Assembly (NCBI GenBank): GCA_022821775.1 | Contig: JAJECY010000090.1 | Location: 1-37,471 of the forward strand | Length of the DNA stretch: 37,471 bases | Reading direction: 5' to 3' | Source of the DNA: Acidobacteriota bacterium | GTDB taxonomy: Bacteria > Acidobacteriota > Terriglobia > Versatilivoradales > Versatilivoraceae | Shown here: piece after piece, positions 1-37,471 of the stretch | Layout: each line of letters opens with the position of its first letter | Position numbering within the stretch: the stretch's first letter is position 1 | Made by a program: the position numbers and the translations under genes | Notes under the pieces: generated by a model | What the model was told of the DNA's origin: nothing | The model's database searches: none | What the model saw: only the letters and a program-made list of their open reading frames with translations

Positions 1-375
1 CTCCATACCGACTTCAGGCATGATGAGGTGCCGGCTGTATCTCTGGATCTCATCCTGGCTGAGGTCCAGGCTGTCGGAAGCAGCCTCGACGGCACGAAGG
101 TCGCCGCCGGCGATCGAGGGTACGATGCTCAGGACGTCTCCCTCCTTCACCGGGGTCCGGTCTTCCTGCAGATACCGGACATCCTCGTCATTGACGTAGA
201 CGTTGACAAAGTTGCGGACCTGCCCCTCTTCGTTCAGCAGGTGTGGCTTGAGCTCAGGGAAGCGACGGACCAGTCCATCGATCACCTCACCCACCGAATC
301 GCCGCTCAGCTCCACCTCGTCCCGATTGCCCGTGAGATGCCTCAACGCAACCGGCAGGAGCACCTTCAAAGCCAT
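1..375 (-). CDS. MoaD/CysO-like sulfur carrier fused to MoeB/ThiF E1-type adenylyltransferase (partial)
   Basis: The gene starts at ATG 375-373 behind a GGAGGAGAA Shine-Dalgarno and is open to the window edge, giving 125 residues with no stop. Residues 1-91 are a beta-grasp sulfur-carrier domain of the MoaD/ThiS/CysO type, with NFVNVYVNDEDVRYL in the middle and ending SIAGG, where the terminal Gly-Gly of a free carrier would be (residues 90-91). The chain continues through a linker of about 13 residues into LSQDEIQRYSRHLIMPEVG, the usual N-terminus of MoeB/MoeZ E1-like enzymes that adenylate the carrier's C-terminus. By family knowledge the product would activate a sulfur carrier for cysteine or cofactor synthesis. 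It follows a JAMM peptidase and cysM on the same strand, as in the CysO-Mec-CysM pathway of Mycobacterium. The fusion puts the Gly-Gly inside the chain. The E1 ATP site and any rhodanese domain lie outside the window. Confidence 0.88.
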   Translation of the reverse strand, partial: MALKVLLPVALRHLTGNRDEVELSGDSVGEVIDGLVRRFPELKPHLLNEEGQVRNFVNVYVNDEDVRYLQEDRTPVKEGDVLSIVPSIAGGDLRAVEAASDSLDLSQDEIQRYSRHLIMPEVGME

Positions 376-510
376 TTCTCCTCCTCAAGGTTCATCCCCG
401 CACTCGCTGACATAGTATAGCCCGCATTTCTCGCCGGTTCCCCGCGCATGGAATGAAAATCTGCATGCCCTTGCCAGAAACAAGTCCTGCAAAAAGCAAT
501 GCAGGCCGGC

Positions 511-936
511 TCAGCCGGCTTCGATCTCCTCGGGACCGAAACGGGAACGGTCGTCGGCCAGTCTCCAGCAGGTCATGTCCCCGGCCCGTCCACCGGAAAC
601 CGAGACGATGAGGTAGGAGTAGAAGGGCCAGGCATGATCCAGATCGAACCGGGAGGGCTTGGCCTCCGCGTCGGGATGGGAGTGGTAAAAGCCCAGCACC
701 TCCATGCCCTTTTCCCGCGCGCGTTTCTCGGCCTCGAACATGGTCCGGGGAGAGATCAGAAATCGGTTGTGCCGGTCGCTCTCCTTCCGCGCATTCTCGG
801 CAGGCAGCAACTCCAGGATGTGCTTGTCTCCCTGAACCAGCCGTCCCAGCATCAAGCCGCAACACTCGTCGGGATAGGTGGCCTCCCCATGGGCTTGAAT
901 GGCCCCCGGATGCTCCGGTTTGAGTCTAACCGCCAC
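511..936 (-). CDS. JAMM/Mov34 zinc metallopeptidase, Mec+-like
   Basis: A 141-residue single-domain JAB/MPN protein. The JAMM zinc site is complete: Glu24 in DECCG, His85 and His87 in YHSHP, Ser95, and Asp98, matching HxHx7Sx2D exactly. The Mec+ family removes cysteine from the CysO carrier's C-terminus, and other JAMM proteins cut after Gly-Gly of ubiquitin-like domains. The gene begins at GTG 936, overlapping the end of cysM by 11 nt, and is followed 135 nt later by the carrier-E1 fusion. The trio therefore matches the carrier-dependent cysteine pathway. Family and zinc site are directly visible. The substrate (carrier-Cys adduct, the fusion junction, or both) is inferred from neighbours. 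Confidence 0.93.
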   Translation of the reverse strand: MAVRLKPEHPGAIQAHGEATYPDECCGLMLGRLVQGDKHILELLPAENARKESDRHNRFLISPRTMFEAEKRAREKGMEVLGFYHSHPDAEAKPSRFDLDHAWPFYSYLIVSVSGGRAGDMTCWRLADDRSRFGPEEIEAG

Positions 937-1867
937 CCTTGCCGACTCCCCAGAACCGCTCGTTCAAGTATTTCATGCCGCCGTCGCAGAGCACCGTCAC
1001 CACCACTCCGGCCTCCAGGTTCCTGGCGATCTCGACAGCCGCCACCACGTTGGCTCCCGCCGAGATACCAACCAGAAGCCCTTCTTCCCGAGCCAGCCGG
1101 CGAACCATCTCCTGAGCCGCTTCAGTCGATACCTGCACATGCCTGTCGGCCAACCGGCTGTCGTAGATGGGCGGGACGATGGAGGAGGGCATGTGCTTCA
1201 TCCCTTCCAGGCCGTGCAGAGGTGAATCCGGTTGCATGGCGATACACTCGACGCCCGGGTCGAACTCCTTCAGCCTGCGGGTGGTTCCCACAAAGGTGCC
1301 GCTGGTGCCGAGCCCGGCCACGAAATGGGTCACCCGCCCGGCGGTCTGCTCATGGATTTCCACTGCCGTGCTGCGGTAATGAGCTTGCCAATTGGCCGGG
1401 TTGCCATACTGGTCCGGATAGAAGTACCGGTCCGGGTTTTCCGAGTAGAGTTTCTTGGCGGTACGAATAGCGCCGTCGGACCCCTCCCTGCCGCTGGTCA
1501 AGACCAGTTCCGCGCCGTAAGCCTGCAGGATCTTGAGCCGTTCCGGGGTCACGTTCTCCGGCATGGCCAAGCGCACGGGAATCCCCCTCACCGCCCCGAT
1601 CATGGCATAGGCGATCCCGGTGTTTCCCGAGGTGGCGTCCAGCAGGATCTTTCCCGGCCTGAGCTTGCCGGAGCGCTCCCCCTGCTCGATCATCTCCAGC
1701 GCGGGACGGTCCTTGATCGAGCCGCCCGGATTGAACCATTCCGCCTTGGCGTAGAGGGTCACATCGGGCCCCCCTCCCCACACCCGCTTGAGCGGAATCA
1801 GGGGAGTGTTGCCGATCGTTTCCAGAACAGCAGCGGCTCCACCGGCATCCAGCGTCTGGGACGTCAT
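926..1867 (-). CDS. cysM: Cysteine synthase, CysM/CysK family (PLP-dependent)
   Basis: A beta-family PLP enzyme of 313 residues. The Schiff-base lysine is Lys52 in GGSIKDRPAL, the phosphate/substrate loop is TSGNTG near residues 79-84, and a glycine-rich GLGTSGT loop follows near residue 180. It replaces the leaving group of an activated serine with sulfide, or with a carrier thiocarboxylate. The JAMM peptidase and sulfur-carrier fusion downstream suggest the thiocarboxylate route known for mycobacterial CysM, which uses O-phosphoserine. By eye, the region holding the mycobacterial phosphate-binding Arg (ALRNM) reads GMKHM here, so substrate preference is open. ATG 1867 has GAGGTG at good spacing; an in-frame GTG lies at 1876. 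It is divergent from dprA. Confidence 0.92.
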   Translation of the reverse strand: MTSQTLDAGGAAAVLETIGNTPLIPLKRVWGGGPDVTLYAKAEWFNPGGSIKDRPALEMIEQGERSGKLRPGKILLDATSGNTGIAYAMIGAVRGIPVRLAMPENVTPERLKILQAYGAELVLTSGREGSDGAIRTAKKLYSENPDRYFYPDQYGNPANWQAHYRSTAVEIHEQTAGRVTHFVAGLGTSGTFVGTTRRLKEFDPGVECIAMQPDSPLHGLEGMKHMPSSIVPPIYDSRLADRHVQVSTEAAQEMVRRLAREEGLLVGISAGANVVAAVEIARNLEAGVVVTVLCDGGMKYLNERFWGVGKGGG

Positions 1868-1977
1868 AGCCAGCACCTCGACCCGTCACCCGGCGGCAAA
1901 ACTCCACCGACTTCCGCAGGCACGTAGACTAACATGATCGCCACTGCTTCACAATCTCCCCCCGAGGCAGTGTCCTC

Positions 1978-1986
1978 TGATATACT
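1978..1986 (+). promoter_or_regulatory. Extended -10 promoter candidate for the dprA operon
   Basis: TG at 1978-1979, one base, then TATACT at 1981-1986 form an extended -10 element in the divergent cysM/dprA intergenic region. No convincing -35 is seen 17 nt upstream, which is tolerated by extended -10 promoters. It would start transcription near 1993. Confidence 0.4.
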
Positions 1987-2126
1987 CTGGTGCGTCCGAC
2001 TCCCTCCAGGACGGCAAATCTCCCTTGAAAAATCGTCGTTTTTTCCGCCGGCGGCAAGCTGCGCCAGCGAGGCAGGTCGCTGTCTCTCAGGTCGAGACCA
2101 CCGTGGAATTCCGACGGACCACCTGC

Positions 2127-3224
2127 ATGGACGAAGACACTCTCTCTTGCCTGATGTTGACCTTCGTAGAGGGACTGGGCTGCCGGGGCGCCCACCGGCT
2201 GATGGCTGCCCTGGGATCACCCCGGGCGGTGATCGAGGCAAGCCCAGGCACTCTCAGCCGCCTGGGCCTTCCCGACGGTGTCGCAAGATCCCTGTCGTCA
2301 AAACAGGCTCGCCAGCGAGCCGAAACGGAACTCTACAATTGTCAGAAGCACCAGGTCACCGTGCTGACCTTCCGAGACACCCATTACCCCGCCATGCTCA
2401 AGGAAATCTTCGATCCACCCATCGTCCTGTTCGCCTCGGGAGACCTCTCGTGCCTTGCGCTTCCCTCGATTTCGATGGTGGGGTCCCGCAAGGCCACCGC
2501 CTACGGACTCAATACGGCCGAGAAAATTGCCTGCGACCTCACGGAACGCGGACTCCTGGTCACCAGCGGACTGGCCCGAGGCATTGACACCGCCTCTCAC
2601 CGGGGGGCGTTGCGGGGCAAGGGACAGACCGTGGCTGTCCTGGGCAGTGGCCTCGACATCATCTACCCGCGCGAAAACCGGCACCTGGCCCGGCAGATTC
2701 GGGCCAACGGCTGCATCCTCTCCGAGTTCCCTCTCGGGTCCCCGCCCCTGCCACAGAACTTTCCCATGCGGAATCGAATCATCAGCGGCATCTCACTGGC
2801 GACCTGCCTGGTCGAGGCCAACCGATCCAGCGGCTCGCTCATCACAGCCCGACTGGCTCTGGACCAGGGACGGGAGGTGTTGGCCGTGCCGGGAAACATC
2901 ACCTCCAAAACCAGCTACGGGCCCAACCTCTGGATCAAGCAGGGGGCCAAGCTGGTGCAGGATTGGCGGGACATCGTGGAGGAGTTGCCCCCGTTTGTCC
3001 AGGAGCGGCTGCAGGACCCAACCGGACCGCCGCCAACGGAAAAGCTGACCGAAAACGAACGGAAAGTGCTGGAATCGTTGAGTGCCGACCAGGCCATACT
3101 CATCGACCACCTGCTGGAATCGACCCGGTTGACATCATCGGAACTTTTGTGCACGCTGTCGGAGTTGGAGTTGAAAGACAGGATTCGCCAGCTCCCCGGA
3201 AAGGCCTTTCTGAAGCGCTTGTGA
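2127..3224 (+). CDS. dprA: DNA-processing protein DprA/Smf
   Basis: A 365-residue protein from ATG 2127. It has an N-terminal helical region, a Rossmann-like DprA domain with SMVGSRKAT, TSGLARGID, TVAVLGSGLDIIYP and the FPMRNRIISG motif, and a C-terminal winged-helix-like segment. DprA loads RecA on incoming single-stranded DNA during transformation and is widespread even in bacteria not known to be competent. It is the first gene of the plus-strand run dprA-topA-trmFO-xerC-queG; topA follows after 65 nt. Start choice is uncertain. In-frame GTG 2103 and TTG 2025 exist, and the extra 34 residues from 2025 are Arg-rich and unlike DprA, so ATG 2127 is preferred although no strong ribosome site precedes it. 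Confidence 0.95.
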   Translation: MDEDTLSCLMLTFVEGLGCRGAHRLMAALGSPRAVIEASPGTLSRLGLPDGVARSLSSKQARQRAETELYNCQKHQVTVLTFRDTHYPAMLKEIFDPPIVLFASGDLSCLALPSISMVGSRKATAYGLNTAEKIACDLTERGLLVTSGLARGIDTASHRGALRGKGQTVAVLGSGLDIIYPRENRHLARQIRANGCILSEFPLGSPPLPQNFPMRNRIISGISLATCLVEANRSSGSLITARLALDQGREVLAVPGNITSKTSYGPNLWIKQGAKLVQDWRDIVEELPPFVQERLQDPTGPPPTEKLTENERKVLESLSADQAILIDHLLESTRLTSSELLCTLSELELKDRIRQLPGKAFLKRL

Positions 3225-3289
3225 GTCGGCTCTCGGCCGGCAGGGGGGGTGCCTTGGAGAGACGGCCCCCTCGGGAATCGGTAACGCTC

Positions 3290-5692
3290 GTGCCCAAATC
3301 ACTGGTCATCGTCGAGTCTCCCGCCAAGGCGCGGACCATCAACCGCTACCTCGGCAGGGACTTCAGTGTCGAAGCTTCCATGGGTCACGTGCGAGATCTT
3401 CCCAAGAAAAAGCTGGGAGTGGATCTGAAGAACCGATTCCAGCCGACCTATGAACTGATTCCAGGCAAGGAAAAGGTGATCAAGACTCTCAGATCGGCGG
3501 CCCGCGGAGTCGATTCCATCTACATCGCCACCGACCCCGACCGCGAAGGGGAAGCCATCGGCTGGCATTTGTCGGAAGCATTGTCCGACAACAATCGCAA
3601 GTTCTTTCGAGTTCTCTTCAACGAGATCACTCAAAAAGCCGTTCGACAGGCTTTTGATCGTCCGGGGGAGATCGATTCCCGACTGGTGGATGCCCAGCAG
3701 GCCAGACGGATCCTCGACCGACTGGTCGGATACAAGATCAGTCCGCTGCTCTGGCAGAAGGTCCGCCGCGGAACCTCTGCCGGGCGGGTCCAGACAGCGG
3801 CCTTGAGGCTGGTCGTCGAGCGCGAAAGAGAAATCGAAGCCTTTGAGTCCAGGGAATATTGGACACTCACCGCCAATCTCTCGGCCTCCCAACCTCCCCC
3901 CTTCGAAGCTCGCCTTCAGAAGTTCAAGCGCAAGAAAATCGAGGTCGGCAACGGGGAACAGGCCCAGGAGATCGTCCAGGCCCTGGACGGAGTTTCATTC
4001 ACTGTCGAAACCGTCACGACCAAGGAAAAGAAGCGGAATCCCGTCCCCCCCTTCATCACCAGCAAGCTTCAGCAGGAAGCATCCCGCAAGCTGCGGTTTC
4101 CCGTGAAAAAGACCATGCGAGTGGCTCAAAGCCTCTACGAAGGGATCAAGCTGGGACAGGAAGGCAGCATCGGCTTGATCACCTACATGCGCACGGATTC
4201 GCTCCGGGTCTCCAGCGACGCACTGGGCGAAGTCCGAACCTACATTGCTCAGAACTACGGAGAGCAGTATCTGCCCGCCAAGGCCAGGTATTACCGCAGC
4301 CGCAAGGACGCCCAGGATGCTCACGAGGCCATCCGGCCCACCTCGGCGACTCGTCGCCCCGGGGAGATCCGGCAATTTCTCAGCGACGACGAGTTCAAAC
4401 TCTACAAGCTCATCTGGCAGCGGTTCGTGGCCTCCCAGATGCAAGCGGCGCTACTGGATCAGACCGTGGTGGATATTGCAGCCGGACCCTATCTGTTCAG
4501 GGCTTCCGGATCGGTCTTGAAGTTCGACGGCTTCCTGAAAGTCTACGAGGAAGGCCGGGACGACAAGACCGAGGAAGAGCCTGCCGCCTCCCTGCCGCCC
4601 CTGACCCGGGGCGAGGTCCTGCAACTGAACAAACTGTTGCCCGAGCAGCACTTCACCCAGCCTCCGCCCCGCTTCACCGAAGCCACCCTGGTGAAAGCGC
4701 TGGAGGAGAAGGGCATCGGCCGCCCGTCCACCTATGCCGCCATCCTAACCACCATTCAAGACCGCGAGTACACGGTCAGGAAGGAGGGAAGGTTCCGACC
4801 CACCGACCTGGGCCTGGTAGTCAACGATCTGCTGGTGGCCAGTTTTGCCGATCTGTTCGATATCCAATACACGGCCCGGATGGAGAAGGAGCTGGACGAA
4901 ATCGAGCAGGGGAAAATCCCGTGGATCCAAGCCTTGCAGGATTTCTACGGAAAATTTGCCACCGATCTCGACCAGGCCCGGAGCCGGATGAAGGTCAAGG
5001 AGGAAGAAACCGGGGAGAGTTGCGACAAGTGCGGGAAACCCCTGGTGATCCGGTGGGGGCGTCACGGCAGGTTTGTGGCCTGCTCGGGCTTCCCGGCCTG
5101 CAAGAATACCCGGGAGCTTTCAGCCAAGGCTGAAGGTGCGGACCGCCCGGCGGAGTCTGACGAGGAGACCCCTCGGGAATCCTGCCCGACCTGCGGCAAG
5201 CCCATGGCCCTGAGGAAGGGACGCTTCGGCCCCTTCCTGGCCTGCACCGGCTACCCGCAATGCAAGACCACCCGAAAGCCGGGAACAACCGGCTCGGACC
5301 AGGCTCCACCGGCGCAAACGCTCCTGGAGGAAAAGTGTCCCCGGTGCGACAGTCCTCTGGCCGTCAGACAGGGGCGTTATGGGGAGTTTACGGCCTGCAG
5401 CGACTATCCGAAATGCCGGTACGTGAGAAACAAGACTTTGGAAGTCGCATGCCCTCAGCCCGATTGCAGCGGTGAAATCGTCGAGAGGAAGTCCCGTCGC
5501 GGCAAGACATTCTATGGGTGTGACCGCTACCCCAAGTGCCGGTTCGTCCTCTGGAACAAGCCGATCAAGAAGGCTTGCCCGCAGTGCGACGCCGGCTTTG
5601 TCCTGGAGAAAGCGACCAAGAAGCAAGGGACACTGCACTACTGCCATGATGAATCCTGCGACTTCCGGGAGTCGGCCGGAACCGTGGCCTGA
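3290..5692 (+). CDS. topA: DNA topoisomerase I (type IA) with five C-terminal zinc ribbons
   Basis: An 800-residue type IA topoisomerase that relaxes negative supercoils by a 5'-phosphotyrosine intermediate. The start is GTG 3290, giving VPKSLVIVESPAKA, the family's standard N-terminus; the reading frame stays open well upstream but into dprA. TOPRIM acidic residues are Glu9 and the TDPDREGE motif (Asp82, Asp84, Glu86). The active Tyr299 sits in GLITYMRTDS. After about residue 575 come five CxxC-type zinc-ribbon modules, beginning ESCDKCGKP, ESCPTCGKP, EKCPRCDSP, VACPQPDCSG and KACPQCDAG. The last two are more divergent, and the fourth has three residues between its cysteines. It lies between dprA and trmFO as in the Bacillus gene order. 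Confidence 0.97.
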   Translation: MPKSLVIVESPAKARTINRYLGRDFSVEASMGHVRDLPKKKLGVDLKNRFQPTYELIPGKEKVIKTLRSAARGVDSIYIATDPDREGEAIGWHLSEALSDNNRKFFRVLFNEITQKAVRQAFDRPGEIDSRLVDAQQARRILDRLVGYKISPLLWQKVRRGTSAGRVQTAALRLVVEREREIEAFESREYWTLTANLSASQPPPFEARLQKFKRKKIEVGNGEQAQEIVQALDGVSFTVETVTTKEKKRNPVPPFITSKLQQEASRKLRFPVKKTMRVAQSLYEGIKLGQEGSIGLITYMRTDSLRVSSDALGEVRTYIAQNYGEQYLPAKARYYRSRKDAQDAHEAIRPTSATRRPGEIRQFLSDDEFKLYKLIWQRFVASQMQAALLDQTVVDIAAGPYLFRASGSVLKFDGFLKVYEEGRDDKTEEEPAASLPPLTRGEVLQLNKLLPEQHFTQPPPRFTEATLVKALEEKGIGRPSTYAAILTTIQDREYTVRKEGRFRPTDLGLVVNDLLVASFADLFDIQYTARMEKELDEIEQGKIPWIQALQDFYGKFATDLDQARSRMKVKEEETGESCDKCGKPLVIRWGRHGRFVACSGFPACKNTRELSAKAEGADRPAESDEETPRESCPTCGKPMALRKGRFGPFLACTGYPQCKTTRKPGTTGSDQAPPAQTLLEEKCPRCDSPLAVRQGRYGEFTACSDYPKCRYVRNKTLEVACPQPDCSGEIVERKSRRGKTFYGCDRYPKCRFVLWNKPIKKACPQCDAGFVLEKATKKQGTLHYCHDESCDFRESAGTVA

Positions 5693-5760
5693 CCCGGTCC
5701 GGCCGGGGACCGAGGTCGGGCCTTCGCTCCGATGCCCCACCCGGTAATGGTTCATCCTTC

Positions 5761-7074
5761 ATGAAACCGGTCCTGATCATCGGCGGAGGCTTGGCGGGGT
5801 CCGAGGCGGCCTGGCAGATCGCTCGGCGAGGACTTCCCGTGCGGCTGTATGAGATGAGGCCTGCCCGAACCACCCTCGCCCACAAGACACCCCACCTGGC
5901 GGAGATTGTCTGCAGCAACTCCTTCAAATCGAACCAGCCGGGCACCGCCCCCTGGCTGCTCAAGGAGGAGTTGAAGGCACTGGATTCCCTGCTGCTAACG
6001 CTTGCCAATCGACATCGAGTTCCCAGCGGAGCCTCGCTATCGGTGGACCGAGAGCAATTCGCCGCGGCCGTGACCGAAGCCCTGGCCGCCTGTCCGCGGA
6101 TTGAAGTCGTACGGGAGGAGGTCCTGGAACTGCCCGGGCAGGGCCCCGCCATTGTCGCCACCGGCCCCCTGACTTCACCGGCGCTTTCCCAGTCTCTGCA
6201 GGAATTCATGGGAGAAGATCATCTCTACTTCTACGACGCCATCAGTCCCATTGTGGAGACGGACAGCATCGACCTCGAAAAGATCTATCGGGGGTCCCGA
6301 TACGGCAAGGGAGGAGCCGACTACCTGAATTGCACGCTCAATCGGGAGGAGTACCTGTCCTTTTACCAGGCCCTGATCCATGCCGAATCGGTGCCTCTCC
6401 ACCAATGCGAGAAGAGCCTCTACTTCGAAGGCTGCCTCCCCATCGAGGAGATGGCCCGCCGCGGGGTCGATACCCTTCGATTCGGTCCCATGAAACCGGT
6501 CGGCCTGGTCGATCCCAGGACCGGCCACCGACCCTATGCGGCCGTACAGTTGAGACAGGAGACCCTGAAGGCCGACAGCTACAACATGGTCGGCTTTCAG
6601 AACCATTTGCGCTTCGGAGAACAGCAACGGGTCTTCCGCATGATTCCCGGCCTGCAACGGGCCCGCTTCCTCCGACTGGGGCAGATTCATCGCAACACCT
6701 TCATCAACGCACCCCTGCAGTTGAAAGACACCTTGCAGTCCTGCAAGCGCCCGGACCTGTTCTTCGCCGGGCAGATATCCGGAGTCGAAGGCTACGTGGA
6801 GTGCGTTGCCACCGGCCTGGTGGCCGGAGTCAACGCCGCCCGCTTGGCGGCCGGCCAACCGCTGCTGTCCTGGCCTCGGGCCTCGGCCATCGGTTCGCTG
6901 CTGCACTACCTGGTGAGCGCCGACCCCGGGAACTTTCAACCCGAGAATATCAACTTCGGCATCATTCCCCCGCTCCGGGACACCCCTGCCAGAATCGGCA
7001 GAAAGGAGAAACGCCGGCGTCAGACCGAAATCGCCCTGAAGGAAACCTCCCGGTTGGCTGCCAGCCTTTCGTGA
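5761..7074 (+). CDS. trmFO: TrmFO: folate/FAD-dependent tRNA (uracil-54-C5)-methyltransferase
   Basis: A 437-residue flavoprotein of the GidA/TrmFO family. It opens with the FAD dinucleotide motif IIGGGLAGSEAAWQIA. TrmFO hallmarks follow: YEMRP, AEIVCSNSFKSN near residue 50, the central YFEGCLPIEEMA, and the C-terminal GQISGVEGYVECVATGLVAG. The enzyme makes m5U54 in the tRNA T-loop using methylenetetrahydrofolate and FAD. It replaces the SAM-dependent TrmA in Bacillus, Thermus and several other phyla. It sits 68 nt after topA and before xerC. The T-loops of the tRNA genes in this window carry TTC, so they are plausible substrates. Length is normal for the family. Confidence 0.97.
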   Translation: MKPVLIIGGGLAGSEAAWQIARRGLPVRLYEMRPARTTLAHKTPHLAEIVCSNSFKSNQPGTAPWLLKEELKALDSLLLTLANRHRVPSGASLSVDREQFAAAVTEALAACPRIEVVREEVLELPGQGPAIVATGPLTSPALSQSLQEFMGEDHLYFYDAISPIVETDSIDLEKIYRGSRYGKGGADYLNCTLNREEYLSFYQALIHAESVPLHQCEKSLYFEGCLPIEEMARRGVDTLRFGPMKPVGLVDPRTGHRPYAAVQLRQETLKADSYNMVGFQNHLRFGEQQRVFRMIPGLQRARFLRLGQIHRNTFINAPLQLKDTLQSCKRPDLFFAGQISGVEGYVECVATGLVAGVNAARLAAGQPLLSWPRASAIGSLLHYLVSADPGNFQPENINFGIIPPLRDTPARIGRKEKRRRQTEIALKETSRLAASLS

Positions 7075-7142
7075 AGTTTGAAGTTCGAAGGATGAAGGGG
7101 GAAGGATGAAGGGATCTTTCTCAGTTGTATTCAGGTGACGGG

Positions 7143-8078
7143 ATGGAAGCGGAAATTCGACAGTTCGCCGACAGCCTGGTGGGCCGCAACGCCTCCGACC
7201 ACACGGTGAAGGGCTACCTCGGCGACCTGCAGCAGTTTCACGAGTACCTGACTCGGGAGGAGGACTCAGAAGGCAAGCCAAAACCCTTCTCAGTCCGGGA
7301 ACTGGACGCCCGGATCATTCGAGAGTACCTGGGCCACCTGCACTGGCAGAAGATCGAAAAATCGTCCATTGCCCGCAAGATCTCGGCGATTCGCTCCTTC
7401 TGCCGCTTTCTCTGCAAGCGCCGGATTCTGCCTCACAATCCGGCCAAGCTGATTCGGTCACCCAAGGTGCCCCAGAAAGTTCCCAACTATCTGACCCTCG
7501 AAGATTGCGTGACCCTGATTGAAACTCCCGATCTCGATCGGCCCGGGGGAAGGCGGGACCGGGCCATCCTGGAGCTGCTCTATGCCTGCGGCCTGCGGGT
7601 CAGCGAACTCACCGGCATCAACATCGGCGACATCGACTTCGGGGAGGACCTGATTCTGGTTCGGGGCAAAGGGAAAAAGGAGCGCCTGGTCCCATTTGGG
7701 AAAAAATGCCATGAGGCCCTCAAAGCCTATCTGCAGGAGCGTTGCTCAGAGCCTGCGGTCCATTCGGCCGAACCGGATCTGCCGGTGTTCCTCAACGTTC
7801 GGGGTTCGCGCTTGACTACCCGCTCGGTGCATTACCTGGTCGAAAAGCACCTGAGGTCGGCCCTGCGCTCGAACCGCCTGAACCAGAGGATCAGCCCGCA
7901 CGGACTGCGCCACTCCTTCGCCACCCACCTGCTCAATTCCGGAGCCGACTTGAGGTCCATCCAGGAACTGCTGGGACACAAGAACCTCGCCACCACGCAA
8001 CGCTACACCCACCTCAGCATCGGCCATTTGATGGAGCAATATGACAAGGCTCACCCCAGAGCTCACACCAAGGGCTGA
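7143..8078 (+). CDS. xerC: Tyrosine recombinase XerC/XerD
   Basis: A 311-residue tyrosine recombinase with an N-terminal SAM-like core-binding domain and a C-terminal catalytic domain. The catalytic set is intact: Arg in YACGLRVSEL, Lys in GKGKKERLVP, His and Arg in SPHGLRHSFATHLL, His in LGHKNLATT, and Tyr in TTQRYTHL. Xer enzymes resolve chromosome dimers at dif. The place between trmFO and queG in a housekeeping operon supports a chromosomal Xer rather than an integrase. Start ATG 7143 has AGGTGA four bases upstream; a TTG start at 7125 is also in frame. XerC is favoured over XerD because of the Bacillus-like gene order, but sequence alone does not settle it. Confidence 0.93.
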   Translation: MEAEIRQFADSLVGRNASDHTVKGYLGDLQQFHEYLTREEDSEGKPKPFSVRELDARIIREYLGHLHWQKIEKSSIARKISAIRSFCRFLCKRRILPHNPAKLIRSPKVPQKVPNYLTLEDCVTLIETPDLDRPGGRRDRAILELLYACGLRVSELTGINIGDIDFGEDLILVRGKGKKERLVPFGKKCHEALKAYLQERCSEPAVHSAEPDLPVFLNVRGSRLTTRSVHYLVEKHLRSALRSNRLNQRISPHGLRHSFATHLLNSGADLRSIQELLGHKNLATTQRYTHLSIGHLMEQYDKAHPRAHTKG

Positions 8079-9255
8079 AAGCGGCGGCCCGCCGGCGCGG
8101 CTGGCGGACCGGATCGGTTCCAAGGCCCTGGCGCTGGGGTTCGACAAGGTCGGCTTCAGCCGGGCCGTTCCACTGGGTTCCCGGAGCGGTCTGGAGAAGT
8201 GGCTGGAGTCGGGCCACCAGGCGGAGATGCACTGGATGAGCAGGAACGCCGCCAAGCGCCAGGACCCGTCCCTGATTCTGGCCGACGTCAGGACCGTTCT
8301 TTCGGTGGCCGTCAATTACTACCATCCCCTCGACCATTCCGAGAACCCGCGGCACGGCAAGATTTCGCGCTATGCCTGGGGCCTGGACTACCACCGCCTC
8401 TTGAGGGCTCGACTCAAGGAGCTGGCCGGATGGATTGCCGAGGCCCTGCCCCCGGCCAACGGGCTGTTCTATTCGGACACCGGTCCGGTGATGGACAAGG
8501 TCTGGGCACACAAGGCCGGCCTGGGGTGGATCGGCAAGCACTCGAACCTTGTCAGTCGGGATCGGGGATCGTGGCTGTTCCTGGGGGAGATCCTGCTGGA
8601 CCTGGAGCTCCCGGAAACCGGGGAGGGCGAAAATTTCTGCGGAAGCTGCCGGCGCTGCCTGGATGCCTGTCCCACAGGAGCGATCGTGGCTCCTTACGTG
8701 GTCGATTCCCGCCTGTGCATTTCCTACCTGACCATCGAGCTGCGAGGCCCCATACCCCTGGAGTTGCGGCCCCTGATCGGCGCCCGGATCTTCGGCTGCG
8801 ACGACTGCCTGGACGTCTGTCCCTGGAACCGGTTTGCCCAGCCCAGCCAGGAGAAAGACTTCTACCCCTCTCCCGGGAACCAGGCGCCGGTTCTGATGGA
8901 GCTGATGCGGATGAGCCCCCGGGAATTCTCCCAACGCTTTCGCCTCAGTCCGATCCGGCGCTGCGGCTATGCCGGATTTCTGCGAAACGTGGCCATCGCG
9001 CTGGGCAACAGCGGCCTCACGGAGGCCGTCCCCTCGTTGACGGTCGCACTTCATCACCCGGAGAGCCTGGTCAGGCGCCACGGGGCCTGGGGCCTGGGCC
9101 GTGTCGGCGGCCGGGAGGCTCGAGCGGAGCTGCTGCAGGCGGTTGAGACCGAATCCGATCCATCCGTCAGAAGCGAAATCCGGCTGGCCCTGGACAGCCT
9201 GCAGTTCAGGCATTCCCCCCCCCCAAGCACCGGGCCTCCGGCCTTCCTAGGCTAG
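8041..9255 (+). CDS. queG: Epoxyqueuosine reductase QueG
   Basis: A 404-residue cobalamin and iron-sulfur enzyme that reduces epoxyqueuosine to queuosine at tRNA position 34. Two ferredoxin-type [4Fe-4S] motifs are clear: FCGSCRRCLDACPTG (about residues 199-213) and FGCDDCLDVCPWN (about 251-263). The conserved GLGWIGKHSNLV and YFYPDQ-like upstream regions of the family are followed by C-terminal HEAT-like repeats (SLVRRHGAWGLGRVGG) that bind tRNA. ATG 8041 overlaps the end of xerC by 38 nt, and no better internal start is seen, so translation is probably coupled. It is the last gene of the dprA operon; a dispersed repeat begins 28 nt after its stop. tRNA-Asp(GUC), a Q-tRNA, is encoded in this window. 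Confidence 0.95.
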   Translation: MTRLTPELTPRAESGGPPARLADRIGSKALALGFDKVGFSRAVPLGSRSGLEKWLESGHQAEMHWMSRNAAKRQDPSLILADVRTVLSVAVNYYHPLDHSENPRHGKISRYAWGLDYHRLLRARLKELAGWIAEALPPANGLFYSDTGPVMDKVWAHKAGLGWIGKHSNLVSRDRGSWLFLGEILLDLELPETGEGENFCGSCRRCLDACPTGAIVAPYVVDSRLCISYLTIELRGPIPLELRPLIGARIFGCDDCLDVCPWNRFAQPSQEKDFYPSPGNQAPVLMELMRMSPREFSQRFRLSPIRRCGYAGFLRNVAIALGNSGLTEAVPSLTVALHHPESLVRRHGAWGLGRVGGREARAELLQAVETESDPSVRSEIRLALDSLQFRHSPPPSTGPPAFLG

Positions 9256-9283
9256 CCCAGCCCCCACCCTGCCGCGCAGATCA

Positions 9284-9449
9284 TTCGAAGAAAAACTGCC
9301 GATCGTCAAGAAAGACGAACCACCAATGAACACGAATAGACCCGAAGACTGTTGGACCGCTTTCAACCACAAGCGGCACCTAAATGCCTCTGCAATTTTC
9401 ATCTGATTCGTGTTGATTCGTGGTTCGTCGTTCCCCTACGTGGATAACC
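9284..9449 (-). repeat. Dispersed repeat copy A, at the 3' end of queG
   Basis: This segment matches 16293-16546 in reverse orientation in three blocks: (1) TTCGAAGAAAAAC, CGATCGTCAA (9300-9309) and AAAGACGAACCACC; (2) ACAAGCGGC at 9369-9377; (3) GATTCGTGGTTCG ... GGGGAACG-type sequence on the other strand, ending CGTGGATAACC at 9439-9449. Its ends also form an imperfect inverted repeat (GAACCACCAATGAACACGAAT against ATTCGTGTTGATTCGTGGTTC), so the transcript could fold into a long hairpin. No open frame of note lies inside. Strand is given relative to copy B. Confidence 0.7.
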
Positions 9450-9760
9450 CTTCTACAGGTTTCAGGCAAGTCCTGCCCCCCCCCACGACGGGCGGATCAT
9501 ACGAGAGTGAAACAGAGGTGCTTCAGAAGGGTGGAGAGTGAAGAGTGGTCAACGGAGGATTTCGGGAACCGGTACGTGCCTGACGACTTGGTTGCGTTTT
9601 TTGAACTGCTGCGCCGAGACCGACAAGTTGCTTAACGTTTGGGTCTAATCACTAGCCACTATTCACTGTTGTTTCAGAAAAGACCTGCCGATCCGGCCCG
9701 GATTGTATTTTCCCCTCTCTCGCCCCATAATGCTCCGACGCGCCAACCTGGAGGCCAATC
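9450..9760. other. Intergenic region between queG repeat and glycerate kinase
   Basis: I see no convincing gene here. A short plus-strand frame ending at 9635 (last residues LLRRDRQVA) begins inside the repeat and has no recognisable start or family. An imperfect inverted pair AGTGAAGAGTGG (9537-9548) and CCACTATTCACT (9656-9667) brackets it. The glycerate kinase ribosome site TGGAGG lies at 9748-9753. Confidence 0.5.
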
Positions 9761-10924
9761 ATGTCTTCTTCCAAAAATTCTCTGCGCATCCTGGTGGCTC
9801 CCAACGCTTTCAAGGAGAGCCTGTCGGCCATGGATGCGGCGGCAGCCATCTCCCGGGGGCTTCTCAAGGTTCTTCCCAAGGCCAGAATCACGCAACTGCC
9901 CATCGCCGACGGCGGAGACGGAACGCTGGAAGCCGTGGTCGAGGGCACCCATGGAAAAATCTTCCGGGCGCGGGTCCTGGATCCTCTGGGAAAGAAGATT
10001 TTCGCCGAATATGGACTGACGGGGGACGGGAAGACCGCCGTGATCGAAATGTCGCGGGCATCGGGCCTGGCCCTGGTTCCGCCCTCACGGCGCAATCCCA
10101 TGCTGAGCACCAGCTACGGCACCGGACAGTTGATCAAGGCCGCACTCAAGCGCGGGGTAAAGGACATCATCCTGGGCATCGGGGGGAGCGCCACCGTCGA
10201 TGGGGGAATCGGCGCCTTGCAGGCGCTGGGAATCGAGTTTCTCGATCGTCGAGGCAGGCCGGTCGGTTGGGGCGGCAACGGCCTGAAGTCGATCGCTCGA
10301 ATCGACCTGAGCAGGATCAACCCCCGGCTCAAGCGAGCACGCATACTGGTGGCCTGCGACGTGGACAATCCCCTGGTCGGCCCCAGGGGATCGGCGGCCG
10401 TGTTCGGTCCCCAAAAGGGAGCCACCCCGGGCATGGTTCGAAAGCTGGATCAATTCCTGGGCAGGTTGGGCCGGCTCATTCAGGAGACGACAGGCCGGGA
10501 TGTCTCCCAGGTGGCCGGCAGCGGCGCGGCGGGCGGGATTGCCGGGGGGTTCATGGGACTGCTGGGCGCCCGGCTGAGTCCCGGAAGCGACCTGGTATTC
10601 GACCTGCTCGAGGTCGAAGAGCAGGTGAAGAGAGCAGACCTCGTCTTTACGGGAGAGGGTCAGATCGACTTTCAGACCCCCTTCGGCAAGGGACCCGGAA
10701 TGCTGGCCAAGATTGCCAAGGAAAACGGAGTGCCCGTGATCGGCATTGCCGGAAGCGTGGCCGGCGACGTGGGTGGCTTGTTTGACCAGGGATTCACCGC
10801 TCTTTTCAGCATCGTCGCCTCGCCTCTGACGATCGAGGCAGCCATCCAGAAGGCGGACCAACTCCTGGAAGCCCAGTCGGAGCAGGTGGCCCGGCTCCTC
10901 CGTTTCGGCCTGGATTCAGCTTGA
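9761..10924 (+). CDS. Glycerate kinase (GarK/GlxK family)
   Basis: A 387-residue member of the glycerate kinase family that phosphorylates D-glycerate (usually to 2-phosphoglycerate) with ATP. Family signatures are APNAFKESLSA at the N-terminus, IADGGDGTLEA near residue 50, the glycine-rich GIGGSATVDGGIGALQALG near residue 135, CDVDNPLVGPRGSA, and FTGEGQIDFQTPFGKGP near residue 295. ATG 9761 has TGGAGG upstream at good spacing. The gene stands alone, with a repeat-rich region before it and a convergent small-membrane-protein operon 11 nt after it. It probably feeds photorespiratory-like or glyoxylate-derived glycerate into glycolysis, but no pathway neighbour confirms this. Confidence 0.93.
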   Translation: MSSSKNSLRILVAPNAFKESLSAMDAAAAISRGLLKVLPKARITQLPIADGGDGTLEAVVEGTHGKIFRARVLDPLGKKIFAEYGLTGDGKTAVIEMSRASGLALVPPSRRNPMLSTSYGTGQLIKAALKRGVKDIILGIGGSATVDGGIGALQALGIEFLDRRGRPVGWGGNGLKSIARIDLSRINPRLKRARILVACDVDNPLVGPRGSAAVFGPQKGATPGMVRKLDQFLGRLGRLIQETTGRDVSQVAGSGAAGGIAGGFMGLLGARLSPGSDLVFDLLEVEEQVKRADLVFTGEGQIDFQTPFGKGPGMLAKIAKENGVPVIGIAGSVAGDVGGLFDQGFTALFSIVASPLTIEAAIQKADQLLEAQSEQVARLLRFGLDSA

Positions 10925-10935
10925 TTTTCCGGGAT

Positions 10936-11112
10936 TCAGCGTGGAAAGGGAGCCATCAGCCACCCCAGCCCCAGGGAGACCACCAAAAAGATCACGAAGA
11001 CGAAAATGCCGTAACGCAGCCGCTCGCGGGGAGTCTCCTTGCTGCTGAGGGCAAAGACGGTCGACACGCAGAAGGCGAAAATCACCAATGCCGTAAAATG
11101 CGAAAGCACCAT
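10936..11112 (-). CDS. Small two-helix membrane protein, unknown function
   Basis: A 58-residue protein from ATG 11112, starting MVLSHFTALVIFAFCVSTVF and ending GWLMAPFPR. Two hydrophobic segments (about residues 5-22 and 36-52) are joined by a short charged loop SSKETPRERLR. It starts one base after the stop of the upstream membrane-protein gene (TGATATG), so the two are translationally coupled. Only 11 nt separate its stop from that of the convergent glycerate kinase. I do not recognise a family. Operon position suggests it works with the protein at 11114-11491. Confidence 0.7.
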   Translation of the reverse strand: MVLSHFTALVIFAFCVSTVFALSSKETPRERLRYGIFVFVIFLVVSLGLGWLMAPFPR

Positions 11113-11113
11113 A

Positions 11114-11491
11114 TCAGCGTTTTCGGCCCACGGCGATGTCGTAGGCGTTGAGAGCGGCCACCAGGTTGAGCAGCCCGGCCACGGCCAGATAGGTGGTCCC
11201 GTAGTCGAACGACTGGTTCTCCAGGTTACCGGCGCCGTAGCCCCAGAACTTGGCCAGAAAATAAAGAAGTCCGATTCCGAGGTCGGCAAAGAGAAAAACA
11301 AATTCGATAAACTGCTCGGCGGCCAGCGTATGCAGCTTCCCCCCCAGGCTCAGCCCCAGGCCGAACAACAACAGGATGGGAAAGGCAAACAGAAGGGAGC
11401 GCACCCACTTCCCCAGAATCAGGTGTCCCAGCCCCGGAAAGAAGAACCCCCCAAGACCGATCAGCATTGCTTGAATGGACCTGGATTCCAT
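11114..11491 (-). CDS. Integral membrane protein, DUF6677-like
   Basis: A 125-residue protein with about four hydrophobic segments. The N-terminal GGFFFPGLGHLILGKW resembles the small TM2/DUF6677-type proteins seen near yggS in acidobacterial genomes (family name from memory; moderate certainty). The last segment ends LNAYDIAVGRKR. It lies 14 nt after yggS and one base before the 58-residue gene, giving an operon yggS-this-small protein. There are no catalytic residues I can point to, and function is unknown. Confidence 0.75.
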   Translation of the reverse strand: MESRSIQAMLIGLGGFFFPGLGHLILGKWVRSLLFAFPILLLFGLGLSLGGKLHTLAAEQFIEFVFLFADLGIGLLYFLAKFWGYGAGNLENQSFDYGTTYLAVAGLLNLVAALNAYDIAVGRKR

Positions 11492-11505
11492 CGGTCAACA
11501 TTCCT

Positions 11506-12204
11506 TCAGGCCGGCGGGCGTCGCCCGAAGATGGCCGTGCCTACCCGAACCATGGTGGAACCTTCCTCAATGGCCACGGGAAAATCGTGGCTCATTCCCA
11601 TGGACAAGACCTGCATGCGTACCTTCGGAAGTTGAAGGCTCGCCAGCCGATCAAACCACTGCCTCAACCGCCGAAAATAGGGCCTCACGGCTTCGCCATC
11701 TTCCAGGTAGGGGGGAATGGCCATCAGTCCCTGAACCGAGATGAAGTCCAGGTCGACCAGTCGCCCGGCCATCTCTTCCAGCTCTTCTTCCGCCACGCCG
11801 GCCTTTTGCGGCTCTCTTCCGATATTGACCTGGATCAGCACCGAGACTCTCTTGCCCAGTCTGGCCGACGACCGATCGATCCGCCTGGCCAGATCGAGGC
11901 TGTCCACGGTCTGGACCCAATCGAAGGTGGCCACGGCGCGATTGACCTTGTTCTTCTGGAGTGGGCCGATCAAATGATATTCGAAATCCAGCCCTGCCAA
12001 TTGGTCCTTCTTCGATTGGGCCTCCTGAACACGATTCTCGCCCAGGCAATCAACGCCGGCCGCAAGCGACTGACGGATCCGGTCGGCACCCACCAACTTG
12101 GACACTGCCATCAGCCGCACCGTCTCCGGGCGGCGGCCCGATTTCAGCGCCGCTTCGGCAACCGCCTCCATTACCCGCTGGACATTTCCAGCGATGGCGC
12201 CCAT
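11506..12204 (-). CDS. YggS/PROSC family pyridoxal-5'-phosphate homeostasis protein
   Basis: A 232-residue fold-type III PLP-binding protein that buffers cellular PLP and has no known catalytic activity. Marks are VRLMAVSKLV with the PLP lysine, CLGENRVQEAQ, FEYHLIGPLQKNKV, VLIQVNIGREPQKAG, SMGMSHDFPVAIEEG and the phosphate-site VRVGTAIFG. ATG 12204 (MGAIAGNVQRV) gives the normal family length. The frame remains open to 12300, but the extra residues look non-coding. It leads the minus-strand operon with two small membrane proteins and is divergent from tmk. Confidence 0.95.
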   Translation of the reverse strand: MGAIAGNVQRVMEAVAEAALKSGRRPETVRLMAVSKLVGADRIRQSLAAGVDCLGENRVQEAQSKKDQLAGLDFEYHLIGPLQKNKVNRAVATFDWVQTVDSLDLARRIDRSSARLGKRVSVLIQVNIGREPQKAGVAEEELEEMAGRLVDLDFISVQGLMAIPPYLEDGEAVRPYFRRLRQWFDRLASLQLPKVRMQVLSMGMSHDFPVAIEEGSTMVRVGTAIFGRRPPA

Positions 12205-12452
12205 CCGCCTAATGCTCCCGCAAAACCGAATCCCCGACCCGGGGAATGCTTCGCCCGGCGATTCCCGAGCCCCGCTGACCAGCCGACCCCGCAGCTTCAA
12301 AAAGGGGCCATCTTACCTCAAGTCCCGGCCGATTTTCAAACGTCCCGACAAGTGGGAGGGCACCGGGGTGCGCGCCTTGTTGGAGCCTTCGGATATGTGC
12401 TATTTTGCCAAGGGTCCCGGCCCCGGGGTCGGGCCTGAACCCCGGTATCTCC

Positions 12453-13097
12453 ATGCCTCCATTCATTTCCTTCGAGGGATTGGACGGCTGCGGCAAGACC
12501 ACTCAAGTGAAGCTGCTGGCCGATTACCTGACCCAACGCGACATCCAGGTGGCCCTACTGCGGGAACCCGGCGGAACTCCGGTGGGAGAATCCATCCGGA
12601 CGCTGTTGCTCAGCTCCCGAAATCGGGGGTTGCTGCCCTTGAGCGAGTTGCTGCTCTACTACGCGGCCCGCAACCAGAACCTCCACCGGCAGATCGTTCC
12701 GGCTCAGGCCGAGGGAAAGTGGGTCTTGTGCGACCGTTTCGCGGATGCCAGCGCCGCCTACCAGGGATACGGGCGTGGACTGGATCTCTCGTTGGTTGAG
12801 ACTCTCGATCACATGGTAAACGGCGGCAGGAAGCCGGACCTCACGCTCCTGATCGACATCGAGCCCGCTCTCTCCCTGGCCCGCGCCAGGGACAGGAACC
12901 GTCGAACGGGGCTGGACGAAGGCCGATTCGAGGCGGAGTCTCTGTCATTCTTCCATCGCGTCCGGCAAGGATACCTGCAGATTGCAGCGCGGGAGCCCAG
13001 CCGGGTCCGGGTGCTGAACGGAAGCCGGACCATCGAAGAGTTGCACCAGGAAGTCCTGGGGTTGATCTCGACCTTTCTTCCAGGGGGACAGGTCTGA
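12453..13097 (+). CDS. tmk: Thymidylate kinase
   Basis: A 214-residue dTMP kinase making dTDP for DNA synthesis. The P-loop FEGLDGCGKTTQ is at residues 7-18. The DR(Y/F) motif is CDRFADASAAYQGYGRGL, and the LID region near residue 150 contains ARARDRNRRTG. ATG 12453 gives the standard N-terminus; an upstream ATG at 12405 would add 16 Pro/Gly-rich residues unlike the family. The stop overlaps the start of holB by one base, so the two are coupled, an arrangement also known in Bacillus and other phyla. Confidence 0.96.
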   Translation: MPPFISFEGLDGCGKTTQVKLLADYLTQRDIQVALLREPGGTPVGESIRTLLLSSRNRGLLPLSELLLYYAARNQNLHRQIVPAQAEGKWVLCDRFADASAAYQGYGRGLDLSLVETLDHMVNGGRKPDLTLLIDIEPALSLARARDRNRRTGLDEGRFEAESLSFFHRVRQGYLQIAAREPSRVRVLNGSRTIEELHQEVLGLISTFLPGGQV

Positions 13098-14101
13098 TGG
13101 GATGGAGTGAATTTCTGGGAAATGCCCCCGTTCGGGACCTGATGAGGCGAAGTCTTTCCGAAGGCCGTCTGCCCTCCTCGCTGCTCTTTGCAGGCATCGC
13201 GGGAATCGGCAAGGGGACCCTGGCCCACTTCCTGTCCAAGGCGGCCAATTGTCAGAAACTCGAGGATGACTTCTGCGACGACTGCGGGAGCTGCGGCAAG
13301 ATCGAGCAGCGGGTGCACCCCGACGTTCGAAGCTACGCTCCCGACGGGGCCTTCATCAAGATCGATCAGATGAGAGATCTGATTCGCGAGGTCTTTTTCA
13401 AACCCTTTGAAGGCCGGCGCCGCGTCTTTGTGATCGACCAGGCCCACCGGCTGCGCCTGGAAGCCGCCAACGCCATTCTCAAGACTCTGGAGGAACCGCC
13501 TGAGACCTCCCTCCTCATCCTGGTGACCGATGCGCCCAACGACCTTCCCGGCACCCTGCGGTCCCGCTGCCAGCGCATCCAGTTCTATCCCTTCTCTCCG
13601 GCCGAGCTGGAAAGCATCCTGCGGCAACGATCGATCCATCCGGCCCAGGATCTTCCCCTGGTGGGACGGATTTCCCGGGGCAGCCTGGGAAGCGCCTTGA
13701 ACCTGGACCTGCAGCAGTACAGGAAAGCCCGCGGAGAAATGGTGGAGGCCATCCGGGCCTGTGCCGGAGCCTTCTCCTATCACCGGGCTTTGCAAGTCAT
13801 CGAGCCTCTGGCCTCGCCCAGGCAAAAGGATCAATTCGAGTTCAAGACGGGTGTGCTGTACGACCTGCTGCGCGACCTGCTGCTGATTCAGTTGGGCGCG
13901 CCCGGCGACAACCTCACCAATATCGATCTGCAATCGGAGTTGTCCGAAATCGGCTCCGCCCTGACTTTCAGGCAGATTGTCGATGCCGTCGGCTCTCTCG
14001 ACCACCTGACGAAGGGACTGGGGCGCAATCTCAACAAGTCGCTGGCTCTGGACCGATTTCTTTTCCGACTGAGCGGCGTGCGCGCCACGCCCCCAACCTG
14101 A
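13097..14101 (+). CDS. holB: DNA polymerase III clamp-loader delta' subunit
   Basis: A 334-residue AAA+ clamp-loader protein. Its P-loop-like segment is LFAGIAGIGKGTLA, where Gly replaces the Thr/Ser normally following GK, consistent with delta' proteins that do not hydrolyse ATP. A zinc module CQ...FCDDCGSCGK (about residues 52-66) follows. VFVIDQAHRLRLEAANAILKTLEEPPE and the SRC motif of delta' (TLRSRCQRIQF) are present. It is coupled to tmk by a 1-nt overlap. It works with the tau/gamma and delta subunits, encoded elsewhere, to load the sliding clamp. Confidence 0.95.
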   Translation: MGWSEFLGNAPVRDLMRRSLSEGRLPSSLLFAGIAGIGKGTLAHFLSKAANCQKLEDDFCDDCGSCGKIEQRVHPDVRSYAPDGAFIKIDQMRDLIREVFFKPFEGRRRVFVIDQAHRLRLEAANAILKTLEEPPETSLLILVTDAPNDLPGTLRSRCQRIQFYPFSPAELESILRQRSIHPAQDLPLVGRISRGSLGSALNLDLQQYRKARGEMVEAIRACAGAFSYHRALQVIEPLASPRQKDQFEFKTGVLYDLLRDLLLIQLGAPGDNLTNIDLQSELSEIGSALTFRQIVDAVGSLDHLTKGLGRNLNKSLALDRFLFRLSGVRATPPT

Positions 14102-14110
14102 ACGCCGCCT

Positions 14111-14140
14111 CCTTGAGACTCCTTGAGACTCCTTGAGACT
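14111..14140. repeat. Three perfect 10-bp tandem repeats
   Basis: CCTTGAGACT occurs three times head to tail, 9 nt after the holB stop codon. With the preceding sequence it gives an 11th partial hint only. No function is visible; copy number could vary by slippage. Confidence 0.9.
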
Positions 14141-14422
14141 TGTGGCGAAATGTCCCCCATGCTAAACTAACCTCAATCTTGACGCTCACAGGCCACCTTG
14201 AAAAACCCCGCGGGTCAGCGCTGTGACACGGCCGTTGGCCGGCCAACAGGTTTCTTATCGTCCGTCCTGAAGTGATCGCAGGTTTCCGAGTCTCCATAGG
14301 TACGCGGAAGACTTGAGTTCTCTTGACAAGCGGCAGCAGTTGGGTGGGATACCTGGCGGCGGGGGCAATCGGCCTGCTGCGACCTTGCACACAATCCAGG
14401 CAAAGCGGGAGGAGGATTTTCC
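14141..14422. promoter_or_regulatory. hfq leader region with candidate promoter and a 14-bp palindrome
   Basis: No gene is seen between holB and hfq. TTGACA at 14323-14328 is a perfect -35; the best -10 after 17 nt is the weak GGGATA (14346-14351). A perfect palindrome GTTGGCCGGCCAAC spans 14234-14247. A strong ribosome site GGGAGGAGG lies at 14407-14415, seven bases before the hfq start. Confidence 0.35.
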
Positions 14423-14731
14423 ATGAATCGTCGGCTCATCCGTCCGTCGCTATCGGATATCAAAGACAAGATGACCGTGCGATCGCAGAAGAAGCGTCCG
14501 ACTCCTCCGGAACAGACCAATGCCGAAAGCTTCTACTACCTGAAGCAGATGCAGAACAGGACGCCCATGGTGCTGGTCTTCCACGACGGAGAACGGATGC
14601 AAGGGGTCATCGAGTGGTACGACCGCAACTGCATCAAGTTCAACCGCGACCCCAAACCCAATCTGCTGATCTTCAAACACGGCATCCGCTACATGTACAA
14701 GGAGGACGAGGACAAGTCCGCCGATGATTGA
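14423..14731 (+). CDS. hfq: Hfq-like RNA chaperone
   Basis: A 102-residue Sm-fold protein. The Hfq core runs from about residue 33: ESFYYLKQMQNRTPM (helix), VLVFHDGERMQGVIEWYDRN (Sm1) and LLIFKHGIRYMYK (Sm2, in place of the usual YKHAI). Hfq rings pair small RNAs with mRNAs. An N-terminal extension of about 32 basic residues, SQKKRPTPPEQ, precedes the core, and a short acidic tail EDEDKSADD ends it. ATG 14423 is fixed by GGGAGGAGG seven bases upstream. Compared by eye with E. coli, Lys56/His57 are kept, but the positions of Gln8 and Phe42 and the arginine-rich rim differ. Confidence 0.88.
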   Translation: MNRRLIRPSLSDIKDKMTVRSQKKRPTPPEQTNAESFYYLKQMQNRTPMVLVFHDGERMQGVIEWYDRNCIKFNRDPKPNLLIFKHGIRYMYKEDEDKSADD

Positions 14732-14799
14732 GATCGGCAGTCGAACCTCAATGCCTCATTGATCCAACCCACTCCCGGACTGCGAAAGGAAGTTTCCCC

Positions 14800-15318
14800 A
14801 TGAAAAAGCTTGGATTGTGCGTTGCGCTGCTCTGCACCCTGACGGCGCTGACTCTGTCCCACCCCCATATCCGCAAGACCGTAGGCGCTTCAGCCGAGGG
14901 CGTTCAACTCAAGTTGAGCTACTTCACCCTCCCCTACAACGCGGAGCACATGGCTGGCGTAAAGGAGGGGTTTGTCTTCCATTGCGGCCGCGCCACCCTG
15001 GAGATCAGTGGAGCAGTCGAGAGCGCGGGAGTGACGGTGTCAACCGGGCAATACGATCTCCGGGCCAAAGCCGTGACCGCCGACAAGTGGACCCTGCTGC
15101 TCATTCCCAAGGCTGCCGAGGGCTCCGCAGGCCAGCAGGGCTCAAGCCGCCAAATCTCTCTGGAGAGTCGATCGGCCAAGGGACAACTTGAGGCACACCA
15201 CCTGAATCTGGACTTGACCAGCGGGCACGGAGACACCCACGGCAAACTGATTCTCTCGGTGGCGTTCGGACCCAGAACGGTCGAGGGAATCCTCTCTCTT
15301 CCGACTCCGGACGCCTGA
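14800..15318 (+). CDS. Secreted protein, DUF2911-like
   Basis: A 172-residue protein with a signal peptide (MKKLGLCVALLCTLTALTLS). The mature part is beta-rich. Its GQYDLRAKAVTADKWTLLLIP resembles the core of DUF2911 proteins, which have a 'yields x, gives fit for work' strand pair with a Trp-Thr signature; this is a weak match made by eye. ATG 14800 has AAGGA at 14786-14790. Its TGA overlaps the ATG of the following isocitrate-lyase family gene by one base, so both products are made together. Function unknown; export to the periplasm or surface is inferred. Confidence 0.7.
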   Translation: MKKLGLCVALLCTLTALTLSHPHIRKTVGASAEGVQLKLSYFTLPYNAEHMAGVKEGFVFHCGRATLEISGAVESAGVTVSTGQYDLRAKAVTADKWTLLLIPKAAEGSAGQQGSSRQISLESRSAKGQLEAHHLNLDLTSGHGDTHGKLILSVAFGPRTVEGILSLPTPDA

Positions 15319-16187
15319 TGGGCTCGACCATTCTCAAGCAGCGCCTGGCGCTTCCCCAACCCCTGCTGGTCCCCGCCTGTTACGACATGGTCTCCGCCAA
15401 AGTGGTGGAGCGTTGCGGCTTCGAAGCCGTTTACCTCTCCGGGTTCGGTCACTCCGCCTCTCACCTGGGCCTCCCCGATGCGGGCTTGATCTCCTTTTCC
15501 GAGATGCTGGAGCGCTTGCACCACCTGGTGCGCAGCGTCGACATCCCCGTTTTGGCGGACGCCGATACGGGATTCGGCGGAGTGGTCAATGTGCGCCGGA
15601 CCGTGGAGGAATACGAAGCGGCCGGAGCCCAGGCCATCCAACTGGAGGATCAACTGATCCCCAAGAAGTGCGGGCACACGCCGGGCAAGCAGTTGGTGGA
15701 AGCTTCGGAGATGGCGGGAAAGCTGGAGGCGGCCGTCGCCGCCAGGCGCAGCGACCGATTTCTGATCATTGCCCGCACCGACGCCATCGCCGTCACCGGA
15801 TTCGACGATGCCATTCGCCGAGGAAAACTCTACCAGCAGGCGGGAGCCGACATCATCTTCATCGAGGCCCCGACCAGTCTGGACCAGGTCGAGCGGATCG
15901 CCGCTGCCTTCCATAAACCGCTCATGATCAACCTGGTCGAGCGGGGAAAGACGCCCCTGCTCTCCCTCGAACAACTCCAGACCCTGGGATACAAGGTCGT
16001 CGCCTACGCCCTGACCACCCTGATGGCCTCGGTCCGGGCCATGGAACGCACCTTGTCGAAGTTGAAAGACGGAAGCTCACCCGACGAATACCTGGACGAG
16101 CTGGCCACTTTCGAGGAACTGGATCAACTGCTGGGCTTTCCGGAATGGCGGCAGTGGGAAAACCGGTTCCGCCGGCCAAGCGGATGA
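15318..16187 (+). CDS. Isocitrate lyase/PEP mutase superfamily enzyme (PrpB-like)
   Basis: A 289-residue (beta/alpha)8 protein. The superfamily active-site sequence is KKCGH (about residue 116), with the Mg2+-binding ADADTGFGG near residue 74 and ED in IQLEDQ. Members split or rearrange 2-methylisocitrate, oxaloacetate, or phosphonates. The family resemblance is to 2-methylisocitrate lyase and carboxyvinyl-carboxyphosphonate mutases. No methylcitrate synthase or phosphonate genes are nearby, so the substrate cannot be assigned. It is coupled to the secreted protein upstream. Confidence 0.9.
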   Translation: MGSTILKQRLALPQPLLVPACYDMVSAKVVERCGFEAVYLSGFGHSASHLGLPDAGLISFSEMLERLHHLVRSVDIPVLADADTGFGGVVNVRRTVEEYEAAGAQAIQLEDQLIPKKCGHTPGKQLVEASEMAGKLEAAVAARRSDRFLIIARTDAIAVTGFDDAIRRGKLYQQAGADIIFIEAPTSLDQVERIAAAFHKPLMINLVERGKTPLLSLEQLQTLGYKVVAYALTTLMASVRAMERTLSKLKDGSSPDEYLDELATFEELDQLLGFPEWRQWENRFRRPSG

Positions 16188-16292
16188 ATTGCTCCTGGGG
16201 GACTTACCTGAAACAAAAGAAAAAAAGAGTTATCCACGAAGACACACGAAGGACCACGAAGGGACACCAAGAAAGACACGAAAGGAAAAGAG
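16188..16292. repeat. Cluster of CACGAAG-type short repeats
   Basis: After the PrpB-like gene stop, a purine-rich stretch holds GTTATCCACGAAG (16229-16241), ACACACGAAGG, ACCACGAAGGG and GACACGAAAGG in close succession, leading into dispersed repeat copy B. TTATCCAC recalls a DnaA box but belongs to the repeat pattern. No gene is seen. Confidence 0.55.
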
Positions 16293-16546
16293 ATATCCAC
16301 GACGGGGAACGGCGAACCACGAATGAACACCAATGAACACCAATGAATGGATCAATGAGTTGTTGATCGGGGGGTGTGACAACCGATATCGAAGATATAT
16401 TTGCGAAGGAAACGAAGTCCCATCAAGGGTACAAAGTTGCTAAAACATTGTGTTGCCGCTTGTCGTTTGAGCGGGCTCACCTGTCTTCGTGTTGATTCGT
16501 GTTCATTCGTGGTTCGCCTTTATTGACGATCGCTTGTTTTTCCTCG
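16293..16546 (+). repeat. Dispersed repeat copy B, at the 3' end of the homocysteine methyltransferase
   Basis: Matches copy A (9284-9449) in reverse: TATCCACGACGGGGAACGGCGAACCACGAAT-type block at 16294-16325, GCCGCTTGT at 16455-16463, and ATTCGTGGTTCG...TTGACGATCG (16523-16532)...TTTTTCCTCGAA to 16546. Between the blocks is unmatched sequence of about 120 nt. The terminal block runs into the coding region of the minus-strand gene ending at 16520 and contains its stop codon. Confidence 0.7.
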
Positions 16547-17575
16547 AAGGGTCTGCCCGGAAGGGCTGGGGCGGTGCTGATCGGAAGCATCCAGCGCCGA
16601 GCGAAAAGCCCGGATATGGGCCGGGGTGGTGCCGCAGCAACCTCCGATAAAGTAGGCTCCCTCCTTCAGAAGGTCAGGCAGATGCCCGGCCATTTCCTCG
16701 GGGGTCTGGGTGTAGTAGCTCCTGAGTTCGTCGTCCAGTTGAGGCATCCCGGCATTGGGGTAGGCCATCATTCGTTTCGGCTCCATCTGCCTGGAGGCCA
16801 TCGCCTCCCGCAACTCCTTGACCCCCTGGATGGCATAGGGCATGCCCGTATGCTCCTCCCGCCTGGGTTCGGCGCCGCAGTTGAGGCCGAGCAGGTCCAC
16901 GTGCTCCAGCAGATTGTCTCCCCCCGACAACTCTCCCGCCGAAAAAACATCCAGCAGATCCGGGGCCGAGTGTCCCCAGTCCGTCCTGTAGGTCACCTTG
17001 CCGCTGCCACGGTCCCGCGTGAACTTGTAGGTGAGGTTGACGGCCACCGGAAGCCCGTACCGGCGAGCCACATCCAAGGCAATGGACGCCTCCCGGGCCG
17101 AAAACATGGTCTCGATGCAGAAGAAATCGACGCCGCCTTCCGCCAGGGCGTCAGCCAGTCTCCGGTGGGCATCTCGCACCAGGTGGTTGGCGATTCCAAA
17201 GGTGGTGTCGCCGCTGTCGGCTTCGATGGCTCCGGGGGAGGGCCCCAACGAGCCTGCGATGTAGGTTTCCCTTTCACACCTTTCAACCGCGGCCTTGGCA
17301 TGCTCCACCGCGGCCCTGGCCAGACGGTCGCACCCGGCGGGATCTTTCCCGGCCATCTTGAGGTGCAGGGTGGACCCCACAAAGGTGTTGGTGCCGATGG
17401 CATCGGCTCCGGCTTCGATATAGGCGCAATGGATGCTGACGACATCTTCCGGATGCAACTCGTTGGCCACGGTGCTATTGGGCAGCTCAATGCCTCTGGC
17501 GAACAGTTGCGAGCCGAATCCCCCGTCATAAAGGAGAGGCTGCGGCTGCTTGAGTCTTTCCGATAGAGGAATCAT
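16520..17575 (-). CDS. Homocysteine S-methyltransferase family protein
   Basis: A 351-residue TIM-barrel methyltransferase of the MetH N-terminal/BHMT type. The three zinc cysteines are present: one in LLGLNCGAEP (about residue 229) and two in IGGCCGTTP (about 318-319). Other marks are YDGGFGSQL, GADAIGTNTF, AGSLGPSPG and FCIETMF. It transfers a methyl group from a donor such as betaine, S-methylmethionine or a corrinoid protein to homocysteine or a related thiol; the donor cannot be read. ATG 17575 gives the expected N-terminus. Its last residues, LRGKTSDRQ, and its stop lie inside dispersed repeat B, so the original C-terminus was probably different by a few residues. Confidence 0.92.
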   Translation of the reverse strand: MIPLSERLKQPQPLLYDGGFGSQLFARGIELPNSTVANELHPEDVVSIHCAYIEAGADAIGTNTFVGSTLHLKMAGKDPAGCDRLARAAVEHAKAAVERCERETYIAGSLGPSPGAIEADSGDTTFGIANHLVRDAHRRLADALAEGGVDFFCIETMFSAREASIALDVARRYGLPVAVNLTYKFTRDRGSGKVTYRTDWGHSAPDLLDVFSAGELSGGDNLLEHVDLLGLNCGAEPRREEHTGMPYAIQGVKELREAMASRQMEPKRMMAYPNAGMPQLDDELRSYYTQTPEEMAGHLPDLLKEGAYFIGGCCGTTPAHIRAFRSALDASDQHRPSPSGQTLRGKTSDRQ

Positions 17576-17675
17576 CAGAACTCCTTGGAGCGCCCTTGCG
17601 GTCGAGAGTAGAACCGTCGGACCACTGGTCCAATGCTATGGATCAAGCCACCGGCGAACACATCGCCTGCCGGAG

Positions 17676-19403
17676 TTACAGACTTTCCGCGGGCTGGAGA
17701 TCCATCAGTTCCCGCACATACTTGGGGGCCGGCGACCCGAAGGACAGCATTCTGTCGTGAAAGGCCTTGAAGTCCTTCAAGGGTCCATGCCTGGCTTCGT
17801 AGGCCTCTCGTATGGCATTGATTTCACGGTTGCCGACATAGTAGGTCGAGAGCTGGGCCGACGTCAGGCAGGCCCTGCGCCACTTGCCGGCCGCCTCTCC
17901 CTCTTCCTGAAATCCCTCATTCATCATCAGGTCCATGGCCTCTTCCCTTCCCATGCCGCCGGCATGGACCTGTTGATCGATGATGGCATTGATGATCAGC
18001 CGCAGGCGCATCTTCAACTGCTGCATCTTGACAGACGGCCCGCCAAAGCCCTTTTCCGCCATGAGCTGCTCGGCATAGGTCGCCCAACCTTCCACAAAGG
18101 TTCCGCTGCTGAAGACCGCCCGAATCCTGGTAGGCGCCCGGAACCGGTTGGAATGGGCGATCTGGAGATAATGTCCCGGAGTGGACTCATGTATGGTCAA
18201 CTCCTGCAGCATATAGTCATTGTACTCCCGAAAAAACGACCTCACCCGATCCGCCGGCCAGTCGGCAGGTGTTGGAGAAATGGCGTAGAAGGTCTCGCCA
18301 TGAGCCTCCAGCGGCCCGGGAGAATCACAGTAAGCCACGGCCACACCCCTCTGGAACTCCGGCATCACGATGATCCGGATGGGTTCTTCGGGAACCGTCA
18401 CCAACTCATGCTCCCGGGTGAACCGGGTCACCTGGTCCAGGGAATGACGGGCCTTGTCCACAATGGTCTCATTGTCCGGATGGGAATCGGCCAGCTTGTC
18501 GAGCACCTCCCGGACCACCGATTTCGGGTCCCGTGGCAGGCGGCCATGGGGGAAGAGGCTGGGATAGAGGCGGCGGGCGGTTACAGCAAGGTCCTCGCGG
18601 GTCCGGTTCAGATCCTGCATGGCGGCCTGGCGGATTTCCTCCAGCGAAAGATCCGATTCCAGGGTATGCCTAAGCTTGGCTCCGTACAGCCGTTCCCCCA
18701 GCCTGAAGTCGCCGTGCGCGCCGGGCAGCAGATCGTCTTCCAGCCATCGCCCGTAGTCCTCCAGGGCCTGGACAGCCTGCTGTCGGGCCCGGGAAAACGA
18801 CTCCTCCAGATCGGGGCACCGGTCCAGATAGGGTTGCAGGCCCTCGGCAATGAGGCGCAGGGTGCCCTGATTCTGCTGAATTGCGGTTTCGGTATGGATC
18901 CTGGGGGGATTCCGCAGATTTGCCTTGGCCGCCGCGACCACCGCGGGAACCGCCTGAAGCCTCTTTTGAAGACTGGCCATTCTCTCCGGCAGGGGGGCGA
19001 ACTCGCGCGCCACCAGGGAATAGACGGCGCTGCCCACGTTGTAGACCATGGGATTCCACTGGAATTCCTTCAAGTCCTCCAGCCGAAAAATCATGGACCG
19101 AATATTGGCTTTCAGGATCCGGTAGTCCACCCGATTGACTTCGCTGAGCCGCGCTGGATCCATGGTCTCGAGCCGCCGGAGAGATTGCCGTTGAAAGGAG
19201 AGCTGCCGATCCACACCCTCACTGGAGTAATCGTCGAGGCGGTGGTCGTAGCGGTGATCTCCCAGCAGGGTGGCCCACTCGGGCCTCATGGCCAACAGTT
19301 CCTCCACGTAAGTCTCGGCGAAGGATTCGAACCCGGCGTCCTGACCGGGCCTCCACCAGCACCCAGCCCCAAGCAGCAAGACCCAGGCCGCCCATCTCTT
19401 CAT
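17676..19403 (-). CDS. DUF885 family putative lipoprotein/metallopeptidase-like protein
   Basis: A 575-residue DUF885 protein. The N-terminus MKRWAAWVLLLGAGCWW looks like a lipoprotein signal with Cys15 as lipidation site (lipobox atypical). The hallmark HESTPGHYLQ (about residue 395), an HExxPGH variant of HExxH, is followed by the VEGWATYAEQLM glutamate region, suggesting a gluzincin-like zinc site. Family members are poorly characterised; some have carboxypeptidase-like roles. ATG 19403 has GAGGGA upstream; in-frame ATG and GTG lie at 19418 and 19421. It is divergent from sppA across a 286-nt gap in which I see no gene. Just upstream is a short run of ATCATT-type repeats. Confidence 0.9.
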   Translation of the reverse strand: MKRWAAWVLLLGAGCWWRPGQDAGFESFAETYVEELLAMRPEWATLLGDHRYDHRLDDYSSEGVDRQLSFQRQSLRRLETMDPARLSEVNRVDYRILKANIRSMIFRLEDLKEFQWNPMVYNVGSAVYSLVAREFAPLPERMASLQKRLQAVPAVVAAAKANLRNPPRIHTETAIQQNQGTLRLIAEGLQPYLDRCPDLEESFSRARQQAVQALEDYGRWLEDDLLPGAHGDFRLGERLYGAKLRHTLESDLSLEEIRQAAMQDLNRTREDLAVTARRLYPSLFPHGRLPRDPKSVVREVLDKLADSHPDNETIVDKARHSLDQVTRFTREHELVTVPEEPIRIIVMPEFQRGVAVAYCDSPGPLEAHGETFYAISPTPADWPADRVRSFFREYNDYMLQELTIHESTPGHYLQIAHSNRFRAPTRIRAVFSSGTFVEGWATYAEQLMAEKGFGGPSVKMQQLKMRLRLIINAIIDQQVHAGGMGREEAMDLMMNEGFQEEGEAAGKWRRACLTSAQLSTYYVGNREINAIREAYEARHGPLKDFKAFHDRMLSFGSPAPKYVRELMDLQPAESL

Positions 19404-19689
19404 GAGTCCCTCACTCATCACTCATCATTCATCATTGTCCCCACCGCTCCCAGTCCATTCCCAAAACTGCCAGGGGATGGTAGCATAGCCGGAGCTTGCG
19501 CGCCTAACCCCCAGTCTTTGCCGTATTTACAAGGAAGACTGTCGGGAAATTTCCGTTCCGTTCAATCGGCCAGGGCAGGCGCCCGGAAGCGGTTGAACCG
19601 GGGACCGGACCCGCAAGCTCTGATCCCGGTCGGCCACGTGGGGGGAAAAGAGTCCAGTTGCCGCCGGAACGCCAAGACAAGGAGGATTC

Positions 19690-21426
19690 ATGGCCAGCAA
19701 GGGCGTAAAGATCTTTGGTGTCATTCTGGGGGTTCTGTTGATCCTGTTCGGGATCATGGTCTTTGCACTGATTCGTCTCACCCGGCCGGCCGAAGTCGAG
19801 GTCCGGAACGACTCCGTATTGGAGCTCACCATCGCGGGTGAACTGTCGGACCTGCCGCCAACCTCTCCCCTGGCACAATTCACCGGGCAAGGCAAATTCT
19901 CCCTGCTGGAGATGGGACAGGCCCTGCGGGCCGCCGCGGAGGATGAGCGCATTGCCTCGATCTATTGCAGAATCTATCCCGTGCAATCGAGTTGGGCGAG
20001 CGTGGAAGAGATCCGATCCTTCATGCACGAATTCAGGGAGTCCGGCAAGAAAATCCACGCCTACCTCTCGTTGGACCTGGTCAGCGACAAGGACCTTTAC
20101 CTCGCATCGGCGGCTGACGAGATCCACCTCAATCAGGATGCGGCGCTGATGGTCAACGGCCTGGTGGCCGAGGTCAGTTTCTACAGCAAGATGTTGAACA
20201 AGCTGAAGGTCCGACCGGATGTGCTGCAGTTCAAGGAATACAAGAGTCCCGGAAGCTTCACCCGATCCGGAATGACCCCGGAATTCCGCTCCATGTACCG
20301 GAGCCTGCTGTCCGACATTCAGCAGCGCCTCGAGCAGGCCCTGAGCCGGGAGCGCGGGATCGAGCCGCAAGAGTTGGATCGCCTGATGCAGAAGGGGATC
20401 CTGAGTTCATCCTCCGCCCTGGCCGCCGGCCTGGTCACCCACCTCGGATACGAGGATGAAATTCGGAATCGATTGAAAACCGAGTCCTCCGGAGGGGAAT
20501 CGGAATACCGCTCCATATCGGCGTCGGATTACCTGAAAGCCGTCAAGCGCCGCAAAAAGCCCTCCCGGCCGCACAAGGTGGCGCTGCTGGGCGGCATCGG
20601 TCCGATCATGACCGGACGGAGCGACGAGACCTGGGAGAATGTCATGGGAGGAGACACCATCGTTTCCAGGCTGAGGAAGATTCGGAAGGACAAGAGTGTG
20701 AAGGGTCTGCTCTTCCGCGTCAATAGCCCGGGAGGCTCCGCCGTGGGATCCGACAAGATCTGGCGCGAGATTCGACTCATGGAAGAGGCCGGGAAACCGG
20801 TGGTGGTCAGCATGGGAGGAGTGGCCGGGTCGGGTGGGTACTACATCGCCATGGGGGCCCGAAAGATCGTGGCTCAACCTTCGACCGTCACGGGCTCCAT
20901 CGGGGTGATTTTCATGAAATTCAACCTGAGCGGCCTGTTCGATCAGTGGCTGGGAATCACCGTTGACCGGGTGAAGCTGGCCGAAAACGCCGACATCCTC
21001 TCCCCCATGACCTCTCTCAACCCCAGGCAGAAAGGCGAGGTCGAGGCATGGATGAGCCACATCTACGACACCTTTGTCGAGAAGGCGGCTGAAGGACGCC
21101 ACCTCACCGTCGAAGATCTGGAACGTCAGGCCGGCGGCCGGATCTTTACCGGAAACCAGGCCAGGCAGCGTCAACTGATCGATGCGGTGGGTGGACTGAG
21201 CACGGCGTTGGATCTGCTCAAGCAGGAATTGAATATTCCCGCCGAGGAAGAGGTGGAACTGGTGCTCTACCCCAAGCCCAAGAGCCTGTGGGAGAGCCTG
21301 CTGGAGGGGGATTGGGCCCAAGTCTACAGTCACGGGCAATCGCTGGAGTCATTGCTCCGAAAGCGGCTGCCGGAACTGACTCATCCGGCCCCCTGGCTGA
21401 TCGTTCCCGAACTGAGGATTCACTGA
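19690..21426 (+). CDS. sppA: Signal peptide peptidase SppA, long (67K) form
   Basis: A 578-residue membrane serine protease with two tandem ClpP-like domains. One N-terminal transmembrane segment spans about residues 8-30. The catalytic dyad is split as in E. coli SppA: Lys175 in KEYKSPGSFTR (first domain) and Ser371 in GGVAGSGGYYIA (second domain), with VNSPGGSAVGS forming the oxyanion region. It degrades cleaved signal peptides in the cytoplasmic membrane. The start ATG 19690 follows AAGGAGG at 19679-19685. It converges with the CNNM gene, leaving 30 nt in which GCCCC/GGGGC arms could form a weak hairpin. Both active residues are present, so it is likely functional. Confidence 0.95.
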   Translation: MASKGVKIFGVILGVLLILFGIMVFALIRLTRPAEVEVRNDSVLELTIAGELSDLPPTSPLAQFTGQGKFSLLEMGQALRAAAEDERIASIYCRIYPVQSSWASVEEIRSFMHEFRESGKKIHAYLSLDLVSDKDLYLASAADEIHLNQDAALMVNGLVAEVSFYSKMLNKLKVRPDVLQFKEYKSPGSFTRSGMTPEFRSMYRSLLSDIQQRLEQALSRERGIEPQELDRLMQKGILSSSSALAAGLVTHLGYEDEIRNRLKTESSGGESEYRSISASDYLKAVKRRKKPSRPHKVALLGGIGPIMTGRSDETWENVMGGDTIVSRLRKIRKDKSVKGLLFRVNSPGGSAVGSDKIWREIRLMEEAGKPVVVSMGGVAGSGGYYIAMGARKIVAQPSTVTGSIGVIFMKFNLSGLFDQWLGITVDRVKLAENADILSPMTSLNPRQKGEVEAWMSHIYDTFVEKAAEGRHLTVEDLERQAGGRIFTGNQARQRQLIDAVGGLSTALDLLKQELNIPAEEEVELVLYPKPKSLWESLLEGDWAQVYSHGQSLESLLRKRLPELTHPAPWLIVPELRIH

Positions 21427-21456
21427 GGGTCGCCCCGACGAGCATTGGGGCAGGTT

Positions 21457-22800
21457 TCAGGTCTCGGTGGGCTCCGTTTTCAGGATCTGAACCAGGACCT
21501 GGCTGACTCGAAGCCTCTCCACCCGGTGAACCACCAGCTTGAGGTTGTTATGGATGGACTCGGCCCCTTCCGGGGGAATATTCCGCCAATGGTTCACCAG
21601 GTAGCCACTCAAGGTGGTGACGTCCCGGTCGCCGTTGAACCGGGTTCCAAAAGCTTCCTCCAGGTCATGCAGCGGCGTAGAGCCATCCACCAGGAATTTG
21701 CCGTCGCCGAGCTTGACGATTAAAGGAGCTTCCTGGTCGAATTCGTCCTGAATCTCTCCGACCAGCTCCTCCAGAACATCCTCCAGAGTGACCAGGCCCA
21801 CCGTCCCTCCGAATTCGTCGACCACCACCCCCATGTGACACTTCCTTTGCAGGAAGGTTTTCAACATCGTCTCCAGGGAGGCGAACTCCGGGAAAAACAG
21901 GATCTCCCGGCAGATCGACTCCAGGTTGACCGGCTCGGTCCCGGACTGAATCTGCCAGAGCAGGTGCTTGATGTGGACCATTCCCACCACGTCGTCGAGC
22001 GTCTTGCGGCACACCGGAAACCGGGTATGACGATAGGACTTGACGATTTCAAGGTTCTGTTCCGGGGACATCTCGAGGTAGAGGGCGTCGATCTTGTTTC
22101 GGGGCAACATGATGTTGCGGGCCTGCAAACTCTTCAGACTGAAGGTCCTGCGGAGAATGCGCCGGCTCAACGAGTCCTGGGAAACCCCCGGACCGGACTC
22201 GGACAGAATCATGCGCAGTTCTTCCTCGGAATGTCCCAACTCATGCTCGCTGGCGGGTCGAAGCCCCACCGCTCTGAGAAGTCGGTTGGCCACCCCGTTC
22301 AGCAGCCAGATGGCCGGATAGAAGGTCTTGTAGAAACAGGTCAACGGGATGGCAACCCAGAGTGCGGTGCCCTGTGCCCGCTGGATGGCCAGCGACTTCG
22401 GCACCAGCTCACCCACGACGATGACAAGAAAAGTGATGAAGATGAACCCGATGGCGAAGGACAGGGAATGGAGCAGCGCCGGGGAGTGTACCCCCAGCTC
22501 CGAAAGCACCGGCCGGAGCATCTCGGCCACAAACGGCTCTCCGAGCCAGCCGAGGCCCAGGTTCACCAGGGTGATGCCCAGTTGAGTGGCCGACAGGTAG
22601 GCATCCAGGTGGCGGATGACGTTGTCGGCGACCTTGGCGCGCCGATACCCCTTCCTGGCCAGCGTCTCGATCTGGGTGGAGCGGACCTTGACGATGGCAA
22701 ATTCGGCTGCAACGAAGAAGCCGTTCAAGAAGACCAGAAAAACGATGGCCAGCAGCCTGAGTGAAACGCCGAGGAAGGTTAAATGTGGAAGGTCGTCCAT
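21457..22800 (-). CDS. CNNM/CorC (TlyC-like) transmembrane CBS-domain protein
   Basis: A 447-residue protein with the classic three-part layout. An N-terminal CNNM (DUF21) domain has about four membrane segments, including VFLVFLNGFFVAAEFAIVKVR and ATQLGITLVNLGLGWLGEP. A CBS pair follows (MLPRNKIDALYL, HTRFPVCRKTLDDVVGMVHIKHLL, MGVVVDEFGGTVGLVTLEDVLEE). A CorC/HlyC C-terminal domain ends it (DGKFLVDGSTPLHDLEEAFG). Family members act in Mg2+/divalent cation efflux and were once called hemolysins. It stands 47 nt downstream of rsmB on the same strand and may be the last gene of the def-fmt-rsmB operon. Confidence 0.94.
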   Translation of the reverse strand: MDDLPHLTFLGVSLRLLAIVFLVFLNGFFVAAEFAIVKVRSTQIETLARKGYRRAKVADNVIRHLDAYLSATQLGITLVNLGLGWLGEPFVAEMLRPVLSELGVHSPALLHSLSFAIGFIFITFLVIVVGELVPKSLAIQRAQGTALWVAIPLTCFYKTFYPAIWLLNGVANRLLRAVGLRPASEHELGHSEEELRMILSESGPGVSQDSLSRRILRRTFSLKSLQARNIMLPRNKIDALYLEMSPEQNLEIVKSYRHTRFPVCRKTLDDVVGMVHIKHLLWQIQSGTEPVNLESICREILFFPEFASLETMLKTFLQRKCHMGVVVDEFGGTVGLVTLEDVLEELVGEIQDEFDQEAPLIVKLGDGKFLVDGSTPLHDLEEAFGTRFNGDRDVTTLSGYLVNHWRNIPPEGAESIHNNLKLVVHRVERLRVSQVLVQILKTEPTET

Positions 22801-22847
22801 CGATTCCGGAAGCCAGATCCAGCAAGACCTCTATTTTACCATCAAAT

Positions 22848-24194
22848 TCATTCCGCAGCCTGCATCGCGGCTGCAAAGACACCGTCCGATTGGGTCACAA
22901 GCGGCGGCAGCCGGAGAAACCCGTCCCGGCAATAGGGATTCAACTCCTCGCAGGGCTTCAACTCCTCATTGTAGGCGGTCTTGAACCGGAACCCCGGGTG
23001 GCTCGAAAGGAAGCGCTCCACTACCTGTTCGTTTTCCTCCGGTTCCAGTGAGCAGGTGGCGTACACCAGGATTCCACCCGGCTTCACCAGTTCGGCGGCG
23101 TTGTCCAGCAGACTGAGCTGCAGTCCGGCCAACCTGGCAAGATCATCCGCTCGCAGTCGCCAGCGGATTTCGGGGTTGCGTCGCAAGGTCCCGGTTCCGG
23201 AGCAGATCGCGTCCAGCAGAATCTTGTCGAACCTCACCGACAGCGGCAACGGCCGGGTCCCATCGGCCACCACCCAGCGCAAGCCGGGCCATTGCTCCCC
23301 GTGACGCTCCCTCGCAATCCGGAGGCGAGCCAGATTGGAGTCCAGGCCGATAACGCTCGCCTGCCCGTTCCCCAGTTGTGCCATCTGGGAGGCCTTGCCT
23401 CCGGTGCCGCTGCACAGATCCAGGCACACATCCGAGGGCTTCAGCTCCAGCAAGCGGGCAATCACCTGGGACCCGGCACCCTGAATGGCCAGTTGTCCGC
23501 GCCGGTATAGCGATGACTTGGTCAGGTCTCCTTCATCGACGACCCAAATCCCTCCCCTCACCTGGTGGGGGTGGACACGATAGCCCTCCTCTTCCAGGAT
23601 GGCGACCATCTCTTCCTGCCCCAATCGGGGTGAGTTGGAACGGAAATGCACCTTGGGAGGACGGTTGTTTTCTTGCAGAAGGACGGAGGCGTGCTTCCAA
23701 CCCCAGCGGTCGATCCAGCGGCTCACCAACCATTCGGGGTGGGTATAGCGGAGGCTGAGCCCCCGGCTGGAATCCAGCGGCAACTGCCCGCACGCCCGCT
23801 CGAAACCGGCCTGGTCGGCCCTGCGCAGCACCGCGTTAACCAGGCCGGCCGCGGAACGCTTCCCGGACTCCCTCACCAGTTCCACCGACTGGTGCACGGC
23901 CGCCCGCACCGGAACCCGAGAAAGAAACAGGATCTGGTAGGCCCCTATCCGGAGCACCATCCGGACTTCCCTGTCCAGCCGACCCAGCGGCCGTTCCACC
24001 AGCGAGTCCAGGTACCAGTCCAGGCAACTCTTCTGCCGCAGGACTCCGTAGACCAGTTCGGTGACCAAGCGGCGGTCGGCCTCCTTCAACCGGCCGACAG
24101 GATCGTCGTGAAGCATGTCCACGGCGAATCCGCCGCCCCGCTCGACATTCATCAGGATGCGGAAGGCGGCCAGTCGCGCCTGTGAAAGAGGCAT
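22848..24194 (-). CDS. rsmB: 16S rRNA (cytosine-967-C5)-methyltransferase RsmB
   Basis: A 448-residue enzyme with an N-terminal NusB-like RNA-binding domain (about residues 1-140) and a C-terminal SAM methyltransferase. The SAM motif is CLDLCSGTGGKASQMAQL (about residue 246), and the catalytic cysteine motif is YATCSLEPEENEQV near residue 388. It makes m5C967 in 16S rRNA. The second cysteine motif reads LLDAICSGTG instead of the usual DAPCS: the Pro is Ile here. It starts two bases after the fmt stop, in the def-fmt-rsmB order known from many bacteria, so it is co-transcribed with them. Confidence 0.95.
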   Translation of the reverse strand: MPLSQARLAAFRILMNVERGGGFAVDMLHDDPVGRLKEADRRLVTELVYGVLRQKSCLDWYLDSLVERPLGRLDREVRMVLRIGAYQILFLSRVPVRAAVHQSVELVRESGKRSAAGLVNAVLRRADQAGFERACGQLPLDSSRGLSLRYTHPEWLVSRWIDRWGWKHASVLLQENNRPPKVHFRSNSPRLGQEEMVAILEEEGYRVHPHQVRGGIWVVDEGDLTKSSLYRRGQLAIQGAGSQVIARLLELKPSDVCLDLCSGTGGKASQMAQLGNGQASVIGLDSNLARLRIARERHGEQWPGLRWVVADGTRPLPLSVRFDKILLDAICSGTGTLRRNPEIRWRLRADDLARLAGLQLSLLDNAAELVKPGGILVYATCSLEPEENEQVVERFLSSHPGFRFKTAYNEELKPCEELNPYCRDGFLRLPPLVTQSDGVFAAAMQAAE

Positions 24195-24196
24195 AC

Positions 24197-25135
24197 CTAT
24201 TGTCCCAGCAGGATGGAGCGCCCGGCTTGCAATCGGAGGCCGTTCAGAAAATCCGAGGCCGCTACCGGTTTGTGGTTTTCCGGCTGAACTTGCAACAGTT
24301 CCAACCAGCCCTTTCCACAGGCAACCAGGGCCCGGCCGGAGCCCCAGCGCAACAGTGAGCCCGCCGCCTGCCGCTGCACAGTGGGGGTGACCGGACGCGC
24401 TTTCAAGATTCGGAGCAACGAGCCTCCACGCCAGGTGAAGGTCCCCGGCCAGGGATTGAAGCCCCGCACCCGATTGAAGATCTGCCGGGAGGACCGGCTC
24501 CAGTCGATTTCACCGTCAGACTTCTTCAGCATCGGAGCGTAGGAGGCCAGCCGCGGATCCTGCGGCCTGGGCCGGATTCGCCCTGCCTCCAATTCGCCCA
24601 GCGTCTCCGCCAGCAGATCCGCTCCCAGGACGGCCAGGCGGTCCCCGAGTTGCACCGAAGTCTCCTCCTCGCCTATCTCCACCTCTTTCTGCAGGAGCAC
24701 ATCCCCGGTATCCATGCCCCGGTCGATCCTCATGGTGGTGACGCCGGTGCAGGTCTCGCCGCGGACAATCGCCCAGGGAACGGGTGCGGCGCCCCGGTAG
24801 CGCGGCAGAAGCGAGGCATGCACATTGATGGCGCCAAAGGGCGGGAGAGTGAAGAGCCAGGCAGGCAGCATCTTGCCGTAGGCCACCACTACCAGGGCGT
24901 CGGCGGTGCTTTCCACCAGCACCTTCCACTCCTCCGGCGCCAGCCGCTCCGGCTGATGGACCGGAAGCCCGCTATGCAAAGCCACCTGCTTGACGGGACA
25001 GATGGCCAATTTGCGGCCTCTGCCTGAGGGGCGGTCGGGTTGAGTGAAGACCCCGTTGACCTGGTGCCGACTCGAGAGGAGTTTGCGGAGGGCAGGTACT
25101 GCGAAGCCGGGGGTCCCCATGAAGAGCAGGCGCAT
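24197..25135 (-). CDS. fmt: Methionyl-tRNA formyltransferase
   Basis: A 312-residue formyltransferase that formylates initiator Met-tRNA with 10-formyltetrahydrofolate. Signatures are LFMGTPGFAVPAL at the N-terminus, VFTQPDRPSGRGRKL, the catalytic-loop NVHASLLPRYRGAAPVPWAI (about residue 105) and GVTTMRIDRGMDTGDVL (about residue 131), followed by the C-terminal anticodon-arm domain. The ATG at 25135 overlaps the def stop by one base; an in-frame ATG two codons upstream is less likely. It works directly with the deformylase encoded upstream. Confidence 0.97.
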   Translation of the reverse strand: MRLLFMGTPGFAVPALRKLLSSRHQVNGVFTQPDRPSGRGRKLAICPVKQVALHSGLPVHQPERLAPEEWKVLVESTADALVVVAYGKMLPAWLFTLPPFGAINVHASLLPRYRGAAPVPWAIVRGETCTGVTTMRIDRGMDTGDVLLQKEVEIGEEETSVQLGDRLAVLGADLLAETLGELEAGRIRPRPQDPRLASYAPMLKKSDGEIDWSRSSRQIFNRVRGFNPWPGTFTWRGGSLLRILKARPVTPTVQRQAAGSLLRWGSGRALVACGKGWLELLQVQPENHKPVAASDFLNGLRLQAGRSILLGQ

Positions 25136-25644
25136 CACCACTCCCCGGCTCGAACCTTCTTGCGTATCTTTCTCTTGATGATGTCGCGCTTTATCACGCT
25201 CAGGTGATCGATAAAGAGCACTCCGTTCAAATGGTCGATTTCGTGGGACAGGATCCGAGCCATCAACTCCTCTCCCTCCACCACAATCCGGCTGCCATCG
25301 ATCCGCTTCCCGGATACGATCAGCTTCTCGGGTCGGTGGACCCGCGCCGTGAACTCGGGAATGCTCAGGCAGCCCTCTTCCTCGTACTGGTCCCCTTCGG
25401 ACTCCTTAATCTCCGGATTGGCCAGCACAATCAAGGAGCCTGCCTTTTCTCCAGCCGTGGGATCGATCACCATGAGCCGGGTCAGCACACCTACCTGGGG
25501 GGCCGCCAGCCCAACCCCCGGGGCGGCATACATGGTCTCCACCATGTCCCTGCTCAGTCGCTCCAGGGCCTGGTCGAAGGCGGTGACCGGTTCGGCAACC
25601 CGGTGCAGGACCGAGTCTCCGTACTTGACAATGGGAAGAATCAT
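25135..25644 (-). CDS. def: Peptide deformylase
   Basis: A 169-residue Fe/Zn deformylase that removes the N-formyl group from nascent proteins. All three family motifs are intact: GVGLAAPQVG (about residues 44-53), EEGCLSIPE with the metal Cys (about residue 90), and HEIDHLNGVLF with the two metal His (about residues 131-135). ATG 25644 (MILPIVKYGDSVL) gives the usual N-terminus; the frame is open far upstream but that part is not conserved-looking. No clear ribosome site precedes it. It heads the operon def-fmt-rsmB and is divergent from mlaE. Confidence 0.97.
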   Translation of the reverse strand: MILPIVKYGDSVLHRVAEPVTAFDQALERLSRDMVETMYAAPGVGLAAPQVGVLTRLMVIDPTAGEKAGSLIVLANPEIKESEGDQYEEEGCLSIPEFTARVHRPEKLIVSGKRIDGSRIVVEGEELMARILSHEIDHLNGVLFIDHLSVIKRDIIKRKIRKKVRAGEW

Positions 25645-25991
25645 GGGGAAGTGTCCGGCGGCGAACGACCGTCTGCGTTGCGATTTTATCGTTGGACCCT
25701 GAGCATCGTCAACCGCTCCCGCCGCCGCCAGGCTGTCGAAAAGGCCGGCTCTTTTCTGCGGTTGGCCGGACTCTCGAAAGGAGCGGCGGAGTCTGGAGTC
25801 GTTGGGGGATGCCGGCGCCGTCCCAGGGGCTTTCAGGTCGGCCCAGCCCTGTAATCGTTCTTTTAAGATATTGATAATAAAAGATATAGAAATTACGCAG
25901 CGGTCTGTTCGGTTTGGATCCAACCTTGACTTGGCCTTCTCGAATCGATTACGATTTCTTGGTGAACGGCCTCTCCGACAGATCAACCACG
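25645..25991. other. Divergent def/mlaE intergenic region
   Basis: No gene is supported here, although frames are open on both strands. An AT-rich island at about 25858-25898, unusual for this window, holds imperfect TCTTTTA/TAAAAGA arms and several TATA-like hexamers readable toward def. The mlaE promoter lies at its right edge. Confidence 0.5.
25926..25955 (+). promoter_or_regulatory. Sigma70-type promoter candidate for mlaEFD
   Basis: TTGACT (25926-25931), 18-nt spacer, TACGAT (25950-25955). Transcription would begin near 25962, leaving a leader of about 30 nt before ATG 25992, which supports that start over upstream in-frame alternatives. Confidence 0.5.
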
Positions 25992-26741
25992 ATGCTGCAG
26001 AGCTGGGTGCTTGAAGTTCAGGACTTCACCCTGCTGGGGGCCCGGTCGATCAGCAGCTTCTTCCGGCGGCCGCTCTACTTGAGGGAAACGTTTCAGCAGA
26101 TGGACATCGTGGGGGTGGGCTCACTCTCCATCTCTTGTCTCACCGCCTTCTTCACGGGGGCGGTGCTGGCTCTGCAGACTTCCAACACGCTTTCCTCCTT
26201 CGGGGCGGTCGGCTACACCGGTCAACTGGTGGCGGTCTCCCTGGTGAGGGAGCTGGGGCCGGTGCTGACGGCGGTGGTGGTTGCCGGCCGCGTCGGCTCC
26301 GGCATCGCCTCGGAGCTGGGGTCGATGCTGATCGGCGAGCAGATCAACGCCATGCGGTCTCTCGGCACCGACCCGATCAAGAAGCTGGTGACGCCGCGGG
26401 TGGTGGCCTGCACGACCATGGTTCCCGTGCTGACCGTGATTGCCGACCTGGTCGGCATTATGGGGGGATTTTTCGTGGCCACCATCTTTCTTGGGATCAG
26501 TCCCTCACTCTTCCTGACCTCCGCCTACGACCGCTTGGACTATTCCGACCTGGTGCAGGGACTGGCCAAACCTCCCATATTCGGCTTTCTCATCGCCATC
26601 GTGGGCTGCCACCGGGGATTGGGAACCTACGGAGGTACGGAGGGGGTCGGAAGATCGACCACTCAATCCGTGGTTACCTCCATGATTCTCATCTTCATCT
26701 CCAATTTTTTCATTACCCGCATCCTCCTGACCATCCTGTGA
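25992..26741 (+). CDS. mlaE: MlaE-type ABC lipid transporter permease
   Basis: A 249-residue MlaE/YrbE permease with about five membrane segments. Family marks are FFTGAVLALQTS, LVRELGPVLTAVVVAGRVGSGIASELGSM (the conserved EL-GP...AGR...ELG region), MRSLGTDPIKKLVTPR and GCHRGLGTYGGTEGVG. It forms the membrane core of the Mla complex that moves phospholipids between inner and outer membranes. ATG 25992 suits the promoter at 25926; a GTG at 25962 and TTG at 25914 are in frame. Its stop overlaps the mlaF start by one base. No mlaC, mlaB or mlaA is in this window. Confidence 0.95.
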   Translation: MLQSWVLEVQDFTLLGARSISSFFRRPLYLRETFQQMDIVGVGSLSISCLTAFFTGAVLALQTSNTLSSFGAVGYTGQLVAVSLVRELGPVLTAVVVAGRVGSGIASELGSMLIGEQINAMRSLGTDPIKKLVTPRVVACTTMVPVLTVIADLVGIMGGFFVATIFLGISPSLFLTSAYDRLDYSDLVQGLAKPPIFGFLIAIVGCHRGLGTYGGTEGVGRSTTQSVVTSMILIFISNFFITRILLTIL

Positions 26742-27565
26742 TGAACAAGCACCGCGACCATTCGGACGCAGCTCCCGCCATAGAACTGAAGCACGTCACC
26801 AAGTACTACGACGACACCCCGGTGTTGAAGGATATTTCCTTCTCCGTCGAGCGCGGAGAAACCAAGATCATCCTGGGAGGCAGCGGCTCGGGCAAGTCCA
26901 CCATTCTCAAACTGATTATCGGCCTGGTTCAGGCAGACGAGGGGGAAATCTGGGTGGAGGGCCGGAACATCACCCGCTACGGAGAAAGGCCGCTGATGGA
27001 GATCCGCCGGCGCATCGGCATGGTGTTTCAGGAGGGGGCGCTGTTCGACTCTCTCTCCGTGGCGGAAAACGTCGGTTTTCGCCTCTACGAACAGGGCGAA
27101 CTGGAAGAGGACGAGGTGCTGGAAGTCGTCAGGAAGACCCTCGGATTCGTGAATCTGGAAGACGCCATAGACAGGATGCCCTCGGAACTTTCGGGCGGCA
27201 TGCGCCGGCGAACGGCCATCGCCCGGGCCTTGGTGGGGACCCCCGACATCATGCTGTACGACGAGCCCACGGCCGGGCTGGATCCCATCACGGCCCGAAC
27301 CATCAACGAGCTGGTCATCAAGTTGAGAGATCTGGAGGATGTCAGCTCCATCTTCGTCACCCATCGCTTGAACGATGCCTATACGCTGGCCAATGAACGC
27401 TTTATCCAGGAAAACGGCCGTTGGGTCGTCCGCCGGGAGCTCATCGATCCGGGACGGATCAATACCCACTTCATCATGCTGAGGGACGGAGGGATCATTT
27501 TCCAGGGAACGGACCAGGCGCTGAGGCACAGCCGCGATCCATACATTCAGAGATTCCTTATTTGA
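26741..27565 (+). CDS. mlaF: MlaF-type ABC lipid transporter ATPase
   Basis: A 274-residue ABC ATPase. Walker A GGSGSGKST is at residues 46-54, the Q-loop is VFQEGALFDS, the signature LSGGMRRR follows, and Walker B is IMLYDEPTAGLDP, with the switch His in VTHRLND. The GALFDSLSVAENV segment is typical of MlaF/Mkl subfamily. It powers the MlaE permease. The C-terminal part is longer than in E. coli MlaF and includes RINTHFIMLRDGGIIFQG. It is coupled to mlaE by a 1-nt overlap and followed 11 nt later by mlaD. Confidence 0.96.
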   Translation: MNKHRDHSDAAPAIELKHVTKYYDDTPVLKDISFSVERGETKIILGGSGSGKSTILKLIIGLVQADEGEIWVEGRNITRYGERPLMEIRRRIGMVFQEGALFDSLSVAENVGFRLYEQGELEEDEVLEVVRKTLGFVNLEDAIDRMPSELSGGMRRRTAIARALVGTPDIMLYDEPTAGLDPITARTINELVIKLRDLEDVSSIFVTHRLNDAYTLANERFIQENGRWVVRRELIDPGRINTHFIMLRDGGIIFQGTDQALRHSRDPYIQRFLI

Positions 27566-27576
27566 GAGGAGGTACC

Positions 27577-28650
27577 ATGGCTCGACAATCAATGGCTTGG
27601 AAAGAACTGCGTGTCGGTATTGTAGCCATATTGGGCTTTGTGATCCTGGCAGCCGCCCTGGTCCTGGTCAGCGGCGGACGGGGCCTTTTCACGCCCAAAT
27701 ACACCGTCAAGACCCACCTGGAAAACGCGTCCGGCTTGCGCAGGGGATCCTTGATCTGGTTGGCGGGGGTCGAGGTGGGCAGCGTGGGTGAGGTTCGCGT
27801 CTCCCGCTCGGACGATCCCAACCGGGCCGTCGAGGTCCACATGACAATCGATCGGGCCTTCCAGCAGTCCATTCGCCGGGACTCGCAAGCTACGCTGGGT
27901 TCCATCGGCCTTCTGGGGGACAAGTACATCGAGATCTCGCGCGGATCGCAATCCGAGCCCGTGGTCTCGGATGGCGGCGAGATCGACGGCTCTTCCCCGC
28001 CCGACATCAAGAGGATCATCCAGGGAACCAACGACCTGATGGCCAATGTCGGCGACCTGGTCGAGAGAGTCACCGGAATCGCCGGCAAGATCAACGTCCA
28101 GGAAGGGACCCTGGGAAAGCTGATCAACGACCCCGGCATATTCAACAACCTCACCGGTACTACAGAGGAGCTGCAGGACCTGGTAAAAAGGATCACAGCC
28201 GGAGAAGGAACCATTGGGCAGCTCGTCTCAGATCCCAAGCTCTACGAGGAACTGATTCAGACGCTTGAACAGGCAGAAAAGGTGGTGACCAAGGTGGAGT
28301 CGGGAGAGGGAACCCTGGGCAAGGCGGTCAACGATCCCGCAATCTATGACCGGGCCGAAATCATGCTGGCCAGGCTCGAAACGGTGGTCAAGAGAATCGA
28401 GGACGGAGAGGGATTGCTTGGGCGGCTGTCCAAGGACGAAACTCTCTACGATGAATTCAATCAAAGCCTCGGGAAGTTCTCCAACGTGGCCGAAAAGATG
28501 AGCAACGGGGACGGGACCGTTTCCAAGCTTCTGAAAGATCCCTCCCTCTACTCCAATCTCGACCTGGCATCGGCCGAGATGGTGAAGTTCATTCACGACC
28601 TTCGGGAAAATCCCAGGAAGTATCTGCGCATCAAGTTGAGCTTGTGGTGA
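27577..28650 (+). CDS. mlaD: MlaD-type MCE lipid-binding protein with five 34-residue repeats
   Basis: A 357-residue MCE protein anchored by one N-terminal membrane segment (about residues 12-31). The single MCE domain (about 40-125) has ENASGLRRGSLIWLAGVEVG and ATLGSIGLLGDKYIEIS. The C-terminal part holds five copies of a unit of the form GEGTLGKLxxDPxLYxxL starting at residues 175, 209, 243, 277 and 311, exactly 34 residues apart, in a likely helical arrangement. MCE proteins form hexameric rings that channel lipids; long C-terminal parts can build periplasm-spanning tubes. The start ATG 27577 follows GAGAGGAGGT. E. coli MlaD lacks such repeats, so this form may bridge further across the periplasm (inference). 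Confidence 0.95.
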   Translation: MARQSMAWKELRVGIVAILGFVILAAALVLVSGGRGLFTPKYTVKTHLENASGLRRGSLIWLAGVEVGSVGEVRVSRSDDPNRAVEVHMTIDRAFQQSIRRDSQATLGSIGLLGDKYIEISRGSQSEPVVSDGGEIDGSSPPDIKRIIQGTNDLMANVGDLVERVTGIAGKINVQEGTLGKLINDPGIFNNLTGTTEELQDLVKRITAGEGTIGQLVSDPKLYEELIQTLEQAEKVVTKVESGEGTLGKAVNDPAIYDRAEIMLARLETVVKRIEDGEGLLGRLSKDETLYDEFNQSLGKFSNVAEKMSNGDGTVSKLLKDPSLYSNLDLASAEMVKFIHDLRENPRKYLRIKLSLW

Positions 28651-28770
28651 TGCCGCAGCCGCATCCTGTCAGGCAGCCCCCTCGGGTTGCAAAGGGATTC
28701 GGCCAGCCGCCGCACGCTTCTCATCGGCCGGCGGCAGTCTGAAGCGGAGGAGGCTCCATGCCGGCCTGTT

Positions 28771-28799
28771 TTGACTATTCGGTCGATCAAATCTATTAT
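28771..28799 (+). promoter_or_regulatory. Strong sigma70-type promoter for greA
   Basis: TTGACT (28771-28776), 17-nt spacer, TATTAT (28794-28799), with transcription expected near 28806 and a leader of about 26 nt before greA. Each hexamer differs from consensus at one base. Confidence 0.65.
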
Positions 28800-28831
28800 T
28801 GGCGGCTTCCCGAGGCCGAAAAACAACTCCC

Positions 28832-29314
28832 ATGACCATCGACATCAAGAGAAAGCTGGAAGAAGAAATTCGCGTGATACAGCACGAGCTGACCACGGAG
28901 CTCCCGAAGGAGTTGAAGAAAGCCATTGCGCTGGGCGACCTGAGCGAAAATGCCGAATACCAGTCGGCCAAGCAGCGGCAGGAGATCCTCAACGCCAAGT
29001 TGGCTCAGCTTCGCAAGAGATTGGCCGACGTGGCCATGATCAACTTCGACAGGATACCCAGGGACCGGGCCTCCTATGGATCCACCGTTGTCCTCTATGA
29101 CCTTCAGAAGAACGTCGAGATCACCTACAAGCTGGTTTCGGCCGAAGAGTCGGACATTCAAAAGGGCCGGATTTCGACGACCTCCCCCATCGGCCGGGGC
29201 CTGCTGAACAAGAGGGAGGGAGATACGGCCAAGGTACACACGCCGCGGGGCCTCAAGGAATTCGAGATCTTGAGCCTGACCACCATTCACGATCAGTCGG
29301 GAACCACCGAATAG
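28832..29314 (+). CDS. greA: Transcript cleavage factor GreA
   Basis: A 160-residue GreA/GreB protein. The N-terminal coiled coil contains the acidic tip LGDLSENAEYQSAK (about residues 34-47), whose Asp and Glu enter the RNA polymerase secondary channel and stimulate cleavage of backtracked RNA. The C-terminal FKBP-like domain includes YGSTVVLYD, ISTTSPIGRGLLNKREGD and FEILSLT. ATG 28832 gives the standard length. A strong promoter precedes it, and the CDP-alcohol phosphatidyltransferase begins six bases after its stop. Confidence 0.95.
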   Translation: MTIDIKRKLEEEIRVIQHELTTELPKELKKAIALGDLSENAEYQSAKQRQEILNAKLAQLRKRLADVAMINFDRIPRDRASYGSTVVLYDLQKNVEITYKLVSAEESDIQKGRISTTSPIGRGLLNKREGDTAKVHTPRGLKEFEILSLTTIHDQSGTTE

Positions 29315-29320
29315 TCCGCC

Positions 29321-29986
29321 ATGCTGAGCCAAACCATCGGCAGGATATGCAGAGCCATCCTCAACCTCATGGTCAGGGGACTGGCCTTGCTGGGCGTCAG
29401 TCCCAATGTGCTCACCTTTGTCGGATTTCTGATTACTCTGCTGGCTGCCTGGTTTCTGGCCCAGGGGCGGTTCTTCGATGCCGGGATCGTCATCATATTC
29501 TCGGGCATCTTCGACATGCTCGACGGGCGGGTGGCCCGGGTAACCCAAACCGAAACTCCATTCGGCGCTTTCTTCGACTCGGTCCTGGATCGCTATTCCG
29601 ACATGGCCCTCTTCCTGGGCCTGCTGATTCACTATGCCCGAGCGGAACAGATGACCTACCTGGTACTGTCCGGCATCGTCATGATGGGCGCCGTCATGAC
29701 CAGTTATACCCGCGCCCGGGCAGAGTCATTGATCAAGCTCTGCAAGGTCGGCTTCATGGAGCGTCCGGAGCGGCTGGTGCTGATCATCATCGGCGCTCTG
29801 TCCGGCAAGATGGCCCCGGTCCTGTGGGTCATGGCTGTCATGAGCAACCTGACGGTAATCCACCGCATTGTCCACACCTGGAAGCAGGCTTCCCGGGAAA
29901 GCCCCGCGCGGCAGCCCGCCTCGTCCCCAAGTTCCGACCCCGCACCGCCCAAACCCCACGAATCCGCGCCCCAGGGCCTCCACTGA
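29321..29986 (+). CDS. CDP-alcohol phosphatidyltransferase family protein
   Basis: A 221-residue integral membrane enzyme with about five to six membrane helices. The family signature DGx2ARx8Gx3Dx3D is complete (DGRVAR, then G, D and D in GAFFDSVLD), with all four metal/CDP Asp. It displaces CMP from a CDP-linked lipid with an alcohol such as glycerol phosphate or inositol phosphate. The RARAE and PERLVLI motifs after the signature are seen in the phosphatidylinositol-phosphate synthase-like branch, but the acceptor cannot be assigned. The C-terminus is a Pro/Ser/Ala-rich tail. It begins six bases after greA. Confidence 0.9.
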   Translation: MLSQTIGRICRAILNLMVRGLALLGVSPNVLTFVGFLITLLAAWFLAQGRFFDAGIVIIFSGIFDMLDGRVARVTQTETPFGAFFDSVLDRYSDMALFLGLLIHYARAEQMTYLVLSGIVMMGAVMTSYTRARAESLIKLCKVGFMERPERLVLIIIGALSGKMAPVLWVMAVMSNLTVIHRIVHTWKQASRESPARQPASSPSSDPAPPKPHESAPQGLH

Positions 29987-30005
29987 TTTCCCTTGCGGAA
30001 ATCAG
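29983..30005. promoter_or_regulatory. Perfect 9-bp inverted repeat over a stop codon, next to a promoter
   Basis: CTGATTTCC, loop CTTGC, GGAAATCAG. The left arm contains the TGA of the upstream phosphatidyltransferase gene. No T-run follows, so it is not a typical intrinsic terminator. The right arm overlaps the proposed -35 of the M48 peptidase gene, which suggests an operator. Confidence 0.5.
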
Positions 30006-30031
30006 ACAAGCGGCTGGATTGATGCTAATAT
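30003..30031 (+). promoter_or_regulatory. Promoter candidate for the M48 peptidase
   Basis: CAGACA (30003-30008), 17-nt spacer, TAATAT (30026-30031). The -35 is weak, four of six consensus bases; transcription would begin near 30038. Confidence 0.4.
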
Positions 30032-30096
30032 AGGTTTGTGAGTCGTTTCACCCGGATTGGCTGTCCTGTGTGACGGCCTAGAGAGGAGCGAGTTCG

Positions 30097-31110
30097 ATGA
30101 GGCGTAGGCTCAGGCAGCTATTGGCCATGACCCTGGCGGCATTTCTCGGATTCGGGATCCACAGTCCCCTTCTGGCCGAAAAGAAAAAAAAGAAAAAGAA
30201 GAAGAATGCGGACGTGGAGAACGTCGGCAACCGGGAAATTAACAAGCGCAGCTTGAACTTCTACTCGATCGAGCGGGAGATCGCCCTGGGCAAGCGGCTG
30301 TCCATGCAGATCGAGCAGCAGGTCAAGCTGGTCACCGACCCGGAAATCAACGAGTACGTGAACCGGGTCGGCCAGAACCTGGTTCGGAATTCCGACTCCA
30401 AGGTGCCGTTCACCATCAAGGTGGTGGATTCCGACCAGGTCAATGCATTCGCTCTGCCCGGCGGGTTCTTCTACGTCAACTCCGGGTTGATCACCTCGGC
30501 GGAATCGGAGTCGGAGCTGGCCGGCGTGATGGCCCACGAAATAGCCCACGTCACCGCTCGCCACGGGACCGAGAACGCCACCAAGGGCCAGATCGCCAAC
30601 TACGCCATGCTGCCCTTGATCTTCATGGGCGGCGCCCTCGGCTACGGTCTCTACCAGGCCGCCGGATTCCTGATCCCCCTGCAGTTCCTGCATTTCAGCC
30701 GGAAAGCCGAAACCGAAGCCGACTTTCTGGGGCTGCAGTACCTGTACAAGACCGGGTACGATCCGACCTCCTCGGTTTCCTTCTTCGAGAAGATTCAGGC
30801 TCTGGAGAAAAAGAAGCCGGGCAAGCTGGCCAAGGCTTTTCGCACCCACCCCCCGACCGGCGATCGAATCGTCAAGACCCAGAACAACATCGCCACCCTT
30901 CTCCCGGAACGGGATCAGTACGTCATCAACACCTCGGAGTTTGGTCGGATCAAGGCCAAGCTCCTGGCCCTGGAGAATGCCAGCAGACCCAAGAAGGGTG
31001 AAAAATCGGGCCGTCCGTCGCTGAAGAGGCGTACCAGCGGGGAGGTGGAGGAAGTATCCGACGACCCGGCGGACGACGAGGAGCGCCCCACTCTCAAACG
31101 CAGGAAGTAG
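30097..31110 (+). CDS. Secreted M48 family zinc metallopeptidase
   Basis: A 337-residue protein with a signal peptide (residues 1-27, RRRLRQLLAMTLAAFLGFG...). Eight consecutive lysines (29-36) immediately follow the predicted cleavage point. The M48 site is VMAHEIAHVTARH (His147, Glu148, His151) with the third ligand Glu207 in AETEADFLG. A hydrophobic stretch, MLPLIFMGGALGYGLY, lies between. Family members such as BepA and LoiP process or degrade outer-membrane proteins in the periplasm. The C-terminus is a charged Lys/Arg/Asp/Glu tail. ATG 30097 follows GAGAGGAGCG. Its transcription ends at the terminator 31132-31170. Confidence 0.93.
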   Translation: MRRRLRQLLAMTLAAFLGFGIHSPLLAEKKKKKKKKNADVENVGNREINKRSLNFYSIEREIALGKRLSMQIEQQVKLVTDPEINEYVNRVGQNLVRNSDSKVPFTIKVVDSDQVNAFALPGGFFYVNSGLITSAESESELAGVMAHEIAHVTARHGTENATKGQIANYAMLPLIFMGGALGYGLYQAAGFLIPLQFLHFSRKAETEADFLGLQYLYKTGYDPTSSVSFFEKIQALEKKKPGKLAKAFRTHPPTGDRIVKTQNNIATLLPERDQYVINTSEFGRIKAKLLALENASRPKKGEKSGRPSLKRRTSGEVEEVSDDPADDEERPTLKRRK

Positions 31111-31131
31111 CGCTTTTTCGAAAACGCACAA

Positions 31132-31170
31132 CAAAAAAGCCAGCGACCTTTCGGCTCGCTGGCTTTTTTG
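31132..31170. terminator. Bidirectional intrinsic terminator
   Basis: A perfect 15-bp stem, CAAAAAAGCCAGCGA / TCGCTGGCTTTTTTG, with a 9-nt loop and a T-run on both strands. It lies between the M48 gene and the convergent DUF507 genes and can serve both. Confidence 0.93.
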
Positions 31171-31199
31171 TTTGAGGATTCGAGAAGAATCGAGTACGA

Positions 31200-31469
31200 C
31201 TACAGCTTTTTCAACTCTTCGGCGTAGTACTTGCGATAGAGAATATCCCACTCCAGGCTGCCTTCGGGTACCGTCTTTTTCTGAGACTCGATCTTCCTTC
31301 TGGCTTCCTGGTCCAGGCCCTCCTCCTTCTTCATCTCCTCGTTCAGAATCTTCACGATTTCCAGTCGGATGGTATTTCGGTCCTCGACGAATTCCACCTC
31401 GTCGTGAACCACCAGCTCATCCGTCACCACATGAGCCAGCTTGTTGATCTTGTCGCGGCTCAGGCGCAT
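31200..31469 (-). CDS. DUF507 family protein
   Basis: An 89-residue protein starting MRLSRDKINKLAHVVTDEL, the standard DUF507 opening, and rich in charged helical sequence (EIVKILNEEMKKEEGLD, KYYAEELKKL). DUF507 domains are found singly, in tandem gene pairs and as fusions, mostly in Aquificota, deltaproteobacterial groups and acidobacteria; role unknown. It lies six bases after its paralog at 31476-31754 and is followed by the bidirectional terminator. Confidence 0.9.
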   Translation of the reverse strand: MRLSRDKINKLAHVVTDELVVHDEVEFVEDRNTIRLEIVKILNEEMKKEEGLDQEARRKIESQKKTVPEGSLEWDILYRKYYAEELKKL

Positions 31470-31475
31470 GGCGGC

Positions 31476-31754
31476 TTACAGAATCACCTTCTTTTCCTTG
31501 ACCAACCGGTTCTTCACCATCTTGAACATCTCGTGATAGGAGACCCCGGATTGCCGCATGTACTCCGCATATTGCTGCAGCAGGTTTCTGGCCTCCTCGT
31601 TGATGCGGTCTTCCACGCTCAGTTCTTCGTCCATCGCCGCCAGCACCTGGTCCCGCAGAGGGGATTGCACGGGAATCTCAATCATTTCCCGCTTGATCAA
31701 CTCATCCACGACCCGCTGCGAGAGGTAGCGGACATATTCCCTTTGCAGCCCCAT
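31476..31754 (-). CDS. DUF507 family protein, paralog of the next gene
   Basis: A 92-residue protein. MGLQREYVRYLSQRVVDELIKR aligns with the start of the neighbouring DUF507 protein, and both have the same length and helical, charged pattern (IEIPVQSPLRDQVLAAMDEEL). Its ATG is only 12 nt after the 3' CCA of tRNA-Asp on the same strand, with no ribosome site in between. It therefore probably shares the tRNA transcript and is translated from a processed, nearly leaderless mRNA. Function unknown. Confidence 0.9.
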   Translation of the reverse strand: MGLQREYVRYLSQRVVDELIKREMIEIPVQSPLRDQVLAAMDEELSVEDRINEEARNLLQQYAEYMRQSGVSYHEMFKMVKNRLVKEKKVIL

Positions 31755-31766
31755 AGGCGCGGAAGA

Positions 31767-31843
31767 TGGCGGGGCCGACGGGACTCGAACCCGCGACCTC
31801 TGACGTGACAGGCCAGCGTTCTAACCAACTGAACTACGACCCC
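31767..31843 (-). tRNA. tRNA-Asp (GUC)
   Basis: A 77-nt cloverleaf: acceptor GGGGTCG pairs with CGGCCCC, discriminator G, and CCA is encoded. The anticodon loop CTGTCAC gives GTC, and the T-loop is GGTTCGAGTCC. It lies 20 nt downstream of tRNA-Val on the same strand. GUC is a queuosine tRNA, the target of the QueG product also encoded here. Confidence 0.96.
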
Positions 31844-31863
31844 GCGGTAATCAAGATTCGCGA

Positions 31864-31939
31864 TGGTGGGCGGTACTGGGCTCGAACCAGTGACCCCATC
31901 CTTGTAAGGGATGTGCTCTCCCAGCTGAGCTAACCGCCC
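31864..31939 (-). tRNA. tRNA-Val (UAC)
   Basis: A 76-nt cloverleaf: acceptor GGGCGGT with ACCGCCC, discriminator A, and CCA encoded. The anticodon loop CTTACAA gives TAC, and the T-arm is CTGGTTCGAGCCCAG. It is the first gene after the promoter at 31976-32004. Confidence 0.96.
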
Positions 31940-31975
31940 GTGACAGCCCGGCGACCCGGGCTCAAAACGGACTGG

Positions 31976-32004
31976 AATATACAATGGTTGGTACCCGAAG
32001 TCAA
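31976..32004 (-). promoter_or_regulatory. Strong promoter for tRNA-Val/tRNA-Asp/DUF507
   Basis: Reading the minus strand: TTGACT (32004-31999), 17-nt spacer, TATATT (31981-31976). Transcription would begin near 31969, about 30 nt before tRNA-Val. Each hexamer has one mismatch to consensus. Confidence 0.7.
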
Positions 32005-32109
32005 GGAACCGAAGCGGGCCCCGCGGCCCGGCAAGGCGCGGGAGCAACCGGCGGACACGGCCGTCTCCGGCGATCCTCAAGCGGACCTCATGCGAACCTC
32101 ATGCGAACC

Positions 32110-32138
32110 TTGACAGCCCTGCCGGTAGCCTCTAAGAT
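32110..32138 (+). promoter_or_regulatory. Strong promoter for tRNA-Lys/tRNA-Glu
   Basis: TTGACA (32110-32115), 17-nt spacer, TAAGAT (32133-32138), followed 17 nt later by tRNA-Lys. Two 11-bp direct repeats CCTCATGCGAA (32086-32096 and 32097-32107) abut the -35. Confidence 0.75.
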
Positions 32139-32154
32139 AGCTCAGCTTTTGCGG

Positions 32155-32230
32155 GGGCCGTTAGCTCAGTTGGTAGAGCATCTCCCTTTTAAGGAGAGGG
32201 TCGCTGGTTCGAGCCCAGCACGGCTCACCA
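32155..32230 (+). tRNA. tRNA-Lys (UUU)
   Basis: A 76-nt cloverleaf: acceptor GGGCCGT with ACGGCTC (one G-T pair), discriminator A, CCA encoded. The anticodon loop CTTTTAA gives TTT, and the T-arm is CTGGTTCGAGCCCAG. Confidence 0.96.
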
Positions 32231-32302
32231 GCCCCAACCATCGGTCGAGCCCGGCAGCCGACCCGATCTCCCCACGGGCTGCCTGCCGAACCCACCTCCA
32301 AG

Positions 32303-32379
32303 TCCCGTTCGTCTAGTCTGGCCTAGGACACCGCCCTTTCACGGCGGCAACAGGGGTTCAAATCCCCTACGGGACGCCA
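32303..32379 (+). tRNA. tRNA-Glu (UUC)
   Basis: A 77-nt cloverleaf: acceptor GTCCCGT with ACGGGAC, discriminator G, CCA encoded. The anticodon loop CTTTCAC gives TTC within the CCGCC/GGCGG stem, and the T-arm is GGGGTTCAAATCCCC. It lies 72 nt after tRNA-Lys and converges with the GT-C-like gene 12 nt later. Confidence 0.96.
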
Positions 32380-32391
32380 ACCTTTTCGATT

Positions 32392-33663
32392 TCAGTAGTC
32401 GATCCATCCCGCCGAGCGCATGGCCAGGTGCAGCCAGGAGGAACTCCAGGGGCCCGGGCGGCGGTCTTCCCTGTGCCCGCTCCAGGCAAAGGCAACCGAA
32501 GAAAGCGAAACGATCAGCAACAGGTAGGCAATCCACCTGTAGCCGCGGATGGGCAGCACCTGTCGGACAACCGCGGGGAGAGTGAGCAACCAGAAGGGGA
32601 TCAACCAGAACAGCCAGCGCGCACCCTGGCAGTTGCCTCCGTAGTTGTTGGTCTGCAGCGTGTAGAAGAGCACCATTCCCAGGGTGAGCACCCCTCCCAA
32701 CCGGTAGATTCCCTGCAACCTGTCCTTGACGAAGAATCCCGCAAAGGAGAGGACGAACACCGGGGTCAGGCTCAGTACGCCGTGGTGTCCCAGGACCAGG
32801 TTGAAGAGGTAGAACCACTTGGGGTCGTCTGCGGCGTCTATCCCCTCGGGTGAGTTCCAATAGCTGCCTTCGTACTGGTAGAGCGGCGTATCGAAGTACA
32901 GGTAGTAGGGAATCAACCCGCCGGTCGACAGATAGAGGGTAATCAGGAAGCCGGCGCCCACCAGGACGGCAGGCGGCAGAAACCAGGCGGCCGTGGCTTT
33001 GGGGGAGGTCCGAAACAGCCATCCCATCAGGACCAGGGCCAAGGGCAAGGCCAGCATCTCGTTGGCCACCGCCCAGGCGGAGCACAAGCCGCAGATTGCG
33101 AAGTACTTCCAGTGTCTTTGATCCTCATAGGCGATACGAATGAAGCAATAGAGCGCAAAGAAGGTGGCGGCGGCCGCCAGCGTATGGTTGTTGAGCGTCA
33201 CGCTGTAGGCGGTCAGATAGGTGCCCAGGCCGGCGGCGCAAAGACAATAGAGGACGGTGGAGGTGTCATAGCCCAGCCTTTGAAGCAGGCGGGAGTAGAG
33301 GACCAGCAGCCCGGCAAAGGGAACGAGATTGATCAGGACCAGCACGAACCGCACGATGAAGTCCTGGTTGTCCGGAAGGGTCATTCCGGTCACCAGGCCA
33401 ATGGCCCAGACCAGGCCCGCGATCAGCGTCGGCAGCAGGGCCGGCTTGCTGGAATAGAAGTGGTCCCCGCGCTTGACCTTGTCGATGGTCGGGTAGGGAG
33501 TCTCGTCAATGACGTAGCCCTGCCCGGCATTCAGGCTCCAGACCGTGCTCCAGCGGGACCTGTCGTTGGCGCTGGAAAGCGGCTGCAGCCGAAGCAGCGA
33601 CCCAAAGATCAATCCGATGGCTACCACGACGATCAGGGAGGTGAAGCTGCCTTGGTTGTGCAT
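32392..33663 (-). CDS. Multi-pass membrane protein, GT-C (family 39-like) glycosyltransferase candidate
   Basis: A 423-residue protein with about ten hydrophobic segments. After the first segment, the periplasmic loop SSANDRSRWSTVWSL carries an Asp-Arg pair, followed by GYVIDETPYPTIDKVK and FYSSKPALLPTL. This pattern resembles GT-C polyprenyl-phosphate sugar transferases, whose first loop bears a catalytic Asp. No exact subfamily is recognised. It is the third gene of a minus-strand set with a GT2 and a flippase-like protein, 106 nt downstream of the GT2. A polyprenyl-sugar-dependent transfer outside the cytoplasmic membrane is inferred. Confidence 0.7.
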   Translation of the reverse strand: MHNQGSFTSLIVVVAIGLIFGSLLRLQPLSSANDRSRWSTVWSLNAGQGYVIDETPYPTIDKVKRGDHFYSSKPALLPTLIAGLVWAIGLVTGMTLPDNQDFIVRFVLVLINLVPFAGLLVLYSRLLQRLGYDTSTVLYCLCAAGLGTYLTAYSVTLNNHTLAAAATFFALYCFIRIAYEDQRHWKYFAICGLCSAWAVANEMLALPLALVLMGWLFRTSPKATAAWFLPPAVLVGAGFLITLYLSTGGLIPYYLYFDTPLYQYEGSYWNSPEGIDAADDPKWFYLFNLVLGHHGVLSLTPVFVLSFAGFFVKDRLQGIYRLGGVLTLGMVLFYTLQTNNYGGNCQGARWLFWLIPFWLLTLPAVVRQVLPIRGYRWIAYLLLIVSLSSVAFAWSGHREDRRPGPWSSSWLHLAMRSAGWIDY

Positions 33664-33769
33664 GATCTTCCCCTGGGCCCGGCCAACGGTTCTGCAGGTT
33701 GAATCCGAGGTCCCGGCTTGCCGGGCACCCGCCCTGTCGTTTTGTCTCAGGTGTGTGGGGTCTGCCTCG

Positions 33770-34714
33770 TCAGGGCTCGCCGATCCTTTCGGAGATGCTG
33801 TAGGGATGCGTGTCCCCCTGCCCGAACCTCGAACCCGGAGAGGTAATGAGTTCGGCCAGGATGCCCAGTGTCATCATCTGGCCTCCCACCACCAGGGCAG
33901 CCACCGAGTAGATCAGCAGGGGACGGCTGCCGATGGGGCCGTCACCCGAAAACCAAACGCCGGCCAGGTAAGCCAATCCCAAGACCCCGGCGGCGAAAGC
34001 CAAAAGGCCCAGCCCGCCCAGCAGATGGATGGGACGCCGCCGCAAGCTGCCCAGAAAGCCCAGGGTCGACAGGTCCAGCAACCCCGTCACGAGGCGGGCC
34101 GCTCCATATTTCGAGTGTCCGTAGAGCCGTGGCCGATGCCGGGTTTCGATTTCGGTGACACGGAATCCGCTCCGATGAGCCAGCAGGGTGATGAAGCGGT
34201 GCAATTCCCCGAACAATCGGATCTCCTTGACCACCTCAGACCGGTAGCACTTCAGGCCGCAGTTGTGATCATGCAACCTCAGCCCGCTGAAGATACCGAC
34301 CAGCCAGTTGAACAGGAGGCTTGGCAGCCGCTTGTGCCAGGGGTCGAAGCGTTCCCTTCTCCAGGCTGAAACCAGGTCGAAGCCCTCCTCGCACTTCTGG
34401 ATCAGTCGCGGGATCGAAGCAGGATCGTCCTGCAAATCGGCGTCCAGCGTGATTACCAGATCGCCTCGGACGCTGGCGAAGGCGGCGCTGAGGGCCGCCG
34501 CCTTTCCAAAATTCCGCCGAAAGCGGATCCCTCGCACCCGCGGGTCGGCCTCGGCCAGAGCCGCGATCCTGGACCAGGTGCCATCGGTGGACCCGTCATC
34601 CACAATGATGATTTCAGCCTGCAGGGCCGATGCGCCCAGCACGGAGTCGATCTCCCGGTGAAGAGGTTCCAGGCTGTCTGCTTCGTTGCGGGCAGGGATC
34701 ACGACACTAAGCAT
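33770..34714 (-). CDS. GT2 family glycosyltransferase, polyprenyl-phosphate sugar synthase-like
   Basis: A 314-residue protein with an N-terminal GT-A domain (VVIPARNEADSLEPL, IIIVDDGSTDGTW, the DxD motif LDADLQDDP). FRRNFGKAAALSAAFA and HDHNCGLKCYR are typical of dolichol/undecaprenyl-phosphate mannose or glucose synthases (ArnC, GtrB, DPM). Two C-terminal hydrophobic segments (about residues 235-255 and 265-290) anchor it in the membrane. It makes a lipid-phosphate sugar donor from a nucleotide sugar. It overlaps the upstream flippase-like gene by 8 nt. Confidence 0.93.
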   Translation of the reverse strand: MLSVVIPARNEADSLEPLHREIDSVLGASALQAEIIIVDDGSTDGTWSRIAALAEADPRVRGIRFRRNFGKAAALSAAFASVRGDLVITLDADLQDDPASIPRLIQKCEEGFDLVSAWRRERFDPWHKRLPSLLFNWLVGIFSGLRLHDHNCGLKCYRSEVVKEIRLFGELHRFITLLAHRSGFRVTEIETRHRPRLYGHSKYGAARLVTGLLDLSTLGFLGSLRRRPIHLLGGLGLLAFAAGVLGLAYLAGVWFSGDGPIGSRPLLIYSVAALVVGGQMMTLGILAELITSPGSRFGQGDTHPYSISERIGEP

Positions 34715-35636
34715 GCGGTCCCCCTGCCTTTCTCATGCCGTAGAGGACGGCAGCCATCCCCAACTCGCCGCAAACCTGCAAGCCCCTGGCCGCAACCGCA
34801 ACCAGCGCTGCCGGGCCTTCCCCTACCGAAGGACCCAGGGTCTCGACCAGCAGCCATTCTCGAACTCCCAAACCCGCCGGAGCCACCAGGACCACGAACC
34901 CGGCGGCAACCGCCAGCCCCGAAGCCGCTCCCGTCAGCACGACTTCACTCAACCCCGGGTAGGCCACTCCGATGCCGGCTCCCGCCAAGGGAAAGCTGGC
35001 GCCGGCCAGGACCCAGCCCAGAAACAGCAGCGGCGCCCCCTTCCGGAAAACCCTCCAGGAAGGCACCGGCATGAGCTTTTCCTCCCTTCCCGACCCCCAA
35101 CCTGCCACCGTGGCAATCCAGCCCGACACCGGGGGATGGCAAGCAGCCAGCAGCACTGCCGACAGGCCAAGCGCCAGCCAAGGCAGGGTGGGATCAGCAC
35201 CCAGGAGCAGCAACAACAGAAACGAGAGCAGCGCCCCGGATCCCATCACGTTGAAGGTCTCATAGACACTGGAGGCGGTCACCCCCCTGAAGCTCAGGCG
35301 GTTCTTTCCGACCAGTCCGTATCGGATCAGGATCACCCAGGCCTTCCCGGGAACATACTTGCCCAGTTGACTGACAAAATAGGCGAAATGGCAATCCAAC
35401 CGGGGCAGGTTCCCTTCCAGAGCGCCCACCGCCCGCCGCCAGAACTCGGCAAACACTGCCATTCCCGCCAGGTAGCAGAGGAGGCTGAGGCCTAGTATCG
35501 GCGCCGAGAATCGAACCTCCGAGGTTTCCAGCTTCGCCAGCGCACCCAGCACTTCTCTGCCGGCGGCCACAAGGACCACCATCCCCAACACGACCTTGGC
35601 CAGGGTCAGCAAGGAATGCTTGAGCTTGGAATCCAT
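34707..35636 (-). CDS. Flippase-like membrane protein (LPG synthase TM / UPF0104-like)
   Basis: A 309-residue integral membrane protein with about eight hydrophobic segments. FVSQLGKYVPGKAWVILIRYGL and the late VLVAPAGLGVREWLLVE (the PGGLGVRE-like motif) are hallmarks of the lysylphosphatidylglycerol synthetase TM family, which includes AglD-like proteins. ATG 35636 gives a sensible start; an upstream in-frame extension to 35792 is Arg/Pro-rich and unlikely. It overlaps the GT2 gene by 8 nt, so it is likely the lipid-sugar flippase of this module, although that role is inferred from context. Confidence 0.85.
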   Translation of the reverse strand: MDSKLKHSLLTLAKVVLGMVVLVAAGREVLGALAKLETSEVRFSAPILGLSLLCYLAGMAVFAEFWRRAVGALEGNLPRLDCHFAYFVSQLGKYVPGKAWVILIRYGLVGKNRLSFRGVTASSVYETFNVMGSGALLSFLLLLLLGADPTLPWLALGLSAVLLAACHPPVSGWIATVAGWGSGREEKLMPVPSWRVFRKGAPLLFLGWVLAGASFPLAGAGIGVAYPGLSEVVLTGAASGLAVAAGFVVLVAPAGLGVREWLLVETLGPSVGEGPAALVAVAARGLQVCGELGMAAVLYGMRKAGGPHA

Positions 35637-36021
35637 GAGGTTGGCCGAGGAAGAATGGAGATCGATCCGGAAGAAGGCGACGCTGCCAAGCCTACGGCCC
35701 AGCAGCCGGGGGAACCGGCCGGGATGGAGTCGGCCGTTTCCATCAGCGCCGGCGGCCGGGTGAAATCTATAGGATTCAAGCCATTCCGGCAAGTTCTCCG
35801 GCTAAGCTACGGTCTGAGTTCGCATTGTGGCACACCCGCCCCAACTCGCCAATGATTCTCCCCTACACTGCAGCAACCGGAAACCCCCTTCCAGACGGCA
35901 TGAGCCCCGACCTCCTCTGGCGGCAATCAACTTTCCTCCCGAAATTTCCGTGGCGTTACCGGCCCCTTTGTCCCTATAGTGGGTTTCTTCGATTCCCCGG
36001 TAACAGCACGGAGGTCGTCTC
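35637..36021. other. Divergent intergenic region before the propeller gene
   Basis: No gene is supported. TATAGT at 35975-35980 could be a -10 toward the propeller gene, but no -35 is recognised. Toward the flippase-like gene a TTGCCG/TATAGA pair has too short a spacer. The ribosome site GGAGGT of the next gene is at 36010-36015. Confidence 0.4.
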
Positions 36022-37320
36022 ATGCCCGGTCGAACCCTGACAATTTCCCTGGCCCTGGCCTTGATCGCGGTTTTAGCCGCGGAGGTCGAAACCGCCGGTC
36101 CCCTCGCGGGCAGCCGGACCCGGGACGGCATCCACATGATCCTTCCCGACGAGGAAGCCGGTCGATACTGGCCCCGCTGGCGGGGCCCCTCCGGCCAGGG
36201 CCTGGCCGCAGGAACGGGCTACCCCGATAGCTGGTCGGACTCCCTGAACGTCCTGTGGAAGGTCGAAGTTCCGGGTCGAGGCAATTCCTCCCCGATCGTG
36301 TGGGCGGACCGCATCTTTCTGACCACTGCCCGGGACGGTGGGAAGCGTCCCTCGGTCCTGTGCTATCGGAGATCCGACGGGAAGCTCCTCTGGGAATCCA
36401 CCCTCCCCGCGGGCGAGCCCGGCAAGGTCTACTGGAAAAACTCCCACGCCTCGGGCACACCCGTTACCGACGGTCAAATGGTGTATGCCACCTTCGGCAA
36501 CCAGGGACTGGCAGCGGTGGATTTTCAGGGCAAGGTCGTTTGGCGCCACAGCTTGGGAACGATCCGAAACTACCACGGCTCGGCCGGCTCGCCCGTCTTG
36601 TACAAGGACACGATCATTGTCTACGAGGACCAGCGCCAAGGCGCGTTCGTGGCCGCATTCGACAAGCGGACCGGCAAGTCCCGCTGGAAGACCGAGCGCA
36701 AGGCCAGCGTCGGCTGGGGCACGCCCATCGTCATCCGGGCCGGAGATCGGGACGAGCTGATCGTCAGCAGCCAGGCGCGGGTTACGGCCTACAATCCGGA
36801 CAGCGGCAAGGAACTCTGGCACTGTGGGGGAAACCTGGCCGAGGTCATTCCCACGCCAGTGGTGGGTCACGGCCTGGTTTTCTGCGTGTCGGGCCGGGCC
36901 GGGCCGACGCTGGCCATCCGACCGGGCGGATCGGGGGATGTCACCGGGACCCACCTGGCCTGGAAGCAGACCAAGGGAGCCTCCTTCGTCCCCTCGCCGC
37001 TGCTCTACGGGAACCTGCTGTACCAGGTGAACGACATGGTGAGCGTGGCCACCTGCTATGAGGCCGCCACCGGGAAGGTCCTGTGGCAGGGACGCCTGGG
37101 CGAGCCCAAGTCCGAGGGCTTCTCGGCCTCGCCCGTGGGAGTGGACGGCAAGGTGTTCTTCACCAACGACGCCGGCGAAACCTTCGTGCTCAAGGCGGGA
37201 AACCAGTTCGAACTGCTCCGGGTGAATCGACTGGAGGCTCCCGTGCTGGCGTCGCCCGCCCTGGTCGACGGCCGCTGGTACTTCAGAACCGACCGGCACC
37301 TGTTGGCGATTGGGAACTGA
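36022..37320 (+). CDS. Secreted PQQ-binding-like beta-propeller protein
   Basis: A 432-residue protein with a signal peptide (MPGRTLTISLALALIAVLAA) followed by WPRWRGPSGQG, a motif common at the start of this family in Planctomycetes, Verrucomicrobia and Acidobacteria. PQQ-like blades carry GxLLW or GKxLW ends, such as DGKLLWEST, QGKVVWRHS, TGKSRWKTE, SGKELWHCG and TGKVLWQGR. No Cys-Cys or catalytic Asp-Glu pair of true quinoprotein dehydrogenases is seen, so it is probably a structural or scaffolding propeller rather than an enzyme. ATG 36022 follows GGAGGT. Confidence 0.88.
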   Translation: MPGRTLTISLALALIAVLAAEVETAGPLAGSRTRDGIHMILPDEEAGRYWPRWRGPSGQGLAAGTGYPDSWSDSLNVLWKVEVPGRGNSSPIVWADRIFLTTARDGGKRPSVLCYRRSDGKLLWESTLPAGEPGKVYWKNSHASGTPVTDGQMVYATFGNQGLAAVDFQGKVVWRHSLGTIRNYHGSAGSPVLYKDTIIVYEDQRQGAFVAAFDKRTGKSRWKTERKASVGWGTPIVIRAGDRDELIVSSQARVTAYNPDSGKELWHCGGNLAEVIPTPVVGHGLVFCVSGRAGPTLAIRPGGSGDVTGTHLAWKQTKGASFVPSPLLYGNLLYQVNDMVSVATCYEAATGKVLWQGRLGEPKSEGFSASPVGVDGKVFFTNDAGETFVLKAGNQFELLRVNRLEAPVLASPALVDGRWYFRTDRHLLAIGN

Positions 37321-37363
37321 ATCGGGGGTAAGTCTGACTATCGCGCCAGCGGCGTTGTTTGGC

Positions 37364-37471
37364 CCCCCTCCGCATCAGCCTTCGCCTGTAACTTGGCCTG
37401 TGCGAACCCGCGACGGCGCACAAGATCTCGCCCTTGGCTCGCCTTGTGCGACCCCCCCTCCGCACAAGCCT
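37364..37471. repeat. Repeat-rich edge: direct CCCCCCTCCGCA repeats and alternating CTTGTGCG/CGCACAAG arms
   Basis: CCCCCTCCGCATCAGCCTT near 37364 recurs as CCCCCTCCGCACAAGCCT at the window end. CGCACAAG (37417-37424), CTTGTGCG (37443-37450) and CGCACAAG (37461-37468) can pair as mutually exclusive hairpins. The array is cut by the window edge. Confidence 0.55.

Follow-up and report, generated by a model that had tools for sequence, protein, structure and literature searches.

The pro-carriers of the HcyS/HcyD and QbsE/QbsD systems, which belong to the homocysteine and thioquinolobactin pathways, respectively, possess one or two extra C-terminal residues that are removed by a JAMM enzyme, and neither of them is known to be fused to an E1 enzyme. 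In Mycobacterium, MoeZR, CysM and Mec+ act on the sulfur carrier CysO, and Mec+ releases cysteine from CysO-Cys (PMC3227635). A gene set comprising ThiS/MoaD, an E1 with a rhodanese domain, JAB and a cysteine synthase was described by Iyer, Burroughs and Aravind in 2006 as operon type 4c, with the acidobacterium Solibacter usitatus among its bearers, and the sections of that paper considered here also suggest that JAB may release ThiS/MoaD domains from proteins to which they are fused (PMC1779556). Cleavage after an internal Gly-Gly has been documented for carrier-MoaE fusions: HvJAMM1 cuts SAMP1-MoaE exactly after Gly, with the Gly-Gly being needed in cells (PMC4443979), DRJAMM activates the natural MoaD-MoaE fusion of D. 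radiodurans (PMC8832034), and MoaX of M. tuberculosis must be cut, between Gly82 and Ser83 (PMC4326299). Finally, the portions of a 2024 study considered here list MoaD-MoeB and MoaD-MoeBR fusions (clusters 356.1-356.3) and propose their transfer from Acidobacteria to Archaea (PMC11237513).

The window analyzed by us is a stretch of 37,471 nucleotides from an Acidobacteriota bacterium (GCA_022821775.1, contig JAJECY010000090.1). Its first 1876 bases carry three genes, all on the minus strand and in the order CysM, JAMM, carrier-E1, with the following features:

1876-926, minus strand: CysM-type PLP-dependent cysteine synthase, 316 aa (cysM/cysKM models; operon position conserved)
936-511, minus strand: JAMM/Prok-JAB metallopeptidase, 141 aa (Prok-JAB, 6.5e-26)
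375-1, minus strand: carrier-E1 fusion gene, first 125 codons (open reading frame; ThiS and MoeB/MoeZ models)
103..375, minus strand: sulfur-carrier (ThiS/MoaD/CysO-like) domain, residues 1-91 (Pfam ThiS, 5-91; NF041918 SAMP1, 11-91)
103..108, minus strand: Gly90-Gly91 codons, where cutting and sulfur loading are expected (invariant in 57/57 fusions)
43..102, minus strand: linker, residues 92-111 (variable by column entropies; predicted to be disordered; no in-frame ATG/GTG/TTG)
1..42, minus strand: start of the MoeZ-type E1 domain, RYSRHLIMPEVGME (NCBIfam MoeB/MoeZ matches)

The cysteine synthase gives a PALP/cysM match of 1e-108, under the cysM equivalog cut-off (Pfam/NCBIfam), and its relatives of solved structure include CysM of M. 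tuberculosis (3dwg/3dki). The JAMM gene begins with a GTG start codon and overlaps the CysM gene by 11 bp. A complete zinc site in this neighboring JAMM protein had been predicted from the sequence, and its residues are indeed present (E24, H85-S-H87-P, S95 and D98), match the motif Glu + HxHx(7-10)SxxD, and are conserved in 95 relatives. An AF2 model of the protein (mean pLDDT 92) matches JAMM1 of P. furiosus and other JAMM structures, with TM values of 0.76-0.82 against the PfJAMM1-SAMP2 complex (5lda). The window JAMM is the only strong Prok-JAB of the source genome. We propose that it serves both as the maturase of the carrier and as the cysteine-releasing enzyme. On another contig of the same genome (C111; L221, L008), we noted that MoaD and MoaE are fused with a Gly-Gly inside the chain (PPVSGGQTPADAG...), for whose cutting just the one strong Prok-JAB gene of the genome is available.

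The original prediction held that the carrier ends in SIAGG and then continues, in one frame, into the start of a MoeB/MoeZ-type E1, and the open reading frame and the Pfam/NCBIfam models both agree with this. The ThiS/MoaD-SAMP1 domain covers residues 5-91 (E 8e-15; the NF041918 match lies barely above its own cut-off), and its relatives of solved structure include CysO (3dwg_C, 4n6e_B). The domain ends in SIVPSIAGG (SIAGG being residues 87-91), followed by DLRAVEAASDSLDLSQDEIQ and then by the first E1 residues; MoeB/MoeZ models match residues 100-125 of the window frame. An internal Gly-Gly at a domain junction is also what JAMM-activated fused pro-carriers possess, and by this sequence feature the gene product would belong among them. 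The frame runs off the end of its contig (C269, one of 312), and the extension proposed as a check leads to contig C24 (L005:3-998), whose frame begins at about ThiF position 43, supplies the remaining E1 and the rhodanese domain, and is the sole E1+rhodanese frame in the source genome. On two congeners (L047 of G001 and L046 of G005), the ends corresponding to C269 and C24 lie 85 nt apart, in frame and within one gene. The contig gap spans 29 codons. The C24 part holds the E1, zinc and rhodanese cysteines, and across 35 fusions no variation occurs in the E1 ATP-site residues, the four zinc cysteines (CxxC...CxxC), C289 or the rhodanese C443. In an AF2 model of the G001 protein (pTM 0.70), the E1 part matches MoeB, ThiF and Uba4, and residues 88-101, located between well-predicted domains, have pLDDT values below 50, so that the carrier/E1 junction is predicted to be flexible. 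Such a predicted disordered junction would permit cutting.

To assess how widely the fusion occurs, 217 good genomes were drawn from the phylum, and the fusion protein found a strong match in 112 of them. About 50 of these 112, belonging to many families, have a match that covers carrier and E1 within a single frame (counted as matches that begin at residue 1-5), usually beside CysM and JAMM genes. Named relatives that carry the fusion come from Acidobacteriota, Chloroflexota, Ignavibacteria/Bacteroidota bins and Thermoplasmata bins, and the last of these agree with the passage from Acidobacteria to Archaea that the considered portions of PMC11237513 propose. The operon CysM-JAMM-carrier(-E1) is conserved in fused and in split relatives alike. 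On a quick tree of 103 E1 sequences, in which gain of the fusion and its loss by fission are indistinguishable, the fused and split states require 13 changes, of which well-supported branches force at least 8.

Throughout these changes the Gly-Gly was kept, in 57/57 fusions retrieved by searches that did not use a Gly-Gly motif (17 relatives and 40 phylum members, L251 being one of the latter; both sets rest on whole-protein similarity). In L280, the carrier end reads PAMAGG, with the Gly-Gly intact. P86, S87, A89, G90 and G91 are invariant in 35/35 fusions; this set was partly found by a pattern containing SIAG, and fusions from that scan were therefore not counted as unbiased evidence for the Gly-Gly. 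Residues past the Gly-Gly are nearly unconstrained, and the linkers comprise 12 to 45 residues. That the fused carrier domain is decaying was consequently rejected, since the Gly-Gly and its neighbors are its most conserved part and are kept in the fusions. The original prediction would have been abandoned had a free carrier been found together with loss of the fused Gly-Gly in relatives; the source genome does possess free carriers with a GG end (C37, C213), but loss of the fused Gly-Gly was seen in no relative.

The fusion had been thought to pose a unique problem for carrier maturation, and this notion found no support: in split relatives, which possess the same operon (CysM-JAMM-carrier-E1), the separate carrier is almost always tailed beyond the Gly-Gly as well, e.g., with GGR, GGAKI or GGLPLRCVCS as the end before the stop codon. 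Among 95 deduplicated carriers with a JAMM gene close upstream, 43 are fused, 51 are tailed and a single one ends at GG. JAMM-linked carriers overall are fused or tailed in 104/106 cases, two ending at GG (L075, L243), vs. 12/35 fused or tailed and 23/35 ending at GG among the other carriers of related genomes; the rows of these counts are not phylogenetically independent, and linkage in the second set was judged on 1.4-kb pieces. Seven carriers without a linked JAMM end at GG, and in five of their genomes Prok-JAB is weak or absent. The few fusions, and the tailed carriers, that lack a neighboring JAMM come from genomes with a Prok-JAB gene elsewhere, except for the incomplete bin G066 and for G064, where the match is weak. 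The C37-type carrier of the source genus and family served as a within-genome control, and in 10/10 genomes examined it stops directly after the GG. ThiS of the same genus and family, on the other hand, has 5-27 extra residues after its GGG end (L328 on contig C27 of the source genome G000; L329-L336 in congeners), and, judged from its sequence, would also need C-terminal trimming. The idea that tails are confined to JAMM-linked carriers was therefore rejected, and a tail alone is no proof of a link to the window JAMM. At the genome level within the class, a comparison of tails with JAMM presence had no power because nearly all members possess JAMM. Since the separate carriers of the operon are tailed too, it is simplest to regard maturation by JAMM as normal for this carrier family, with the fused E1 as the longest of the tails. 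The numerous odd tails carried by unfused relatives seem to be a novel feature.

The C37 carrier itself is CysO-like, free and ends exactly in GG; its gene cluster (L006) also contains a threonine synthase-like gene, an E1 without rhodanese, a class V aminotransferase/desulfurase and an aspartate-semialdehyde dehydrogenase, and may serve as a carrier-dependent pathway to a different sulfur compound.

Because the carrier is fused to its own activator, the neighboring zinc protease most likely must cut it free. We consider it likely, as a reading of the whole locus, that the fusion is a pro-carrier, that the JAMM frees both carrier and MoeZ from it and later releases cysteine, and that the carrier's stop codon has thereby become free to drift. 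By its gene content, the locus holds the set for a CysO-type cysteine pathway: a Gly-Gly carrier that would be usable only after a cut, an E1-rhodanese, and linked CysM and JAMM genes. The catalytic steps that we infer for the source organism would be as follows. The gene product would be a CysO/SAMP-like carrier whose chain continues into its own MoeZ-type E1 with rhodanese. The JAMM encoded just upstream would cut this chain after Gly91, yielding a free Gly-Gly-ended carrier and MoeZ, which would then adenylate the carrier and hand over sulfur from the rhodanese cysteine. CysM would couple the thiocarboxylate sulfur with activated serine to form carrier-Cys, from which the same JAMM would remove the cysteine by an identical cut after Gly91, so that one protease would do both jobs. 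Since anything past the Gly-Gly would be removed by the protease, the stop codon of the carrier could drift, giving rise to short tails, Cys-rich leader-like tails or a whole E1. The source genome also encodes CysE and CysK, so that the operon is not its sole route to cysteine but would be a second one.

An error of assembly or gene model, or an E1 made mainly from an internal start, would be a trivial explanation of the fusion, and we hold it to be very improbable. The gene does run off a contig end, and an in-frame ATG/GTG/TTG occurs in the linker of 33/50 fusions. However, the frame is uninterrupted in all ten same-family relatives with the gene (G001-G010, where it forms open frames of 488-515 aa), including the complete single-contig chromosome of G001 (OX638355.1), and in about 50 genomes of the phylum, which excludes the frameshift or misassembly that had been named as a finding that would count against the original prediction. 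Linkers without any in-frame start occur in 17/50 fusions, the one in the window being of this kind, only six fusions have a linker start codon accompanied by an SD-like stretch, and an internal start would leave the carrier's C-terminus unfreed anyway. Assembly error, frameshift and internal initiation were rejected on these grounds, together with the placement of the contigs on the congeners. The fused domain could also be no sulfur carrier at all, acting instead as a docking or regulatory domain of the E1 while a free carrier, e.g., C37, does the chemistry, or it could work uncut in cis. A non-carrier role has been proposed for an N-terminal Ub-like domain fused to ThiF of the Campylobacter type, in the sections of PMC1779556 considered here, and the source genome does have free carriers ending in GG. 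We nevertheless judge this quite improbable: no part of the carrier end is more conserved than the Gly-Gly and the residues next to it, whereas the residues that follow drift, the operon stays the same as its carrier and E1 switch between fused and split states, and the C37 carrier belongs to another gene cluster with its own E1. In the Campylobacter-type Ub-like-ThiF fusions, as these sections describe them, the Ub-like domain differs from ThiS, and a separate ThiS is encoded alongside in a thiamine operon. Assignment of the window gene to this type was likewise rejected; its domain is ThiS/SAMP1-like with a Gly-Gly, and its neighbors are CysM and JAMM.

A further possibility accepts the cut after Gly91 but assigns it to another protease, leaving the neighboring JAMM to act on carrier-Cys only, in a pure Mec+ role. 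In PMC4326299, no protease was assigned to the MoaX cut, and tails also occur on carriers not linked to a JAMM gene, both of which would fit such a division of labor. It is unlikely in our view, as both cuts are the same hydrolysis of the peptide bond after the carrier's last Gly, JAMM enzymes have been shown to cut linear fusions of this type (PMC4443979, PMC8832034), and the JAMM of the window, besides being without a strong Prok-JAB competitor in its genome, sits in the operon of most fusions. We therefore retain the reading in which a single JAMM matures the carrier and releases cysteine from it.

Two patterns at the carrier/E1 junction suggest that tails are by-products of gene control, affordable owing to the protease. 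Where the E1 gene starts 5-13 nt after the Gly-Gly codons, these codons read GGAGGN in 9/12 cases (L062, L087, L099, L100, L106, L111, L131, L132, L155), compared to 20/104 elsewhere (Fisher p 2e-4, relatedness not corrected). In these cases, the Gly-Gly codons may double as the Shine-Dalgarno sequence of the E1 gene, the tail being the spacer; the fused gene of the window has GGC GGC at this position. The second pattern is restricted to one acidobacterial family (28/250 genomes) and is absent from the source genome. There, the tail ends in the Cys codons of ...RC(I/V/A/T)CS, and its TAG stop lies inside a conserved DNA stretch, with a hairpin, GCCTGG...CCGGGC, after the stop that shows some covariation (L068, L069, L071, L073, L079, L081, L084, L090, L104, L108, L135, L300-L321). 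A search of ten tailed loci against Rfam yielded no match, this element included. In G036, a second copy (L084:4329-4397, minus strand) is a stand-alone leader ORF, MRLLTTTKGTLLRRSILRCTCS followed by a stop codon, directly upstream of a second cysteine synthase gene. By its sequence, the element looks like an undescribed cysteine-responsive leader peptide that has been joined to the carrier in the JAMM operon.

Cysteine-responsive uORFs are known from mycobacteria. Similar in idea are polycysteine peptides before the E1 at two loci, as a carrier tail that ends in MICPTVCCPACCCCQ before the stop codon (L150) and as a separate short ORF, MKPTVTDRCCMCCPSCR plus stop (L151). At L310 (G398), the carrier frame is seemingly reduced to its two ends (MPVKVITPTSSIAGSTVLRCICT, then a stop), a leader-like peptide that keeps the Cys motif. 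We tentatively put forward, as a possibility somewhat less likely than not, that the JAMM freed the carrier's C-terminus from selection and that genomes exploit this for gene control, with the Gly-Gly and post-Gly-Gly codons used as E1 Shine-Dalgarno and spacer, with a cysteine-sensing leader, or with full fusion that fixes a 1:1 ratio of carrier to E1, one protease acting as maturase and cysteine releaser.

With this set of genomes, scattered cases such as MoaX, the D. radiodurans MoaD-MoaE protein and SAMP1-MoaE become a testable, family-wide pattern: across one large phylum, cysteine-pathway carriers would normally be made as precursors whose removable partner is often their own E1, and one JAMM enzyme is predicted to be needed twice within one pathway. 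The arrangement is a bacterial parallel to ubiquitin precursors produced as fusions, and it cautions annotators that the end of a carrier need not coincide with its Gly-Gly.

The window operon encodes the same four kinds of protein, with the same domain types, as the CysO/MoeZ(R)/CysM/Mec+ system (PMC3227635). The mycobacterial components are individual proteins, with CysO reported to be a free carrier, whereas here carrier and E1 form one chain and the E1 gene is part of the operon. The original statement that the known relatives are separate proteins is thus correct for Mycobacterium; it does not extend to the MoaD-MoeB and MoaD-MoeBR fusions listed in 2024, and with these the novelty of the fusion itself falls away. 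The latter share the domain order carrier-E1(-rhodanese) with the window fusion, but the considered portions of that study report them as molybdopterin genes, without a link to CysM/JAMM or to cleavage (PMC11237513). Operon type 4c has the same gene set as the window operon, but its carrier and E1 are described as separate in the considered sections, which describe neither tails nor conservation of an internal Gly-Gly (PMC1779556). SAMP1-MoaE, the D. radiodurans MoaD-MoaE protein and MoaX contain a carrier with an internal Gly-Gly that is inactive until cut after the second Gly, and the window fusion likewise has an internal Gly-Gly; in those systems, however, the partner is MoaE, the sulfur acceptor, and not the activating enzyme, and SAMP1-MoaE is artificial. 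Already known, then, are the fusion architecture (2024) and the operon with the idea of freeing by JAB (2006), as given in the considered parts of these two papers, as well as the JAMM cut after Gly-Gly in carrier-MoaE fusions. New, as far as the papers considered show, are the setting of the fusion beside JAMM and CysM, the strict retention of the Gly-Gly while fusion and fission recurred, the occurrence of tails throughout the family, and both patterns of gene control.
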